From: Brachyspira alvinipulli ATCC 51933
GTDB taxonomy: Bacteria > Spirochaetota > Brachyspiria > Brachyspirales > Brachyspiraceae
Assembly: GCF_000518245.1 (NCBI RefSeq)
Contig: NZ_KI912404.1
Coordinates: 171,897-235,896 of the forward strand
Length of the DNA: 64,000 bases
Reading direction: 5' to 3'
The translations under genes and the position numbers were made by a program. Positions 1-64,000 of the stretch are shown here, piece by piece; within the stretch, counting starts at the first letter, position 1; each line of letters begins with the position of its first letter. The notes beneath the pieces are model-generated. The model had not been told where the DNA came from and did not search any database. It worked only from the letters and a program-made list of their open reading frames with translations.

Positions 1-107
1 TAAAATCCAGCTTCTGCTATAGAATCTGTATTTTTTACCATTACTTCAGGATTACCAGGATAAGATGGAATTTTATTGTATATTGTAGTAGAAAAATCTA
101 TAATCAT
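1..107 (-). CDS. cyclase-family protein, N-terminal fragment
   Basis: Only the first 35 codons lie in the window; the gene continues past base 1. The start is an ATG at 105-107 behind a strong AGGAGG ribosome site at 113-118. The visible residues (IDFST, then IPSYPGNPEV) resemble the opening of cyclase/kynurenine-formamidase-like metal hydrolases, which begin with IDLSH and then a P-YPG motif. It lies 9 bp downstream of the yacL-like gene on the same strand, so the two are probably co-transcribed. The family is inferred from this short segment; the substrate cannot be told. Confidence 0.55.
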   Translation of the reverse strand, partial: MIIDFSTTIYNKIPSYPGNPEVMVKNTDSIAEAGF

Positions 108-116
108 AACTTCCTC

Positions 117-1127
117 CTATTTATTACTATGATCATGTCTTTTTTTATTTCCTGTATTGCTGTTTTTATTGGATCCAGCAAGAGAGGCAAATATTACTCT
201 TCCTGCTTCTTTAGGAAGTACATTATCTATTTCTATATCAACATTTTTTCCTATTAAATGTTTTGCATTATCAACAACAATCATAGTGCCGTCTTCCAAA
301 TATCCAAGTGCCTGCTTATCTTTACCTTCTCTTATAAGATCTATTTTTATAGTTTCACCCGGTAAAACAACTACATGCAAAGAGTTAGCTAAATCATTGA
401 TATTTAATATATCAACTTCATGTATAGATGCTACTTTCATTAAGTTAAAATCATTTGTGATAACTTTAGCATCCATTTTTTTAGCAAGTTCTATAAGTTT
501 TAGATCAACTTCTTTTATATTTGGAAAATCTATATCTGTTATTGAAAGCAGTATATTTTTAGAAGATTTCATTTTATTTAATATTTCTAAAGCTCTTCTT
601 CCTCTTATTCTTTTTTGAGGATCTCTTGCATCGCTTAAAAATTGAACTTCTTTTATAACGAATTCAGGTAGTATAAGAAGTCCATCAAAAAATTTTTTCT
701 CAGCTATATCATATATTCTTCCATCAACTATAACAGATGTATCTAATATTTTTGCAGTTTTTGTTTTATCAGGCTTTGTTAATTTAAGCATATTTGATAT
801 ATTCGGTATAAATGCCGAAATAATACCAAATGTTAAATAACCTTCTATAAAAAGAATAATAAGTTTTTCATTTAATGATAATGATATTCCTATTATATTT
901 ATAGCTGTTAAAGTTAATATTACAGTTACTATGGTTAAAAAAAACGATATAAAAAAAGCTAATGCTATTTTAGATGATTTCTTTCTAATAAATAAGAATT
1001 CAAATAAAAATACTAAAATAGAACTAACTAAAAATATTAATAGAGTTCTATAATTAAAAGATTTAAATTGAAAGTAATCTATTAAAGCAATTAAAAAAGA
1101 TACTGCAAAGTACGCTATTCTCCACAT
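117..1127 (-). CDS. PIN-TRAM domain membrane protein (YacL family)
   Basis: This 336-residue protein has about four hydrophobic segments in residues 1-110. A PIN nuclease domain follows from about residue 127 (ILDTSVIVDGR, with acidic residues near 129 and 135 and later TNDFNL). A TRAM-like RNA-binding domain lies at about 260-320. This order is typical of YacL-type proteins, thought to be membrane-anchored ribonucleases; the substrate is unknown. A GGGG ribosome site precedes the ATG. It follows carD on the same strand after about 75 bp. In other bacteria yacL and carD are also often neighbours, which supports both calls. Confidence 0.85.
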   Translation of the reverse strand: MWRIAYFAVSFLIALIDYFQFKSFNYRTLLIFLVSSILVFLFEFLFIRKKSSKIALAFFISFFLTIVTVILTLTAINIIGISLSLNEKLIILFIEGYLTFGIISAFIPNISNMLKLTKPDKTKTAKILDTSVIVDGRIYDIAEKKFFDGLLILPEFVIKEVQFLSDARDPQKRIRGRRALEILNKMKSSKNILLSITDIDFPNIKEVDLKLIELAKKMDAKVITNDFNLMKVASIHEVDILNINDLANSLHVVVLPGETIKIDLIREGKDKQALGYLEDGTMIVVDNAKHLIGKNVDIEIDNVLPKEAGRVIFASLAGSNKNSNTGNKKRHDHSNK

Positions 1128-1202
1128 AATTTTCCCCTAATTTATATATTGTGATATATATTATTTTTTAATGGAATAAACTAATAAGATGAATATAAAA
1201 AA

Positions 1203-1781
1203 TTATTCTTCAGTAGTATCCTTCTTCTTTTTTTTATTATTTTTAATATTTTCTTTTACTATTTTTTCCTTTTCTAAAGGTTTAGTTTTAAATTTTTTAG
1301 CAGATTTTTCTAAAGCATTAGATACTATATCTTCAATTTCATCTTTATCTTTTTTAAGTGCTATACTAATTTCATTAACAATAAACATATAAGCTTTTTC
1401 ATATAAACGTTTTTCACTAGCAGACAGCTCTTTTAACTTATTTCTTGTGAATAAACTTCTAGCAACTTCTATCGTATCTTTAATATCTCCGCTCCTAAGC
1501 TTCTCTTCATTTTCCTGATATCTTATTTTCCAATTATTTTCTATATCATGTATTTTCGTCTGCAAAACGTTTAAAAGATTTTCAGCTTCAGCCTTTGATA
1601 TTATCTTGCGTATACGATATTCTTTGACTCTATTTATAGGTACTTTTAATGTTATATTTTCTCCTTCACATTCTAAAACATAACATTCTACTAGGTTCGA
1701 ATTTACTTTATTATCAGATATACCTATAACTTTACATATTCCATACATAGGATATACCACATAAGTATTTATTTTATACAT
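1203..1781 (-). CDS. carD: CarD/CdnL family transcriptional regulator
   Basis: The 192-residue product begins with the CarD/TRCF-type RNA polymerase interaction domain: YVVYPMYGICKV, then a beta-rich stretch ending in VPINRV. The rest is helical and rich in Lys and Glu, as expected for the DNA-binding part. CarD proteins bind the RNA polymerase beta subunit and stabilise open promoter complexes, commonly for rRNA and housekeeping promoters. The C-terminal tail (KKKKKDTTEE) is low complexity. An AAAGG ribosome site precedes the ATG. It is the first gene of the carD-yacL-cyclase minus-strand group. Confidence 0.85.
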   Translation of the reverse strand: MYKINTYVVYPMYGICKVIGISDNKVNSNLVECYVLECEGENITLKVPINRVKEYRIRKIISKAEAENLLNVLQTKIHDIENNWKIRYQENEEKLRSGDIKDTIEVARSLFTRNKLKELSASEKRLYEKAYMFIVNEISIALKKDKDEIEDIVSNALEKSAKKFKTKPLEKEKIVKENIKNNKKKKKDTTEE

Positions 1782-1877
1782 AATAGCCTTTAAAATTAAG
1801 TCAAATTCTTTATTCTAAAAAAATATAATAATATACCTCCATACATTATATATCAACAAACCAAAAAATCAAGTACA

Positions 1878-1916
1878 AAAATTGGTATAAACTTTATAAA
1901 AGTTTATACCAATTTT
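1878..1916 (-). terminator. intrinsic terminator after the NSS transporter operon
   Basis: A near-perfect inverted repeat (arms 1881-1895 and 1899-1913, three-base loop) is followed on the minus strand by a T-rich run. It lies 23 bp past the stop of the small transporter subunit gene and separates that operon from carD. Confidence 0.85.
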
Positions 1917-1938
1917 ATATACAAAATATTATTCCTAA

Positions 1939-2034
1939 TTACATTTTTCTAAGAGCTATACTGAGAAAGAAGGCAAAACCTCCCCATATAGCTAATAAAC
2001 TAAGTACCATAAATATAGCAGAATCAAATCCCAT
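1939..2034 (-). CDS. NSS transporter small subunit (MetS-like, 31 aa)
   Basis: A 31-codon frame starts at an ATG at 2032-2034 with a strong AAAGGAGA ribosome site 6-7 bases upstream. The product has a single membrane segment (FMVLSLLAIWGGFAFFLSIA) and a short basic end (LRKM). Its size, the WGG motif and its place 30 bp behind a neurotransmitter:sodium symporter match the MetS family, the small subunit required by methionine/alanine NSS importers in some bacteria. A terminator follows at once. Its role here is inferred from family and position. Confidence 0.8.
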   Translation of the reverse strand: MGFDSAIFMVLSLLAIWGGFAFFLSIALRKM

Positions 2035-2064
2035 AATTTATCTCCTTTATGTTTAATAATAATT

Positions 2065-3567
2065 TTATTTACCTTGTGGTATATTAGGTTGTCTGTCTTT
2101 AAATTTAGCAAGTAATATTCCAACTATAAATGCAATAACAGGCATTGACCATCCTAAAGATACTAAAGCCCAAATTGGATAATTACCATAAGGAGTTTTG
2201 AAATCATTTATTAATTTCAATGATAACATTACAGCCAAAAATACTGGTGTCAAGAATTTTAAGCAGAAATCCCACCATATACCAACTCTAAATTCACTTA
2301 CAGTATTGATACTTTCTTTAAATGAACCTAGTTTATATACCCAAGCTATTAATATAATTTCTATCAAACCGCTTACTACAATATTATAGTTATTTATGAA
2401 GGCATCAACTATATCAAGTATTGAAAGTCCGCTTCCTGTAGCATATACCATAGATATAGCACCTTGTATTATAATAATAACAATACTTACTTTTTTTCTG
2501 TTGAAATGGAATTTATCTATAAACGAAGATATAACAACTTCAGCAAGAGATATAGCAGAAGTAAGTCCTGCAAATGCAAGTACCAAGAAGAATACAAGTC
2601 CAAATAATCCATTCAAACCAGGTAAAGAATTAATAGCTTCTGGGAATACCATAAATGCTAAACCTATACCGCCGCTTCCAGCTACTTCAGCTACTTCTTT
2701 TCCTTGTGAATGAGCCATATATCCTATTATACTAAATACTGTTATACCAGCAAATAAACTGAAACTTGTATCAGCAAAGCCTGTCATAAATGCATTATTT
2801 GCTATATCAGAATCATCAGGCAAATAGCTTGAATAAGTTATCATTATACCAAAAGCTACAGACATACTATAAAATACCTGACCATAAGCATCTATCCAAA
2901 TTTTAGGATTAGTAAGTTTAGAAAAATCTGGTTTAAACATATAATCAAGACCAGATAAAGCACCAGGTAAACTAATACCTCTTACAAGAATAATTACCAC
3001 CAATACAGCTAATAAAGGCATAAATATTTTATTAGCTTTTTCTATACCATCTTTAACACCGCCAATAACTGAAACTAATATAATAATCCATACTATAATT
3101 AATGGTATAGCTACTCCAAAATTAAAATTACTAAGTGAAAAGCCGGATTGAAGTTTTAAATATTCATTAGTAAAAAATCCAGCAGTATCAGTTCCCCATT
3201 TTAAACCCTGAATAGAAAATAATCCGTAAGATAATGACCAAGCAATAATAACAGAATAATAAATAACTATTGCAAAACATGTAAATACCTGCAGCCAGCC
3301 TAACCATTCCCAAGAAGGATTTAAAGCCTTTAAAGCACCTGGAGCACTTTTATGTGTTTTATGACCTATAGAGAATTCTAATATCATTATAGGTATTCCA
3401 GCTGTAAGCATAGCTAGAAGAAACACTATCATGAAAGCTCCACCACCATTAGATGCTACCATATACGGGAAACGCCATATATTACCTAAACCAACAGCAG
3501 AACCAATAGCAGCTAATATAAAACCTGCCCTTGTACCCCACTGTCCTCTGTGATGATGATGACTCAT
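2065..3567 (-). CDS. neurotransmitter:sodium symporter family transporter
   Basis: The 500-residue polytopic protein has about 11-12 membrane segments. It shows the NSS signature near its N-terminus (GSAVGLGNIWRFPY, about residues 22-35), which forms the sodium and substrate site in LeuT-type transporters. The next gene encodes a MetS-like small subunit, so the pair probably imports amino acids such as methionine or alanine with Na+. An unusual natural HHHH run follows the initiator Met-Ser. The ATG has a GGAGAAAGG ribosome site. The substrate is not readable from sequence. Confidence 0.88.
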   Translation of the reverse strand: MSHHHHRGQWGTRAGFILAAIGSAVGLGNIWRFPYMVASNGGGAFMIVFLLAMLTAGIPIMILEFSIGHKTHKSAPGALKALNPSWEWLGWLQVFTCFAIVIYYSVIIAWSLSYGLFSIQGLKWGTDTAGFFTNEYLKLQSGFSLSNFNFGVAIPLIIVWIIILVSVIGGVKDGIEKANKIFMPLLAVLVVIILVRGISLPGALSGLDYMFKPDFSKLTNPKIWIDAYGQVFYSMSVAFGIMITYSSYLPDDSDIANNAFMTGFADTSFSLFAGITVFSIIGYMAHSQGKEVAEVAGSGGIGLAFMVFPEAINSLPGLNGLFGLVFFLVLAFAGLTSAISLAEVVISSFIDKFHFNRKKVSIVIIIIQGAISMVYATGSGLSILDIVDAFINNYNIVVSGLIEIILIAWVYKLGSFKESINTVSEFRVGIWWDFCLKFLTPVFLAVMLSLKLINDFKTPYGNYPIWALVSLGWSMPVIAFIVGILLAKFKDRQPNIPQGK

Positions 3568-3730
3568 CTTTCCTTTCTCCTTTTTATTGATTTTCTATAT
3601 GTTAATTTTGTATAATATATGAAAAAGCATAAAATAGCAATACTTTTTATAGAATTTTTTTTCACATAAATAAATAATAGTAATATAAAATATAGAACTT
3701 TATATATAAATATTTTTGTATTATAAAAAA

Positions 3731-3768
3731 TAGAGGATATATAATAAATTAGTATTATATATCCTCTA
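3731..3768 (-). terminator. intrinsic terminator of the chemotaxis receptor gene
   Basis: A 16-bp perfect stem (3731-3746 with 3753-3768) and a six-base loop are followed on the minus strand by TTTTTTATAA. It lies 17 bp past the receptor stop codon. Confidence 0.9.
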
Positions 3769-3785
3769 AAATAATATTATTATAA

Positions 3786-5636
3786 TTAAAACTTAAAGAA
3801 CTTCATAGCTTCTTGTAATGAATTAGCTTGATTTACTAAATCCCTTGAAGCACTTTCAGCATCTCCTACTAAGGCATTATTCATTTGAGTAGCACCATCC
3901 ATTTCTGATACTGCTCTATTAACTTGTTCAACTCCAGCCTGCTGTTCCACTGCTGCTGAACTTATACCTTTCATTATATTAGCAGTTTCATCTATTTTTG
4001 CTCTTAGATCATCAAATATTTCTTGTGATTTATGTGCAGTTTCTGTAGCCTTATTTATTTTATCATAAGCATTATCAACTAAATCTGTAATGTCTTTAAC
4101 GGATGACTGAGTGGTTTGAGCTAAGTTTCTTACTTCGCTTGCAACAACAGCAAATCCTTTTCCTTGTTCTCCGGCACGTGCTGCTTCTACTGAGGCATTA
4201 AGAGCAAGTATATTAGTTTGGAAAGCTATATTTTCTATAATTTTAGTAATATTTCTTATTTTTGTGCTTGCTTCATAAACTTCTTCTATATTGCTTGTTG
4301 TTTGTATTATAATATCTCCTGCTTCATCTATAGAAGTTTTTGAAGATATCATCATATCATTTCCAGTTAATGAATATTCTGTAGATGATTTTATTGTAGA
4401 AGCCATTTGCTCCATAGAAGCTGCTGTTTGCTGTAAACTTGCTGCCTGAGCTTCCGTTCTTCTTGACAATTCCACATTTCCTTTAGCTAATTTTTCTGAA
4501 GCATTCATAATACATATAGAAGCATCATTAACTTCTTTTATAGTTTCTACTAACTTATTTCTCATATTCATAAATGAATTTGATAATATACCTATTTCAT
4601 CTTTTCTCTTTTTTATTTTGTTTCCGCTTGAAGTTAAATCTCCTCTTTCTATTCTTTGTGCTTCTTCAACGACAATAGATAAAGGTTTTGTTATAGAACG
4701 TATAAATATATTGATGAATACAGCTATAGACATTATTGTTATTATTCCAAATACAATACCGCTTATAATAGCTTTTCTATTTTCTGCAAATATTTCTTCA
4801 GAAGTCATAGTCATAGAAGTAATCCAAGGAACATATTTCATTCTAGTATAAGACCCCATCATTTTATGATTATTAGCTGTATAAGTAACTACACCTTTGG
4901 ATAATTTTTTATCGAATGCTTCTTTATAAACGGAAGGAGCATCGCTATTAACTTTATTATAGTCTGTGTTCATTAATACTTTTAAATCAGGAGATATTAC
5001 ATCTAATCCTCCTGTTTTTCCTAATTTTATTCCTTCTATATAATTTTTATAAAATTCTCTCCAGTTAAAAACAGTATATAAATAACCTACTTCTTCAGAA
5101 CCGTTCTTTACAGGAGTTGCAAAAATAAATGATAATTCCCCATTAACTACAGAAGGAGCAAGTCCGTTTCCATAGCTTACGCTTCCATATCCATATTCTT
5201 TATTTTTTAATTTATTCCAAACATTAATATTACTATCTGTAAATTTTGAACCAACCCATTTATCATAGTCACTGTCTGCTATAATTATACCATTTTTATC
5301 AACCATTCCTATATGTATAGCACAAGCATTTTTTTCTCTAAAAGTTTTTAATGTTGTTTTAACTCTATCTATTCTAGTTGGGTCTTGATTCACAAGGTAC
5401 TCTTCTACTATAGGTATAGATGCATAAGTTTCAAGTATATAAGATTGCGTTCTAAACCAAGCATCAAATACTGATGAATATCCCATTACTGTTGTTTCAA
5501 ATCCTTCGAATCTGCTTTTAGATATGCCATTTCCAGCTATTGTAAGTGATATAATTAGAAGTATTGTTATTAATATAGTTGTAACAATACATAAAATAAC
5601 TGGGACTTTAACCGCTAGGCTGTTAAAATGTTTCAT
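3786..5636 (-). CDS. methyl-accepting chemotaxis protein with Cache sensor
   Basis: The 616-residue receptor has an N-terminal membrane segment (about 12-34), a periplasmic Cache-type sensor (about 35-280, with DKNGIIIADSDYDKWVG), a second membrane segment (about 288-311), a HAMP linker and a long helical signalling domain. The signalling tip is the conserved NILALNASVEAARAGEQGKG stretch that contacts CheA and CheW. It probably senses a small ligand and feeds the chemotaxis pathway that drives the periplasmic flagella. I see no CheR-tethering pentapeptide at the C-terminus. It is monocistronic, with its own terminator. Confidence 0.93.
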   Translation of the reverse strand: MKHFNSLAVKVPVILCIVTTILITILLIISLTIAGNGISKSRFEGFETTVMGYSSVFDAWFRTQSYILETYASIPIVEEYLVNQDPTRIDRVKTTLKTFREKNACAIHIGMVDKNGIIIADSDYDKWVGSKFTDSNINVWNKLKNKEYGYGSVSYGNGLAPSVVNGELSFIFATPVKNGSEEVGYLYTVFNWREFYKNYIEGIKLGKTGGLDVISPDLKVLMNTDYNKVNSDAPSVYKEAFDKKLSKGVVTYTANNHKMMGSYTRMKYVPWITSMTMTSEEIFAENRKAIISGIVFGIITIMSIAVFINIFIRSITKPLSIVVEEAQRIERGDLTSSGNKIKKRKDEIGILSNSFMNMRNKLVETIKEVNDASICIMNASEKLAKGNVELSRRTEAQAASLQQTAASMEQMASTIKSSTEYSLTGNDMMISSKTSIDEAGDIIIQTTSNIEEVYEASTKIRNITKIIENIAFQTNILALNASVEAARAGEQGKGFAVVASEVRNLAQTTQSSVKDITDLVDNAYDKINKATETAHKSQEIFDDLRAKIDETANIMKGISSAAVEQQAGVEQVNRAVSEMDGATQMNNALVGDAESASRDLVNQANSLQEAMKFFKF

Positions 5637-5912
5637 AATTCAATCCACTCCAATGTATAAGTCTAACAATATGTACAACAAATAATTTAATAATTATTTT
5701 TTTATTTTCAATTATTTTTTTTATAATTTCATACAATTGTAAAGTTAAAAATTGGTTTTGTGAAGAAAATATACGATATTAATATATTAGTAAAATTAAT
5801 TGTTAAATAATTGCAATATGTAAAAATATATGGAAAATAAAAATAATTATTGATAAGTAAAAAAAATCCGAAAAATATTTATGATACAAAATTTTAATTT
5901 TATGGTACTAAA

Positions 5913-6911
5913 ATGAAAATATTTATAAACGGTAAAGAATTATCAGTAATGTTAGAAAATGAAGAAAATGCTTATGAAGTATTAAAACCTATAGAAGAAT
6001 GGTGTAATTCTAATGATTTTCTCATTAATAAAGTTATTATAAATGACAGAGAGCTTCAGCCTTATATAGATGAAGAGTATGAAACTATACCAATAGATAC
6101 AATAAACAAAATAGAAGTTGAAGCATTGAGTCATGCTGAATATTCTCTTTATTCTATTATGTCAATAATGGAATATCTTGAAAAAGTATATAATACTGTT
6201 CCAGAATCTTTAAGTCAGAAAGATATTGAGGCTTTAAAAGATGGAATATCTTGGATACTTGATTCAATACCTAGAGCTATATTTTTATTTAATATGAGCT
6301 TGGATTCTTATGGTATCATACATATATTAAAAATGCTTGAAGTTAAGTTAGAGAGATTGAATTCTTTGAGCGATAATTTAGAAAAGAGTATAGAGTTCTT
6401 TAAAGATGATTTTAAACCTTTTTTGGCAGAAAAAATGATGCCTGCTATGGAGCTTGTTATAGAAGAAGCTAAAATAAATACTATAGCTTTATTTGCAAAT
6501 AATATAACAAGCAGTAATGCTTTATACAAAATAGGAAGTTTGCCTAAATTTTTACCTTTAATATTGGATATATTAGAATCTATTGTTAATAAATTGCAGT
6601 CAGGAAATGATAAAGATGCATTTATATATGCAGAAAAATTTTCACGCATAGTAAGTTTTTCATTCAGCATACTTTCAAATGTAGCTTCACTATATTCTAT
6701 AGATTATTCTCAAATCACATTGAATTTAGTACCTCTTTCCGATGCTATTAATGATTTTAATGAAATGATGAATAATGTTTTAGAAGCATTTGCTAATGAA
6801 GACTATATATCAATAGCAGATTTATTAGAATATGAGATAAAAGAAAGGATAGAAAATATTATGAATTATATACCGCTTGTAGAGGAACATATTGAAAAAC
6901 TCAATGTTTGA
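5913..6911 (+). CDS. conserved hypothetical protein, largely helical
   Basis: I do not recognise this 332-residue protein. The first 70 residues (MKIFINGKEL to IEVEAL) have a beta-rich pattern that could be a small beta-grasp-like domain; the rest is predicted helical with regularly spaced Leu and Ile. There is no signal peptide or membrane segment. Its last codons overlap the start of rarA (by 20 bp if the TTG start is used), so the two are translationally linked, which hints at a shared role in genome maintenance; that is inference. The ribosome site is weak. The 276 bp upstream show no clear promoter. Confidence 0.7.
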   Translation: MKIFINGKELSVMLENEENAYEVLKPIEEWCNSNDFLINKVIINDRELQPYIDEEYETIPIDTINKIEVEALSHAEYSLYSIMSIMEYLEKVYNTVPESLSQKDIEALKDGISWILDSIPRAIFLFNMSLDSYGIIHILKMLEVKLERLNSLSDNLEKSIEFFKDDFKPFLAEKMMPAMELVIEEAKINTIALFANNITSSNALYKIGSLPKFLPLILDILESIVNKLQSGNDKDAFIYAEKFSRIVSFSFSILSNVASLYSIDYSQITLNLVPLSDAINDFNEMMNNVLEAFANEDYISIADLLEYEIKERIENIMNYIPLVEEHIEKLNV

Positions 6912-8199
6912 TTTTGGAGAGAGTGATAATTCTTTTAAGCCTATGGCTGAGAGAATGCGTCCTCTTTCAATAGAAGAAGTTTTCGGTCAGAAGCATATAT
7001 TAGCTGAAGATAAAACTTTGAGAAAAATGATAGATAAAGATAAAATAACATCTATGGTTTTTTTCGGTCCTCCAGGTGTAGGAAAATCAACTGTAGCATC
7101 AATAATAGCAAAAAAAACTAAAAGTGAATATATCAAACTTAATGCTGTACTTTCAAATGTTTCTGAAATAAGAGAAGCTATCAAAAAAGCAGAGAAAAAT
7201 TTAGAAAATAGAAAAAAGACTATTCTTTTTATAGATGAAATACATAGATTCAATAAAAGTCAGCAGGATGCCCTTCTTCCAGCAGTAGAAAATGGCGGTG
7301 TAATACTTATAGGAAGCACTACGCAAAACCCATATTTTTATCTTAATAATGCTTTACTTTCACGTATAATGCTTTTTGAGTTTAAGAATTTAGATGATAA
7401 TGACATTAGAGAAGCTATAGAAAAAGCTATCGAAGATAAAAGAGGGCTAGGGGAGGCAGATGTTGATGTTGAAGATGAGGCTGTTAATTTAATAGTTCGT
7501 TATTCGCATGGGGATGTTAGGAAGGCTTTTACTTATCTTGAAGCTTCATATTTGGCAACTCAAATAGATGAAACTAAAGAAAAACTTACAATTACAGAAG
7601 AAATAGTAAAAGATGTTACAAGCAAACAGTCTATAACTTTTGATGAAGATGAGCATTATAATACAATAAGTGCTTTTATAAAAAGTGTACGCGGAAGTGA
7701 TGTTAATGCTGCTGTTTATTATTTGGCTAGAATGCTTGAATCTGGTGAAGACCCTAGATATATAGCAAGAAGATTATGCATATTGGCTTCAGAAGATATA
7801 GGACTTGCAGAACCTAATGCTATGAATATTGCTGCTTCTCTTGTAAGCATTATTGATTTTATAGGTATGCCGGAAGGAAGAATTCCATTAGCAGAAGTTA
7901 CAATATATTTAGCATTATGTCCTAAATCAAATTCGGCATACAACGCTATTAACAAAGCAATAAAGGATATAAGAAATGGAGAATTATATTCCATTCCTAA
8001 TTATTTAAAAGATAATAATTCAGCATCATTTGATAGAAAGAGTAATGAAGAGTATAAATATCCGCATGACTTTCCTTATCATATAGCAAAGCAGGATTAT
8101 TTAGAGAAAGGTATAAAGAAAAATTATTATGAGCCTGTAGATATAGGCGAAGAACGTGAGCTTAAAAAACGTTATGAATGGATTGAGAAACATATATAA
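6892..8199 (+). CDS. rarA: replication-associated recombination ATPase RarA (MgsA)
   Basis: This AAA+ ATPase of about 435 residues has a Walker A (GPPGVGKST), a Walker B (ILFIDEIHRF) and sensor 1 (GSTTQNP). Its N-terminal FKPMAERMRP is typical of RarA, as is the C-terminal tetramerisation region (EDPRYIARRL, ASEDIGLA). RarA acts at stalled replication forks with SSB. The start is ambiguous: TTG at 6892 lies 5 bases after an AGGA site, whereas ATG at 6904 lies 17 bases after it. Both overlap the end of the upstream gene. Confidence 0.93.
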   Translation: MKNSMFDFGESDNSFKPMAERMRPLSIEEVFGQKHILAEDKTLRKMIDKDKITSMVFFGPPGVGKSTVASIIAKKTKSEYIKLNAVLSNVSEIREAIKKAEKNLENRKKTILFIDEIHRFNKSQQDALLPAVENGGVILIGSTTQNPYFYLNNALLSRIMLFEFKNLDDNDIREAIEKAIEDKRGLGEADVDVEDEAVNLIVRYSHGDVRKAFTYLEASYLATQIDETKEKLTITEEIVKDVTSKQSITFDEDEHYNTISAFIKSVRGSDVNAAVYYLARMLESGEDPRYIARRLCILASEDIGLAEPNAMNIAASLVSIIDFIGMPEGRIPLAEVTIYLALCPKSNSAYNAINKAIKDIRNGELYSIPNYLKDNNSASFDRKSNEEYKYPHDFPYHIAKQDYLEKGIKKNYYEPVDIGEERELKKRYEWIEKHI

Positions 8200-8356
8200 A
8201 TTTAAAATTGATAGCCACATGTATCACTTAATTTATTATTTCTTAAATTATTAAATTTTGTTCCTATAAAAATTGAAAAATTGTAATAAAAATATAGACT
8301 AATTTTACAAATTGTATATAATTAAATAATCACATGTTTTATTAATGGAAATTTTA

Positions 8357-9124
8357 ATGAATACAAAAACAATAAAATTAATTTTATGTTTAACTATATT
8401 AATATTTTTATTGTCATGTTCAAATGATAATGGTAAAGAAAATATTATTATATTTTCAACTACTAGCCTAAGAAATCCATTAGTAAAAATATGTAATAAT
8501 TATCAAGCAGAAACAAAAAATAAAATAGAATGTATATTTGATTCATCAGGAAGATTAAGACAACAAATACAAAATGATGATTATGCAGATATATATATTT
8601 CTTCTTCTATTAATGATATGAACATATTAAAGGATATAGAACGTTTGCATAATGATACTATAATTAATTTATTTAGCAATAAAATAGTTTTGGTTATGCC
8701 TAAAGATTTGAATATAAATATTAATTCTTTTTTAGATTTGACTAATGATTCGGTAAAAAAAATAGCAATAGGGGAGTCAATGACTTCTTCAATAGGACGT
8801 TATACAGAGGATATATTAAATAATTTGGGTATATACAATAAGATTGCAGATAAATTTATTTTGGGAAAAGATGCTAAGGAGATAATTGATTTAATAAAAA
8901 ATGATAAAATAGACTGCGGAATAGTTTATAAAACAGAAGCTGTATTAAATGATAATGATTTAAAAATAGTTGATGAAGCTGAAGATTATACAGATGTAGT
9001 TTACAGTCTTGCTGTATTAAAAAACTCCTCAAAAGAAAAAATATCAAGAGAGTTTGTAGAGTATTTATGTTTGGAAAAAAGTCTTAATATATTCAAAGAA
9101 TATGGATTCAATATTATTAAATAA
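8357..9124 (+). CDS. modA: ModA-like substrate-binding lipoprotein
   Basis: The protein of about 255 residues starts with a lipoprotein signal (LIFLLSC) and then shows the molybdate-binding protein pattern: IIFSTTSLRNPL, FDSSGRLRQQIQ, ADIYISSS, MPKDL, and a C-terminal GIVYKTEAV. These correspond to the Ser/Thr oxyanion-binding loops of ModA. It would capture molybdate or tungstate for an ABC importer, but no modB or modC lies nearby, so the permease must be elsewhere or absent. An upstream in-frame ATG at 8345 exists; the ATG at 8357 is preferred because GGAA lies about 7 bases before it. Confidence 0.75.
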   Translation: MNTKTIKLILCLTILIFLLSCSNDNGKENIIIFSTTSLRNPLVKICNNYQAETKNKIECIFDSSGRLRQQIQNDDYADIYISSSINDMNILKDIERLHNDTIINLFSNKIVLVMPKDLNININSFLDLTNDSVKKIAIGESMTSSIGRYTEDILNNLGIYNKIADKFILGKDAKEIIDLIKNDKIDCGIVYKTEAVLNDNDLKIVDEAEDYTDVVYSLAVLKNSSKEKISREFVEYLCLEKSLNIFKEYGFNIIK

Positions 9125-9197
9125 ATTTATATATAACTAAATAATATTATATTTTTTATTGTTGAATAAATAAAACCATTTATATAGTTAATCATGC

Positions 9198-10463
9198 TTA
9201 ATTAAGCTTTAATTTTTTAGTTAATTTATTACTTATACTTTTAGTTCCTGATTCTCCTACAGATGTTAAAAAGAATTTTTTATCCGATAATTTTTCATCT
9301 ATAACTTCATTTATCAATTTCAAATCTACACTGTCTATATATTTATAAATATCCTTTAATGAAAGGTATTTAGAAGAATATAATTCATTTCTTGCATTTT
9401 TATTCATTATGGACTCAGCATTAAATTTACTGAAAGCCATTGAACTTTTATAACTTTCTTTAGCTTCTTCAAGTTCTTCTTCTGATATCCTTTCTTTAAG
9501 AAGTTTTTCCATTTCATAATATATACTTTCTATTGTTTCTTTATATCTGTCTAAACTAGTAGAGCCATGTATTTCAAAAGTACCACCATTTATAAAACTT
9601 GAATTATAACTGTATATACTGTAGCAGAGACCTTTATTTTCTCTTATAGCCTGAAACAGCCTAGAATAAGCACTTCCACCGAATATATCACTTACTATAT
9701 TCATAGCATATCTTTTTTTGTTATCGCATGCATTGTATGATGGTTTTACTAATGAGAAATAAACTTGATGAAGTTCTTTTTTTTCTTTGCTTATTGTTTT
9801 GTAATAAAAAGGCAAATCTCCATTAACAGTTTTAGATTTTTTTTCTAATTTCATATTCGATAATCTTTTTACAGCATATTCTGCATCAAAATTACCTGCT
9901 ATTGATATTATTAAATTATTAGAATTAAAATGTTCTTTAAAATAATTGAATATTTTATCCCTACTTATTTTTTTTATATTGCTTATATTTCCTCCTATAG
10001 GAAAACTCATGGATGTTCCTTTGTATGCTGCTGCAAAAAACTGATTAGCTGTTATTTCTTCAGGAGCATCATTTGACATTTTTAATTCTTCTATAATTAC
10101 TTTTTTTTCTTTTTCTATATCATCTTCTCTAAATGCTGAATTCATTATAACATTTTCTAAAGTGTCTATTGCCCTGTCAAAATATTTAGATATTATATTT
10201 ATATAAAATGTTGTTAAATGTCTTGAAGTAAATGCATTAAATATTCCGCCTACACCTTCTATATAGCGTATTATATCTTTTGCTGTAAGATCATGAGTGC
10301 CTTTAAATAGCATATGTTCTATAAAATGGGTATATCCGTTTTCTTCTTTAGTTTCATTAGCACTTCCTGTTAAAAATACAAATCCTATTGATACAGTATC
10401 AAGCATAGGCATTCTTTCAAGTACAAGTCTTGTGCCGTTTTTAAGTGTTATTCTTTTTACCAT
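9198..10463 (-). CDS. M16 family zinc metallopeptidase
   Basis: The 421-residue protein carries the inverted zinc motif HFIEH (H46, E49, H50) and a downstream glutamate-rich segment (KKVIIEELKMSND) that supplies the third ligand. The second half resembles the inactive C-terminal M16 domain. Such single-chain proteins are typical of bacterial processing-peptidase-like enzymes. There is no signal peptide, so it is probably cytoplasmic. The ribosome site is poor. It is separated by 104 bp from the lipoprotein operon upstream. Confidence 0.9.
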   Translation of the reverse strand: MVKRITLKNGTRLVLERMPMLDTVSIGFVFLTGSANETKEENGYTHFIEHMLFKGTHDLTAKDIIRYIEGVGGIFNAFTSRHLTTFYINIISKYFDRAIDTLENVIMNSAFREDDIEKEKKVIIEELKMSNDAPEEITANQFFAAAYKGTSMSFPIGGNISNIKKISRDKIFNYFKEHFNSNNLIISIAGNFDAEYAVKRLSNMKLEKKSKTVNGDLPFYYKTISKEKKELHQVYFSLVKPSYNACDNKKRYAMNIVSDIFGGSAYSRLFQAIRENKGLCYSIYSYNSSFINGGTFEIHGSTSLDRYKETIESIYYEMEKLLKERISEEELEEAKESYKSSMAFSKFNAESIMNKNARNELYSSKYLSLKDIYKYIDSVDLKLINEVIDEKLSDKKFFLTSVGESGTKSISNKLTKKLKLN

Positions 10464-10567
10464 ATTGTTACCATATAAAATTATTGATTATTATTATACA
10501 CTAATTCTAGAATTTTCGACAATATTAATTATAAAAATGAAATTATATTATATATAATAAAAAATAA

Positions 10568-10858
10568 TTATAAAATATCACATATAGATTTTATAATATT
10601 AACTTTTTTTCTCTCCCTTTCGCTTAAAGGAGCATATTTTGATTTGTACATAACATCATTAGCAAGTACTATAAATTGCTCTTTTATCATCTCTGCTGCT
10701 TCTTTTGGTGTTTTACCAGTACCTTTTATAGCTAAATCATCATTATTAATAACAAAATGATCATCTGCTATTTTGGTTAAATAGCCTTTTAAAGGAGCCT
10801 TAAAATGAAAGTCATCTACATTGCTGAAATTTAATTCTACTTTTTGTTTCTGTGCCAT
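10568..10858 (-). CDS. small conserved hypothetical protein, weakly HicB-like
   Basis: The 96-residue product has no signal or membrane segment. Its central pattern (GYLTKIADDHFVINNDDLAIKG, split here only as a description, then GKTPKEAAEMIKEQF) resembles the small alpha/beta fold of HicB-type proteins, where a beta hairpin is followed by G-TPEEA and a helix. No HicA toxin gene is nearby, so an antitoxin role is not supported. Its ATG overlaps the stop codon of the upstream lipoprotein gene by one base (TAATG), which implies coupled translation. Confidence 0.6.
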   Translation of the reverse strand: MAQKQKVELNFSNVDDFHFKAPLKGYLTKIADDHFVINNDDLAIKGTGKTPKEAAEMIKEQFIVLANDVMYKSKYAPLSERERKKVNIIKSICDIL

Positions 10859-11634
10859 TAATTTATACCTGCCTTTTTTGCATAATCTTCATTTGTTAAA
10901 CTAAATGTTTTTTGTGTGAATATAATATCATTGGTATTGAAAGCATATGGTGTTCTGCCTTTAAGTTTACCTACACCATTTGATATAGCTTGATCTATAA
11001 TGATATAAAGTTCTTCAGCATGTCTTTGTTGATATTTCATAACATCGGCAATAACTATTTCATAAGCAGTTTGTCTTGTAGGAGCTCCTGTATCACCTAT
11101 AATATGATATGAATTACCATCCAAAGAGTCTATCCATAAATAACTGCCTTCATTATCATAAATCTCAAAATCTATATTAACCTTTTGAGACCAAAAAGAC
11201 ATAGAGGCATGAGCATACATTAATCCATCAATATTTTTATCTCTTAATATAGAAAAAACATCACCATCAACTGCAAGCGTACCTGTAGCAGCTACATAAT
11301 CAGCCCCTAATACGTAATGATACTCACTAGGAAGGGCAGAAAATTCACTATCTCCTATGGCCTCTTTTAATGTTACAAGTTTAATCATTTCATTTTGAGA
11401 ATTAAAATTACTGATAAAACTGTTTAATACAAAGTCTGTGTAAATCTCTGTATTCAAATATTTAAGTCTGTCATAGTACTGATTTGTCATGCTTTTAGGG
11501 AATGTAAATGAAGCAACAGCAATAGTTCTAGGTTTGCTTATAACTTCATCAACTCTTACATACGAATATTTACTTGCACATGAAATAAATATAAATAAAA
11601 CTATTATGGCTAATATATAAATTTTAATTTTCAT
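10858..11634 (-). CDS. predicted lipoprotein, unknown function
   Basis: The 258-residue product begins with a lipoprotein signal (LFIFISCAS, cysteine near residue 19). The mature part opens with IAVASFTFPKSM and contains a region (YVLGADYVAATGTLAVDGD) that suggests a beta-rich domain. I do not recognise a family. It is the third gene of the alaS operon: it starts 15 bp after the HEAT-repeat lipoprotein gene and overlaps the next gene by one base. Both lipoproteins probably lie at the outer or inner membrane surface. Confidence 0.7.
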   Translation of the reverse strand: MKIKIYILAIIVLFIFISCASKYSYVRVDEVISKPRTIAVASFTFPKSMTNQYYDRLKYLNTEIYTDFVLNSFISNFNSQNEMIKLVTLKEAIGDSEFSALPSEYHYVLGADYVAATGTLAVDGDVFSILRDKNIDGLMYAHASMSFWSQKVNIDFEIYDNEGSYLWIDSLDGNSYHIIGDTGAPTRQTAYEIVIADVMKYQQRHAEELYIIIDQAISNGVGKLKGRTPYAFNTNDIIFTQKTFSLTNEDYAKKAGIN

Positions 11635-11649
11635 TTTCCAATATATTTC

Positions 11650-12306
11650 CTATTCTTCTGTTTCTTTTACATTATTTTGTATATTTTCTTCTCTATAACT
11701 TACAACTTGTTTTATTAGAGCTCTTACAGCTATATCCGAATCAGTGGAAGAAAGCAGATTAAGAGATCTATCTACTCTGCCGTCATCATAATCCTTTAAA
11801 GCCTCTATAGCAGCCATTCTTACCCATTTATTTTTACTAGATAAACTTTCAAGTATAGGGTTTAAAAGTTCTTTAGCTTGAAGACGTCCAGCAACTTTTA
11901 ATCCTTCTATTTGAACTTGTAAATCTGTGTCAGAAATGGCTCTTTTTATTCTGTCTATAGCTTCAGCATTTTTAGCATCTAGTTTTCCAAGACCAAGAAC
12001 CGCTAAACAGCGTACATTGAAATCAGGATCTTCTACACTCGCACGTAAAAAATCACTATAGGCAATTTCCGCCTCTATATTTCCAAGAAGCCATACAGCC
12101 TCAGCTCTTACTTCTCTGCCGCCATTTTGTGCAGCATTTATAACTTCTAATATAACCTCTTCATTATCCGGATTTTTAGCAAGTTCTTTTTCTGCTTTAT
12201 GTACATCATCAAGTCTGCGTAAAGTAACATCCTTTTCAGAACATGATAAAAATAATAAAGAAATTATTATAAAAATTAAAATATTTATATTTCTGTTTAT
12301 AATCAT
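11650..12306 (-). CDS. HEAT-repeat lipoprotein
   Basis: The 218-residue product has a lipobox (LLFLSCS). Repeated helical units follow, of the type AVWLLGNIEAE, AVLGLGKLDAK and AAIEALKDYDD, which are HEAT/PBS-lyase-like repeats. These form solenoid scaffolds for protein contacts. It starts three bases after the alaS stop codon, so it is translationally coupled to alaS. A surface or periplasmic scaffold role is inferred; no enzymatic motif is visible. Confidence 0.8.
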   Translation of the reverse strand: MIINRNINILIFIIISLLFLSCSEKDVTLRRLDDVHKAEKELAKNPDNEEVILEVINAAQNGGREVRAEAVWLLGNIEAEIAYSDFLRASVEDPDFNVRCLAVLGLGKLDAKNAEAIDRIKRAISDTDLQVQIEGLKVAGRLQAKELLNPILESLSSKNKWVRMAAIEALKDYDDGRVDRSLNLLSSTDSDIAVRALIKQVVSYREENIQNNVKETEE

Positions 12307-12309
12307 TTA

Positions 12310-14913
12310 TTACAACCACTTGTTTTTGATTTTATTAATTTCTTCTTTAGCTTTTTCTACATTTTCTATAGAGCCTTGTGCAAATGTCTCTTTTCCGCCT
12401 CCACGTCCTCCTGCAGCAGCAATAATATCTTTTATTATATTATTTGCTGATATCTTTTTTTCTTTTAAAGCACTTCCTGTCACTTGTACAAGTATAGAGT
12501 TAGATGATTCGGTTTTACTTATCATTATACTAATACCATCTTTTACTCTCTCTTTTATAGTGTCAGCATAAAGTCTAACATCTTTTATATCTTCATTAAA
12601 CTCTAAATTATAGAATCTAATTCCATTTAAATCTTCAAAATTATCCATAAATGAAACAGCAGAAGCACCTGAAGTTTTAAGCTGTTTAATTTCTTTCTGC
12701 AGTTTTTTTACTTCATTTTGAAGATTTTCTGCTCTTACAGTAAGTTCATCTGTTTTTGAAGCATTAAGTATATGTGCTAAATTTTTCACTTTACTGAATA
12801 ATTTACTAGCTTCATGAGCAGCTTTTAATCCTGTGATAGCTTCTATACGTCTTACACCGCTAGCTACAGAACCTTCACTCACTATATGGAAATAACCAAC
12901 TTCCGATGTATTTGTCAAATGGCTTCCTCCGCAAAGTTCTACAGAAAAACCATTTCCTATATCTAGTATTCTTACAGTATCGGGATATTTTTCTCCGAAT
13001 AATGCTTTTGCTCCGCATGCTATAGCTTCTTCTTTAGGCATGTATTTTATTACAGCAGGCATTGACTTAAATACAACCTCATTAACCTGATTTTCTATAC
13101 TTATTAATGTATCTTCAGAAATTGAATCAGGGTGGGTGAAGTCGAATCTCAAATATTCATCATTTACAAAACTTCCAGCCTGATTAACATGGCTTCCTAA
13201 TGTAAGCTCTAATACCTTTTGAAGTATATGTGTAGCTGTATGATTTTTTCTTATAGCACATCTTCTGTCGAAATTAACAAATAATTTTATTTCTTCGCCT
13301 ACGCTTAAAAAATGACTGCTGCAGTCTGCTATATGTATAATAGTATTTTCTTTCTTTTGAGTATCTATAATTTTTATTATTTCTTTTTTGCTGTTTTCTA
13401 TATATCCATTATCCCCAATCTGTCCTCCCATTTCTCCATAGAAAGGTGAAACATCTGTGATTATAACAGCATTTGAAGATGAAGTTTTATCTTTTTTGGC
13501 ATTATCTTCATATACAGCAATAATTTTAGCATTTACGCCGTTTATAAGATTATCAGTTTCTTCACCTACATATTTAGTTTCATAATTTTCAACATATCCG
13601 AATTTTGATTTTTTATCTTCTCCGGCTCCTCGGCTTCTTTTTTTCTGCTCTTCCATAGCCTCTTCAAATCCAGCCTTATCAACTGTAAATCCGTGATCAT
13701 TAGCTTCCTCTTCTGTTATATCAATAGGAAGTCCGTAAGTATCAAATAACATAAATGCATCTTTACCTGATATTACTTTACTTTCTTTATTTTCTTCCAT
13801 TACAGCATAAAGTTTATTCATACCTGCTGATATTGTGTTTATGAATTTATTTTCTTCATCTTTTAATATTCTTTTTACATTTTCTTCTTCTTTAGGAAGA
13901 TAATCATATATTTCTTTATATACATTAACTACAGAAGATGTAATTTCATTTAAGAAAGCACCTTTATGTCCTAAATCGCTTGCAGTTTTTAATGCTCTTC
14001 TTAAAAGTCTTCTAAGTACATATCCTCTTCCCTCATTAGAAGGAGTACAGCCTTCAGATATTACAAATACCAATGCTCTTAAGTGATCTGCTATTAAATT
14101 TATTTTAGTTTTATTTTTATCTTCATATTTTACATTTAACTTTTTTGCTATAGCATCAACTATAGGCTTCATTACATCAGTTTGATAATTGCTTTCTACA
14201 CCTTGAGTAATATAGCATAATCTTTCAAGTCCCATTCCTGTATCTATACCAACATTAGGAAGAGGAGATAAATTACCGTCAGTATCTTGGAAGAATTCAT
14301 TGAATACTAAATTCCAAAACTCTAAATATCTTTCACAATCGCATCCAACATAACAATCAGGTTTGCCGCATCCTTTCTCTTCACCCATATCAATATAAAG
14401 CTCACTGCAAGGTCCGCAAGCTCCGGAATCTCCAGCAGGTCCCCAGAAATTGTCTTTTTTACCAAGTCTTACTATCTTTTCTTTAGGTATTCCAATATGT
14501 TCATTCCAAATCTTAAAAGCATCGTCATCTTTTTCATATATAGAAACATATATTTTTTCAACGGGAAGTTTAATCACCTGAGTAGAAAATTCCCAAGCAA
14601 ATTCTATAGCCTCTTTTTTAAAATAATCGCCCATAAAGCAGAAATTACCAAACATTTCAAAAAATGTATGATGTCTTGCTGTTTTTCCTATATTTTCTAA
14701 ATCAGAAAGTCTGAAGCATTTTTGTATAGATGCAACTCTTGAATATGGTGCTTTTTTTATTCCAGCATAATATGGTTTGAATTGAAGCATACCAGCAGTT
14801 GTAAATAAAAGGCTAGGGTCATCTATTGGTATAAGTGATGATGATTTTTCTATAGCATGTTTTTTACTTTTAAAAAACTCTTTAAATTTTTCTCTTAATT
14901 CCAAATGTGTCAT
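12310..14913 (-). CDS. alaS: alanyl-tRNA synthetase
   Basis: The 867-residue enzyme has the class II catalytic core near its start (TTAGMLQFKPYY, RHHTFFEMFGNF), the tRNA-recognition region, the editing domain with its zinc ligands (NHTATHILQ and CGGSHL), and a C-terminal C-Ala domain ending in GGGRGGGKETFAQG. It charges tRNA-Ala and clears mischarged Ser and Gly. Length is normal for the family. It leads an operon with two lipoprotein genes and a small unknown gene, an unusual association. Confidence 0.97.
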   Translation of the reverse strand: MTHLELREKFKEFFKSKKHAIEKSSSLIPIDDPSLLFTTAGMLQFKPYYAGIKKAPYSRVASIQKCFRLSDLENIGKTARHHTFFEMFGNFCFMGDYFKKEAIEFAWEFSTQVIKLPVEKIYVSIYEKDDDAFKIWNEHIGIPKEKIVRLGKKDNFWGPAGDSGACGPCSELYIDMGEEKGCGKPDCYVGCDCERYLEFWNLVFNEFFQDTDGNLSPLPNVGIDTGMGLERLCYITQGVESNYQTDVMKPIVDAIAKKLNVKYEDKNKTKINLIADHLRALVFVISEGCTPSNEGRGYVLRRLLRRALKTASDLGHKGAFLNEITSSVVNVYKEIYDYLPKEEENVKRILKDEENKFINTISAGMNKLYAVMEENKESKVISGKDAFMLFDTYGLPIDITEEEANDHGFTVDKAGFEEAMEEQKKRSRGAGEDKKSKFGYVENYETKYVGEETDNLINGVNAKIIAVYEDNAKKDKTSSSNAVIITDVSPFYGEMGGQIGDNGYIENSKKEIIKIIDTQKKENTIIHIADCSSHFLSVGEEIKLFVNFDRRCAIRKNHTATHILQKVLELTLGSHVNQAGSFVNDEYLRFDFTHPDSISEDTLISIENQVNEVVFKSMPAVIKYMPKEEAIACGAKALFGEKYPDTVRILDIGNGFSVELCGGSHLTNTSEVGYFHIVSEGSVASGVRRIEAITGLKAAHEASKLFSKVKNLAHILNASKTDELTVRAENLQNEVKKLQKEIKQLKTSGASAVSFMDNFEDLNGIRFYNLEFNEDIKDVRLYADTIKERVKDGISIMISKTESSNSILVQVTGSALKEKKISANNIIKDIIAAAGGRGGGKETFAQGSIENVEKAKEEINKIKNKWL

Positions 14914-15065
14914 ATTCTAATCTCCATATATAAATTATCTATTAAATCACATTAATATTGTTATAATCATAAGTATATGTTTTATTAATGATATACTAAA
15001 TTAATTATGAATGCAAGTAAAAACACAAAAATAGTTAACATAACTAAAGATGATTGGTATAAAAA

Positions 15066-15098
15066 AGAGGCCGCATTTAATGATTTTATGCAGCCTCT
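15066..15098 (-). terminator. intrinsic terminator of htrA
   Basis: An 11-bp stem with one wobble (15066-15076 with 15088-15098) is followed on the minus strand by TTTTTT. It lies 22 bp past the htrA stop and is one of the few GC-containing hairpins in the window. Confidence 0.9.
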
Positions 15099-15119
15099 GA
15101 CTTGTTCTTTTGTAACTTA

Positions 15120-16631
15120 CTATTCTATTATTATTACATAAGTCATTCTAGCACGTTTAATTGTTATTGTGAAAGACTTATCATTTCCATAAGACTTAAC
15201 AAACTCATTATAATCATCTGTATTAGAGATAGTTATTCCATTTATAGCCTTTATAACATCTCCAGGTCTAAGTCCTGATTGATATGCTTTAGAGTTTTGA
15301 GTCATATTAAGTACAACAACACCTCTTTCATTGCTTCTAATTTGAAGTCTTTGAGATATTTCAGGAGTAATATTAGAAACATCTAATCCCATCCAAGAAC
15401 GAGTATTACTTTGTCCATTATTTGGTAAAGTTCTGTTTGGAACAACTTCTTCATCGTCAACTCTAGCTTGGATTGTAACTTTAGTAGTTCCTTCTCTTCC
15501 ATTTCTTAAATATTTAACAGTAACTTCTTTTCCTACTTTTGTAGTTGCTACCTTGTTGAATAAATCTCCTGATTTGGTCATTTTTTCGCCATCAAACTCT
15601 GTAATTATATCTCCGTCCTGTAAACCGCCTTTAGAAGCAGGGGAGTCAGGTATAACTTCACTTACATAAACACCGCTGTTCTGTTTAACATTAAGACCTC
15701 TTGATAGATTTTCATCAATATCTTGTAAATATATACCTAAATATCCTCTTGTAACTTTTCCGTTCTCTTTTAAGTCAGTCATTACAGAAGTAGCAAGATT
15801 AATAGGTGTAGCAAAACCTATACCAATGCTTCCGCCAGAAGTAGAGTATATTAAAGTATTAATACCTATAACCTGACCATGAATATTGAATAAAGGTCCT
15901 CCTGAGTTACCAGGGTTTATAGCAACATCAGTTTGTATATATCTTTGATATTTATTGGCTCCTACATCGCTTCTACCTTTAGCACTTACAATACCGAAAG
16001 TTACAGTATTATTAAGTCCGTAAGGGTTTCCTATAGCAATGGCAAACTCACCAGGTTCTATAGCATCACTGTCTCCTAAAGCAACATAAGGGAAAGTTCT
16101 ATCATTAGAATCTATTTTTAATAAAGCCAAATCATAAGCTTCATCATATCCTATTAATTTAGCAGGAAGCTCTCCATCTTCTCCATAAAGAGTTATCATT
16201 ATCTTAGTAGCACCTTTAACTACATGGTAATTGGAAAGTACATAACCTTCTTCATTAATTATGAATCCGCTTCCTAATGATTTTTGACTTCTTCTTTGTC
16301 TAGGCATCTGATCCCCAAAGAAAAATCTAAAGAATTCATCAGCATATCTGTCTTCTTCAGTTTGTCCTGCTTCAATTTCTGTGGATATATTAACAACAGC
16401 AGGCATGTTTTTATCAACTACTTCCCTTATAGCACCTTCAACAGCTAAAGCACCGTCTAATGAACCAGAAAAAGCTGTTTTTTCTGGTGCTGCCTGAGCA
16501 TGAACCAAAAATTCATCTTTTTTATAATTTTTTTCATATGAAAAAATGAAAAATGAAATAATTATACCAACTAAAGTGAATGTAAGTCCAAGATTTAAAA
16601 AGAACATAAAAGAACGTTTTTTTTGCTCCAT
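15120..16631 (-). CDS. htrA: HtrA/DegP-family periplasmic serine protease
   Basis: From the ATG at 16631 the product has 503 residues: an N-terminal membrane anchor or signal (MFFLNLGLTFTLVGIIISFF), a trypsin-like domain with the His (SNYHVV), Asp (YDLALLKID) and Ser (GNSGGPLFN) of the triad, and two PDZ domains. It degrades or refolds damaged envelope proteins. The start was chosen because GGAGGT lies 9 bases before this ATG; a longer frame to 16703 lacks a good site. A terminator follows the gene, and a short inverted repeat (CAGTTAAAAACTG, 16712-16724) lies upstream. Confidence 0.94.
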   Translation of the reverse strand: MEQKKRSFMFFLNLGLTFTLVGIIISFFIFSYEKNYKKDEFLVHAQAAPEKTAFSGSLDGALAVEGAIREVVDKNMPAVVNISTEIEAGQTEEDRYADEFFRFFFGDQMPRQRRSQKSLGSGFIINEEGYVLSNYHVVKGATKIMITLYGEDGELPAKLIGYDEAYDLALLKIDSNDRTFPYVALGDSDAIEPGEFAIAIGNPYGLNNTVTFGIVSAKGRSDVGANKYQRYIQTDVAINPGNSGGPLFNIHGQVIGINTLIYSTSGGSIGIGFATPINLATSVMTDLKENGKVTRGYLGIYLQDIDENLSRGLNVKQNSGVYVSEVIPDSPASKGGLQDGDIITEFDGEKMTKSGDLFNKVATTKVGKEVTVKYLRNGREGTTKVTIQARVDDEEVVPNRTLPNNGQSNTRSWMGLDVSNITPEISQRLQIRSNERGVVVLNMTQNSKAYQSGLRPGDVIKAINGITISNTDDYNEFVKSYGNDKSFTITIKRARMTYVIIIE

Positions 16632-16828
16632 ATATGCATAACCTCCTTCGATAAAATATTTGTTAACCTTTTTTAAATTACTAAAAATTATATGATTTGT
16701 CAAATTTATAACAGTTAAAAACTGATATTATAAAATAAAATTATATGAAATGTAAATCCTTTAAGAAAATTCAATACTAATTTTAGTATACAATATAAAC
16801 CACCAACAAAAAAATAAAGTAAAAAAGA

Positions 16829-17761
16829 TTATTTATAATCATTATTATCATAAAATATTTCAGGTTCGCCTTTAGGTCTTGTATTCCATCTAGTATGAAC
16901 CCAAAGCCAGTTTTCAGGATGTTTAGCAATTATCTCTTCTAGTTTTTTTGTGTATCTTTGAACATTATGTCTTAATGTCTCTTCTTTTGTTTCCTTTTCC
17001 TCTATGTACATAATATCATATACTATGATTTTATGATGTCCGTATCTATCAGGCAAATCATAAAGTATTGCCATAGGAAGTTTTGTTTTCATAGCTATTG
17101 CAACAGGACCTACGGCTGTGGCGCATGGATATCCAAAAAAGTCTACAAATATACCTTGTGTGTAATTTTGATCTGATAAAAATGCTACAGGAGTATTTTT
17201 ATTTAAAGCATGGAATATATCTCTTAAATCGCCCCATCTTGATATACATGTCATCCCTCTCTTTTCTCTCCAAGATTTCATATATACATCTAATTTAGGA
17301 TTATCAAGAGGTCTTACTATAACGCTAGGATCATAACCTTTTATGGCAAAATAGAAAGCTATATATTCCCAATTTCCTATATGCCCGGTTATAGCTATTA
17401 TTCCTCTATTTTTTTCATGCATAGCCTTATCAAAAATATCCTGACCTTCTATTGTTATTCTTTTCAAAATTTGTTCATTGGACATTCTTGATGCTTTTAT
17501 AAATTCTGCAAAAGTCATAAGCATTGATTCTATAGAACGTTTTGCAATTTTTTTTCTTTCATGAAAACTTTTTTCTGGAAAAGCCTGCTTCAAATTTATT
17601 AAAGCTACTTTTCTGCTTTTAAAAGCAAATATATACATCAAAATACCCATTAATTTTGCAAAAAGTACAACAGCAATATAGGGCATAAATGATATTATTT
17701 CCATTAGTATACGTAATGGAATATATTCAAGCATAACAACTTTAGGTGATTTATAAGCCAA
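16829..17761 (-). CDS. LpxL/HtrB-like acyltransferase
   Basis: The 310-residue protein has an N-terminal membrane segment and the acyltransferase motif HIGNWE (H-x4-E). Later come SDQNYTQG with FFGYP, and a C-terminal PENWLWVHTRWNTRP typical of lipid A late acyltransferases. It probably adds an acyl chain to a lipid A-like or other glycolipid at the inner membrane; the acceptor in this organism cannot be told. It starts 14 bp after the large acidic-tailed protein gene and is the last gene of that group. Confidence 0.88.
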   Translation of the reverse strand: MAYKSPKVVMLEYIPLRILMEIISFMPYIAVVLFAKLMGILMYIFAFKSRKVALINLKQAFPEKSFHERKKIAKRSIESMLMTFAEFIKASRMSNEQILKRITIEGQDIFDKAMHEKNRGIIAITGHIGNWEYIAFYFAIKGYDPSVIVRPLDNPKLDVYMKSWREKRGMTCISRWGDLRDIFHALNKNTPVAFLSDQNYTQGIFVDFFGYPCATAVGPVAIAMKTKLPMAILYDLPDRYGHHKIIVYDIMYIEEKETKEETLRHNVQRYTKKLEEIIAKHPENWLWVHTRWNTRPKGEPEIFYDNNDYK

Positions 17762-17775
17762 AATGAAACCTCACA

Positions 17776-19779
17776 CTATTTTTTCTCTTCTTCTGTATCA
17801 TCAAACAAATCTTCATCTTCTGCAGATTCTTCAAATTCATCATCTTCAGAATTATTCTCTTCCTGCTCTTCACTTTCAGAAACATCTTCATTTTCTTCTA
17901 TGTTCAAATCTTCAGCATTATTTTCTGTTTCAACATTTTCGCTATCATCATTATTTACATCATTATCATTTATATTACTTTCATTATTTTCAACTGATGC
18001 AGCATTCTCTTCTTTTACAGTACTTTCATTTACAGCAGCTTCTTCTACTATAGGCTGTTCTACTTCATCTCCGCCTTCAATTAAGATTCCAGCACCAGAT
18101 AATTCCCCTTGAGTAATCAAATAATTAAAACCCGCTACAAAGTAATAAGCTTCTGTTAATGCTTTCATTACATTGTATCCTTGTATTCTTTTTTTAGTTT
18201 TTCCTATTTCAGCAGAAAAAGTTAATATGTCATTCGGATTTTCTATTATTCTTTCTCTTTCTTCTTTATCTAATAAAAGTTTATCTAATTTTCTTTTAAA
18301 TGGTGTGATTATAGAAACAAAAGTATTTCTTAAATTCTTAGCTAAGTATGAACGCTGACCATTCTTATCTGAAAGCATTGATACTCTCTGTTCAAAACGC
18401 ATAGTTTTATCTGCTTCTACTTTCTCTATAGTTTTGCAAAGCTCACTGTATTCATTTAATCTTGAATTAGTATCTGATAATGATAAGAATATATTATTAA
18501 AATCATTTTTATAATCTGTTCTAACTTGATTATCATAAACTAAATTATATCTTACTTTATTAGATACAAATACAGCTGAATATTCCCTATCTAAGAAATC
18601 TATTAAAACTTTTATTCTGTATATTTTGTCTTTAGTTGAAACAATGAAAAAAGGATCTGCTTCATATTCTATACCATTATCTTCTTTTTTGAATGATACG
18701 CATTTATTTATAAGTTTAACACCTATAGATTCAACTTTGCTTAGTTTATCTTCTTCAGAATTTTCTTTATTCTTTCCTATATTCTCCTTTGCTTCCTCTA
18801 TTTTTATCTCTTTCATTTTTTCTTTATCTTTTTTGAGTTTTGTATAATATCCCAATATATCAACATCAGTAATATTTAAATAGCGGTTAAAATCATTTAT
18901 AGTTTCAAGCCTTTCTTTTGAAGCATATTGTAATAAAGCAAACAATTTAGGATAATATTTTGAATATACAAGTTCTACGGCTCTTTTAAATGCTGAAATC
19001 CTTGAATTAACTATTCCTTTACTTATATTATCAACCATAGCATATGCAAACATAGCTTTTTCACCAGCTAGTTTCATTCTTGAAGAATATGCATGAAGAA
19101 CATATAAAGGTCTAAACATTGCTTTTATCTCTTTAACATAGCTTTCAGCAGCAACATTAGTATTTAATTCTTTAAATGGTCTTAAAAAATCTTTATATAG
19201 TTTTTCATCATATTGATCTTTTATTCTTTCTAAAAGTTCTAAATCATCTAAATCTTTAGCAAATTGTGATATTATTTTTTCATGTTTTATTTTGGAATCT
19301 ACATTTGAAGATTCTACAGGATTTAATGCATTAAAAATAAGAGTATCCATTTCAAGTAAAGCAGCTATTACATTTTTATCGATGAAATTTAAGAATTTCG
19401 GATTAACATTTCCGCCTACAAAAGTTATAACACCAGCACTAAGAGCATTAAACCATAATTTAACATTGAAAAATATGCCATTATCTTTTTTTAAGGTAAC
19501 AGTATTGCTGCTAGAAGCTGATGTTTTTGATTTTGATTTATTATCATAAGATGAAGATTTACTTGATGAAGCATCAGATCTTCCTTTAGAATCTGATGAT
19601 GAACCTCCAACTAAGGTATTACTTCTTCTTGATCCTCCAATTACTCCTGTATTCGGCTTCTTTTTTTCTGCTATTACCTCTCCGCCAGCATCAACAAACT
19701 TATTAAACAAGTCTTTCCTTGTATTTTGTTCAAGATTATCTAATTTTAATCTGTCTCTAGTGTTGTCTATTTCACCCAT
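17776..19779 (-). CDS. large hypothetical protein with acidic C-terminal tail
   Basis: I do not recognise a family for this 667-residue product. It has a Ser/Lys-rich, low-complexity region (about 45-95, runs of S, K and D), then a helical body of about 450 residues, and ends in about 85 residues dominated by Glu, Asp and Asn. There is no signal peptide; one moderately hydrophobic stretch lies near 110-130. It sits between an SDR gene and an LpxL-like gene with short gaps, so it may belong to the cell envelope or cytoskeleton; that is inference. Confidence 0.7.
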   Translation of the reverse strand: MGEIDNTRDRLKLDNLEQNTRKDLFNKFVDAGGEVIAEKKKPNTGVIGGSRRSNTLVGGSSSDSKGRSDASSSKSSSYDNKSKSKTSASSSNTVTLKKDNGIFFNVKLWFNALSAGVITFVGGNVNPKFLNFIDKNVIAALLEMDTLIFNALNPVESSNVDSKIKHEKIISQFAKDLDDLELLERIKDQYDEKLYKDFLRPFKELNTNVAAESYVKEIKAMFRPLYVLHAYSSRMKLAGEKAMFAYAMVDNISKGIVNSRISAFKRAVELVYSKYYPKLFALLQYASKERLETINDFNRYLNITDVDILGYYTKLKKDKEKMKEIKIEEAKENIGKNKENSEEDKLSKVESIGVKLINKCVSFKKEDNGIEYEADPFFIVSTKDKIYRIKVLIDFLDREYSAVFVSNKVRYNLVYDNQVRTDYKNDFNNIFLSLSDTNSRLNEYSELCKTIEKVEADKTMRFEQRVSMLSDKNGQRSYLAKNLRNTFVSIITPFKRKLDKLLLDKEERERIIENPNDILTFSAEIGKTKKRIQGYNVMKALTEAYYFVAGFNYLITQGELSGAGILIEGGDEVEQPIVEEAAVNESTVKEENAASVENNESNINDNDVNNDDSENVETENNAEDLNIEENEDVSESEEQEENNSEDDEFEESAEDEDLFDDTEEEKK

Positions 19780-19811
19780 AGAAAAATAGCTCCCTTATTA
19801 AAAATTATATT

Positions 19812-20591
19812 TTATTTTTCTCTATGTATTATAGTAGCAGTGCCTTGATTTTCTGCCATAATAGTCATGCTTGATATTTGTACATGACTTTTACGAGTTA
19901 ATACATACTCTATATTATCGGCTATATCTTCAGCATATAAAGGATTAAATCCTTTATATACATTATCTGCTTTTTCTTTATCTCCTTTAAATCTTACAGT
20001 AGAAAATTCTGTATTAACGGCACCAGGTTTAATATTTGTTACTTTTATAGGCTTATCTATTAATTCGATTCTTATACTATCTCCAAACATCTCAACAAAT
20101 GATTTTGTAGCACAATATACAGCACCTCCGTTATATCCTTCATCGGCAGCAGTAGATGATAAATTTACTATATGTCCATATTTGCTCTTTAATATAAGAG
20201 GAAGTATTAATCTAGTTAATACTATTAGTCCTTCACAATTAACTCTAACCATCTGTAATACATCTTCTAGATTATTATTGTAATATACATCTTTGCCTAA
20301 AGCTAAACCTGCATTATTTATAAGTATATCTATATTTTTCCATTCATCTTCAAGATTATTTATAGCATTAATTATTTCATCAGTTTTTGAATAGTCAATT
20401 TTTATTACTTTTACTTTTATATTATAATTTTTTTCAAATGATGATTTTAATTCATTAAGTTTATCTATTCTTCTAGCAGTTAAAATAAGATTAACACCAT
20501 TAGAAGCAAGCATTTTTGCTACAGCCTCTCCAATACCTGCACTTGCTCCTGAAATAAATGCTAATCTTCCGCTGATATTTTCTATATACAT
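19812..20591 (-). CDS. short-chain dehydrogenase/reductase
   Basis: The 259-residue protein has the SDR nucleotide motif (GASAGIGEA), the structural NNAGLALG motif and the catalytic Ser-Tyr-Lys arrangement (NLSSTAA, then YCATK). It belongs to the YdfG/DltE-like classical group, commonly acting on 3-hydroxy acids or serine-type substrates; the substrate is unknown. A GGGAG ribosome site precedes the ATG. A promoter with TTGCAA and TATAAT lies just upstream. It leads the operon with the acidic-tailed protein and the acyltransferase. Confidence 0.88.
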   Translation of the reverse strand: MYIENISGRLAFISGASAGIGEAVAKMLASNGVNLILTARRIDKLNELKSSFEKNYNIKVKVIKIDYSKTDEIINAINNLEDEWKNIDILINNAGLALGKDVYYNNNLEDVLQMVRVNCEGLIVLTRLILPLILKSKYGHIVNLSSTAADEGYNGGAVYCATKSFVEMFGDSIRIELIDKPIKVTNIKPGAVNTEFSTVRFKGDKEKADNVYKGFNPLYAEDIADNIEYVLTRKSHVQISSMTIMAENQGTATIIHREK

Positions 20592-20617
20592 TAATGACTC
20601 CCAAATTTTTATTTTTA

Positions 20618-20645
20618 ATTATATATTTTGAATACTATATTGCAA
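20618..20645 (-). promoter_or_regulatory. sigma-70-type promoter of the SDR operon
   Basis: On the minus strand TTGCAA (20640-20645) and TATAAT (20618-20623) are separated by 16 bases, about 27 bases before the SDR start codon. Confidence 0.65.
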
Positions 20646-20693
20646 TAGCATATAAAAAATATTTTTTTGTATGCTATTATTTATTAAAAATAA

Positions 20694-20722
20694 AGGGAGT
20701 ATATTGTATAAATATACTCCCT
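20694..20722 (-). terminator. intrinsic terminator of the first LPP20-type gene
   Basis: A 12-bp perfect stem (20694-20705 with 20711-20722) and a five-base loop are followed on the minus strand by TTATTTTTAATAA, 21 bp past the stop codon. Confidence 0.85.
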
Positions 20723-20743
20723 AATTAATTACATAACAATTTA

Positions 20744-21247
20744 TTATTCTCTAGTTCTGACCATACCAGCTACATCTTGAGCAGTATATTGCATACCAAC
20801 TTCATTAAGGTATTTAGTTACTAAAGCATCCATTTGTTTTTTCAAACCTTTAGAATAAAGCTCCATAACTACGGTACAATTTTGCTGAGAATCCCATTTG
20901 CTTTCTACAACAGATGCACCTCTTATTCTTCCGCCAACTCTCTCTTGTATTACATATTCATCTATCATACCTTTTTCTGTTGAACTCAATGATTCTACAT
21001 AGGAGCCTACTATTTTAGCAACTATTTTATTTTTTGCATCTAATTCTGCAGCTTGTTTTGCAGCTAATTCTCTTCTAAATTTATCAGAAGAGTCTATGTC
21101 TGGAGATGGAGAACCCATTCCCATTACTCTAAATGTATCATCATTAATCCAACCTTCCGGATTGCTTCTGCTTACACCTGTTCCGCAGGATATTACAAAT
21201 AGAGACAGCATCAATGCAATAATATAGTATTTTGAATATTTTTTCAT
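20744..21247 (-). CDS. LPP20-type lipoprotein, copy 1
   Basis: The 167-residue product has a lipobox (LFVISCG) and a mature domain resembling LPP20-like lipoproteins (LAAKQAAELDAKNKIVAKI). It is followed by a conserved region with NCTVVMELYSKGLKK. It is clearly paralogous to the next gene: both share PEGW, DDTFRVMG-like and LNEVGMQYTA segments. An AGGAGGGAATC ribosome site, its own promoter and its own terminator show that it is an independent unit. Its function is unknown; surface exposure is likely but not shown. Confidence 0.8.
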   Translation of the reverse strand: MKKYSKYYIIALMLSLFVISCGTGVSRSNPEGWINDDTFRVMGMGSPSPDIDSSDKFRRELAAKQAAELDAKNKIVAKIVGSYVESLSSTEKGMIDEYVIQERVGGRIRGASVVESKWDSQQNCTVVMELYSKGLKKQMDALVTKYLNEVGMQYTAQDVAGMVRTRE

Positions 21248-21279
21248 AGATTCCCTCCTTTTCTTCTCTCTATAAATTA

Positions 21280-21307
21280 ATTATACATTTTTAAAATTAT
21301 ATTGCAA
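21280..21307 (-). promoter_or_regulatory. promoter of LPP20-type copy 1
   Basis: On the minus strand TTGCAA (21302-21307) and TATAAT (21280-21285) are separated by 16 bases, about 32 bases before the start codon. Confidence 0.65.
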
Positions 21308-21356
21308 TAGTGTTAACATATCGGAAATATAATAAAAACAAATAAAATTTATATTA

Positions 21357-21839
21357 TTAATTTACCATTCTGGAAATATCCTCTGCTGTATACTGCATTC
21401 CAACTTCATTTAGATATTCACTGACTAAATTATCCATTTTATTTTTAAGTCCTTTTCCATATAATTCCATAACAACAGTGCAGTTTTGCTGAAAATCCCA
21501 TTTGCTTTCTATAACGGATAATCCTATTACTCTCTCTGCAACTCTTTCTTGCATAACATTTTCATCTATCATATCTTTTTCTGTTGAATTCAATGCTTCT
21601 ATATAAGGACCTACTATTTTAGCAACTATTTTATTTTTTCCATCTAATTCCGCAGCTAGTCTTGCATTGACTTCTCTTTCAAATTTATCTGATATACCCT
21701 TTGAAGGAGAACCTTTTCCCATTACTCTAAATATGTCATTATTGACCCATCCTTCCGGTTTATTTCCACGGATACTGGTTCCGCATGAAATTATAAATAA
21801 TGAAGCAGCAAGCATTATAATTAGTATTTTTTTTATCAT
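21357..21839 (-). CDS. LPP20-type lipoprotein, copy 2
   Basis: This paralogue of the preceding gene has about 160 residues, with lipobox LFIISCG and the same LDGKNKIVAKIVG core. The start at 21839 was chosen because GGAGG lies 8 bases before this ATG; an ATG five codons earlier overlaps that ribosome site. Each copy has its own promoter, and the upstream spacing is similar, consistent with duplication of a whole transcription unit. The two proteins differ mostly in the signal peptide and around residues 25-50. Confidence 0.8.
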   Translation of the reverse strand: MIKKILIIMLAASLFIISCGTSIRGNKPEGWVNNDIFRVMGKGSPSKGISDKFEREVNARLAAELDGKNKIVAKIVGPYIEALNSTEKDMIDENVMQERVAERVIGLSVIESKWDFQQNCTVVMELYGKGLKNKMDNLVSEYLNEVGMQYTAEDISRMVN

Positions 21840-21897
21840 AATAAATGCCTCCATGATAATATATTCTAATTATAAATTTAATATCTTAATTATGAAA

Positions 21898-21925
21898 ATT
21901 ATATATATTTAATAGTATATTTCAA
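21898..21925 (-). promoter_or_regulatory. promoter of LPP20-type copy 2
   Basis: On the minus strand TTGAAA (21920-21925) and TATAAT (21898-21903) are separated by 16 bases. Confidence 0.65.
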
Positions 21926-21955
21926 TATACATTATTAGAAATTTTAAGATTATAA

Positions 21956-21983
21956 TTGACATAAAATAAACATTATATATAAT
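21956..21983 (+). promoter_or_regulatory. pepA: promoter of pepA
   Basis: TTGACA (21956-21961) and TATAAT (21978-21983) are separated by 16 bases, about 38 bases before the pepA start. It is divergent from the LPP20 copy 2 promoter. Confidence 0.75.
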
Positions 21984-22021
21984 TATTACTTAATATTTCT
22001 AAATAAAATCAAGGATCTAAA

Positions 22022-23497
22022 ATGAAACTCAAACATACAATAAATTTCATTAAAAAACATACAGTAGCTATTTTTGTGAAAGTTGAAAAAGAAGAGCCTA
22101 AAGTATGTACTTTTAATGAAGAATACATAAAATTATTCAATAATTTAGTTAAAGATAAATATTATACAACTTCTACACCATTTGCATTTGCTTTCGCAAG
22201 TAATACTAGAGTTATTTTTATTACCTATAAAGAAGTAAAAAATTATATGTATGAAACTTGGAAAAATGCTGGAGCTTCTTTAATAAAGATAATGAAAGAT
22301 TTGCATATTGATGATATAGAAGTTGATATGGCAGAATTATTTTCAGAAATAGCATCTGAAGAATCTTATATACAGTTTTGTTTAGGGATCATACTTTCTT
22401 CATATAGATTTGATAATTATTTGGGAGATAAAAGATTAAAAGAACAAGCAGTTATAAAAAATATTCTTTTGGTTTCAGAACATAAAAAAGATACAGAAAA
22501 TGCTATATTAAAGGCGAGTCAGATAGCAGACAGTATATTCTGGGCTAGAGATATGATTAATGAACCAAGTAATGTTATAAATTCATTAACATTTACAGAC
22601 AGAGCTAAAAAACAGGCTGAAAGCAGAAAGATTACAACTACAGTATTAACTGAAAAAGAATTAAAAGCAGCTAATATGAATGGAATACTAGGCGTTAATG
22701 CAGGAAGTAAAAATCCTCCTAGAGTATTTATAGCACAATATAAAAAAGCCAAAGCTAAGAGAAGTATTTTATTAGTTGGAAAAGGAATAACTTTTGATAC
22801 AGGCGGAATGTCATTAAAACCAGCTGATAGTATGTATGGAATGAAAGATGATATGTCAGGAGCAGCTGCTGTATGCGGAGCATTATTTTTAATATCTGAT
22901 ATGGGATTGGATGCCAATGTTACTGTAATATGTCCTTTAACAGATAATAAAACAGGAAGCGGAGCAATAAATCCAGGAGATGTATTAAAAATGCATAATG
23001 GTGTTACAGTAGAGGTTGTAAATACTGATGCTGAGGGAAGATTAATACTTGCTGATGCTTTAGCTTATGGAATAAAGAAATATAATCCGGATTATGTTAT
23101 AGATATAGCTACTTTAACAGGTGCTTGTTCTATAGCTTTAGGTAAACATGCTACAGGTTTAATGTCTAATGATAAACTTTTATCTGATGTAATTAAAGAA
23201 GCCGGAAATGATACTTATGAAAGAGTATGGGAACTTCCAATGTTTGATGAATATAAAGAACAAATAAAATCTGATATAGCAGATATAAAAAATACAGGCG
23301 GAAGAGAAGCCGGAACAATTACTGCAGCACAATTCCTTTCTTATTTTACAGAAGGTTCAAAATGGGCTCATTTGGATATAGCATGCACTTCTTACAGCAA
23401 TACAGATAGTAAATATATAACTAAAGGCGGTACAGGAGTAGGGGTTTATCTTCTTGCTAAAACAGTTGAAAAACTTGTTGATATAGAAAAGTTTTGA
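22022..23497 (+). CDS. pepA: leucyl aminopeptidase, M17 family
   Basis: The 491-residue enzyme has the M17 signatures: GKGITFDTGGMSLKP (catalytic Lys and first Asp), DDMSGAAAV, and NTDAEGRLILADAL (metal ligands and catalytic Arg). The N-terminal domain is divergent, as usual. It removes N-terminal residues from peptides in the cytoplasm with two metal ions. AAGGA lies before the ATG. It is monocistronic, with its own promoter and terminator. Confidence 0.95.
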   Translation: MKLKHTINFIKKHTVAIFVKVEKEEPKVCTFNEEYIKLFNNLVKDKYYTTSTPFAFAFASNTRVIFITYKEVKNYMYETWKNAGASLIKIMKDLHIDDIEVDMAELFSEIASEESYIQFCLGIILSSYRFDNYLGDKRLKEQAVIKNILLVSEHKKDTENAILKASQIADSIFWARDMINEPSNVINSLTFTDRAKKQAESRKITTTVLTEKELKAANMNGILGVNAGSKNPPRVFIAQYKKAKAKRSILLVGKGITFDTGGMSLKPADSMYGMKDDMSGAAAVCGALFLISDMGLDANVTVICPLTDNKTGSGAINPGDVLKMHNGVTVEVVNTDAEGRLILADALAYGIKKYNPDYVIDIATLTGACSIALGKHATGLMSNDKLLSDVIKEAGNDTYERVWELPMFDEYKEQIKSDIADIKNTGGREAGTITAAQFLSYFTEGSKWAHLDIACTSYSNTDSKYITKGGTGVGVYLLAKTVEKLVDIEKF

Positions 23498-23522
23498 TAA
23501 TTTTAATATTTGATTAATAAAT

Positions 23523-23566
23523 AAAAAATAATCATAGTATAATAAAAAATGCTATGATTATTTTTT
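23523..23566 (+). terminator. pepA: intrinsic terminator of pepA
   Basis: A 15-bp stem (23523-23537 with 23552-23566) is followed by T-rich sequence, 26 bp past the pepA stop. Confidence 0.85.
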
Positions 23567-23575
23567 TATTTAAAC

Positions 23576-23604
23576 TTGAAATTATTTACATAACATGGTA
23601 TAAT
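23576..23604 (+). promoter_or_regulatory. promoter of the 29-residue basic protein gene
   Basis: TTGAAA (23576-23581) and TATAAT (23599-23604) are separated by 17 bases, with an extended TGG just before the -10 box. It may also serve the NuoE-like operon downstream, since no terminator is visible between them. Confidence 0.75.
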
Positions 23605-23636
23605 AAATGTTCAAATTATAAAAAATGGGAGTGAAT

Positions 23637-23726
23637 ATGCCTTCAGGAAGAAAAAGACTTCGTCAAAAGATGGCTACGCATAAACGTAAAAAACGTTTAC
23701 GCAAAAATAGGCATAAAAAGAAATAA
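23637..23726 (+). CDS. tiny basic protein, AURKAIP1/COX24-like ribosomal type
   Basis: A 29-codon frame (MPSGRKRLRQ, then KMATHKRKKRLRKNRHKKK) begins behind GGGAG. Over half the residues are Lys, Arg or His. The KM-x-HKRKK-x-RK-x-RHK pattern matches the AURKAIP1/COX24 group of very small bacterial ribosome-associated proteins. A structural role in the small ribosomal subunit is inferred from that resemblance. A strong promoter of its own supports it as a real, highly expressed gene. Confidence 0.8.
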   Translation: MPSGRKRLRQKMATHKRKKRLRKNRHKKK

Positions 23727-23799
23727 TATATAATAACATTATACTCAATATAATGTTTTCATCTCTTTAATTTATAGTTATTTATTGGGAAAGAATAGT

Positions 23800-24069
23800 A
23801 TGTCAACCAATGTAAATACTCTTATAGAAGTATGTGTAGGGCTTCATTGCTCTATGAATGGTAGTTATGCTCTTTTAGAGGCTATTCGTTCTCATTATGA
23901 CTTACAGATAGGTGTACCATCTGCTGATGGTATGCTGCTTAGAGAGATGGAGTGTATGCATGATTGCCATAATGCTGTGCCTGTACTTATTAATGGTATG
24001 GAATGTACAAAGTCGTCTTTTAAAAGTATTATAAAGTACATAGAAGCTGTACATGTAAGAAAAAGATGA
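23800..24069 (+). CDS. NuoE-like [2Fe-2S] thioredoxin-fold protein
   Basis: The 89-residue product resembles only the C-terminal domain of NuoE. It has the four cluster ligands in the expected spacing: CVGLHC (C-x4-C) and CMHDC (C-x3-C), followed by NAVPVLINGM. The N-terminal helical bundle of NuoE is absent. It would carry one [2Fe-2S] cluster. The ATG at 23800 lies 8 bases after GGAAAG; a TTG at 23785 is less likely. Its stop overlaps the start of the NuoF-like gene (ATGA), so the two are coupled. Confidence 0.85.
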   Translation: MSTNVNTLIEVCVGLHCSMNGSYALLEAIRSHYDLQIGVPSADGMLLREMECMHDCHNAVPVLINGMECTKSSFKSIIKYIEAVHVRKR

Positions 24070-25208
24070 AAGAATTTGTGTTGCATAGCCAAAATTGTAT
24101 AAATAATATTAAGTTATACAAAGATAGTTTTGGGGATTATTTAATAAATGAAGTACTTGCTGAAAGTATATTAAAAGAGCTTTATAATTATCCTATTCTT
24201 ACTAGAGATATTTTTCAGCATTCTTTATATGAAATCCTAACAGAAAATAATAGCAATAAAGAAAATAATATTCTAATAAATGCCTGTTCATTTGATTATT
24301 TAGTTTTTAAAGATAAGTTTCTAATAAAAAATAATCCTCATCTTATTTTAGATGGTTCTGTTTTTATAGCTAAAATACTTGGAATAAAAAATATAGATAT
24401 AGTATTGAAAGACTATTATTTAGAAGAGAAAGATATATTATTGAAAGCTATTGTAGAATTTGAAGATTCAAAATTTGCAAATGAAATAAAAATTTCTCTA
24501 TATGATGAAGAATTATATTATCAGGAAAACAAAATTAGAATAACTCCTTCTTATTTAGAGAATAAAAAATATGTATTTGATTTAGAAACCATAGCCCAAT
24601 TTACATATTTAGCACATATAGGAGATTTAAGTTTCAAAAATTATGGTTCTTCAAATATTAAAGGAACTTATATATTGTCTTTGTCTGGGGATATTATATA
24701 TCCTAACATATATGAATTTGAGATAGGAAAACCATTTAAAGATATAGTAAAAGCTGCCGGAAATTTCGATAAAGATTATAGTATAAAATGTGTATTTACT
24801 AATGGTTTTTTAAATCCGCCTATGGATATTGATACTTTTTTAAAAATGAACTTGGATTATGATATTACACTTGGAAACGGAGGCATATGTTTTATACGTG
24901 AAGACAGATGCATAATAAGAGTTGTATTAAAAATAGTTAAATTTGCTAAAACTATATCATGTAAAAAATGCATGCCTTGTAATTATGGTTTTGATTTATG
25001 CGAATATTATATTAATAGAATACTTTTAGGGAAATCTATTTTCAGTGATTATTCAAATTTGAAAGATACTGTTAATATGATATATAATTTAGCATCTTGT
25101 TTATATATAAAATCTTTGGCTTATTGTATATTATCAACTATAGAAATGTTTAAAGATGAATTTCTTTATGCCGTAGAAAATAAGATAACCTTATATAGTT
25201 TTATATAA
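24066..25208 (+). CDS. degenerate NuoF-like protein, flavin and NADH sites not visible
   Basis: The 380-residue protein aligns by eye with NuoF over NPHLILDG, the SLBB-like part (YEFEIGKPFKDIVKAAG) and the N3 iron-sulfur region (SCKKCMPCNYG, with a later Cys in LASC). However, the N-terminal glycine-rich FMN loop (usual RGRGGAGF) is missing. The NADE-x2-PGTFKDR motif is reduced to NACSFDYLVFKDK, and the GAGAYICGEE loop is absent. It therefore probably keeps the [4Fe-4S] cluster but cannot bind FMN or NADH in the usual way. It sits between NuoE-like and NuoG-like genes. Confidence 0.8.
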   Translation: MKEFVLHSQNCINNIKLYKDSFGDYLINEVLAESILKELYNYPILTRDIFQHSLYEILTENNSNKENNILINACSFDYLVFKDKFLIKNNPHLILDGSVFIAKILGIKNIDIVLKDYYLEEKDILLKAIVEFEDSKFANEIKISLYDEELYYQENKIRITPSYLENKKYVFDLETIAQFTYLAHIGDLSFKNYGSSNIKGTYILSLSGDIIYPNIYEFEIGKPFKDIVKAAGNFDKDYSIKCVFTNGFLNPPMDIDTFLKMNLDYDITLGNGGICFIREDRCIIRVVLKIVKFAKTISCKKCMPCNYGFDLCEYYINRILLGKSIFSDYSNLKDTVNMIYNLASCLYIKSLAYCILSTIEMFKDEFLYAVENKITLYSFI

Positions 25209-25234
25209 AAAATCATTATTTGAGAGATTTTATT

Positions 25235-26617
25235 ATGATAATAAAATTCACTGTAGATGGTAAAACAGTTTCCGCCCAAAGAGGATATACAATATTGCAA
25301 GCCTTATCATATGTAAATATTGATATACCTCATTTATGCTCATACAAAATGAACAGTACAAGTACTTTTGATAAAGAAGATAATTTGCTAAGATGCAGAT
25401 TATGTGCTGTTAAAGTTAAGAAAAAAAATGAGGAAACTTATAATATAAAATATGCCTGTGATGAAATAGTAGAAAACGGCATGAGTGTTCTAAATAATGA
25501 TGAAGATATAATAAAATATAGAATAGCGTTATTAAATGCTATACTTTATATGCATAAACCTATATGTGAAAGCTGTAATGCTGATTATATTTGCAAATTA
25601 AAAAAATATTTAGATATTTATAATGTTTCTATAGAACCTTCAAATGATGCCTCTAATGATAATAATGTAGAAGATATAAAAAAAATTGTAAAAGAAATAA
25701 ATTTACCTAAATATATTAAAGCAGATTATGAAAGATGTATTAATTGCGGAATATGTGAAGATTATAAAACTATAAATGGATATTCTTCTATGATAGTTGA
25801 TTTTTGTCCTACACATGTATTTTCTACAGAGAGGGCTATAGACGATAAAATTAAAGAAGATATAAGTAAAACTAAAAGTATAAGAAGTTTTTGTATAGGA
25901 TGCAATTATTTATGCGATGCAGATTATGTATATATTAGCAGTAGTATAAAAGATATTAATTCTCCTTCAAAAAAGAAATATGCTTTATGTGATTATGGCA
26001 GAAAAATGGATTACTATTCCAATAATACATTTGAATTACCTTTAAATAATGGAATTCAATGCGATTTTAAAAATGCAAAAAATATGTATTATGAATTTAT
26101 GTCGAATATAGATGTTAATTCATGTTTAGCTATATATTCAAGCATGTACCCAATAGAAGATATAAATGCTTTTGATGAACTTATTTATTCTACAGGTATA
26201 ATAAATACTGTAATAAAAAAAAATACAATGTCTACTAATTCAGAAGTTATAAGAGATAATTATACGAATATTAATAATCATTCTATTAAAGAATTAAAAA
26301 ATAAAGAATATAATTATAATTTTGATTTTAATGATAATAATTTTAATAAATTCATAATACTTGGAGATGCCATTGATGATATTAATGATGAAATAATATC
26401 TTTTTCCAAGAAAAATAAAGGAAATTATATAGTATTTAGTCCATGTTTTTCTGTATTGTCTTATAATGCATATTTAGCCTTTCCTATATCTGGTCTTGGA
26501 GAGTTCAGTGGACATTATATAGATAAACATGGTAAGAAAAAAGAAATGTCATCTTTTTTGAAAAGTAATAAAAACAGATTAAATTTAAGAGATTTGTTAA
26601 AATATTTGTATTTATGA
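25235..26617 (+). CDS. truncated NuoG-like iron-sulfur protein
   Basis: The product of about 460 residues has a 2Fe-2S ferredoxin domain (HLCSYK, RCRLC, YACDE), the His-Cys3 cluster motif (HKPICESCNADYIC), a 4Fe-4S site (CINCGIC with a later FCP), and the cluster motif of the molybdopterin domain (CIGCNYLC with ALCDYGRKMDYY). The remaining part is short and lacks recognisable cofactor-binding motifs; full NuoG is much longer. It could still relay electrons through four clusters. The ATG at 25235 follows AGAGA by 8 bases; a TTG at 25220 is the alternative. Confidence 0.8.
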   Translation: MIIKFTVDGKTVSAQRGYTILQALSYVNIDIPHLCSYKMNSTSTFDKEDNLLRCRLCAVKVKKKNEETYNIKYACDEIVENGMSVLNNDEDIIKYRIALLNAILYMHKPICESCNADYICKLKKYLDIYNVSIEPSNDASNDNNVEDIKKIVKEINLPKYIKADYERCINCGICEDYKTINGYSSMIVDFCPTHVFSTERAIDDKIKEDISKTKSIRSFCIGCNYLCDADYVYISSSIKDINSPSKKKYALCDYGRKMDYYSNNTFELPLNNGIQCDFKNAKNMYYEFMSNIDVNSCLAIYSSMYPIEDINAFDELIYSTGIINTVIKKNTMSTNSEVIRDNYTNINNHSIKELKNKEYNYNFDFNDNNFNKFIILGDAIDDINDEIISFSKKNKGNYIVFSPCFSVLSYNAYLAFPISGLGEFSGHYIDKHGKKKEMSSFLKSNKNRLNLRDLLKYLYL

Positions 26618-26706
26618 AAATTTTGTTCTATACTATATATTAGGAGGTTTACTGATATATTAGCTTAAATTTTATTTTGTTTTTATTATATAAAAGGAGA
26701 TTTTTT

Positions 26707-28257
26707 ATGGCAAAAACAAGGGCTGATATACTCCATAATGATAAAAATTACGATATCATTATTGTAGGCGGAGGTGTTATAGGTGCAACAATAGCATTAA
26801 AGACATCACGTGTAGGAATTTCAACTCTTCTTTTAGAAAAACATGACTTTTCTTATGGTGCTTCTTCCCGTACCTCAAAGATGCTTTCAGGCGGATTTAA
26901 TGATATGAACAGCAGAAATATAATATCTACTGCTTTTAAAGTGAAGGAAAGAAATAATCTAATGTATAAAAGCTCTTTCGATTCATTTGGGATCATTAAT
27001 CCTATATATGATCATGGCGGAAGTGGTATATTTAGGGAAGAAATAAAAGCTTCATTGTATGATATTTTATCTTTGTTTGGAAAAACTAAAAGGCATGTAT
27101 CCCATAGTAGAAATGCAACATTAGAATGTTTGCCTGATTTAATAAATAATGATGTAATAGCTTCTATAGAATATTATGAAGGTTTATTAGATGATTCTAG
27201 ATATGTAATGGAAATACTTTTAAAGGCTGAGAGTTATGGTGCTGATATATTAAATTATGCTGAGGTAAAAGCTTTTGAATATAATCAAAAAGAAATACAA
27301 AGTGTTATATTCAGCGATAATATTACTAGAAAAATTTATAGTGCTTCAGCTAAGACAATATTAATAGCAGCAGGAGCTTGGGGAAACAGTATAAGTTCTT
27401 TAGTTCCAAACGGATATTTTGAGAATAGGGTTTCTTATGTTAAAGGTACTCATTTAGTTATTAACAGCGATTCTATTCATATTAATAAGGCCGTTGTACT
27501 TCCTAAAATAAAATCAAGACCCAATATATTTTTAATGCGTTGGAAAAATGCCACTATAATAGGACCTACAATAAAAAAATATAATTCTGATTTAGACTGT
27601 ATATATTCAACCAGTGATGAGGCAGAATATTTGCTTGATGTTTATAATACATATTTTAGTTCTATAGTTAATAAGAATCATATAGTAACAACTCAATCTG
27701 GGATGATGCCTGTAAACCCATCAAATATAAAAATACATGCACATCCTAATTACAGACTATTTATGGTTGAAGGAGGAAATTTCACTACATCATCTTTGGT
27801 TGCTATTAAGGCTTTAATAAAGATGTATGGAAAACCTTATAAATGGTTTAGTAATCAAAAAATAATGACAAATAAATTAGAAAAGAATATTGAATGGGTA
27901 TTAAATGAAGGTATGGTGAAATTCTTAATAGATTATTATGGTTCTGTTGATTTAGTTTTGAGGCTTAATGATTTTTGTAAGGATGACTCTTCTTTGCTTG
28001 TTGAAGTTGGACTCGATTATAGAATCAATAGAGGATTAATAAAATATTTTATAGAAGTTGAACATGCTTTGCATTTAGATGATATTATGATGAGAAGATT
28101 AAGATTTATTCTAACTGAGAATGACTGCGGAACATTGATTGCAGAGCATATTGCAGAAGAGATGGCTAATGTTTTAGGATGGAATAAAGAAAAGGTTGAA
28201 TGGGAAATAAAGAGATACAGAACAGAAATAAAAAGAGCTAGAATTTCATTATTTTAA
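26707..28257 (+). CDS. FAD-dependent glycerol-3-phosphate dehydrogenase-like protein
   Basis: The 516-residue flavoprotein opens with a Rossmann FAD motif (DIIIVGGGVIGATIA) and then GASSRTSKMLSGG, which matches the GlpA/GlpD signature GTSSRSTKLIHGG. Next come YYEGLLDDSRYVME, equivalent to the substrate-domain motif, and a helical C-terminal domain. It should oxidise glycerol-3-phosphate or a related 2-hydroxy compound and pass electrons on. The ATG at 26707 lies 7 bases after AAAGGAG. It lies about 90 bp downstream of the NuoG-like gene on the same strand, and no GlpB or GlpC is nearby, so the iron-sulfur trio may be its electron partner. Confidence 0.82.
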   Translation: MAKTRADILHNDKNYDIIIVGGGVIGATIALKTSRVGISTLLLEKHDFSYGASSRTSKMLSGGFNDMNSRNIISTAFKVKERNNLMYKSSFDSFGIINPIYDHGGSGIFREEIKASLYDILSLFGKTKRHVSHSRNATLECLPDLINNDVIASIEYYEGLLDDSRYVMEILLKAESYGADILNYAEVKAFEYNQKEIQSVIFSDNITRKIYSASAKTILIAAGAWGNSISSLVPNGYFENRVSYVKGTHLVINSDSIHINKAVVLPKIKSRPNIFLMRWKNATIIGPTIKKYNSDLDCIYSTSDEAEYLLDVYNTYFSSIVNKNHIVTTQSGMMPVNPSNIKIHAHPNYRLFMVEGGNFTTSSLVAIKALIKMYGKPYKWFSNQKIMTNKLEKNIEWVLNEGMVKFLIDYYGSVDLVLRLNDFCKDDSSLLVEVGLDYRINRGLIKYFIEVEHALHLDDIMMRRLRFILTENDCGTLIAEHIAEEMANVLGWNKEKVEWEIKRYRTEIKRARISLF

Positions 28258-28262
28258 TATAT

Positions 28263-28300
28263 AAAAGAGCAGGACTATAAATATTAAGTTCTGCTCTTTT
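28263..28300. terminator. bidirectional terminator between glpA-like gene and hisH
   Basis: A 10-bp stem (28263-28272 with 28291-28300), extendable through a G-T pair, is bounded by A and T runs. It sits between convergent genes and can serve both. Confidence 0.85.
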
Positions 28301-28305
28301 TATAA

Positions 28306-28929
28306 TTATATTAAATCTTTAAAACCTTTTAATATATTAAGTCCAGTGCTTCCGCTTTTTTCCGGATGAAATTGTATTCCATATACATTATCATTTTTTA
28401 CTACAGCTGGTATATTTATTTCATATTCACTGTCTGCGATTATGCTTTCTTCACAGTTTTTTCCATAATAAGAATGTACAAAATATACATATTCCATATT
28501 GTTAATATATTTAAATATTTTATCTTCTTTTTTTATATTTAGATTATTCCAACCCATATGTGGAACTTTTAAATCTTTATTTTTTAAATCTTTAACTATA
28601 GGGCATATACTTCCTTTTATTAATCCAAGTCCATTATATTCTCCGTATTCATAGCTTTTATCAAAGAACATCTGCATACCCAAACATATACCTAGAATTA
28701 ATTTTCCTTTTTTGGCTTCCTCTATTATAGTATTTTTGAGTATTCCGTTATTTATTTTTTCTAATTTTGCTATAGCATCTCTGAAAGCACCTACTCCCGG
28801 TAATATAATTGCATCAGCATTCTTTATGATTTTTTCATCATCTGTAAGCTTTGTATCTATTCCTACATAATCAAGAGATGACATTAAAGAAAATAAATTG
28901 CCTACTCCGTAATCTATTATAGCTGTCAT
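28306..28929 (-). CDS. hisH: imidazole glycerol phosphate synthase, glutaminase subunit
   Basis: The 207-residue class I amidotransferase has the oxyanion and nucleophile motifs (LPGVGAFRDA; GICLGMQ with Cys82) and the His-Glu pair (FHPEKSG). It supplies ammonia to HisF in histidine synthesis. No hisF is in the window. It follows hisB by 74 bp on the same strand, so the two are likely one unit. Confidence 0.94.
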   Translation of the reverse strand: MTAIIDYGVGNLFSLMSSLDYVGIDTKLTDDEKIIKNADAIILPGVGAFRDAIAKLEKINNGILKNTIIEEAKKGKLILGICLGMQMFFDKSYEYGEYNGLGLIKGSICPIVKDLKNKDLKVPHMGWNNLNIKKEDKIFKYINNMEYVYFVHSYYGKNCEESIIADSEYEINIPAVVKNDNVYGIQFHPEKSGSTGLNILKGFKDLI

Positions 28930-29003
28930 ATTAATATCCTAGTTATTGATTAATAAAAATTATTTAGGTTATTATACTGAAATAAAATATAAAAGTCAAA
29001 ATA

Positions 29004-29603
29004 CTATTGATTATTTTCAATCATTCCCTTTGTAGATAATACTTCATTTTTATATTTTTCATCTATTTCGCAGGCTTGAGATAAAGCACGTGCTACGCCT
29101 TTAAAAATGGATTCTATTATATGATGGGTATTTTCACCATGAAAAGTTTTTATATGCAAAGTTATATTCATAGAATTTGTAAATGCAGTAAAAAATTCTT
29201 TTACAAGTTCTGTATCGAAATCTCCTACTTTTTCATGTTTTAAATCGCTGTCAAAAACTAAATGGCTTCTTCCGCATATATCAACTGCTACCAATGTTAA
29301 AGCCTCACACATGGGCATACAGAAATTACCGTATCTTTTTATTCCCTTCATATCTCCCAAAGCTTCAAAGAAACATTTTCCCAAAACTATACCTACATCT
29401 TCAACTGAATGATGATAATCAACATCTATATCGCCAATACATTCTGTATTTAAATCGAATCTTCCATGACGTGCAAATAAATCAAGCATATGATTAAAAA
29501 ATCCAATATTAGTGTTATTAGTGTATTTACCAGTTCCATCTATATTTAATTGTATTTTTATTTTTGTCTCATTAGTGTTTCTTTCTATAGCTGAAGTTCT
29601 CAT
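29004..29603 (-). CDS. hisB: imidazoleglycerol-phosphate dehydratase
   Basis: The 199-residue enzyme shows both metal-binding repeats (GFFNHMLDLFARHG, DYHHSVEDVGI, HHIIESIFK). It is the monofunctional dehydratase without the N-terminal phosphatase of enterobacterial HisB. It catalyses a middle step of histidine synthesis. It is paired with hisH only; the other his genes are not here. Confidence 0.95.
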   Translation of the reverse strand: MRTSAIERNTNETKIKIQLNIDGTGKYTNNTNIGFFNHMLDLFARHGRFDLNTECIGDIDVDYHHSVEDVGIVLGKCFFEALGDMKGIKRYGNFCMPMCEALTLVAVDICGRSHLVFDSDLKHEKVGDFDTELVKEFFTAFTNSMNITLHIKTFHGENTHHIIESIFKGVARALSQACEIDEKYKNEVLSTKGMIENNQ

Positions 29604-29719
29604 ATTTTTTAATCTCCTAAATATTATTTTATATTATAATAATAATGCTTTTAATTTTTTTCAATATCTTTAAAAAACTTTTATAGATTTGATATATAAT
29701 TATTATATAGGAGTTAATT

Positions 29720-30172
29720 ATGGGGACTTTAGAAAATTTTAATGTTCATAATTTAAATGATTCTAATAATAAGATGACTAAAGAGCAGGTGAGGGATAAA
29801 GTTCATAAAGATAAAAATATAGAAAATGCTATTAAAAATGGAGTTGAAAATTATTTAGATTCTATAATGAAGCAGTTATATTCAGATACAGCAAATTCTG
29901 AGTATGAATATTTAAGCGAATATACTCTTATTACAACAGAAATTTTTGAAGATGGTTATGTTATTTCTGATGTTCATATAGATGTTAATATGATTATATA
30001 TGATTATTCAAGTAAAAATGACGGAAAAATGGAAAGATATATAGCTTTGAATAATAATTACTTAATGGGACTTAATTTAAAATTTAAATTAAAAAACATA
30101 AATGATGATATAGAAGATATTGAAGTTAGATACTTTAATATATATGGCTTCACAGATAATTTAAAAAAATAA
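29720..30172 (+). CDS. hypothetical protein
   Basis: The 150-residue product has no signal, membrane segment or motif that I recognise. It is acidic, with a helical first half (KNGVENYLDSIMKQL) and a beta-rich second half (YVISDVHIDVNMIIYDY). AGGAG stands before the ATG, and a terminator follows, so it is probably a genuine single-gene unit. Confidence 0.65.
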   Translation: MGTLENFNVHNLNDSNNKMTKEQVRDKVHKDKNIENAIKNGVENYLDSIMKQLYSDTANSEYEYLSEYTLITTEIFEDGYVISDVHIDVNMIIYDYSSKNDGKMERYIALNNNYLMGLNLKFKLKNINDDIEDIEVRYFNIYGFTDNLKK

Positions 30173-30198
30173 GCTGATAACTTATTATAGTTACCAGC
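30173..30198. terminator. bidirectional terminator between hypothetical gene and speB
   Basis: A 10-bp stem with one mismatch (30173-30182 with 30189-30198) is bounded by T runs on both strands between convergent genes. Confidence 0.8.
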
Positions 30199-30218
30199 CT
30201 TTTATAAGTAATAAAATA

Positions 30219-31166
30219 TTAAGATTTGTTTTTTTTCTTTAAAGCGAGTATAGAAATAAACTCAAAAGCTATATTAGCAGCTAAATAAGAAGTGATTTCA
30301 GAACTATCATAACAAGGAGCAACCTCAACTATATCAAATCCAACATAATTAACATTAGATAAAGCTCTAATCATAGTTAAAGTTTCATAAGAAGTAAATC
30401 CGCCAACTTCAGGAGTTCCAGTTCCAGGAGCATAAGCAGGATCAACAAAGTCTATATCAAATGTTAAGAAAGTTTTATTATTTCCAACTCTGTTTAATAT
30501 TTCTTCATTTAGTTTTTCAAAACCCATTTCTCTTACTTTATGTGCAGGTATAAGTTTTAAACCAAGCTCAGCAGCTTTTTTAAACTCATCAGGATCATAT
30601 AAAGAACCACGCATTCCTATTTGTATAGATTTATTAGGATCTATTAAATTTTCTTCAATAGCACGTCTGAAAGGTGTTCCATGATTATATTTCTGTCCGA
30701 ATACCAAATCATTTATATCAGCATGTGAATCAAAATGTATTAATGATACAGGGCCATGTTTTTTAGCTATGGATCTTAATTCTGCTAATGTTATACAATG
30801 ATCTCCTCCAAATGAAATTGGTATAACATCATTCTTTAATATTTCATCCATTTCGGATTCTATATTTTTGTAAGTTTCTAAAATATATCCCGGAATTATA
30901 TTAATATCTCCGTAATCAGCACCATTTAATTCTTTTAATACATTAACTTCAAATATAACATTATTAGGCTTAATCATTGCTGATATTTGTCTAATAGCAC
31001 TAGGTCCGAATCTTGCACCGGTTCTATATGAACAAGCTGTATCAAATGGTATGCCTACTATAGCAAAATCCAAACTGGATAAATCTGAAACTTTAGGAAG
31101 TCTCATAAAATTTCCTGTATTACAGAATCTAGGTGAGCTTAATGCACTTAATGGTTTATTTTCCAT
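30219..31166 (-). CDS. speB: agmatinase/arginase-family ureohydrolase
   Basis: The 315-residue protein has the manganese ligands of the ureohydrolase fold: FGGDHCIT, HFDSHADIND and FDIDFVDPAYAPGTGTPE. The last of these, with PGTGTPE, favours agmatinase or a close relative over arginase. It would release urea from agmatine to give putrescine. No arginine decarboxylase gene is near. The substrate assignment is by family only. Confidence 0.85.
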   Translation of the reverse strand: MENKPLSALSSPRFCNTGNFMRLPKVSDLSSLDFAIVGIPFDTACSYRTGARFGPSAIRQISAMIKPNNVIFEVNVLKELNGADYGDINIIPGYILETYKNIESEMDEILKNDVIPISFGGDHCITLAELRSIAKKHGPVSLIHFDSHADINDLVFGQKYNHGTPFRRAIEENLIDPNKSIQIGMRGSLYDPDEFKKAAELGLKLIPAHKVREMGFEKLNEEILNRVGNNKTFLTFDIDFVDPAYAPGTGTPEVGGFTSYETLTMIRALSNVNYVGFDIVEVAPCYDSSEITSYLAANIAFEFISILALKKKNKS

Positions 31167-31230
31167 AAAAATATCCTTAAAAAGAAAATTGATTATAAAA
31201 CAAATTATATTATAAAATATATTTTGTCAA

Positions 31231-32358
31231 TTATATATTTATGGAAATAAATCTGCATGCTCTTTCTGCTGCATCTTCTATTAAAGTTTTGGCATTATTA
31301 ATAGCTTCTTCAATTGTAATAGACTTTTTAAATACAGGCATTATAGAACGTATGCCAAATTCATATACTTCTTCAGCATTTTCCAACATAGAGCCAACTA
31401 CAGCAATTACAGGTATATTATTAGCTCTTCTAGCTACACCTACAGGAACTTTTCCTTCCTTAGTTTGCCCGTCAATAGCTCCTTCTCCTGTTATAATTAA
31501 TGAAGCTTCTTTTATTTCATTTTCAAAATCTATTATATCAAGTACAGCATCTATTCCTCTTTTTAACTCAGCATTGCAGAATGCAACCAATCCTCCTCCA
31601 AGTCCTCCTGCAGCACCGGCTCCTTCCAAATAATCTATTTCTTTGTTAAATTTAGTTTTCACAATTTTTGCTATGTTCTTAAGTCCGTTATCAAGTATAT
31701 CAAAACTTTCTTCGGTAACACCTTTCTGCTTACCATATACTGCTGTAGCTCCGTTTTCTCCATAAAGCGGATTTTTAACATCGCATGCCACGCTTATTTT
31801 TATATCGAATATTCTTTTATCTACATTACTGTCATCTATATCAGCAACTTTTATCATATTTTCAGCAATAGCTTCAAGTTCATTATTATCTTTATCTAAA
31901 AACTTATATCCTAATGCATTAGCCATACCTATGCCGCAGTCATTAGTAGCACTTCCTCCAATACCTATTAATATTTCTTTTATATTATTATTCAAAGCAT
32001 CTTTTATAAGCTCTCCAGTTCCATATGTAGAATATTTCAAAGGATTTCTTTTTTTATCATCAACTAAAGTAATTCCGGATGCTTCTGCCATTTCTATTAC
32101 AGCTTTATCTTTATTAATAAGACCATATTTTGCTTCTATTACTTTACCTTCTGGGTTTTTTACATTAACTTTTTTTGTATTACCGCCTGCAGCATAAAGT
32201 ATAGAATCAACTGTTCCTTCGCCTCCGTCAGCAACTGGTATTTTTTTTATTTTTGCATCTTTAAATACCTTTAATACTCCTTTTTCTATACAATTGCATA
32301 CTTCTAAACTGCTTGCACTTCCCTTGAAAGAATCTGGTATTATTATTATTTTTTTCAT
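31231..32358 (-). CDS. glycerate kinase (GlxK/GarK family)
   Basis: The 375-residue protein begins KKIIIIPDSFKGSASSLEV and contains GIGGSATNDCGIGMANALG, GAGAAGGLGGGL and ITGEGAIDGQT, all typical of the GlxK/GarK family. It phosphorylates glycerate, feeding it into lower glycolysis. The upstream gap to the next minus gene is 23 bp, so they could be co-transcribed. Confidence 0.92.
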   Translation of the reverse strand: MKKIIIIPDSFKGSASSLEVCNCIEKGVLKVFKDAKIKKIPVADGGEGTVDSILYAAGGNTKKVNVKNPEGKVIEAKYGLINKDKAVIEMAEASGITLVDDKKRNPLKYSTYGTGELIKDALNNNIKEILIGIGGSATNDCGIGMANALGYKFLDKDNNELEAIAENMIKVADIDDSNVDKRIFDIKISVACDVKNPLYGENGATAVYGKQKGVTEESFDILDNGLKNIAKIVKTKFNKEIDYLEGAGAAGGLGGGLVAFCNAELKRGIDAVLDIIDFENEIKEASLIITGEGAIDGQTKEGKVPVGVARRANNIPVIAVVGSMLENAEEVYEFGIRSIMPVFKKSITIEEAINNAKTLIEDAAERACRFISINI

Positions 32359-32381
32359 TATATTATCATCCTAATAATTAA

Positions 32382-32921
32382 TTATTCACATTGTAATTGT
32401 GATAAAATATTTTTATAATATTCAAAATTTTGTTCAATATTATCCGTTGCTGCTGTAATAGTTTGTATAACCAATCTATTTGAATTTTTTCCGAAAGTAG
32501 ACAGCTGTAATGAATCGAAAGTTTCATTATCCTTTAATATTCTAAAAATACTATGATTGGCCGTTACTCTTGACCATATTAAATAAGCATTATCATTTAA
32601 TTTTTCTAATTCTATTATTTTATAAGAGTCCATTTTATATTTTTTATTTTTTATATTGAATTGATTTTGAAATTCGTTTATATAATCGGCAACTGAATTT
32701 ATTTCTTTACTTTTTATCCATCTCAATGTCATACTAGTATCAGTTTTTTTGGTATTTGAAATTGAAGAGGCATCTATTTTTACAAAGCCATTTTCAAATT
32801 TAAATGGTATTTGATTATTAATAAATATTTGCCAATTATTTGGGTGAAGTATTGTTATGCCGTATACACTAAAAACAGATGTATTTTCTATTGTGTTATT
32901 TCTTTCAATAATGTTTTCCAT
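32382..32921 (-). CDS. hypothetical protein
   Basis: From the ATG at 32921 the product has about 179 residues. I see no signal peptide; the pattern (YGITILHPNNWQIF, ADYINEFQNQF, RLVIQTITAATDNIEQ) suggests a beta-sandwich like small DcrB/PsbP-type domains, but this is weak. A start 11 codons further upstream would lie inside the hairpin at 32943-32978, so the shorter form is preferred. The ribosome site is poor. Confidence 0.6.
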   Translation of the reverse strand: MENIIERNNTIENTSVFSVYGITILHPNNWQIFINNQIPFKFENGFVKIDASSISNTKKTDTSMTLRWIKSKEINSVADYINEFQNQFNIKNKKYKMDSYKIIELEKLNDNAYLIWSRVTANHSIFRILKDNETFDSLQLSTFGKNSNRLVIQTITAATDNIEQNFEYYKNILSQLQCE

Positions 32922-32942
32922 AGTTATTTGCCAATTTATATT

Positions 32943-32978
32943 AAACAGATGCAATTTTTATTTTAATTGCATCTGTTT
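32943..32978. terminator. hairpin terminator after the C4-acid operon
   Basis: A 14-bp perfect stem (32943-32956 with 32965-32978) and an eight-base loop lie 15 bp past the symporter stop codon. The T tail is better on the plus strand, so efficiency on the minus strand is uncertain. Confidence 0.65.
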
Positions 32979-32993
32979 TTTTATTTATATATT

Positions 32994-34547
32994 TTATTTA
33001 TTATTTACCATATTTGATATAGAATCTTCCATAACAGAAGAAGTTTCAGCACCAGAATATATTATAGAGTCTATTCTAGTATGGAATTTTGCTACTACTT
33101 CCTGAGGACATTTTGTAACAAGACTTACTAATACAAACAATATAGAATTAACTACTAATGCCCATATAAGAGCTGAGAAACCCAAAGGAGGAGCTACAAA
33201 GAAAGTAAACACTATAGCTGTTATTAATCCTGCTATAGTACCGATTATAGCACCTTCTTTTGTACTTCTTTTCCAGAATAATCCGCCTATAGTTTCAGGC
33301 AATATCTGAGCAAAAAATGGTGATGACAATTTATATGCATAATCTGTAATTGAAGCAGGTCTTATAGCTACTATTACCAAAGTTATTATCATCAAGCAGA
33401 ATAATACTATTCTTCCGAATGTTACAACGTCTTTTGAAGAAGAAGCTGCATCATTTTTAAATTTATGTAAATAAATATCTCTTGAAGCTATAGCAGATGC
33501 TGACAATAATAGAGAGTCCGCAGTAGATACACCAAAAGCAAACAAACATAATAAAGAAATAAATGCTACTATAGGAGGTGCATACTGTGTTGATAATACA
33601 GCAACTACATTATCTGGTTTAGGGAAATTAGGTCCCAATATAGCTGGAGCCAATATAGCACCTATTAATACTATAGGAGTATAAACTAAAACATAAGATA
33701 TAGGCATAGCCCAAGACATTTGTCTAAAATTATCTTTATTTGCTGCTACGAATGTTCTCATAAATATATGAGGCCATACTACAGTTGCTATAGCTCCTGT
33801 AAGTGCATTACCTATCATTCCTTTCCAGTCAAATGCTCCTCTAGGTCCAGGCATAGATAAAATAGGAGCAGTTTCAGGATTCTGCATTATTATTTCTACA
33901 GCTTGAGCAAATCCTCCATCTGGGAAATGTTTAATAGTAAGATATGAAATTAATACTATTAAAGTACCGAATCCAAGTATCATGTGGAATGTATCCATCC
34001 AAGCTACTCCTCCCATACCGCCACCGATAATGTGAAGAGATACAACTATAGTTCCAACAGCAACAGCTATAACATAAGGAACTAAACTATTAGTTGTTAC
34101 TACTACTGCATCACCTATAGCTATAAGCTGCATAGCAACATAAGGAACAATGAATATGATTAATACTAAAGCTATTAAAATTCCGTAAAATTCAGAATAG
34201 AATCTTGATCTTAAGAAATCAACAGGTGTACTAAATCCATATTCTTTACCTAATAACCATAATCTATAACCTAGTATTACAAACATCAAACCAGCAACCA
34301 TACCGCCTGTATTAGAATAGAATCCTATACCATCCTTATAAATACCTGCAGGCGCACCGTAAAATGCTAAAGCAGAAAATACGGATATAGATGTTGTACA
34401 CAATAATATAAATGGATTTAAACCTCTATTGGCAGTAAAAAAACTTTCAGATGATTTACTTGTAGTTTTAAAAGTTTTAAATCCATGAAAAACTATAAAT
34501 ATAGAGTATATTAATATACCTATAGAAATGAGAACTGAATTTATCAT
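32994..34547 (-). CDS. sodium:solute symporter (SSS family)
   Basis: The 517-residue polytopic protein has about 13 membrane segments and SSS-type motifs (GGMGGVAWMDTFHMILG, FGVSTADSLLLSASAIASRDIY). It resembles monocarboxylate- and pantothenate-type members. As the last gene of the C4-acid operon, it is a good candidate for the importer of the acid that the operon degrades, for example acetoacetate or 3-hydroxybutyrate; that is inference from context. Confidence 0.88.
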   Translation of the reverse strand: MINSVLISIGILIYSIFIVFHGFKTFKTTSKSSESFFTANRGLNPFILLCTTSISVFSALAFYGAPAGIYKDGIGFYSNTGGMVAGLMFVILGYRLWLLGKEYGFSTPVDFLRSRFYSEFYGILIALVLIIFIVPYVAMQLIAIGDAVVVTTNSLVPYVIAVAVGTIVVSLHIIGGGMGGVAWMDTFHMILGFGTLIVLISYLTIKHFPDGGFAQAVEIIMQNPETAPILSMPGPRGAFDWKGMIGNALTGAIATVVWPHIFMRTFVAANKDNFRQMSWAMPISYVLVYTPIVLIGAILAPAILGPNFPKPDNVVAVLSTQYAPPIVAFISLLCLFAFGVSTADSLLLSASAIASRDIYLHKFKNDAASSSKDVVTFGRIVLFCLMIITLVIVAIRPASITDYAYKLSSPFFAQILPETIGGLFWKRSTKEGAIIGTIAGLITAIVFTFFVAPPLGFSALIWALVVNSILFVLVSLVTKCPQEVVAKFHTRIDSIIYSGAETSSVMEDSISNMVNNK

Positions 34548-34567
34548 AATATTATACTCCTAATCAA

Positions 34568-34789
34568 CTATTTTTTTGAATAATCAACGTGTTTTTGTGT
34601 TTTGAAGAAAGCATTAAAATATAATCCCCATACTACAGATGCAGGCACTGGCAAAAATAATAAAACACAAAGCTGCAGCGGAAGCCATCCGAATAATATA
34701 GGATTTGGTATCATTGTTACTATTACATAATCAAATAAAAAGTAACATATATTAAATAATACAAACAATATTTTGATACTTTTTTTCAT
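34568..34789 (-). CDS. small membrane protein, DUF3311-like symporter partner
   Basis: The 73-residue product has two membrane segments (ILFVLFNICYFLFDYVIV and LPLQLCVLLFLPVPASVVWG). Short two-helix proteins of the DUF3311 type commonly precede SSS symporter genes, exactly as here with a 20-bp gap. It may be an accessory subunit of the transporter. A GGAGGAT ribosome site supports translation. Confidence 0.75.
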   Translation of the reverse strand: MKKSIKILFVLFNICYFLFDYVIVTMIPNPILFGWLPLQLCVLLFLPVPASVVWGLYFNAFFKTQKHVDYSKK

Positions 34790-34807
34790 ATTGTATATCC
34801 TCCATTT

Positions 34808-35653
34808 TTATTTATAGTCATAAAATCCTTTTCCAGTTTTTCTTCCCAAATCTCCAGCTTCTACTTTTTTTACTAGAAGAGGGCATGGTCTGAATTTAGA
34901 GTCTTTAAATCCGTCATATAAAGTATTCATAACAGAAAGAACAGTATCCAATCCAGCAAAATCAGCAAGTTCTAAAGGTCCCATAGGAAGATTAGCACCA
35001 TATTTCATAGCATTATCAATATCTTTAGGTTCAACTCCCTCCATAACCAAAAACATAGCCTCATTCCACATTGGAACAAAAATTCTATTAACAATAAATC
35101 CTGGAAAATCTTTAGCAGTTACAGAAATTTTATTCAATTTATCTGATACATCTTTAACAAAATTAAATGTTTCTGATGATGTATTAATACCTGGAATAAT
35201 CTCAACTAATTTCATTACCGGAGCTGGAATGAAAAAATGCATGCCTATTACTTTATCTGGTCTATTTGTTACAGAAGCTAAAGAAGTTATTGATAATGTA
35301 GAAGTATTAGAAGCTAATATGGTTTTTTTATCACATATTTTATCAAGCTCTTTAAATACTGATTTTTTTATCTCAATGTTTTCATTAACTGCCTCTATAA
35401 CCAAATCGCTGTCTTTAGCATCTTCATAATTAACACTAATTTTTATTCTTGATAAAGTTTTATCTTTTTCTTCATTAGAGCATTTATTTTTTTCTACCAT
35501 ACGGATTAATTGTGATTCTATTTTCTTGTATGCATTTTCAACTAGTTCTTTTTTGATATCTATAAGAATGGTATTAAAACCGCTGTAAGCACATACTTGG
35601 GCTATACCGCTTCCCATTAGACCAGAACCTATTACAGTAATCACTTTTTCCAT
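34808..35653 (-). CDS. hbd: 3-hydroxybutyryl-CoA dehydrogenase
   Basis: The 281-residue enzyme has an NAD-binding motif (GSGLMGSGIAQV), the substrate-binding ASNTSTLSI, the catalytic-region HFFIPAPVMKLVEI and the C-terminal GFIVNRIF. It interconverts (S)-3-hydroxybutyryl-CoA and acetoacetyl-CoA. It lies 19 bp after the thiolase gene in the same operon. Confidence 0.93.
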   Translation of the reverse strand: MEKVITVIGSGLMGSGIAQVCAYSGFNTILIDIKKELVENAYKKIESQLIRMVEKNKCSNEEKDKTLSRIKISVNYEDAKDSDLVIEAVNENIEIKKSVFKELDKICDKKTILASNTSTLSITSLASVTNRPDKVIGMHFFIPAPVMKLVEIIPGINTSSETFNFVKDVSDKLNKISVTAKDFPGFIVNRIFVPMWNEAMFLVMEGVEPKDIDNAMKYGANLPMGPLELADFAGLDTVLSVMNTLYDGFKDSKFRPCPLLVKKVEAGDLGRKTGKGFYDYK

Positions 35654-35672
35654 AATTTAAATTCTCCTTAAA

Positions 35673-36854
35673 TTATTGAAGATTTCTAAATATAGCAGAA
35701 ATTCCTTGACCTCCGCCTATACACATAGTAATCAAACCAAGTTTAGCATTTCTTCTTTTCATTTCATGCATCATTTTAACTGTTAATATACATCCAGTAG
35801 CTCCTACAGGGTGTCCATGTGATATAGCTCCACCATTAACATTTACTATGCTCTCATCCAATCCAAGATCTCTTATAACAGCTAAACTTTGAGATGCAAA
35901 TGCTTCGTTTAATTCTACTAAATCCAAGTCTTTTACATCCATATTAAGTTTTTTTAATAATTTTTTAGTAGATAAAGCAGGTCCGAAACCCATTAATTCT
36001 GCTTCATTACCAGCAACAGCATATCCTACGAATTCCATTAAAGGTTTTGCACCTAATTCTTTAGCTTTTTCTTCTGTTGTCATAACTACAGCAGCAGCGC
36101 CATCATTAATACCTGAAGAGTTTCCTGCTGTTACAGAACCACCTGTTTTGAAAGCAGGTTTTAATTTAGCAAGTTTTTCTAAAGTAAGACCTCTTTTAGG
36201 ATGTTCATCTGTATCTATAATAACAGTTTCTTTTTTGTTAACTACTTCTACTGGTATGATTTCTTCTTTGAACTTTCCTTCATCCTGCGCTTTTATCATT
36301 TTTTCTTGGCTTGATAATGCAAATTTATCCTGATCTTCTCTGCTTATATTATATTTATCAGCAACATTTTCTGCTGTCATACCATTATGATAAGGTCCTA
36401 AAGGCCAAGTTAATATATCCAATAAACCATCCTCTAATTGCTGATGTCCCATTCTGTATCCATTTCTTACATTAGTTACATAATAAGGAAGTCTGGACAT
36501 ATTTTCTGTACCGCATGCAACTACAACTTCAGAATTTCCTGTTAGAATTTCTAAAGAACCGTCTACTATAGCCTGTAAACCGCTTCCGCATTGCCTATTA
36601 ACGCTGTATGCAGTTGTTTCTTTTTCTAATCCTGCTTTAAACATAGCAGCTCTTGCTATAAATCCGCTGTCAGCTATTTGACCTACATTACCAACTATAA
36701 CTTCATCTACTTTTTCTTTTGCTATTTTAGCTCTATTAACAGCTTCTTTAATTACTATTCCGCCTAAATCTATTTGATTTATAGAGCTAAGTCCTCCCAT
36801 AAATTCACCTATAGCAGTTCTTACACCGCTGATTAATACTATTTTTTTACTCAT
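35673..36854 (-). CDS. acetyl-CoA acetyltransferase (thiolase)
   Basis: The 393-residue thiolase has the acyl-carrying Cys (NRQCGSGLQAI), the catalytic His (GGAISHGHPVGATG) and the C-terminal Cys (CIGGGQG). It splits acetoacetyl-CoA into two acetyl-CoA, or the reverse. It sits between the SDR and hbd genes. It is a different copy from the thiolase at 59.3-60.5 kb, with the same domain order and moderate similarity. Confidence 0.93.
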   Translation of the reverse strand: MSKKIVLISGVRTAIGEFMGGLSSINQIDLGGIVIKEAVNRAKIAKEKVDEVIVGNVGQIADSGFIARAAMFKAGLEKETTAYSVNRQCGSGLQAIVDGSLEILTGNSEVVVACGTENMSRLPYYVTNVRNGYRMGHQQLEDGLLDILTWPLGPYHNGMTAENVADKYNISREDQDKFALSSQEKMIKAQDEGKFKEEIIPVEVVNKKETVIIDTDEHPKRGLTLEKLAKLKPAFKTGGSVTAGNSSGINDGAAAVVMTTEEKAKELGAKPLMEFVGYAVAGNEAELMGFGPALSTKKLLKKLNMDVKDLDLVELNEAFASQSLAVIRDLGLDESIVNVNGGAISHGHPVGATGCILTVKMMHEMKRRNAKLGLITMCIGGGQGISAIFRNLQ

Positions 36855-36865
36855 ATAAAACTCCT

Positions 36866-37609
36866 TTATAATATCATTCCGCCGCTAACTTCTATTATCT
36901 GTCCGTTTATATAAGAAGCTTCATCGGAGGATAAAAATGCAACCATATTGCCTACATCTTCAGGTGTTCCAGCTCTTCCTGCAGGTATTTTGCTAATCAT
37001 TATATCCCATACTTTTTCAGGAACAGAACGTGTCATGTCTGTTTCTATAAATCCAGGGCATATAGCATTGCAAGTTATTCCTTTTTTTGCTAATTCTCTA
37101 GCTGCAGTTTTTGTAACTCCAATAACACCAGCTTTTGATGCAGCATAGTTAGACTGACCAATATTACCTAGCCAGCTCATAGAAGAAATATTAATGATTC
37201 TGCCGTATTCTTTTTCTCTCATTATTTTAGCAGCTTCTCTTGTCATGTAGAAAGTTCCTGTTAAATTAACAGCTATTACATTATCCCATTGTTCATCAGT
37301 CATTTTATGAAGCATGCTGTCTTTATTAATTCCGGCATTATTAACAACTATATCAACTTTACCATATTCTTTAATTGTAGTTTGGAATATATTGTTTACA
37401 TCTTCTAGCTTAGCAATATTACCTATAAGGCATAATGCTTCTCCGCCCTCTTTTTTTATTTCTTCTACGCATTCTTTGGCATTGTCAAGAATAACATCTG
37501 TAACTACAACTTTAGCTCCTTTTTCAGCAAGCTTTTTAGCAATTCCTTTACCTAATCCTCTTCCGGCACCTGTTACTATTGCAACTTTTCCGTCTAAAAT
37601 TTTACTCAT
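36866..37609 (-). CDS. FabG/PhaB-like 3-ketoacyl reductase
   Basis: The 247-residue SDR has TGAGRGLGKGIA, NNAGINKDSM and the catalytic ISSMSW with YAASKAG. It closely follows the FabG/PhaB pattern, including the IPAGRAGTPEDVGN region and the YINGQIIEVSGGM end. In this operon it more likely acts on acetoacetyl-CoA/(R)-3-hydroxybutyryl-CoA or free 3-hydroxybutyrate than in fatty-acid synthesis, because no other fab gene is near. Confidence 0.85.
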   Translation of the reverse strand: MSKILDGKVAIVTGAGRGLGKGIAKKLAEKGAKVVVTDVILDNAKECVEEIKKEGGEALCLIGNIAKLEDVNNIFQTTIKEYGKVDIVVNNAGINKDSMLHKMTDEQWDNVIAVNLTGTFYMTREAAKIMREKEYGRIINISSMSWLGNIGQSNYAASKAGVIGVTKTAARELAKKGITCNAICPGFIETDMTRSVPEKVWDIMISKIPAGRAGTPEDVGNMVAFLSSDEASYINGQIIEVSGGMIL

Positions 37610-37625
37610 ATATTTTTCTCCTTGA

Positions 37626-39206
37626 TTATTTTTTCATTTTATCTTTTAAATTGAATTTACCCTTATTAAATAAATCCAAATCCATAGTTTTTAAATCTTT
37701 AGAAATAATAGGTTTGAAATCCATTTGATCTAATATATCTTTTTGTAAATCCATACCAGGGGCAATTTCTATAAGAACAACACCTTCTTTTACAACTTCA
37801 AATACAGCTCTCTCAGTTACAAAAACAACTTTCTGACCTTTTGCTCTTGCAATCTCGCCGTTAAAAGATATTTGACCTACATTGGCAACCATCTTTCTGA
37901 TTTTTCCTTCTTTGACTATTGTTAATTTATTATTTTCAAATGAGTATTCACATTCAGAAGCAGTAAAAGTAGCACAGAATACAACTTTTTTAGCATTCTG
38001 TGTTATATCTATAAATCCGCCTGCACCTGTGCATCTGTCTCCCATTTTAGTAGAATTAACATTTCCATATTGGTCTAATTCCCCAGCCCCCATAAATGTA
38101 ACATCCACTCCAGCACCATTATAATAATCCATTTGTTCATGGTGAGTTATCATAGCATATAAGTTTTTACCTATACCAAAATCTATTCCGCTTGCCTGAA
38201 CTCCTCCGTATATTCCTGATTCAACTGTGATCATAATATCATCAGAAACACCTTCTTCATTACATATTTTTCCTACAACATCATTTGGTATTCCTGTTCC
38301 TAAATTTATTATATTGCCTTCAGCTATTTCCATACATGCTCTGCGTCCTATGAATTTTCTAACACTGAATTCTAAAGGCTCTATATTGCTTTGAGGGCTT
38401 CTTAATTGTCCTGAATATGAAGGGTCAAAATACCAAGATGAAGTTTGTCTATGATCTTCAAAAGGATTATCACAAACAACAACATAGTCTATGAACACAC
38501 CAGGTACAGTAACACTTTTTGGATTTAATGTTCCTGTAGCAGCTACATTTTTAACTTGTGCTATAACTTTTCCTCCAAATCTTTTAGTAGCAAGTACAGC
38601 AGGCAATACTTCCAATTTCATTGCTTCTTCATCAGTAGTCAAATTACCCATTTCATCGCATACTGTTCCTCTTATTAAACAGTAATCTATAGGTATTGAT
38701 TTATATAATATATATTCCTGATTATCTATCATTATGATTTCTGATGTATTTTCATCCAATTTTTTAGTTCTATCATTCATTTTTCCGCCTTCTATTCTAG
38801 GATCAACGAATGTTTTTAAACCTACTTTTGAAATTTTTCCTGGAAGTCCACAAGCCATACTTCTATAAAGCTGAGCTATTTGTCCTTGTGGCATACAAAA
38901 AGCCTCTACTTTATTATTTGCAATCATTTCCATCCATCTAGGTTGTAATCCCCAGTGAGAACCTATAATTCTTGTAACAAAACCCTCATGGGCAAAATGT
39001 TGTATACCATCTTTTCTGTCACTTTGTCCGCAAGAATGCAGTAAAGTAAGATTACTAGGATGTTTAGTTTCTAAAAATCTTTTTTCTAAAGCTTTAAGTA
39101 CAGATTCAGAAGCACTTACTAATGTCATACCTACTGGACACACTGTTTTATTATCTTCAAATAATTCCGCGGCCTCTTGTGCTGTTATAAAATTGTTTTT
39201 TAGCAT
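37626..39206 (-). CDS. fused-subunit acyl-CoA:acetate/3-ketoacid CoA-transferase
   Basis: The 526-residue protein contains both halves of a family I CoA-transferase in one chain. The first half has PVGMTLVSASESV-like glycine-rich sequence; the second has the catalytic Glu in VESGIYGG and the motif NLGTGIPNDVV. It moves CoA between short acyl or 3-keto acids, for example activating acetoacetate. It is second in the operon, 13 bp after the acyl-CoA synthetase. Confidence 0.92.
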   Translation of the reverse strand: MLKNNFITAQEAAELFEDNKTVCPVGMTLVSASESVLKALEKRFLETKHPSNLTLLHSCGQSDRKDGIQHFAHEGFVTRIIGSHWGLQPRWMEMIANNKVEAFCMPQGQIAQLYRSMACGLPGKISKVGLKTFVDPRIEGGKMNDRTKKLDENTSEIIMIDNQEYILYKSIPIDYCLIRGTVCDEMGNLTTDEEAMKLEVLPAVLATKRFGGKVIAQVKNVAATGTLNPKSVTVPGVFIDYVVVCDNPFEDHRQTSSWYFDPSYSGQLRSPQSNIEPLEFSVRKFIGRRACMEIAEGNIINLGTGIPNDVVGKICNEEGVSDDIMITVESGIYGGVQASGIDFGIGKNLYAMITHHEQMDYYNGAGVDVTFMGAGELDQYGNVNSTKMGDRCTGAGGFIDITQNAKKVVFCATFTASECEYSFENNKLTIVKEGKIRKMVANVGQISFNGEIARAKGQKVVFVTERAVFEVVKEGVVLIEIAPGMDLQKDILDQMDFKPIISKDLKTMDLDLFNKGKFNLKDKMKK

Positions 39207-39219
39207 ATCACTTTCCTTT

Positions 39220-40836
39220 TTATTCTGTTTTTTTATTATTAAAAAAATTTTTTATTGCATTTTTATCTATTTTTCCATTTATTGTTTTTGGCAAATCATT
39301 TACAAATTCAATCTCAACAGGAATTTTGTATTTTGCTAGATTATTTGCTAGTATATTGTGTAAATCTTCATAACTATAAGAATAACCGTCATTTAATTTC
39401 ACCATAGCAACAGGAACTTCTCCATATTTTTCATCAATTTTAGCTACTACTGCAGTTTCTAATATTCCTTCTATTTTGTATATTTCATTTTCAACATCAA
39501 AACTGCATATCTTTTCACCGCCTCTATTAATCATATCTTTTTTTCTATCAACTACATACAAGTATCCGTCTTCATTCAAATATCCTATATCTCCAGTTTT
39601 AAGCCATCCATCTATTATATTGTTTGATTCTAAATTATAATAATTCTCCAATACAACAGATCCGCTTACGTATATTTCTCCCTTCTCTCCATATCCGCAT
39701 TCTTTTCCTTCTTCGTCCATTATTTTTACATTGAATCCAGGTATAGGAATTCCAGATGATCCTATATATTTACTGTCAGCAGCTCCTATTGGAAAAATTG
39801 TTCCTGGAGATGATGTTTCTGTTAATCCATAAACTGTATGAAAATCTGCATGAGGAAGCCATTTTTTTATTGTTAAAATGTTTTTTGGTGCCATGTTGCT
39901 GCTTCCACATGCAAAACTTTTTAAACTTGGAAGATTAGGAAAATCATCTTTTATTTCTATCAAAAGAGAAAATACTGTAGGAGAGGCATGAATAAATGTT
40001 ATATTGTTTTTTAATACACATTCTAATACCTCTTTAGCATTAAATGTCTTTTTCAAAAATAAAAGACCTCCTGCATATATAAATAATCCAAATAAAGCTA
40101 TTATTCCTGTTATATGATAAATAGGAGTTGCTATGATTGAAATATCTTTATCATCAATATTTAAAATTCTTTTGTATGATATTATTGCATGTACTAGATT
40201 ATAGTTTTTTAATAATACGGCTTTGCTTTTTGATGTTGTGCCTGATGTGAACATAATTATAGCATTTTCTTCTAATTTTCTTTCTTTATTATCAGCTATA
40301 TTATTGAAATTCAAATTTGAAGAGTATATACTGCTGAAACCATAATTATTTGCTTCATTATCGCATTTTATTGTTTTTAGATTTTTTTCATTTCTAAAAT
40401 AATCTATATATTTATTTCCGGCAACTACACATGCTATATCCAATTTACTGTATAATGATATTATTTCTGATTCTTTATATTTTGATGGAAATATAACGGC
40501 AATTGCAGATAATTTTGATATAGACATAAGTGTAATACAAAATTCTATAGAATTAGATATTAATATGCCTACTTTATCTCCTTTTTTTATTCCTATTTCT
40601 TTTTCTAAATAATATGCGAATTCATCTGTTAATTTTAATAAATTGCTATATGAATATTCTTTTTCATTGCTGTCTATAATAGCTAATTTATCTTTGAAAG
40701 ATTTGGCACTTTCCAATAGAATATCATACATGCTGTTTGCTTCATCTTTGTATGTGTATATGTTTTTATCAGCAATTTTTATATATTCCATTCCTTTTTT
40801 GATATCATCATTCCAAAAAGATTTACCGCATATCAT
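39220..40836 (-). CDS. AMP-dependent acyl-CoA synthetase
   Basis: The 538-residue ANL-family enzyme has the phosphate loop (MFTSGTTSKSKAV), YGLTETSS, GWLKTGDIGYLNEDG and the hinge DRKKDMINRGGEKI, ending with the catalytic Lys region (PKTINGKIDKNA). It activates a carboxylic acid to its CoA thioester with ATP. The start at 40836 has GAGG 7 bases upstream. It is the first gene of the operon, just downstream of the MarR operator. Confidence 0.9.
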   Translation of the reverse strand: MICGKSFWNDDIKKGMEYIKIADKNIYTYKDEANSMYDILLESAKSFKDKLAIIDSNEKEYSYSNLLKLTDEFAYYLEKEIGIKKGDKVGILISNSIEFCITLMSISKLSAIAVIFPSKYKESEIISLYSKLDIACVVAGNKYIDYFRNEKNLKTIKCDNEANNYGFSSIYSSNLNFNNIADNKERKLEENAIIMFTSGTTSKSKAVLLKNYNLVHAIISYKRILNIDDKDISIIATPIYHITGIIALFGLFIYAGGLLFLKKTFNAKEVLECVLKNNITFIHASPTVFSLLIEIKDDFPNLPSLKSFACGSSNMAPKNILTIKKWLPHADFHTVYGLTETSSPGTIFPIGAADSKYIGSSGIPIPGFNVKIMDEEGKECGYGEKGEIYVSGSVVLENYYNLESNNIIDGWLKTGDIGYLNEDGYLYVVDRKKDMINRGGEKICSFDVENEIYKIEGILETAVVAKIDEKYGEVPVAMVKLNDGYSYSYEDLHNILANNLAKYKIPVEIEFVNDLPKTINGKIDKNAIKNFFNNKKTE

Positions 40837-40860
40837 AGTAGAGCCTCGAATATATTATTA

Positions 40861-40884
40861 AATCGATTAGAATTCTAATTGATT
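40861..40884. promoter_or_regulatory. near-perfect palindrome, probable MarR operator
   Basis: A 24-bp inverted repeat centred on GAATTC has only one mismatched pair (left arm AATCGATTAGAA, right arm TTCTAATTGATT). It covers the predicted transcription start region of the C4-acid operon, immediately downstream of the -10 box, where a bound repressor would block transcription. A MarR gene is divergent next door. Confidence 0.7.
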
Positions 40885-40891
40885 TGTATAT

Positions 40892-40920
40892 AATATAGTC
40901 AAAAAAAATATTCTTGTCAA
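40892..40920 (-). promoter_or_regulatory. promoter of the C4-acid operon
   Basis: On the minus strand TTGACA (40915-40920) and TATATT (40892-40897) are separated by 17 bases. Confidence 0.75.
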
Positions 40921-40946
40921 TAAAAATTAAAATTTTAAAAATTATT

Positions 40947-40975
40947 TTGACAATTTAATTATTTATTAGTATAAT
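40947..40975 (+). promoter_or_regulatory. consensus promoter of the marR gene
   Basis: TTGACA (40947-40952) and TATAAT (40970-40975) are separated by 17 bases. A short perfect palindrome ATGAATTCAT (40974-40983) overlaps the -10 end and the likely start point, which could allow autorepression. Confidence 0.8.
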
Positions 40976-41007
40976 GAATTCATAATAATTTTGAGGAATT
41001 TTTATAT

Positions 41008-41430
41008 ATGGACAATAATAGTTTAAAGCTTGTGGTTGTTTTATCAAAAGCTCATAATGCATATATAAAAAAGGTTAAGGCAAATATAAAATCTTTAGGT
41101 TTTTCTGGAAGTGAATTTGGGGCTTTGGAATATTTATACAATAAAAAAAGTGTTGTGAGTGTACAAGAATTATCTGAGAAAATATTGCTTACAACAGCAA
41201 CCACAGCATATACTATAGAGAAACTTATAAAAAGAGGATATATCTCCAAAAAAGAAGGTTCATTTGATAAGAGGTTTGTAGAGATTTCTTTAACTAAGTC
41301 TGGTAAAAAAATTATGCAAGAACTTTTTCCAATACATTCAAGCTTTTTAGAAAAATTAAATCCTTTGACAGAGAAAGAAAGTGAAGAGCTTATAGTTTTA
41401 TTAAAGAAATTAGGTAAATCAAACAAATAA
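41008..41430 (+). CDS. MarR family transcriptional regulator
   Basis: The 140-residue winged-helix protein has the MarR pattern: ALEYLYNKKSVVSVQELSEK, a recognition helix in TTATTAYTIEKLIKRGYI, and the wing with DKRFVEISLTKSG. It most likely represses the divergent C4-acid operon and is released by a substrate or its CoA ester. GAGGAA precedes the ATG. Confidence 0.9.
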   Translation: MDNNSLKLVVVLSKAHNAYIKKVKANIKSLGFSGSEFGALEYLYNKKSVVSVQELSEKILLTTATTAYTIEKLIKRGYISKKEGSFDKRFVEISLTKSGKKIMQELFPIHSSFLEKLNPLTEKESEELIVLLKKLGKSNK

Positions 41431-41442
41431 ATTTTTATTAGT

Positions 41443-43215
41443 TTAAATATATTTTTTTATTAAATTTATTAGTATATAATATAGTTCTATATCATATTGC
41501 TCATAATAGTTTAGCATTGAATGTAGTATACTATCTGAAATGCATGAAAATAGATCTTCTATATTACATATCATTTTTTTTATGTTTTCTTCATTTAATT
41601 TTATTTCATTATCATCATAAAAATTTGGTGTTATATTTTTTACAATTGTTATCTTATTGTCATTTACAAAATTTTCTTTTAGAACATTTTCTATTATATT
41701 TTGATATGATATAAAATTATCTATATTGAAATTATCAAAACCTATATAGTTCTTTTTTTCTGTATTGGAGGAATATAAATTATATAAATCAGAATTTTCT
41801 ATATTTTGAAATAAAAAATTTATAAAATGTTCTATGTCTTCCTTTTTTATTTTATTAAATGGAATATTATTGATAGATGATGATTTATAATAGATATTAT
41901 AGTTATTATTAAGCATTGTTTCTTCTATAGCTTCATTATTAAATATTATGTCATTTTGTGATTCTGCTGTATCATTTGGAATCTTTTTATTTTTCTTTTC
42001 CTGTTTTAATAATTTTTTATATATATTCATATATTCATAATATTTATCTTTTTGTCCAATACTCATATACAGTTGTGCTATTGATTTATAGGGTTCTGCT
42101 TCATTATATTTTAAGTCTATAGATCTATTCAAATTAAATAAAGCTTTTTTATGATTTCCTATCTTGAAATATGAGTTGCCTAGCCATAATCTATTTAAAT
42201 AATTATCTTTATCATTATTTAATTTTATTGATTTTTCTAAATATTTTATAGCTTCATCATATTCACTGTCTATATAATTAATATATCCAATCCAGTAAAA
42301 TGCTAAGTAGTTATTATCATTATTATTTTTTTCATTTATATCTATAGATTCCAACAGATGATGTACGGCATTTTTATAGCTTTCTAATCTAGCATAACAA
42401 ATTCCAAGGTATAAATGATTTAAATATTCATTGCTTTGAACTTCTGTAAGTCTTATAAAACATTCAGATGCTTTTTCTATATCTTTATATTCTATGGCAA
42501 TATTTCTAGCTTTTTCAAAACATTCTTTTGATAATGAATCATCTTCTATAACTTGATATAATTCTCCTATAGTAAACCAAGTATCAAATTCATCATCTTT
42601 TAATCTTATAGATTCATTTAAATGATTTAATGCCTTATCGTATATTTGAAGCAGAAAATATGTTGATCCTGCATAGTATCTTATAAGATAATCATCATCT
42701 TTTAATGATATAGATTTCTCCAAATGCATAATAGCGGTATCATAATTTTTTAGTTTTATGTGACAGTATCCAAGATATCCGTACACTAGATAATCTTCTG
42801 AACCTAATGACATAGATAAATATATTAAAGCATTATTATAATCGTTTTTCTTGGCATAACTAATACCTAGCCATAATGTATAATATTTGTTTGATGAATC
42901 TAAATTATAAGCATCTACAAAACATTCCAAAGCCTCTTTATATGAATGAAATACATCATAGCATCTTCCCATATAGTATTTATATATAGCTTTGTTTCTA
43001 GGATTTTTTTCTAAATATAGTACCTTTGTAAAATTCATCATTGCAATATCATATTTTTGCAATTTATAGCTGCAGTATCCCGCTTTGAATATGGCCTCTA
43101 TATTATTAGAATCGATATTATCTAATACATTATTGCATAAGGTAAATGCATCATCATAATTTTTATCATTTATATATTCATCTATTTCTTGAAGATATCT
43201 GTTTATATTTTTCAT
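41443..43215 (-). CDS. tetratricopeptide-repeat protein
   Basis: The 590-residue protein consists mainly of about ten TPR units in residues 1-400, with repeated A/G-YCxYKLxxYDxAxxxFxKxL-like patterns (for example YLGYCHIKLKNYDTAIMHL). A low-complexity stretch and a helical C-terminal region of about 150 residues follow. There is no signal or membrane segment. TPR arrays bind partner proteins; no partner is evident. It is convergent with marR, with only 12 bp between the two stop codons and no hairpin. Confidence 0.85.
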   Translation of the reverse strand: MKNINRYLQEIDEYINDKNYDDAFTLCNNVLDNIDSNNIEAIFKAGYCSYKLQKYDIAMMNFTKVLYLEKNPRNKAIYKYYMGRCYDVFHSYKEALECFVDAYNLDSSNKYYTLWLGISYAKKNDYNNALIYLSMSLGSEDYLVYGYLGYCHIKLKNYDTAIMHLEKSISLKDDDYLIRYYAGSTYFLLQIYDKALNHLNESIRLKDDEFDTWFTIGELYQVIEDDSLSKECFEKARNIAIEYKDIEKASECFIRLTEVQSNEYLNHLYLGICYARLESYKNAVHHLLESIDINEKNNNDNNYLAFYWIGYINYIDSEYDEAIKYLEKSIKLNNDKDNYLNRLWLGNSYFKIGNHKKALFNLNRSIDLKYNEAEPYKSIAQLYMSIGQKDKYYEYMNIYKKLLKQEKKNKKIPNDTAESQNDIIFNNEAIEETMLNNNYNIYYKSSSINNIPFNKIKKEDIEHFINFLFQNIENSDLYNLYSSNTEKKNYIGFDNFNIDNFISYQNIIENVLKENFVNDNKITIVKNITPNFYDDNEIKLNEENIKKMICNIEDLFSCISDSILHSMLNYYEQYDIELYYILINLIKKYI

Positions 43216-43494
43216 AATCCACTTATTATAAATGATTATTAAGAAATTTAAACCTATAAAATTTTATCGTTTTTTATAATATACAATTTTTTATTGAAAT
43301 TACAACCATATTGTATGTTTTATAAATAGATTAAAATAATTTTTACAAAATGTTATATTTTAAGCATAGTAAAAAATAATGAATAATCTAACATTTTTGA
43401 AGTATTTATGTACTAGTAAAAGAAATTTATTATTTTTAGCCATAGACTAACTTAAAAGTAATAACTATATAAAAAAATTAAAAAGGATAATTAA
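43216..43494. other. 279-bp divergent intergenic region, nothing clear
   Basis: Between the TPR gene and the CMD-family gene the DNA is very AT-rich. I see no reading frame of note, strong hairpin or consensus promoter, apart from an AAAAAGGA ribosome site for the right-hand gene. Confidence 0.5.
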
Positions 43495-44112
43495 ATGGAC
43501 AATATAAATTTTGATATACAAAGCACTAAAGATAATTACTTCAAAAGTTCAGAAGAAGCATATATAAAACCTCCAAAGAAAATACCTTTCTTTTTAAAAC
43601 TTCCTATGTGGATAGCAAAAAAGAAAGTGAAAAAAGATTTACAGCTTCCAAAGATTTTGGCTTGGAATCCTAAAACTGCAATAAGTTCAGGTGTAATGGA
43701 GGCACTCATAATTCATGATGATAAAGAAGTACATAAAAGGCTATTGAAACTCATAAGGATACAAATTTCAATAGATGTTGCATGTCCGTTTTGTATAGAT
43801 ATGAATAGTTTTGAATATGATAAAGACAGTGTAACAGAAGAAGAAATAAAATATTTACAAAATAAGGATATAGATTTCTGCCCGACTATGTCAAATAAGG
43901 AAAAGATTGCTTTAAAATATATTTCAGCCATAACAAAAACGCCTGTAATAATATCCGAAGAATTAATCACAGAAGTAAAAAAAGAGTATTCAGAGCGTGC
44001 AATATTAATATTAGCTTCTACTGCGGCACAGGTTAATTATTGGGCAAGGCTTATAAGGTCTTTGGGAGTTCCTACTGCAGGGTTTACAAATATATGTAAA
44101 ATTAATAAATAA
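43495..44112 (+). CDS. carboxymuconolactone decarboxylase (CMD)-family protein
   Basis: The 205-residue protein contains a CMD/AhpD-like core: LIRIQISIDVACPFCIDMNSFEY, with a C-x2-C pair, followed by helices with EKIALKYISAITKTP. In AhpD this Cys pair reduces peroxidase partners; here the role is unknown. It is in front of, but separately promoted from, the DUF262 pair. Confidence 0.8.
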   Translation: MDNINFDIQSTKDNYFKSSEEAYIKPPKKIPFFLKLPMWIAKKKVKKDLQLPKILAWNPKTAISSGVMEALIIHDDKEVHKRLLKLIRIQISIDVACPFCIDMNSFEYDKDSVTEEEIKYLQNKDIDFCPTMSNKEKIALKYISAITKTPVIISEELITEVKKEYSERAILILASTAAQVNYWARLIRSLGVPTAGFTNICKINK

Positions 44113-44124
44113 AGCATAAAAATA

Positions 44125-44153
44125 TTGACTGCAAATTAGAAATTTACTATACT
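44125..44153 (+). promoter_or_regulatory. promoter of the DUF262 gene pair
   Basis: TTGACT (44125-44130) and TATACT (44148-44153) are separated by 17 bases. It begins 13 bp after the CMD gene stop, so the DUF262 pair is an independent unit. Confidence 0.75.
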
Positions 44154-44181
44154 TAACATATTATATCAAAGGTTTTTATAT

Positions 44182-46101
44182 ATGAGTAATGTAGAGCAAA
44201 TTTATATATTAGGAAATGAAAAAAATAAGTATTATTTAAAAAATTATTCCTTTTATATTCCAAACTATCAAAGAGGATATAAATGGAGTAAAAAGAACAT
44301 AGAAGATTTACTTAATGATATTAATTCTATAGGTAAAGATAATAAAAAAGATTATTGTCTGCATAATTTAACTATCATAGAAATTAATAAAGAACATTCT
44401 TTGTATAATTTAACAGTTGAAAACGAAGATAAAAATGAAAATAAATATGAAGTAGTTGACGGACAGCAAAGACTTACAACAATATACCTGCTTTTGAAAT
44501 ATTTAGGTTCCGAAGAAATATATAATTTAGATTATCAAATAAGAGAAGAAACAAAACATTTCATTAATAATAAGCTAGAAACAATTATTAATGATATATC
44601 TAATTATGATAGTTGTATAGCTATTTTTAATAGTGTAAAAGATACGGAAATAGATATAAAAAAAGAAGATGATGCAATTGAAAAAAGCTCATATAATAAA
44701 CAGGATATTTACTTTATTTGCGATGCCTTATTTTGTATGCATCAATGGTTTACAGATAATACAGATAATGAAATATATGATAATCTTCAAAATGTATATT
44801 TCTATAAGCATGAATTAACAGGTATTAAAGGTGAAACTGTATTTGCCAACTTAAACAGCGGAAGAGTGCCTCTCACAGATATAGAATTAATAAAAGCTGA
44901 TTTGATAATAAATATAAGTGAAGAAAAAAATAAATCATTAAAAAATGACATACTTTTAAATGAAATAAGAAGCAATATAGGAAGATTATGGGACGAAATG
45001 GAAAGTTTTTTAGCTCAAGATGAAGTATGGTATTGGATAGCTGCAAATAATAAAATTGCAAATAAATTATCTTTATTATTTGATTTAATAAATATAAAAA
45101 CTTTTAGCGACTATAAAAAATGTATTAAAGAAAATAATAAAACAAGTAATGATATACTAAATAAAATAAAAGATTATTATTACACTATAAAAGATTGGTA
45201 TTATGATAATGACATGTATCATTTGGTTGGTATTGCTGTAAATATAGGCTTATCAATTAATAGATTATTTGAAATAATAGTAGACAGCAAAGATAAATTA
45301 AAAAATAAAAAGGAATTGAAAAATGAAATCATTCAGTCAATTATCGAAGAATTAAAAATATATGATACTGATTCTATTAAAATAAAAGAAACTCAATACG
45401 AAAAATTAAGTTACCAAAATAATAGTAAAGATATAGAAAAAATAATGCTTTTATTAAATTGTTTGGAAGGTTATAATTTTAATAATAAAACATTCAATAA
45501 AGGATTCAGATACAGATTCGATTTGCATAATAAAGAACAGTGGTCTATAGAGCATATATTCCCTCAAAATGCTACAAAAGAAAATTATAAATCATATATT
45601 TTAGATTTAATATGTTTGTTTGAAGAAAATAAAGAAGAAAATAAAGAAGAATTAAAAAATATTTGTGGTATATTAGGTATTGTCAATAATAATAATGAAA
45701 ATATAGAGGAACTAAAAAATTTAATTATAGAAAAACTTAAAAAAACTATTGATGAAAAAAAAGAGAATGATGATGAAAAAGAATACATTGATATTAATAA
45801 AATTAATGAAATTAATAAAATTAGTAATAATATAGTATTTGATATACAAAAAATAGGCAATTTAGCTTTACTTTCAAAAAATATAAACTCATCTTTGCAA
45901 AATTATATTTTTGAAGAAAAGAGAACTATATTGCTAAAAAAAATATCTGAAGAAAATATTTTTGTTCCGCCTTTAACTTTAAAAATATTCTCTAAAAATT
46001 TTGACGGATCAGAGAGAACAAAAGCATATTGGACTCCTAATGATTTTGAGGCATATCTTGAATATCAAAAAAATAAATTAGAACAATTATTAGATTTATA
46101 A
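44182..46101 (+). CDS. DUF262-DUF1524 protein, GmrSD-type restriction nuclease-like
   Basis: The 639-residue protein has the DUF262 motifs of the ParB/Srx-like NTPase domain: PNYQRGYKW (about residues 27-35), VVDGQQRLTTIY and FANLNSGRVPLTDIELIKADL. The C-terminal part has a DUF1524 His-Me nuclease motif (WSIEHIFPQN) and the trailing IGNLALLSKNINSSL with FEEKR. This order matches single-chain GmrSD-like type IV restriction enzymes that attack modified phage DNA. It is Lys/Asn/Glu-rich and contains a 12-bp in-frame repeat. AAAGG lies upstream. Target specificity is unknown. Confidence 0.88.
   Translation: MSNVEQIYILGNEKNKYYLKNYSFYIPNYQRGYKWSKKNIEDLLNDINSIGKDNKKDYCLHNLTIIEINKEHSLYNLTVENEDKNENKYEVVDGQQRLTTIYLLLKYLGSEEIYNLDYQIREETKHFINNKLETIINDISNYDSCIAIFNSVKDTEIDIKKEDDAIEKSSYNKQDIYFICDALFCMHQWFTDNTDNEIYDNLQNVYFYKHELTGIKGETVFANLNSGRVPLTDIELIKADLIINISEEKNKSLKNDILLNEIRSNIGRLWDEMESFLAQDEVWYWIAANNKIANKLSLLFDLINIKTFSDYKKCIKENNKTSNDILNKIKDYYYTIKDWYYDNDMYHLVGIAVNIGLSINRLFEIIVDSKDKLKNKKELKNEIIQSIIEELKIYDTDSIKIKETQYEKLSYQNNSKDIEKIMLLLNCLEGYNFNNKTFNKGFRYRFDLHNKEQWSIEHIFPQNATKENYKSYILDLICLFEENKEENKEELKNICGILGIVNNNNENIEELKNLIIEKLKKTIDEKKENDDEKEYIDINKINEINKISNNIVFDIQKIGNLALLSKNINSSLQNYIFEEKRTILLKKISEENIFVPPLTLKIFSKNFDGSERTKAYWTPNDFEAYLEYQKNKLEQLLDL
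45622..45645 (+). repeat. 12-bp in-frame tandem repeat in the first DUF262 gene
   Basis: GAAGAAAATAAA occurs twice in tandem and encodes EENK twice, followed by a partial third unit. Changing copy number by one unit would add or remove four residues without a frameshift. Confidence 0.85.
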
Positions 46102-46120
46102 AAATAAGTAAGGACAAAAA

Positions 46121-48380
46121 ATGAAATTAAGCGAATTATTAAAAAATGAATTAATAATACCAGAAATACAAAGAGATTATGTTTGGGGCAATAATGAAAT
46201 AGTATTGAGAAGGTTTTTAAAAAATATATTTAATAATATTATTAATGAAAGAAAATAAAAAAGTATTAGATATAGGATTTTTTTACGCATATAAAGTTTA
46301 TCAAAATGAAAAAATATATGCTCTTATAGACGGACAGCAGAGAATAACTACATTAGTATTACTTTATTGGTATTTAGGTATAGGTAAAGATTATATAAAA
46401 AAGTTTAAATTCAAAGTAAGAGAAAACTGCAATAATTTTTTAGAAAAACTACTTGAAGAAAATATATCAAATATAGAAGCAATAAATGGAGGAAGCATAT
46501 CTGAAAAAATAAAAAACTGTATATGGTACTTAAGTATATGGGATAATGACCCTACAGTAAAATCAATGCTTAAAGCTCTTGATATTATAGAGAATGAATT
46601 TAATAAAATTACAGAAAATAAAGAATATATAAAAAATAATATAGAAAATAAGATTATTTTTACATGTATTACTAATGATGACAGAGGACTTGAAAAAGAA
46701 TATATATTATTAAATGACAGAGGAGTAGTACTTGAGGAATCAGAAAAATTGAAAGCTATATTAGTTGAAAATATGAAAAATGAAAATGAAAAATATAAAT
46801 ATCTTAAAAAATGGGAAAAGGATTGGCAGGATATTTTATGGGAATGTAAAGGAGATAATGTTTATAATACAGATAATATTTGGAATGCTGTTTTATACTG
46901 GGCTAGAGATATTTTTGTAATAGAAAACAATATTTACAAAGAAAAGGATAATAATATAAATAAAAAAAATGATGATAATAAGAAAATAAATTTTGATTTT
47001 GATTTAATGAATATCAAAGGAAAGAATGATAAAGGAGAGAATTATAAAGATATATTATTAAAAATATTTGATTGGATTATTCCAGCATTAAAAATAATTA
47101 ATAAAAATGAAAATAAGGATTTATTTCAAAAAAAATGTCAATTTGATTATGAAAATAAAGTCATTGATATAGATACAATAATTGCAGGAGGTGAGAAAGA
47201 AAGTTATAAATTGGGTAATGGACAAAGAGCTTTATTTTACGGATTATTATATTTAGTAAAAAGTAAATATAATATAGAAAATGTTGAAAGTATTAATAGT
47301 ATTGAAGATAAATACTTAAAAATAAATGAAAATGATGAAATTTTAGAAAAAACAAGAGTATTTAGAAATTTAATACAAAATTCTGATATTAATTCTAATA
47401 ATTTACAAAATGTATTAGAATCATTAAAAGTATTGTCTAACTTTGGCAAAACAATATCTGATTTTCCTAACGAATTATTAAACAACAATAAAGAAATTAC
47501 TTATATAAATAATGAACAAAGATACGAAGAAGCTTTGAAACTAGAGATTTTCAAACTAGAGATTTTCAAACAATATCCTAAACATAAAGATACTATATTG
47601 AAAATTGAAAATGACGTTTTATTTAAAGGAAGAATTAAAAATATATTTTTGCTAGCATATTCAGAAAATTCAGAAAATAATAAAAAGTTTATTAATAATT
47701 ACAACCTTCAAACAAAATTTTTTAAAGAAATATTTTTTGATAAAAAAGAGGATAAATTAAAATTAAAAGGAAATATAATTTGTGAAACAAAATTAAACTT
47801 ATTTGATAATTTACTAAAACAGTATAGAGAAATATATGATATAAAAAATCAAATATGGGGTGAACTTTTATTAGATGAAAATATATATATTTATGATGAA
47901 CATATGCATATGGTAAAACTTGAAGTACAAGAAGATTGCGGATTTTTATATTTGGTATATCTATATCATATATATTATATAAATAATAAAAGTAATGAAA
48001 CACTTACTATAGATAATTTCTTGCATGATAATAGAAAAAATAATTTAGATGCTATGATTGGAGAATTAAAAGACATAAATAAAATAAAAGATATTGAATC
48101 TCCAATAAAACAATTATATATAATATATTTATTATATGATATGAAGAAAGAATGTCTTTTTCAAAGATACACTAAACATTTTGGTGTACTAGAAGGTAGC
48201 GAAGGGTATTACGCTATTCCAGAAGATAAAAAAGGAGAAAAAGATAAGTCTCCATTTAATAACAAATTTCTTTTCCAAACTTATAATATATGTTGGAATG
48301 TTAGAGGGGCACAGCCTTATATTAAATTTTACGATGAATTTATAAATGATGAATATTTATTAGAATTAATAAATATATAA
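46121..48380 (+). pseudogene. second DUF262-domain protein, interrupted by a frameshift
   Basis: The gene starts at ATG 46121 and reads MKLSELLKNELIIPEIQRDYVWG, the usual DUF262 opening. That frame stops at 46256-46258. The remaining 711 residues continue in another frame from about 46245, with LIDGQQRITTLVLLYWYLG and YILLNDRGVVLEESEKLKAIL. Removing one base near 46211-46262, where A and T runs are frequent, would give about 753 residues. No HNH nuclease motif is visible; the C-terminal 350 residues are unfamiliar. It may be a disabled gene, a phase-variable one or a sequencing error. It starts 19 bp after the first DUF262 gene. Confidence 0.8.
47538..47567 (+). repeat. 15-bp in-frame tandem repeat in the second DUF262 gene
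   Basis: AAACTAGAGATTTTC occurs twice in tandem and encodes KLEIF twice. It is another in-frame length-variable site. Confidence 0.85.
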
Positions 48381-48386
48381 ATAACA

Positions 48387-48638
48387 ATGAACATAGAAGT
48401 TAAAGTAACAGCGGGAGCTAAATCCAACAGTTTTAAATTCGAGAATGGGGCCTATTCCATTCGTATTATGGCTAAGGCTATAGACGGTAAAGCTAATAAG
48501 GCTATAATTGATTTTTTGGCTGATGAACTTAATATCAAAAAAAGAGATGTTGAAATATTAAAGGGCGAGAAAAGCAGCAAAAAACTTATTTCTATTAATA
48601 TAGATGAGAAAAATCTTCAAAAATATTTTAATAAATAG
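48387..48638 (+). CDS. DUF167 (YggU) family protein
   Basis: The 83-residue protein has the DUF167 pattern: VKVTAGAKSNSF, YSIRIMAKAIDGKANKAIIDFLADEL and VEILKGEKSSKKLISI. The molecular role of this widespread family is unknown. It begins 6 bp after the second DUF262 gene, so it may be carried on that transcript although it is a housekeeping-type gene. Confidence 0.92.
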   Translation: MNIEVKVTAGAKSNSFKFENGAYSIRIMAKAIDGKANKAIIDFLADELNIKKRDVEILKGEKSSKKLISINIDEKNLQKYFNK

Positions 48639-48713
48639 TTAATTTTTTAAATTGCTATTGATTTTTTATATTAATTCTATATATTAATATCATAATAAAT
48701 CAGGGGACTATAT

Positions 48714-49757
48714 ATGGCTAATAAATTTATATGTTTTTTAGCATTGTTTATCATCATTTCATGCGGTAATAATACTAATACATCATCAAAAAATAAAAAT
48801 ACTTCAGATATGGAAGAATCAAAATTTTATCTTCTTACCGGAAATATATCAGGTGAAGAAGCATCAATGTATTTATATGTTAATGAAAAAAAGAATACTA
48901 TAAGCGGATATTATTATACAAAAAATAAAAAAGCAATGATTACTGGAAAAATAAATAATAAAAAAATTAATTTACAAGAGATTGATCAAAATAATAATAT
49001 ACATGCCAATATAGTTGGGGGTTTAGATGAAAATATAAATTTTAATGCTGAGATAAGATATGAAGAGGTTAATGAAGTTAAGGATATGGAATTTTCTTTA
49101 AATAGAAATATTCCAGTATATTATGCTGATATAGTTGATTATTATAAAAATGACAATATAGGAAATGCTATATTTTCATATCATAAAACTTTGCTTTTAT
49201 TTACTAAAAACAATGAGATTAGCTCAATGGATATGGAATCTTCTTTAAATTATGCTAAAGAAGAATGTGAAAATTATTATAATGAATGGAAAACTCTTAT
49301 AGCTGATGGTGTTAATTCTAATGCTTCCTATGAAATAGATTATACTGTAAATGTTGGTTATATAGACAATAGAGTAATAGCACTTGATAATTATTCTTAT
49401 GTATATACTGCAGGAGCACATGGGGAAAAAGCAAATATTCAGGAAGTATTTTCTTTAGAGAGTTCAAACTTAATTACAATAAGAGATTTAATTTCAGATT
49501 TTAATAATAATGATTTAATATCTGTAATGAGAGATAAAATACTTAAAACAGGAAGTACAAAAGAAGATTATTTCAATTTTGATGATATAACGTTAGAAAA
49601 CTCTACATTTAGAATACTCCCTAATTCTATTAATTTTATATGGCAAACTTATGATATAGCACCTTATTCTACAGGTGTAACCGAGATAAGTTTTAGTTTT
49701 GATGAGCTAAAGCCTTATGTAAGAGAAGATTCTCCATTGTATTATTTGTTTTTATAA
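48714..49757 (+). CDS. DUF3298-like lipoprotein
   Basis: The 347-residue product has a lipobox (IIISCGN). The C-terminal half resembles DUF3298/RsiV-type domains: YVYTAGAHGEKA and IWQTYDIAPYSTGVTEISFSF. In RsiV this domain binds lysozyme, but many relatives have unknown roles. The N-terminal half has a separate beta-rich repeat (LLTGNISGEEASMYL). GGGGAC precedes the ATG, and a very strong terminator follows. Confidence 0.82.
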   Translation: MANKFICFLALFIIISCGNNTNTSSKNKNTSDMEESKFYLLTGNISGEEASMYLYVNEKKNTISGYYYTKNKKAMITGKINNKKINLQEIDQNNNIHANIVGGLDENINFNAEIRYEEVNEVKDMEFSLNRNIPVYYADIVDYYKNDNIGNAIFSYHKTLLLFTKNNEISSMDMESSLNYAKEECENYYNEWKTLIADGVNSNASYEIDYTVNVGYIDNRVIALDNYSYVYTAGAHGEKANIQEVFSLESSNLITIRDLISDFNNNDLISVMRDKILKTGSTKEDYFNFDDITLENSTFRILPNSINFIWQTYDIAPYSTGVTEISFSFDELKPYVREDSPLYYLFL

Positions 49758-49763
49758 ATTGAT

Positions 49764-49830
49764 ATAACAATTTTTATAACTATAATTTATCAATTGATTA
49801 TAGCTATAAAAATTGTTATTAATGTTTTTT
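49764..49830 (+). terminator. strong intrinsic terminator after the DUF3298-like gene
   Basis: A 23-bp stem with one mismatch (49764-49786 with 49797-49819) is followed by ATTAATG and a T run. It sits between convergent genes. Confidence 0.9.
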
Positions 49831-49869
49831 TGATTATTGAAATATAATAATTATTTTTATACTTAATAA

Positions 49870-50505
49870 CTATTCATTTTTATTGAATTCTAAATCTTTT
49901 AATTCTCTTAATTTTGGAAGGTCATCCAAACTGTTTATACCAAAATGCATAAGGAATTTATCTGTTGTACCATAAGTTTGTCTTTTATCCAAATAATTTT
50001 TTCTTCCTTTCCAAGCAATAAAACCGTCTTCCATAAGAGCTTTTAAATGATATCCGCTGTCGCTTTGTCTTATATCATCTATTTCTGCTTTAGTTAGAGG
50101 TTGTTTATATGCTATGATTGACAATGTCTGAAGCATTGCTTTAGATATTTTTTTCTTACGTTTTTTATCATAAATAGCAGATAAAGTACCGAAAGTTGAA
50201 GGTATTATAGTCATAATAATAGAATTTCCAACTTCAAGAATTTCTATAGCACTTCCTGCATTTCTATATTTGTTATTTATATTTTCTATATAATTTCTTA
50301 TATCAGAATTTTCACATTTAAAAAGATTTCTTAATCTAGCTATATCTATACTTCCTTCTACATATATTACAGCTTCCATAACTTTTTCAAGTTCTTCTTT
50401 ATTTGATAAAATAGCTTCATCTATTTCTAAAGTACTTTTTTCAGCTGTATTAACTTCTTTCTCTTCAGTTTCAACATTTTCTGCAGTTTCTTTTATATCA
50501 TCCAT
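49870..50505 (-). CDS. scpB: segregation and condensation protein B
   Basis: The 211-residue protein contains the two ScpB winged-helix regions: VMEAVIYVEGSIDIARLRNLF, then AMLQTLSIIAYKQPLTKAEIDDIR and LDKRQTYGTTDKFLMHFGI. It works with SMC and ScpA in chromosome condensation. The N-terminal 40 residues are acidic and low complexity. The ATG at 50505 was chosen over an in-frame TTG at 50517. No scpA is adjacent. Confidence 0.93.
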   Translation of the reverse strand: MDDIKETAENVETEEKEVNTAEKSTLEIDEAILSNKEELEKVMEAVIYVEGSIDIARLRNLFKCENSDIRNYIENINNKYRNAGSAIEILEVGNSIIMTIIPSTFGTLSAIYDKKRKKKISKAMLQTLSIIAYKQPLTKAEIDDIRQSDSGYHLKALMEDGFIAWKGRKNYLDKRQTYGTTDKFLMHFGINSLDDLPKLRELKDLEFNKNE

Positions 50506-50542
50506 AATATTAATCAAAATCCTTTTTTATTTTATATTTGTT

Positions 50543-50570
50543 ATTATAACATATATAAAACTTTTTTCAA
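50543..50570 (-). promoter_or_regulatory. scpB: promoter of scpB
   Basis: On the minus strand TTGAAA (50565-50570) and TATAAT (50543-50548) are separated by 16 bases, with an extended TGT before the -10 box. Confidence 0.7.
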
Positions 50571-50787
50571 TGGTGCAGAAACATTTGGAATTTATATTTT
50601 CGATAAAACTAAAATTATATTAAGCAATTTATTATTAACTCTTTATATATAACATTATATAAAATAATATATTTTTATAGTATAAATTGGCATAATTAAA
50701 TTTAATTATCATAAAATAAATGTTGCTAAAATAATAAAAAATGTTATTATATTTTAGTAAAATACTAAAAAAATAGAATAAATTTAT

Positions 50788-52080
50788 ATGAATATAGAAT
50801 TTTTACTTTCGGCTAAATTTGATAATAGAAGGGTTATTCCTACACAGGAGAGATTGTTTAGAGCAATAGTATCTTCTTTAAATGAAGTTAATATAAACCC
50901 TTTAGTAATGCTGTCAGAATTTTCTATAATAGAAGATGGTAATACATTAACATATTCTTTTCATCCGTCATCAGATCCTATATATTTTGAATTTAAAAAT
51001 GACACTATTTTTATAACTATAAGTACTGGAACATTTGGTGCCGGATATCATAAATTTATAGTTGGTGTTTTGGATAGAATAGCTAGAAGATTGGATATTG
51101 AGTTTAAAGAAGATGATGCTCATAAAGATCCAAGCGGATATTTTAGAGATAGAGATTTTAATTCTCTTCAAAAATTTTTTATAAATTCTTTGGCAAGCTA
51201 TGCTGAAATGCTTATAACTCATCATGATAACGGCTTTAATAATTTTATGATATCAATGCCTTATAATTATCCTATGATAGAAAAAGAGTATTTTGCACTT
51301 TCATCCTTAGGATACTGGGGCAAGAGCTGGTTTACAGATTTGATAGCGGCAAATGAAGAAGACAGATTAAGATTAGCTGAAGATTTCTTTATTTGGAATA
51401 CTGAAGAGATGAATGCCAATTTTTGGTTTAAAAGTTTTATCAGTATGATTTGGCTTTACTTTCCATTTAGAGAGATTATAGATGACAGCGAAAAGACTAT
51501 GTATAAGAAGATTATGTATTCTTTTCAAGAGGCATATAAAAAAGACAGCAGTTTAAAATATCCTTGGGACATACTTATAAATATAGCCAATTATTTAGAT
51601 GATGAAAATATGGTTAAATTTATAGAATCAAAGAAGAATCCTCATCAGCCTAATATAGGAATTGGATTCAGACTCGAGCATGCAAGATATTCGATAGCTG
51701 CAGGTTTTACAATAAAACTTCCTATGCGTATGAATGTATTTAAAAATGATAAAACTTTGATAGAGTTCAAAGATATCAATATATATATAGCTATGCAGGT
51801 TTATTCTTTTGCTAATGAAGAGCTTGATGTTATAATGGAGTATGTATTAAAACAGATAGATATTGCAGGCGAATATAAGGGTGATCCTATAGATGTTAAG
51901 ATAGAAAGCAATAAAATAGAAAGTGTAGTATATGAAAAAAGTCTTGAACAAGATGATTATATGATAACTCTTGCTGCTGTTACAAAAAAATTAGCATTGC
52001 TTGCTTGGTTTACATATACAGGCAAAGAAAATAGAGATACATGCTTGGAAGCTATAAAATCAATAGATATAGAAAATTAA
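50788..52080 (+). CDS. conserved hypothetical protein
   Basis: I do not recognise this 430-residue protein. It has no signal peptide or membrane segment. Its composition is balanced, with many aromatic residues (YWGKSWFTDL, NANFWFKSFISMIWLYFPF), suggesting a folded globular protein. The N-terminal 100 residues contain beta-type patterns. No ribosome site precedes the ATG. It may form a unit with the following PH-domain gene, 37 bp downstream. Confidence 0.7.
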   Translation: MNIEFLLSAKFDNRRVIPTQERLFRAIVSSLNEVNINPLVMLSEFSIIEDGNTLTYSFHPSSDPIYFEFKNDTIFITISTGTFGAGYHKFIVGVLDRIARRLDIEFKEDDAHKDPSGYFRDRDFNSLQKFFINSLASYAEMLITHHDNGFNNFMISMPYNYPMIEKEYFALSSLGYWGKSWFTDLIAANEEDRLRLAEDFFIWNTEEMNANFWFKSFISMIWLYFPFREIIDDSEKTMYKKIMYSFQEAYKKDSSLKYPWDILINIANYLDDENMVKFIESKKNPHQPNIGIGFRLEHARYSIAAGFTIKLPMRMNVFKNDKTLIEFKDINIYIAMQVYSFANEELDVIMEYVLKQIDIAGEYKGDPIDVKIESNKIESVVYEKSLEQDDYMITLAAVTKKLALLAWFTYTGKENRDTCLEAIKSIDIEN

Positions 52081-52117
52081 TTTTATTTATATTAAATATA
52101 ATTTAGAGAGTAAAATT

Positions 52118-52792
52118 ATGTCTAATCCAAATGAAGATAGAATAAAAAAACAAATTGAAGAAATAAAGCCTAAAACAGATACATCATTTACAAAAAAAGA
52201 ATTGAATGAATTACCTAACGTTATACATGAAGATGAAGATATTTTATACTTCACATCAGGATTTCATAAATCTAATAACAATACTATGATTATAGTACTT
52301 ACTACAAAAAGAATAATATTTTTAGATAAAGGTATGTTTATTTCAAGAAGGCAATTTGATATACCATTGGATATGGTTAATAGTGTTCAATCATATACTG
52401 GACTTTTACTTGGAGAACTTACTATAGTACACGGAGCACATTCAGAAATAATAAAAGATATAGGAAAAGATAGTGTAGTAATATTTCAGCAAATGGCTAC
52501 AAAAGAAATAGAAAAATATAAACAAAAAGTTAAAGAAAAAGAAAATGAACATTTAGCTAGCATGATAAAAGGTGCTGGAACTACTATAAATGAAAATACA
52601 AAAAGCAAATACATATTAATAAATAATATTTATGTAAATTGCAGTAGTATTGTAGAAATCAAAAAAGATGAAAGTAACATTATTATTTCCACAATAAAAA
52701 ATGATCATTATATCAAATGTAATTATAATGATATTGATAATCGTTACAATAGTATTATTTCATTTGTAGCTGACAACATATTTGAGTGCTGA
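52118..52792 (+). CDS. bacterial PH-domain protein
   Basis: The 224-residue product has a bacterial pleckstrin-homology-like domain at about 40-125: EDILYFTSGFHKSNNN, IIVLTTKRIIFLDKGM, FDIPLDMVNSVQSYTGLLLGELTI. The second half is a short coiled region and a second beta-rich module (ILINNIYVNCSSIVEI). Such domains often bind lipids or proteins. The role here is unknown. Confidence 0.8.
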   Translation: MSNPNEDRIKKQIEEIKPKTDTSFTKKELNELPNVIHEDEDILYFTSGFHKSNNNTMIIVLTTKRIIFLDKGMFISRRQFDIPLDMVNSVQSYTGLLLGELTIVHGAHSEIIKDIGKDSVVIFQQMATKEIEKYKQKVKEKENEHLASMIKGAGTTINENTKSKYILINNIYVNCSSIVEIKKDESNIIISTIKNDHYIKCNYNDIDNRYNSIISFVADNIFEC

Positions 52793-52918
52793 AGATAATT
52801 TTAAAATTATTTAGTTTATATTTAAAAAAATTATGTAAAGTAATCATAATAAATACCGAAAAATTTATTGTAGTTACTGTTAAATGTTAAGTAACTATTA
52901 ACTTAAAGGTGGTATTTT

Positions 52919-53428
52919 ATGTTTAACTTATATGAAGAGCTTACAAAAATAGAGATACTTCTCTCTAAAGAAATAGAAGTTTATAAAATTATATTAGAAG
53001 ATGAAGAGAAAAAAGTAAATTCCATAATCAATACTAGACTTCAGGATATACATTTATATTGTGATCATCAAAATGAGAAAATGACTGAAGCTAATGAACT
53101 TAGAAAATTGAGAGAAAGTGTTATAGATTTAATAGTATTAAATAAATTTCCGCATCTTTCAGAGACAGCAACATTGTCAGACATTATTAGAAGAATACCT
53201 TTAAATAAAACTGCCAAAATATCAGCATTACGTCTTGAATTAGTAACATTAATGGCACGTTTAAAACATTTAAATAAATTAGCTCCGAAACTTTTTGATG
53301 AAGCTTTAGATTTATTTGCAAACATGAAAGAAGTTTTACATGAAAGCAAAAAAGTAGGTTATAACAACAAAGGTAAAGAACATGTTGTTAATAGAAAATT
53401 ATCAGTATTAGTAAATAAGCAAGTTTAA
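52919..53428 (+). CDS. helical protein, FlgN-like
   Basis: The 169-residue protein is almost wholly helical, with heptad-like spacing. Its pattern (LTKIEILLSKEIEVYKIILEDEEKKV, ELRKLRESVI, MARLKHLNKLAPKL) resembles FlgN-type flagellar chaperones, which hold hook-associated proteins before export. No flagellar gene is adjacent, so this is an inference from sequence character. GGTGG stands before the ATG, and a terminator follows. Confidence 0.6.
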   Translation: MFNLYEELTKIEILLSKEIEVYKIILEDEEKKVNSIINTRLQDIHLYCDHQNEKMTEANELRKLRESVIDLIVLNKFPHLSETATLSDIIRRIPLNKTAKISALRLELVTLMARLKHLNKLAPKLFDEALDLFANMKEVLHESKKVGYNNKGKEHVVNRKLSVLVNKQV

Positions 53429-53451
53429 TATAGAATATTTATATCTTAATA

Positions 53452-53480
53452 AAACACATAGCATTTTATGTTATGTGTTT
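53452..53480. terminator. bidirectional terminator between FlgN-like gene and GNAT gene
   Basis: A stem of 9 bp (53452-53460 with 53472-53480), extendable into the loop, is bounded by T and A runs between convergent genes. Confidence 0.75.
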
Positions 53481-53484
53481 ATTT

Positions 53485-53976
53485 TTATTTAACCTTTTGA
53501 AAAGCTATTCTATCTTCGTTGTTTCTATGCAGTATAATTCTACCGCATTTTATAAATCCTTCTTTTTCTAAAAATTTCTGCATAGGTATATTATCTTTAT
53601 GAGTATCTATTCTTATATTATTATGAATATTGAAACAATAATTCATACAAAAAGACGCAGCTCCTTTTCTGCCGTGTAATGATGCTATTCTATGTACAAC
53701 AGCATATTCATCATTGTTAAGCCAAGCACCGTCATATATTTCATTATAATTATTATCTATTCCAATATAAAAACAAAAAGTGCATATTATATTGCTATCA
53801 TCATCCAAGCAAACATAACTATGTCCTTTATCTATATCTGCTTTTATATCTAATTCAGAAGGGTATCCGTTAGTCCATTGATTTGGATTATTATTTGCTG
53901 CCATAAATTTTCTTGCATAATCGAATATTTCCAATAATTTTTCAATATCTTCATATTTTGTTTTTCTTATTTGCAT
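53485..53976 (-). CDS. GNAT-family N-acetyltransferase
   Basis: The product of about 163 residues begins MQIRKTKYEDIEKLLEIF and contains VHRIASLHGRKGAASF (acetyl-CoA loop) and IRIDTHKDNIPMQKFLEKEGFIKCG, both typical of GNAT acetyltransferases. The substrate is unknown. The ATG at 53976 follows AGGAG by 9 bases; an ATG at 53997 would overlap trmD. Its ribosome site lies at the very end of trmD, so the two are probably co-transcribed. Confidence 0.88.
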   Translation of the reverse strand: MQIRKTKYEDIEKLLEIFDYARKFMAANNNPNQWTNGYPSELDIKADIDKGHSYVCLDDDSNIICTFCFYIGIDNNYNEIYDGAWLNNDEYAVVHRIASLHGRKGAASFCMNYCFNIHNNIRIDTHKDNIPMQKFLEKEGFIKCGRIILHRNNEDRIAFQKVK

Positions 53977-53980
53977 ATAT

Positions 53981-54721
53981 TTATACTCCTGCTGCATTTC
54001 TGTTTTTTAGATAATCGAATATAGTTTTTAAATCTTTTTTAGTTAAATCTATTTTTGAAAATAAATCAGCTCTGTTTGCGAATGTTTTTATTAAACTTCT
54101 TTCTCTCCTGTATTCATTAATATTTTTATGATTTCCGGATATTAAAACTTCAGGCACTTTCATATTATCTATTTCTACTGGTCTTGTATACTGTTCGTAT
54201 TCTAATAACCCCATAGAATTTTCTTCAAATGTATCGCTAGGTACAGATTCATTATTATTTAAAATTCCTTTATATCTTGAAATGGCATCTACAATTAGCA
54301 AAGCAGGTATTTCTCCTCCGCTTAATACATAATCTCCTATGCTTACAGCTTCATCAGAATATTTATGCTCAACTCTATAGTCTATTCCTTCATAATGTCC
54401 TAATATCATTGTTATATGTTCTTTATTTGATAATTCTTTTATTTTTTCTTGAGTAAGAGTTTTTCCAGATGGTGAGAAAAAGAGGGTATAGCCTTTATTA
54501 TGATTGTCAAAATACTTTTTAAAAATATTATAAGTCATTATCATTCCAGGTCCGCCGCCGTAAGGGTAATCATCGCATCTTTTGTAATTTCCTTCTCCGT
54601 AATCTCTCATATTAACAATGTTTAAATTGATTTTATTTTCGTTAACAGCACTGCCTATAAGTCCTACAGATATAGGACTTTCATAAAATTTTGGGAAAAG
54701 TGTTAGAATATCTATTGTCAT
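53981..54721 (-). CDS. trmD: tRNA (guanine-37-N1)-methyltransferase
   Basis: The 246-residue SPOUT methyltransferase has GGGPGMIM, LGHYEGIDYRV and SIGDYVLSGGEIPALLIVDAI, which form the trefoil-knot AdoMet site, and the EYEQYTRP segment. It modifies G37 of several tRNAs to prevent frameshifting. No ribosome site precedes the ATG; the promoter -10 box is so close that the transcript may be leaderless. The usual neighbours rimM, rplS and rpsP are not adjacent. Confidence 0.96.
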   Translation of the reverse strand: MTIDILTLFPKFYESPISVGLIGSAVNENKINLNIVNMRDYGEGNYKRCDDYPYGGGPGMIMTYNIFKKYFDNHNKGYTLFFSPSGKTLTQEKIKELSNKEHITMILGHYEGIDYRVEHKYSDEAVSIGDYVLSGGEIPALLIVDAISRYKGILNNNESVPSDTFEENSMGLLEYEQYTRPVEIDNMKVPEVLISGNHKNINEYRRERSLIKTFANRADLFSKIDLTKKDLKTIFDYLKNRNAAGV

Positions 54722-54727
54722 TTATGT

Positions 54728-54756
54728 ATTATACTTAATTAATATTAATTAGGCAA
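54728..54756 (-). promoter_or_regulatory. trmD: promoter of trmD, predicted to give a leaderless mRNA
   Basis: On the minus strand TTGCCT (54751-54756) and TATAAT (54728-54733) are separated by 17 bases. Only six bases lie between the -10 box and the trmD ATG, so the expected start point is at the A of ATG. Confidence 0.7.
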
Positions 54757-54765
54757 GTAAAAAAA

Positions 54766-54794
54766 TTGACTTATATTATTTGTTGTTATATAAT
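54766..54794 (+). promoter_or_regulatory. promoter of the MATE gene leader
   Basis: TTGACT (54766-54771) and TATAAT (54789-54794) are separated by 17 bases. The predicted start near 54801 gives a leader of about 120 bases. Confidence 0.8.
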
Positions 54795-54818
54795 AATGTT
54801 ATTAAATAATTTATAGAA

Positions 54819-54842
54819 ATGATAAAATTTGTCGCCGGATAA
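54819..54842 (+). CDS. possible leader peptide MIKFVAG
   Basis: A seven-codon frame begins about 18 bases into the predicted MATE leader and stops 8 bases before the terminator hairpin. Its position is typical of regulatory leader peptides. There is no good ribosome site, so it could be chance. Confidence 0.35.
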   Translation: MIKFVAG

Positions 54843-54850
54843 ATTTTTTT

Positions 54851-54906
54851 AAAACGTTTGTATTCATACCGTAGGCCTTAGAAAGTATGAACGCAAACGT
54901 TTTTTT
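54851..54906 (+). terminator. terminator-like hairpin in the MATE leader (possible attenuator)
   Basis: Arms 54851-54869 and 54885-54903 pair over 19 positions with one mismatch and one wobble, and a T run follows at once. It lies between the promoter and the MATE ribosome site (GGGG, 54912-54915). Unless it is opened or bypassed, it should stop transcription before the gene. Confidence 0.8.
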
Positions 54907-54923
54907 ATTATGGGGTATTTTTT

Positions 54924-56213
54924 ATGAATATATTAAATTTATTTGTTAAATATGTATCTTTAAACATACTTGGAATGATAGGTTTATCATGCTATATACT
55001 TGCAGATACTTTTTTTGTTGCCAGAGGTACTGGTTCTGAAGGACTTGCTGCTTTAAATATTGCTATACCTATTTATAATTTTATAAATGGTATCGGTCTT
55101 ATGATTGGTATGGGATCTGCTACTAAATATGCTATATTAAAAACTCAAAATAAAAACCATGAGGCAAATGTAATATTTTCAAATGCTTTAATTTATATTG
55201 TTATATTTGCCGCTTTCTTCATTATAACAGCTGCTTTTTTTACAGGAAAAATAGCTTATATGCTTGGGGCAAGAGACAATGTCCATACAATGACTGATAT
55301 ATATTTAAAAGTTGTATTATTCTTTTCCCCTATGTTTATGCTTAATAATTTGCTTCTTGGTTTCATTAGAAATGATAATCATCCTAAACTTGCAATGCTT
55401 GGCATGATTATGGGAAGTTTGTTTAATATAGTATTTGATTATGTTTTTATCTTTCCTTTAAATATGGGAATATTCGGAGCTGCTTTGGCTACAGGTTTTT
55501 CTCCTATTGTAAGTATGCTGGTTTTATCAGTTTTATTCATAAAAAAAGAAAATACTTTTTGCATTGTAAAGCCTAGTATAAATTTTAAAAAATTTTTTGA
55601 AACCGTTTCATTAGGTATTTCATTTTTAATAACAGAAGTTTCTTCGGGTTTTGTTATGATAGCTTTTAATATTGTAATACTTAATATTGCAGGTAATATT
55701 GGTGTGGCAGCTTACGGCATAATAGCTAATATTGCATTGGTTATTATAGCTATATTTACAGGAACAGGTCAGGGAATACAGCCTATAATAAGCAGCAATT
55801 TTGGAAACATTAAAAATATAAATAAAATATATAAGTATGCTTTGATTTTATCTTCATTTATTGCAATTATAGTTTATATAATAACAACTGTATTTGCTAA
55901 TGAGATAACTAGTGCATTTAATAAAGATAATGATATGGAACTTCAAAAAATAGCAGTTAAAGGGCTTTATTTATATTTTACAGCTTTTATATTTGTAGGA
56001 TATAATATAATTACATGCGTGTATTTCAGTGCAATGGATAAGGCAAAACCTTCATTTATAATATCAATGCTTAGAGGTTTTGTAATTATAATGCCTTCTA
56101 TATTCATTTTATCTTCAATTTTTAATATGACAGGAGTATGGCTTTCTTTTCCTACAGCGGAAATTTTAACCAGTATTTTTTCATTTATATTTTTTATAAG
56201 AAATAAAAAGTAG
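54924..56213 (+). CDS. MATE-family multidrug efflux transporter
   Basis: The 429-residue protein has about 12 membrane segments and MATE-type sequence: GLSCYILADTFFVARGTGSEGLAALNIAIP near the start, and a second homologous half (IAYGI-like AAYGIIANIALV). It probably exports drugs or cationic metabolites using Na+ or H+. It lies behind an attenuator-like leader. The ATG is 8 bases after GGGG. Confidence 0.9.
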   Translation: MNILNLFVKYVSLNILGMIGLSCYILADTFFVARGTGSEGLAALNIAIPIYNFINGIGLMIGMGSATKYAILKTQNKNHEANVIFSNALIYIVIFAAFFIITAAFFTGKIAYMLGARDNVHTMTDIYLKVVLFFSPMFMLNNLLLGFIRNDNHPKLAMLGMIMGSLFNIVFDYVFIFPLNMGIFGAALATGFSPIVSMLVLSVLFIKKENTFCIVKPSINFKKFFETVSLGISFLITEVSSGFVMIAFNIVILNIAGNIGVAAYGIIANIALVIIAIFTGTGQGIQPIISSNFGNIKNINKIYKYALILSSFIAIIVYIITTVFANEITSAFNKDNDMELQKIAVKGLYLYFTAFIFVGYNIITCVYFSAMDKAKPSFIISMLRGFVIIMPSIFILSSIFNMTGVWLSFPTAEILTSIFSFIFFIRNKK

Positions 56214-56238
56214 GAAAATCTTTATATTAGTTTATTGA

Positions 56239-56266
56239 TTGACTATTTTTCTTATTATGATATAAT
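56239..56266 (+). promoter_or_regulatory. promoter of the membrane protein-GT2 gene pair
   Basis: TTGACT (56239-56244) and TATAAT (56261-56266) are separated by 16 bases, with an extended TGA before the -10 box. The leader to the next ATG is about 120 bases. Confidence 0.7.
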
Positions 56267-56391
56267 AATGGTATTATGAGTATATTTAAAATCAAGCAAC
56301 AAGCATAATTTACTTTCATAATCTATTCTATACTAATCGCAGAAAAAAATTTATAAACATAAATACGATCTTTGTATTTTTGGGGTAGTAT

Positions 56392-58389
56392 ATGAAAAAT
56401 AAGAATTTGTTTTTTAAAATATATATTACCTTTCTAATTATTTGTATTGCAGCATTATTTATAATATCTATTTTAGGAAAAAAACAAGAGTAGGATATTT
56501 AGGAGAATTTAAATTTGATGAATATCATATAAATCGTACTTTAGAATTAAATGGATTAATAGATGTAAAAGAAAATTATAAAGTAGATGGAAAACTAGAT
56601 AAAGAAGCTTTAATAAATTTTATATTTACAAATGAATATATTACTAATTATAGCTATGGATTTAGATTGCAGTATTATAATAAAGTATTTAGGAATAGTG
56701 ATATTTATGGTGTTTATGTAGATACTAATAAAGTTTTGAAAGATAATCCGTTCATTAAAGAAATTATAATGAATGAAAATGGAAGTCCGTTTGGTGATTT
56801 AGTTAGTATTGAAAAAATAGATTTTGAAAAAATAGATAATATTGATTATATACTAAAACTAAAACAAAGAATTATTAACATACTAATAGTATTATTTTTA
56901 TTTATAATATTTATTAGATATATATTACATTTATATAAACTTAAATCTAAAGAAAATATAAAATATAACTATAATATACATATAAATAAAAAAGATACAC
57001 TTTTTTTACTTATTTCTTTTTTTATATGTATTCTGCTATTTATTTTTCAATATTGGTTGTCATTCCCAGGATATTTTCAATATCCTGATTCTTTATCAAG
57101 TATGTCTGAAGCTATAACTTTGTATCTTGATAATTGGCATCCTTTAATTATTAGTTTATTTTTAAATATTTTATATAAATTATTTGGATACAATACTTAT
57201 TATATACTATTTTTGAATTTATCTTTATGGTACATAGGGATATATTTAATAACTATATCTTTATATTTAAAATATAAAAACAAATTGTTTGTACTTTTAT
57301 TATTTACAGGATTTCTTGCCAATTTATTTTTTCTGAATATAAATCATATAAAAGATGTTACATCAAGTTTATGGATATGGTGTTTATGTAGTTTAATATT
57401 TTTTTCAATTATTATACCATTACAAAATAAATATATTAATATATTATCTATTATTTTTTTAATAGTCGGTATGTTATGGAGACATAATTCCATAGTTACA
57501 ATTTATCCTATATTTATTATGTTTTCATATCTTATTCTCAAAGATATTAATTTTGATTTAAAAAATTATCTTTTATCATTTATTAGACTAATGATAATAT
57601 TTGCTATAACTCTTATAATAATATATTTATCATTTCCAGCAATATTTAAAACTTCTAATTATGGAAAATATGCAACAAATCATTTATTTTTATTGCAGAT
57701 TTCTGCATGTGCTGTTTTATCTAATGATGATAGTATGATACCAAAAGAATGGTATGCTGATGGTAAAACTTTTGATAATGTTAAAAAATTATACTATTTG
57801 GATCCTTGTAACGGTGATGTACTTGGAGCACCTTGGGCAAAAGAAGCTCCATTTATTAGAGGAAAGGAATTACCGCATTTAAAATCAGTATGGTTAAAAT
57901 ATATATTAAAATATCCATTTAGTTATATAAAACATATATCTAATTTTGCTATTAAATTATATACAATTAATACTTGGAAAATTAATGTAAAAGACATTCA
58001 AATTAATAATATGGAGGTGGATTTTAGTAAAGATATTTATAATTTATTTAAGCATGATAATTATGTTTCATTTACTCCAATAAAAAATAGTATATACTCT
58101 TTTTTATATGAATATTTACCAGATATTAATATATTATTTTTTATAGTACTGTCAGCAATAATATTTTTATTATCTCTATATTTTATTATTTTTAAAAATA
58201 AAATTATCAATATTATATTATTATTTTCATTTTCTACATCTTTCTCTGCAATTGCTACAGCATTAATAATTAATTTTGTTTAGCCCATCAGTTATATATA
58301 GATATATACATCCTGTAGTTCCAATAAGTATTATATCTCTAATAAGCTTCACTACATTTATATATGATATAGTAAGGTCAAAAAATTAG
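56392..58389 (+). pseudogene. polytopic membrane protein (GT-C-like), two frameshifts
   Basis: An ATG at 56392 behind GGGG opens a frame with a membrane segment (YITFLIICIAALFIISILG) that stops at 56493, just after a run of seven A. The main 600-residue frame continues as TRVGYLGEF; one extra A would join them. It has about 10 membrane segments and a luminal-type domain (ISACAVLSNDDSMIPKEWY). It stops at 58283, but the next frame carries SPSVIYRYIHPVVPISIIS up to 58389; one T fewer at 58279-58281 would join them. The restored protein would have about 665 residues and resembles integral-membrane glycosyltransferases. The GT2 gene follows at once. Confidence 0.7.
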
Positions 58390-58398
58390 AGGTATTAA

Positions 58399-59220
58399 AT
58401 GTTTGATAAAGAATATTTGAAAATATTAAACAAAAATGTACCCGAATATAATATTTTTAATTTTTTTAATAAGAAAAATAAATATGCTTTATTGATGCCT
58501 GTTATAAATGAGGGAGAAAGATTTATATCTCAAATGAATAAAATGAAAGGTAGCAATATATTTAATATTTGTGATGTTTATATATGTGACGGCGGAAGCA
58601 AAGATAATTCTTCAAACCCTGATTTTATAAAAGGTTACGGATGTAAAGGATTAATAATAAATATAAGTGATAAAATTGGACAGGGTGTTCAATTAAAACA
58701 AGGTTTTTATGAAGCTATGAAAGAAGAATATGATGGTGTTGTTATGGTTGATGGTAATGATAAAGATAATGTACATGAAAGTTTGCCGTTATTTTTAGAA
58801 AAGTTATGTGAAGGATATGATGTTGTTCAGGCTACTAGATTTACATTAGGAGGTAAAGAAGAAAATACACCTTTTTTAAGAAATATAGGTATAAGATTTA
58901 TAGCATCTCCATTAATTAGTTTTACTTCAGGTTTTCATTATGATGATGTATGCAATGGATATAAAGGGTTTTCAAGAAAATACATACTAGATAAAAGAAT
59001 GGATTGGTTTAGAGAAGAATTTAATACTTATGAATATTGTTATTATCCTTTAGTGCATGTGAAAAAGTTAGGTTATAAAGTTTGTCAGGTTCCTACAAAT
59101 AGATTTTATCCAAAGAATGAGGTTCCTTCTAAAATAAAAGGATTTTCATCTAATTTAAAATTATTAAAAGAAATATTTAACTTAGCTTTTAGTAAGACTA
59201 AAAATTCAAATATGAACTAA
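58399..59220 (+). CDS. family 2 glycosyltransferase
   Basis: The 273-residue cytoplasmic-type GT-A enzyme has ALLMPVINEGERF, ICDGGSKDNS (nucleotide-sugar site), VMVDGNDKD (DxD-like) and DDVCNGYKGFSRKYI. It resembles polyprenyl-phosphate sugar transferases, but no membrane segment is present. AGAGG overlaps the end of the preceding frame. Paired with a polytopic membrane protein, it could supply lipid-linked sugar for surface glycan; that is inference. Confidence 0.85.
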   Translation: MFDKEYLKILNKNVPEYNIFNFFNKKNKYALLMPVINEGERFISQMNKMKGSNIFNICDVYICDGGSKDNSSNPDFIKGYGCKGLIINISDKIGQGVQLKQGFYEAMKEEYDGVVMVDGNDKDNVHESLPLFLEKLCEGYDVVQATRFTLGGKEENTPFLRNIGIRFIASPLISFTSGFHYDDVCNGYKGFSRKYILDKRMDWFREEFNTYEYCYYPLVHVKKLGYKVCQVPTNRFYPKNEVPSKIKGFSSNLKLLKEIFNLAFSKTKNSNMN

Positions 59221-59238
59221 TAGTTTGTAAATAAAAAA

Positions 59239-59280
59239 ATGAAATGGATAAAATTTATAATTAATTTTACCCATTTCATT
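59239..59280 (-). terminator. terminator of the second thiolase gene
   Basis: An 18-bp stem with one mismatch (59239-59256 with 59263-59280) is followed on the minus strand by a run of seven T. It lies between convergent genes; the plus-strand tail is weaker. Confidence 0.85.
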
Positions 59281-59293
59281 AATAAAAGATAAA

Positions 59294-60457
59294 TTACATC
59301 TCAACAACTAAAGCAGTACCCATACCGCCGCCTATACAAAGTGTAGCAAGACCTTTTTTAGAACCGCGTTTTTTCATCTCATATAGCAGTGTAGTAAGTA
59401 TTCTAGCTCCGGAAGCTCCTATAGGGTGTCCTATAGCAATAGCTCCTCCATTAACATTAACTTTTTCCATATCGAATTTTAATTCACGCGCAACAGCAAT
59501 AGACTGAGCAGCAAAAGCCTCATTACTTTCTATTAAGTCCATATCTTCAACTGTAAGATTAACCATTTTCAAAGCCTTTCTGCTTGCTTCTATAGGTCCT
59601 ATCCCCATTATTCTAGGTTCAACACCGCAAGTAGCATAACCTAAAACTTTAGCCATAGGTTTAACTCCAAGTTTATCAGCTTTTTCTTTAGACATTAATA
59701 TCACAGCAGAAGCGGCATCATTTATACCAGAAGCATTACCTGCGGTAACAGTACCATCTTTCTTGAATGCCGGCTTTAATTTGGCCAAAGTTTCCATAGT
59801 AGTGCCGAATGTAGGGTGCTCATCTGTATCAATAACTATTTCTCCTTTTTTAGTTTTGATTGTAACAGGTACTATTTCATCTTTGAATCTTCCGCTTTTA
59901 ACTGCAGCTTCAGCTCTGTTCTGACTTCGGCATGCAAACTCATCTTGCTCCTGTCTTGTTATTCTCCATTGTTCAGCAATATTTTCAGCAGTAACTCCCA
60001 TATGATAATGCTCAAAAGCACAAATAAGAGCATCATTAAGTAAAGTATCCTGCATTTTAGTTTCTCCCATTCTCATGGCAGAAGCGGTATATGGAGCCAT
60101 ACTCATATTTTCTGTACCACCGGCAACCACTATATCAGCATCTCCTGCTCTAATTATTTGCGCTGCCATTGATACCGCCCTAAGTCCTGAACCGCATAAG
60201 ATATTTATAGTTAATGCCGGTTTATCTACAGGTATTCCTGCATTAATAGAAACCTGCCTTGCAACGTTTGGAAGAAGTGCTGATTGTATAACACATCCGA
60301 AATAAGTTTCATCGATTTGATCTGGTTTTATATTTGCTCTCTTTAACGCCTCTTTTACTGCTATTGTACCTAATTCTACAGCTGATATATTAGAAAAAGA
60401 ACCTAAAAATTTACCTACAGGTGTTCTAACTGCACTAGCTATAACTACTTCTTTCAT
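59294..60457 (-). CDS. acetyl-CoA acetyltransferase (second thiolase)
   Basis: The 387-residue thiolase has the acyl Cys ([11 protein letters not shown]), the catalytic His ([14 protein letters not shown]) and CIGGGMG. It is monocistronic, with its own promoter and terminator, unlike the thiolase in the C4-acid operon. It is a good candidate for the biosynthetic enzyme that makes acetoacetyl-CoA; the direction is inferred from separate regulation only. Confidence 0.94.
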
Positions 60458-60505
60458 AGCTTTTCTCCTTAAATAATATAAAATTATTTTCTAATTAAAT
60501 ATATC

Positions 60506-60541
60506 ATACTATAGTATAGTAATTAAAAAATAATTTTACAA
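60506..60541 (-). promoter_or_regulatory. promoter of the second thiolase with palindromic -10 region
   Basis: On the minus strand TTGTAA (60536-60541) and TATACT (60513-60518) are separated by 17 bases. A perfect 12-bp palindrome ATACTATAGTAT (60506-60517) overlaps the -10 box and could be a repressor site. Confidence 0.55.
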
Positions 60542-60560
60542 GTATATTAAGAGTAAAAAG

Positions 60561-61520
60561 TTAATGATGTACAAAGCCTAATGAGTCAAAGTTAATTTCT
60601 TTATTGTTTATATCTATAAATTTAACGAAGCTGTTTGAAAATTCTTTAACTTTTCCTATTTTTATTAAATTCTTTTCTTCCTGTATTTCATCTTTAGAGC
60701 TGAAAATAATAGCATAATCTTCACCTCCCGTAAGAATTGATTTTAATATTTCTTTATAATTTTGACAGTCTGTATTAAAAAATCTATTAACTAAATTCCA
60801 ATTAGAAGATTCGTATATTTCTATAGATTTGTTTGATTCCTCAGCAATATGAGAAGCATCCTGTAAAAGCCCGTCGCTTATATCTATAGAAGAGTTTATT
60901 TTATATTTATTTATAATTTCCTGCCATTTATCATAGAAAAGTTTAGGTTTTAAATGAGTTTTAATACTTTCATCATTATAATCATAATTTCCAGATAAAA
61001 GTTTTTTTAGTCCTATATCGCTTTCTCCTACAAATCCAAGCACATAAACATTATCTCCTTCTTCAGCATTGCTTCTTAATATGGATTTATTCTTTTCTAT
61101 TGTACCTATTAAAGTTATGGACATAAAAAAAGAATCATTTGAACTTGTAGTATCTCCTCCGGATATTTCTATATTATAAGGATTACATGCATCTAAAAAT
61201 CCTTTATACCATTCTAATATATTTTCATCATTTATTTTTTTAGGGATAGATAATGAAATAAATATATTTGTTGGATAAGCTCCTTTACATATAATATCGC
61301 TTATATTTGCTTGGGCAGATTTATATCCAATATCATAAAAGGAATAGTATTTTAAAGAGAAATGTATATTTTCTGCTAATATATCAGTAGTTACAAGAAT
61401 GTCTTTATCATTGCTTATGTTTTTTATTACAGCACAATCATCACCTATATTTAAATTATTACTTGTATTATTATTTTTTGTTAATTCTTTTATTTTTTTT
61501 ATAAGTTTGAATTCATGCAT
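60561..61520 (-). CDS. thiL: thiamine-monophosphate kinase
   Basis: The 319-residue enzyme has NIGDDCAVI, ILVTTDILAENIHF, ISGGDTTSS, SIDISDGLLQDASHIAE and LTGGEDYAIIF, the ThiL/PurM-like signatures. It converts thiamine monophosphate to the diphosphate cofactor with ATP and Mg2+. No other thiamine gene is near and no TPP riboswitch is visible upstream. Confidence 0.95.
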   Translation of the reverse strand: MHEFKLIKKIKELTKNNNTSNNLNIGDDCAVIKNISNDKDILVTTDILAENIHFSLKYYSFYDIGYKSAQANISDIICKGAYPTNIFISLSIPKKINDENILEWYKGFLDACNPYNIEISGGDTTSSNDSFFMSITLIGTIEKNKSILRSNAEEGDNVYVLGFVGESDIGLKKLLSGNYDYNDESIKTHLKPKLFYDKWQEIINKYKINSSIDISDGLLQDASHIAEESNKSIEIYESSNWNLVNRFFNTDCQNYKEILKSILTGGEDYAIIFSSKDEIQEEKNLIKIGKVKEFSNSFVKFIDINNKEINFDSLGFVHH

Positions 61521-61825
61521 TTTATTAATTCCATATAATTTCTAATAATTATAACATATATAATATATCTTTTAAATCATTAAAAATAGTTATTTAGGCA
61601 TTCTATTGTTTATTAGAATTACAGAATCTTGTTAAAATATATCTTTAATTAAAAATATTATTCAAATTACAGAAAAATTGTAAAAAAATACGAAAAATCT
61701 GTAAATTTTGAGTAAAAAAAGAGTAAATAAATTTGACATATATTGTATAATGTACTATAATATAAATGTAAAGATAATTTACTTCTATATATGCTATTTT
61801 TACAAAATTAATAAGGAGATTATTT
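61521..61825. other. 305-bp divergent intergenic region
   Basis: The left part holds a possible extended -10 promoter for thiL (minus TATAAT at 61548-61553 preceded by TGT). The middle is featureless AT-rich DNA. The right part holds the PepSY-like cluster promoter and its untranslated leader. I see no reading frame or RNA gene. Confidence 0.6.
61733..61761 (+). promoter_or_regulatory. consensus promoter of the PepSY-like cluster
   Basis: TTGACA (61733-61738) and TATAAT (61756-61761) are separated by 17 bases, an exact consensus. It predicts strong expression of the secreted proteins downstream. Confidence 0.8.
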
Positions 61826-62374
61826 ATGACAACTATAAAAAGATGTTTATCAATAGTTTTTGTTTTAGCTATATGTTCAGGTGCATTATTTGCCCAATAT
61901 AATGGATATTATGATCAGCAGCAAGGAGGTGGATATCAAGATTCTTATGCTCAACAGCCACCAGCACAGAACCCTTATGCACAGCCACAACAAGGAGCTA
62001 ATCCTCAATACGGTTATGGTGTGCAATTATCATCTATACCTCAGAATGCACAAAACTTTATCAAACAGCATTTTTCAGGTATTGAAGTAACTTTTATAGA
62101 AAGAGATTGGGAGGATATAGAGGTTTATTTAGCTAATGGTACTCAAGTAGATTTCTTCCCTAATGGTGATTGGAAAGAGGTTAAATGCTATGGAAATATG
62201 CCAAATGGTATACTTCCTGCTAATGTTATGAATACAGTTAAAAAAACTTATCCTAATGCAGCTATAGTAAAGATAGAAAAACAATTTACTACATTCCAAG
62301 TAAAATTAAATAATATGATGGAATTATATATAGACAGCAATGGACAATTATTAGGTCAGCAGTGGGATGACTGA
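61826..62374 (+). CDS. secreted PepSY-like (DUF2874-type) protein with Gln-rich linker
   Basis: The 182-residue product has a signal peptide ending near ALFA-Q and a low-complexity Gln/Tyr/Pro linker (YAQQPPAQNPYAQPQQG). Two copies follow of a small alpha/beta module (IPQNAQNFIKQHFSGIEVTFIERD and LPANVMNTVKKTYPNAAIVKIEK), ending MMELYIDSNGQLLGQQWDD. This is the PepSY-like/DUF2874 pattern of periplasmic proteins of unknown role. AAGGAG precedes the ATG. Confidence 0.85.
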   Translation: MTTIKRCLSIVFVLAICSGALFAQYNGYYDQQQGGGYQDSYAQQPPAQNPYAQPQQGANPQYGYGVQLSSIPQNAQNFIKQHFSGIEVTFIERDWEDIEVYLANGTQVDFFPNGDWKEVKCYGNMPNGILPANVMNTVKKTYPNAAIVKIEKQFTTFQVKLNNMMELYIDSNGQLLGQQWDD

Positions 62375-62424
62375 TTAAAATAAAAATAAAGTAATTAAAA
62401 TAAAAAGATTAGGAGGATTTTATC

Positions 62425-62676
62425 ATGAAAAAAATACTTTGTTTATTAGTAGCTTTGACAGTTATAGGTTCTTCAGCTTTATTTGCTGATTGGTATGTAC
62501 CTTTGAATCAAGTTCCTCAGGCAGTTTTAGCAAGAGCTAGACAAACTTATCCGCAGGCACAAGTTTGGGCAGTAGAAATGGAACATTATAATGTTTATAA
62601 AGTAAAAATGAGCAATATGATGGAATTGTACATTGATAAAGCTGGTAACTTATTAGGCCAAGAATGGGACGATTAA
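62425..62676 (+). CDS. secreted single-domain PepSY-like protein, copy A
   Basis: The 83-residue product has a signal peptide (LCLLVALTVIGSSALFA) and one PepSY-like module (VPLNQVPQAVLARARQTYPQ and MMELYIDKAGNLLGQEWDD). It starts behind AGGAGG, 50 bp after the larger paralogue, so it is in the same operon. It shares about 88% of residues with copy B. Confidence 0.85.
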   Translation: MKKILCLLVALTVIGSSALFADWYVPLNQVPQAVLARARQTYPQAQVWAVEMEHYNVYKVKMSNMMELYIDKAGNLLGQEWDD

Positions 62677-62699
62677 TATAATTTGAAAAGGAGTTTTTT

Positions 62700-62948
62700 A
62701 TGAAGAGAATACTTTGTTTATTAGTAGCTTTAACAGTTATAGGTTCTTCAGCTTTATTTGCTGATTGGTATATACCTTTAGAGCAGGTTCCTCAGGCAGT
62801 TTTATCTACTGCTAGGAGAACATATCCTCAAGCACAGATTTGGGCAGTAGAAATGGAACATTATAATGTTTATAAAGTAAAAATGAGCAATATGATGGAA
62901 TTGTACATTGATAAAGCTGGTAACTTATTAGGTCAAGATTTTGATTAA
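62700..62948 (+). CDS. secreted single-domain PepSY-like protein, copy B
   Basis: The 82-residue near-duplicate of copy A differs by about ten residues, mostly around residues 25-47 and at the extreme C-terminus (LLGQDFD). A 94-base block is identical at the nucleotide level in both copies, pointing to recent duplication or gene conversion. AAAGGAG precedes the ATG. Confidence 0.85.
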   Translation: MKRILCLLVALTVIGSSALFADWYIPLEQVPQAVLSTARRTYPQAQIWAVEMEHYNVYKVKMSNMMELYIDKAGNLLGQDFD

Positions 62949-62968
62949 TTTTATTCATATATTTATTT

Positions 62969-63010
62969 TTATAAGGTAAAGTTATTAATGATTATGACTT
63001 TACCTTATAA
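62969..63010 (+). terminator. hairpin after PepSY-like copy B, probable terminator
   Basis: A 14-bp perfect stem (62969-62982 with 62997-63010) lies 20 bp after the stop codon. The T run after it is weak, so partial read-through into the next gene is possible. Confidence 0.6.
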
Positions 63011-63031
63011 TAGCAATTTTAGAGGTTATTT

Positions 63032-64000
63032 ATGGACAAATCAAAAATTTTATTAATATTATCAGTAATTATTTTGGTATGCAGTATTATTGTTGCTAGG
63101 TATCAAAGTTCTACAGCATATACTAATTTTACGAATCTTACATCTAAACTTCTTAATACTAATGATACTACATTAAATGAAGATCATAAGCCTGTAGAAG
63201 AGAATGTTTATTATAATCCTTTCGGCGGCGAGTATGGAGAGAATAGGCCATTCGATACTGTATTAACTAATCAAGGAGATTTGTATTATGATCCTTTTGG
63301 CGAAGGTTTACAGTATGTTACAGAAAAACCAGAATCAATAGCTGGTATTACTCCAAGCAATCAGAATGAAAATACAACAGATACCACAGAAACATATTCA
63401 TCAGATACATATACAGCAGAAGATGATCTTAATATGATAAATAGTATGATGAATAATAATCAAGTAAGTTTGTTTAATGCGGATACTACAGCTAATGCTA
63501 ATGTTCCGGATACTGCATCTGTGGCAAGCGGTTTTGATTATACAGAAACTACAACAGTTCAAAGTAATAATAGCGTAGTACAATCATCAGTAGTTTCTAA
63601 TAATTCTCAAGCTAATAATTCAAGTACTACTAATACAAATACATATAGTTCTTATAAAGGAATAATGAAAGATATTATACAGCTTAATTTATTAAATAAT
63701 TCTAATCAGGTGAACGGACCTAATAATAACAATAATGATCCTTATTATAATGATCCATACTATAATAATGACCCATATAATAATGGAGATCCTTATTATA
63801 ATAATAACCAATACAATAATAATGATCCTTATAATAGCGATCCTTATTATAACAATAACAGTACTTATTCTGATCCTTATGCAGCAGATAATAATACAGC
63901 AGCTGCAGCAGACTATAATACAGCAAATACTTATGATGCTATTTCTTCTCTTCCAGCTGCAATACAAAATAATATAAGAAAATCTTTTCCTAATAAACAG
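63032..64000 (+). CDS. Asn-rich membrane-anchored PepSY-like protein, C-terminus outside window
   Basis: A frame of 323 codons runs off the right edge. It starts behind AGAGG with a signal or anchor segment (ILLILSVIILVCSIIVA). About 290 residues of low complexity follow, rich in Asn, Thr, Ser and Tyr, including many DPYYNN-type repeats at about residues 230-285. The last visible residues (ISSLPAAIQNNIRKSFPNKQ) match the start of the PepSY-like module in the three genes upstream. It is probably a surface or periplasmic protein of the same group with a long flexible spacer. Confidence 0.8.
   Translation, partial: MDKSKILLILSVIILVCSIIVARYQSSTAYTNFTNLTSKLLNTNDTTLNEDHKPVEENVYYNPFGGEYGENRPFDTVLTNQGDLYYDPFGEGLQYVTEKPESIAGITPSNQNENTTDTTETYSSDTYTAEDDLNMINSMMNNNQVSLFNADTTANANVPDTASVASGFDYTETTTVQSNNSVVQSSVVSNNSQANNSSTTNTNTYSSYKGIMKDIIQLNLLNNSNQVNGPNNNNNDPYYNDPYYNNDPYNNGDPYYNNNQYNNNDPYNSDPYYNNNSTYSDPYAADNNTAAAADYNTANTYDAISSLPAAIQNNIRKSFPNKQ
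63719..63870 (+). repeat. imperfect DPYYNN-coding tandem repeats
   Basis: Units of the GATCCTTATTATAATAAT type, 12-24 bases long, recur here with changes. They encode an Asp-Pro-Tyr-Tyr-Asn-Asn-rich spacer and are prone to length change. Confidence 0.8.

What the first reader, a model, noticed from the sequence alone, without database searches (positions are those of the whole stretch)
44182..48380. Two-gene DUF262 islet: GmrSD-like nuclease plus a nuclease-free DUF262 partner
Seen: the first protein has DUF262 motifs and a DUF1524 HIFPQ nuclease motif; the second has DUF262 motifs but no nuclease motif and a long unfamiliar C-terminal region. They share a promoter and sit between genes of ordinary type. 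Known: DUF262-DUF1524 proteins such as GmrSD restrict phages with modified DNA. Inference: the pair could be a two-component defence system in which the second protein senses or regulates.
Basis: partly seen in the sequence, partly recalled or inferred. Interest (0 to 1): 0.62.

Follow-up and report, generated by a model that had tools for sequence, protein, structure and literature searches.

The report
Broken GrwAB-like two-gene DNA restriction islet
This Brachyspira chromosome carries a two-gene anti-phage DNA-cutting module of a recently described kind (like GrwAB of Vibrio cholerae), with its second gene broken by a frameshift, in a chromosomal slot where related species carry a different two-gene module of the same class behind the same promoter.

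Summary
Gene A (44182-46101) is an intact DUF262 + His-Me (DUF1524) protein with every motif residue present. Gene B starts at 46121, not 46245. Its QR motif lies in a 45-codon stub, and the frame is lost at an A-rich, length-variable spot near 46225-46270. The remaining 711 codons are open. B is a DUF262 protein with a long non-nuclease C-terminus.

B is not a loner. In 50 of 50 loci found by B homology (12 plasmids from six phyla, 23 spirochaete loci, 15 viral contigs) an A gene lies directly upstream on the same strand. This architecture and order is that of GrwAB (Nat Microbiol 2025, PMC12137116), where both genes are needed against phages with modified DNA. So it is a new, probably inactive, member of a known kind. 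Identity with GrwAB by sequence could not be tested, because the GrwAB proteins are not held here.

Unreported, as far as I found: the AhpD|DUF167 slot holds A+B in two species, ~600 bp B remnants in five, nothing in six, and in five more the opposite-order pair (DUF262-DUF7834, then DUF262-DUF1524, TgvAB-like). That pair sits behind the same 69-bp promoter/leader (68/69 identical at best), although the coding sequences are unrelated beyond DUF262.

The parts
44125..44153 (+). Promoter of the islet (TTGACT-17 bp-TATACT), part of a 69-bp leader (44113-44181) shared with a different two-gene cargo in other species
   Evidence: leader 68/69 identical to L151 and 67/69 to L015
44168..44172 (+). 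Shine-Dalgarno-like AAAGG of gene A
   Evidence: sequence; conserved in all slot leaders
44182..46101 (+). Gene A: DUF262 + DUF1524 His-Me nuclease (GrwA-like), intact, 639 aa
44266..44286 (+). A: QR motif YQRGYKW
   Evidence: invariant YQRGY.W
44458..44472 (+). A: NTPase motif DGQQR (R97)
   Evidence: invariant
44842..44856 (+). A: FxxxN motif (FANLN)
45550..45567 (+). A: nuclease motif EHIFPQ, catalytic H458
   Evidence: E457 and H458 invariant
45859..45888 (+). A: N560 ... N569 of the His-Me nuclease, 9 residues apart as in GrwA N521/N530
   Evidence: PMC12137116
46110..46114 (+). Shine-Dalgarno-like AAGGA of gene B
   Evidence: sequence
46121..46258 (+). Gene B 5' part (45-codon stub after the frameshift) with QR motif IPEIQRDYVWG at 46157-46189
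   Evidence: in frame with the rest in L015 and L022
46225..46270 (+). A-rich, length-variable segment in which the reading frame of B is lost
   Evidence: alignment with two intact orthologues
46245..48380 (+). Gene B main part (711 codons): rest of DUF262 (DGQQR 46329-46343, YILLN 46701-46715) and long non-nuclease C-terminal region
43495..44112 (+). Left flank of the cargo slot: conserved gene, described here as AhpD-like from recall only (no Pfam match)
48387..48638 (+). Right flank of the cargo slot: DUF167/YggU gene

Best explanation
The islet is a GrwAB-type two-gene modification-dependent (type IV, GmrSD-related) restriction module. Gene A is the nuclease subunit: its DUF262 domain binds and hydrolyses NTP and gates a C-terminal His-Me nuclease. 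Gene B is the obligate partner: a second DUF262 NTPase domain with a long, separate C-terminal region that probably joins A in a complex and contributes target recognition or licensing. When phage DNA with modified bases enters, the complex cuts it. In this genome the module is probably off, because B has lost its frame at an A-rich spot and the piece made from 46245 would lack the QR motif. Shown here: domains, motifs, frameshift, invariable pairing, gene order, slot. Shown by others for the same architecture: need for both genes, for both DUF262 arginines and for the nuclease residues, and dependence on DNA modification. Inferred: that this lineage acts the same way, complex formation, and B's role.
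For: A motifs all invariant with the family. B family aligns over its whole length, with invariant DGQQR and a conserved [FY]xxxN equivalent. 50/50 B loci have A directly upstream, same strand, overlapping or a short gap apart. Conversely, every strong A hit in the genus has B downstream, apart from one cut off by a contig end. Full-length profile scores from models built without the slot members. The GrwAB architecture and gene order are the same, and mutations of R81 (A), R86 (B), H431, N521 and N530 abolish defence. Window A has the same N-N spacing of 9. Intact orthologous pair at the same slot in a second species (L015/L023) and on a short contig in a third (L022). Pairs also on plasmids and in viral contigs, as defence cargo usually is.
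Against: GrwA and GrwB sequences themselves are not in the collections I could search, so homology to them was not measured. The residue positions of GrwA/GrwB fall inside the ranges seen in this family, but no retrieved pair matches all of them. PADLOC and NCBIfam have no full-length model for B. B is broken in this genome. No phage or nuclease data exist for any spirochaete copy that I found. The predicted structure of B is poor beyond residue 480, and the model of A returned no fold match.
Confidence: 0.8

Rival explanations
1. A is an ordinary single-protein GmrSD/BrxU-type type IV enzyme that works alone, and B is an accessory or separate neighbour.
For: Single-chain GmrSD, BrxU and HEC-06 act alone (PMC4437046, PMC8565348, PMC11411939). 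A alone has both domains intact here.
Against: B never occurs without A and strong A hits never occur without B where the contig allows a check. GrwA alone gave no protection (PMC12137116). Solo GmrSD-like proteins in viral contigs score only about 33-115 bits on the A model, against about 270-690 for intact paired A proteins.
Confidence: 0.12
2. A is an SspE/DndI-type effector that depends on phosphorothioate modification of host DNA.
For: The A profile matches SspE (E 6e-19) and DndI 9jfl (E 1e-16, profile positions 10-513) among solved structures. The B model's best fold matches are DndI and SspE.
Against: No DndC homologue anywhere in this genome. No modification genes annotated beside the plasmid pairs looked at. 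The sequence match is strongest in DUF262, which is common to all these enzymes.
Confidence: 0.04
3. The frameshift in B is a sequencing or assembly error and the module is intact and active here.
For: The break is in an A-rich tract; the remaining 711 codons are fully open; window-L022 dN/dS for B is 0.46, no worse than A's 0.55.
Against: Many other family loci have a split A or B (L016, L019, L021, L040, L075, L079, L085) and five species keep only B remnants at this very slot, so real decay is common.
Confidence: 0.25

Closest known systems
GrwAB (Vibrio cholerae WASA lineage, VSP-II; PMC12137116)
   Same: Two adjacent genes; DUF262-DUF1524 gene first; second gene with N-terminal DUF262 and a long region of unknown domains; QR, DGQQR, [F/Y]xxxN motifs; His-Me residues H, N, N with the two N nine residues apart.
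   Different: B is frameshifted in the window; different phylum; target range unknown; no direct sequence comparison was possible.
TgvAB (V. cholerae VPI-2; PMC11411939)
   Same: Two-gene GmrSD-like system, both proteins with DUF262, one with DUF1524.
   Different: Reverse gene order (nuclease-free gene first). The Brachyspira pairs with that order have a different, shorter partner (DUF262 + DUF7834, ~500 aa) and score at most 95 bits on the A model. That kind occupies the same slot in five other species.
GmrSD / Eco94GmrSD / BrxU / HEC-06
   Same: Gene A has their domain layout.
   Different: Those work as a single protein (or the split GmrS + GmrD); here A is always followed by B.
SspE and DndI (phosphorothioation-sensing; 6jiv, 7drs, 9jfl)
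   Same: DUF262 + DUF1524 layout; nearest solved structures by sequence (A) and fold (B).
   Different: Depend on Dnd/Ssp modification genes, of which DndC is absent here.

Membership tests
GrwAB | Two adjacent co-oriented genes, nuclease gene first | tested here: met
   44182-46101 then 46121-48380; 50/50 relatives the same
GrwAB | First protein: DUF262 with QR, DGQQR, FxxxN plus DUF1524 with H, N, N | tested here: met
   R97, F221/N225, H458, N560, N569; PF07510 slightly below cut-off in the window, above it in orthologue L015
GrwAB | Second protein: N-terminal DUF262 (QR, DGQQR, FxxxN) plus long region of unknown domains, unlike TgvA | tested here: met
   Orthologues L015, L022; in the window only across the frameshift; no DUF7834
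GrwAB | Second protein intact in this genome | tested here: not met
   Frame lost near 46225-46270
GrwAB | Sequence homology to V. cholerae A1552 GrwA/GrwB | not testable with these tools
   Sequences not held; residue-position check inconclusive
GrwAB | Both genes required; restriction of phages with modified DNA | not testable with these tools
   Needs phage assays
TgvAB | Nuclease-free DUF262 gene first, DUF262-DUF1524 gene second | tested here: not met
   Order is reversed in the window
Single-chain GmrSD/BrxU | One protein sufficient, no obligate partner gene | tested here: not met
   By co-occurrence only: A and B inseparable; sufficiency itself not testable
SspE/DndI | Phosphorothioation genes in the genome | tested here: not met
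   No match to DndC TIGR03183; other Dnd/Ssp genes not searched

The most novel reading that the evidence does not exclude
The AhpD|DUF167 site is a promoter-anchored exchange slot. The cargo behind a fixed 69-bp promoter/leader is swapped between two kinds of two-gene GmrSD-like restriction module with opposite gene order (GrwAB-like and TgvAB-like), by recombination between the conserved leader and flanking genes and without an integrase, so each species keeps one module, a remnant, or nothing.
Probability: 0.55. Interest if true: 0.5.

Novelty: new member of a known kind. Interest (0 to 1): 0.36.

Why it matters
Two-gene GmrSD-like enzymes (TgvAB, GrwAB) were described in 2024-2025 from one pathogen, and why they need a second DUF262 protein is open. 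This work indicates that the nuclease-first kind is an inseparable pair across six bacterial phyla, plasmids and viral contigs, and supplies alignments with invariant residues of B (e.g. DPT, N-x-RG, and R/N, E/K and G positions of the C-terminal part) to mutate. The Brachyspira slot, where two rival module types replace one another behind one promoter, is a natural comparison of which module serves which phage pressure.

Tried and rejected
Single-query scan of genome contigs with B found only one relative, because the sequence diverges fast; the profile and genus/phylum searches replaced it. Phage records (INPHARED) hold no B relative. Centring a genome search on Vibrio to obtain GrwAB itself was not possible. 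Matching the published GrwAB residue numbers against retrieved pairs identified no exact GrwAB. Foldseek with the A model gave nothing usable; with the B model only DndI/SspE at low TM-score (0.19-0.29), attributable to DUF262. The idea that B is a degenerate GmrSD with a decayed nuclease was dropped: the A and B profiles align only over the N-terminal ~235 columns. The idea that the small B-remnant ORFs (residues ~203-397) in other species are domesticated genes was dropped: two of five carry internal stops and they look like deletion scars. Programmed frameshifting in B was considered; the intact orthologues need none, and the in-frame stop precedes the AAAAAAG tract.

Full report
WHAT IS THERE. 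The window lies in a Brachyspira genome (G000; the only named relative retrieved, L015, is 'uncultured Brachyspira'). Gene A at 44182-46101 encodes 639 aa with GmrSD_N (E 9e-31) and a sub-threshold GmrSD_C. Its alignment with 16 relatives shows YQRGYxW, DGQQR (R97), FxxxN (F221/N225), EH (H458), N560 and N569 to be invariant or nearly so, and all present. Gene B begins at 46121 behind an AAGGA site. It carries IPEIQRDYVWG in its first 45 codons, meets a stop at 46256, and continues in another frame as the 711-codon ORF 46245-48380. In two orthologues the two parts are in one frame (L015, L022). The alignment places the break in an A-rich stretch whose length also differs between the orthologues. 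Intact copies of B therefore exist; this one is broken, or misread. dN/dS between window and L022 is 0.55 for A and 0.46 for B, so B shows no sign of long decay.

PAIRING. B was searched for without requiring A. On plasmids, 17 records gave 12 distinct loci in Bacillota, Bacteroidota, Spirochaetota, Pseudomonadota, Campylobacterota and Actinomycetota. Each has a DUF262 gene of the A family directly upstream, overlapping or a short gap apart. In 247 Spirochaetota genomes the full-length B matches (roughly E < 1e-40) separate from DUF262-only matches (E above 1e-16), and all 23 loci examined, the window included, have A directly upstream. In IMG/VR, 15 of 15 contigs with B have A upstream; two of these are near-duplicates by their scores (L098, L100). 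Conversely, all strong A matches in 26 Brachyspira genomes are followed by B, except one at a contig end; in G015 B is partly masked by N but recognisable at both ends. Profiles built without the slot's own sequences give window A E 4e-92 and window B E 2e-57, nearly full length. The A and B profiles are similar to each other only over the DUF262 region, about 235 columns, so the C-terminal two thirds of B is its own family. It has no Pfam, NCBIfam or full-length PADLOC model.

WHAT IT WORKS LIKE. GrwAB of V. cholerae has the same gene order and domain layout. Both genes, the DGQQR arginines of both, and H431/N521/N530 of GrwA are needed for defence against phages with 7-deazaguanine or sugar-modified hydroxymethylcytosine DNA, and escapers map to the modification enzyme (PMC12137116). 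Window A has the same nine-residue N-N spacing. The most likely mechanism is therefore modification-dependent restriction by an A-B complex gated by NTP hydrolysis. What B adds (recognition, licensing, resistance to anti-restriction proteins) is unknown there and here. TgvAB is the sister two-gene system with reversed order (PMC11411939). Phosphorothioate-dependent action (SspE, DndI) is disfavoured: DndC is absent from this genome, although SspE and DndI are the nearest solved structures.

THE SLOT. The flanking genes (43495-44112, called AhpD-like here from recall; DUF167, 48387-48638) were located in 26 Brachyspira genomes. Between them lie: the A+B islet (G000, G024); ~600 bp with a remnant of B residues ~203-397 (G006, G020, G021, G022, G023); 11-157 bp (G003, G004, G009, G014, G015, G017); or ~3.6 kb with another two-gene module (G005, G007, G008, G018, G025), broken in some. 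That other module is DUF262 + DUF7834 (~500 aa) followed by DUF262 + DUF1524 (~690 aa), the TgvAB order. The 69-bp leader from the left gene's stop to the start codon, with a TTGACT-17-TATACT promoter, is shared by both modules: window vs L151 68/69, L152 63/69, L153 57/71, L154 58/69, L155 58/71. The left gene's last 500 bp are 87-91% identical in the same comparisons, and the first 300 bp of coding sequence align at 41-51%, which is not clearly above what unrelated AT-rich sequence would give (no shuffled control was run). The searched leader pattern was not found at A+B loci elsewhere in the fetched sequences. One short site (G004, L160) keeps the start of the leader and the last ~45 bp of a TgvB-like gene, a deletion scar. 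Replacement of one two-gene module by another behind a conserved promoter is the simplest reading. Order of events and mechanism are inferred.

STRUCTURE. AlphaFold2 with 14 sequences gave B (orthologue L015) mean pLDDT 61, with residues 483-679 unreliable; Foldseek found DndI and SspE (E 4e-5 to 1e-3, TM 0.19-0.29). The A model (pLDDT 76, pTM 0.58) returned no significant match, so structure adds little.

VERDICT. But this is a further, broken member of a kind already described (GrwAB-like); membership by sequence is untested for want of the reference. The slot with alternating modules is the part worth following.

Noticed in passing
43495-48638 and loci L151-L155: Same chromosomal slot in five other Brachyspira species holds a TgvAB-order pair (DUF262-DUF7834, then DUF262-DUF1524) behind the same promoter/leader.
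   Followed up: partly
L024, L025, L026, L027, L028: Five species keep only a ~600-bp remnant of B (residues ~203-397) at the slot; three of the five remnants are still open reading frames.
   Followed up: partly
L017 4690-9194 (G000:C7): The same genome carries a second, intact A+B pair (636 and 869 codon frames) elsewhere, so the strain may keep an active module of this kind.
   Followed up: partly
L086-L100: At least 15 viral contigs of IMG/VR carry complete or partial A+B pairs, suggesting phages or prophages carry the module.
   Followed up: no
L101, L125: Viral contigs with the reverse order (DUF262-only gene of 436-456 codons, then DUF262-DUF1524-like gene), resembling TgvAB.
   Followed up: no
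L023 (G024:C78:4964-5086), L024 (G006:C1:2859740-2859850), L157 (G003:C1:1494193-1494288): Short second copies of the first 32-41 codons of the left flanking gene lie just upstream of it in three genomes: small duplications at the slot's left edge.
   Followed up: no
L032 6111-7961: In Entomospira culicis plasmid p28 a third, convergent DUF262 gene lies beside the A+B pair.
   Followed up: no
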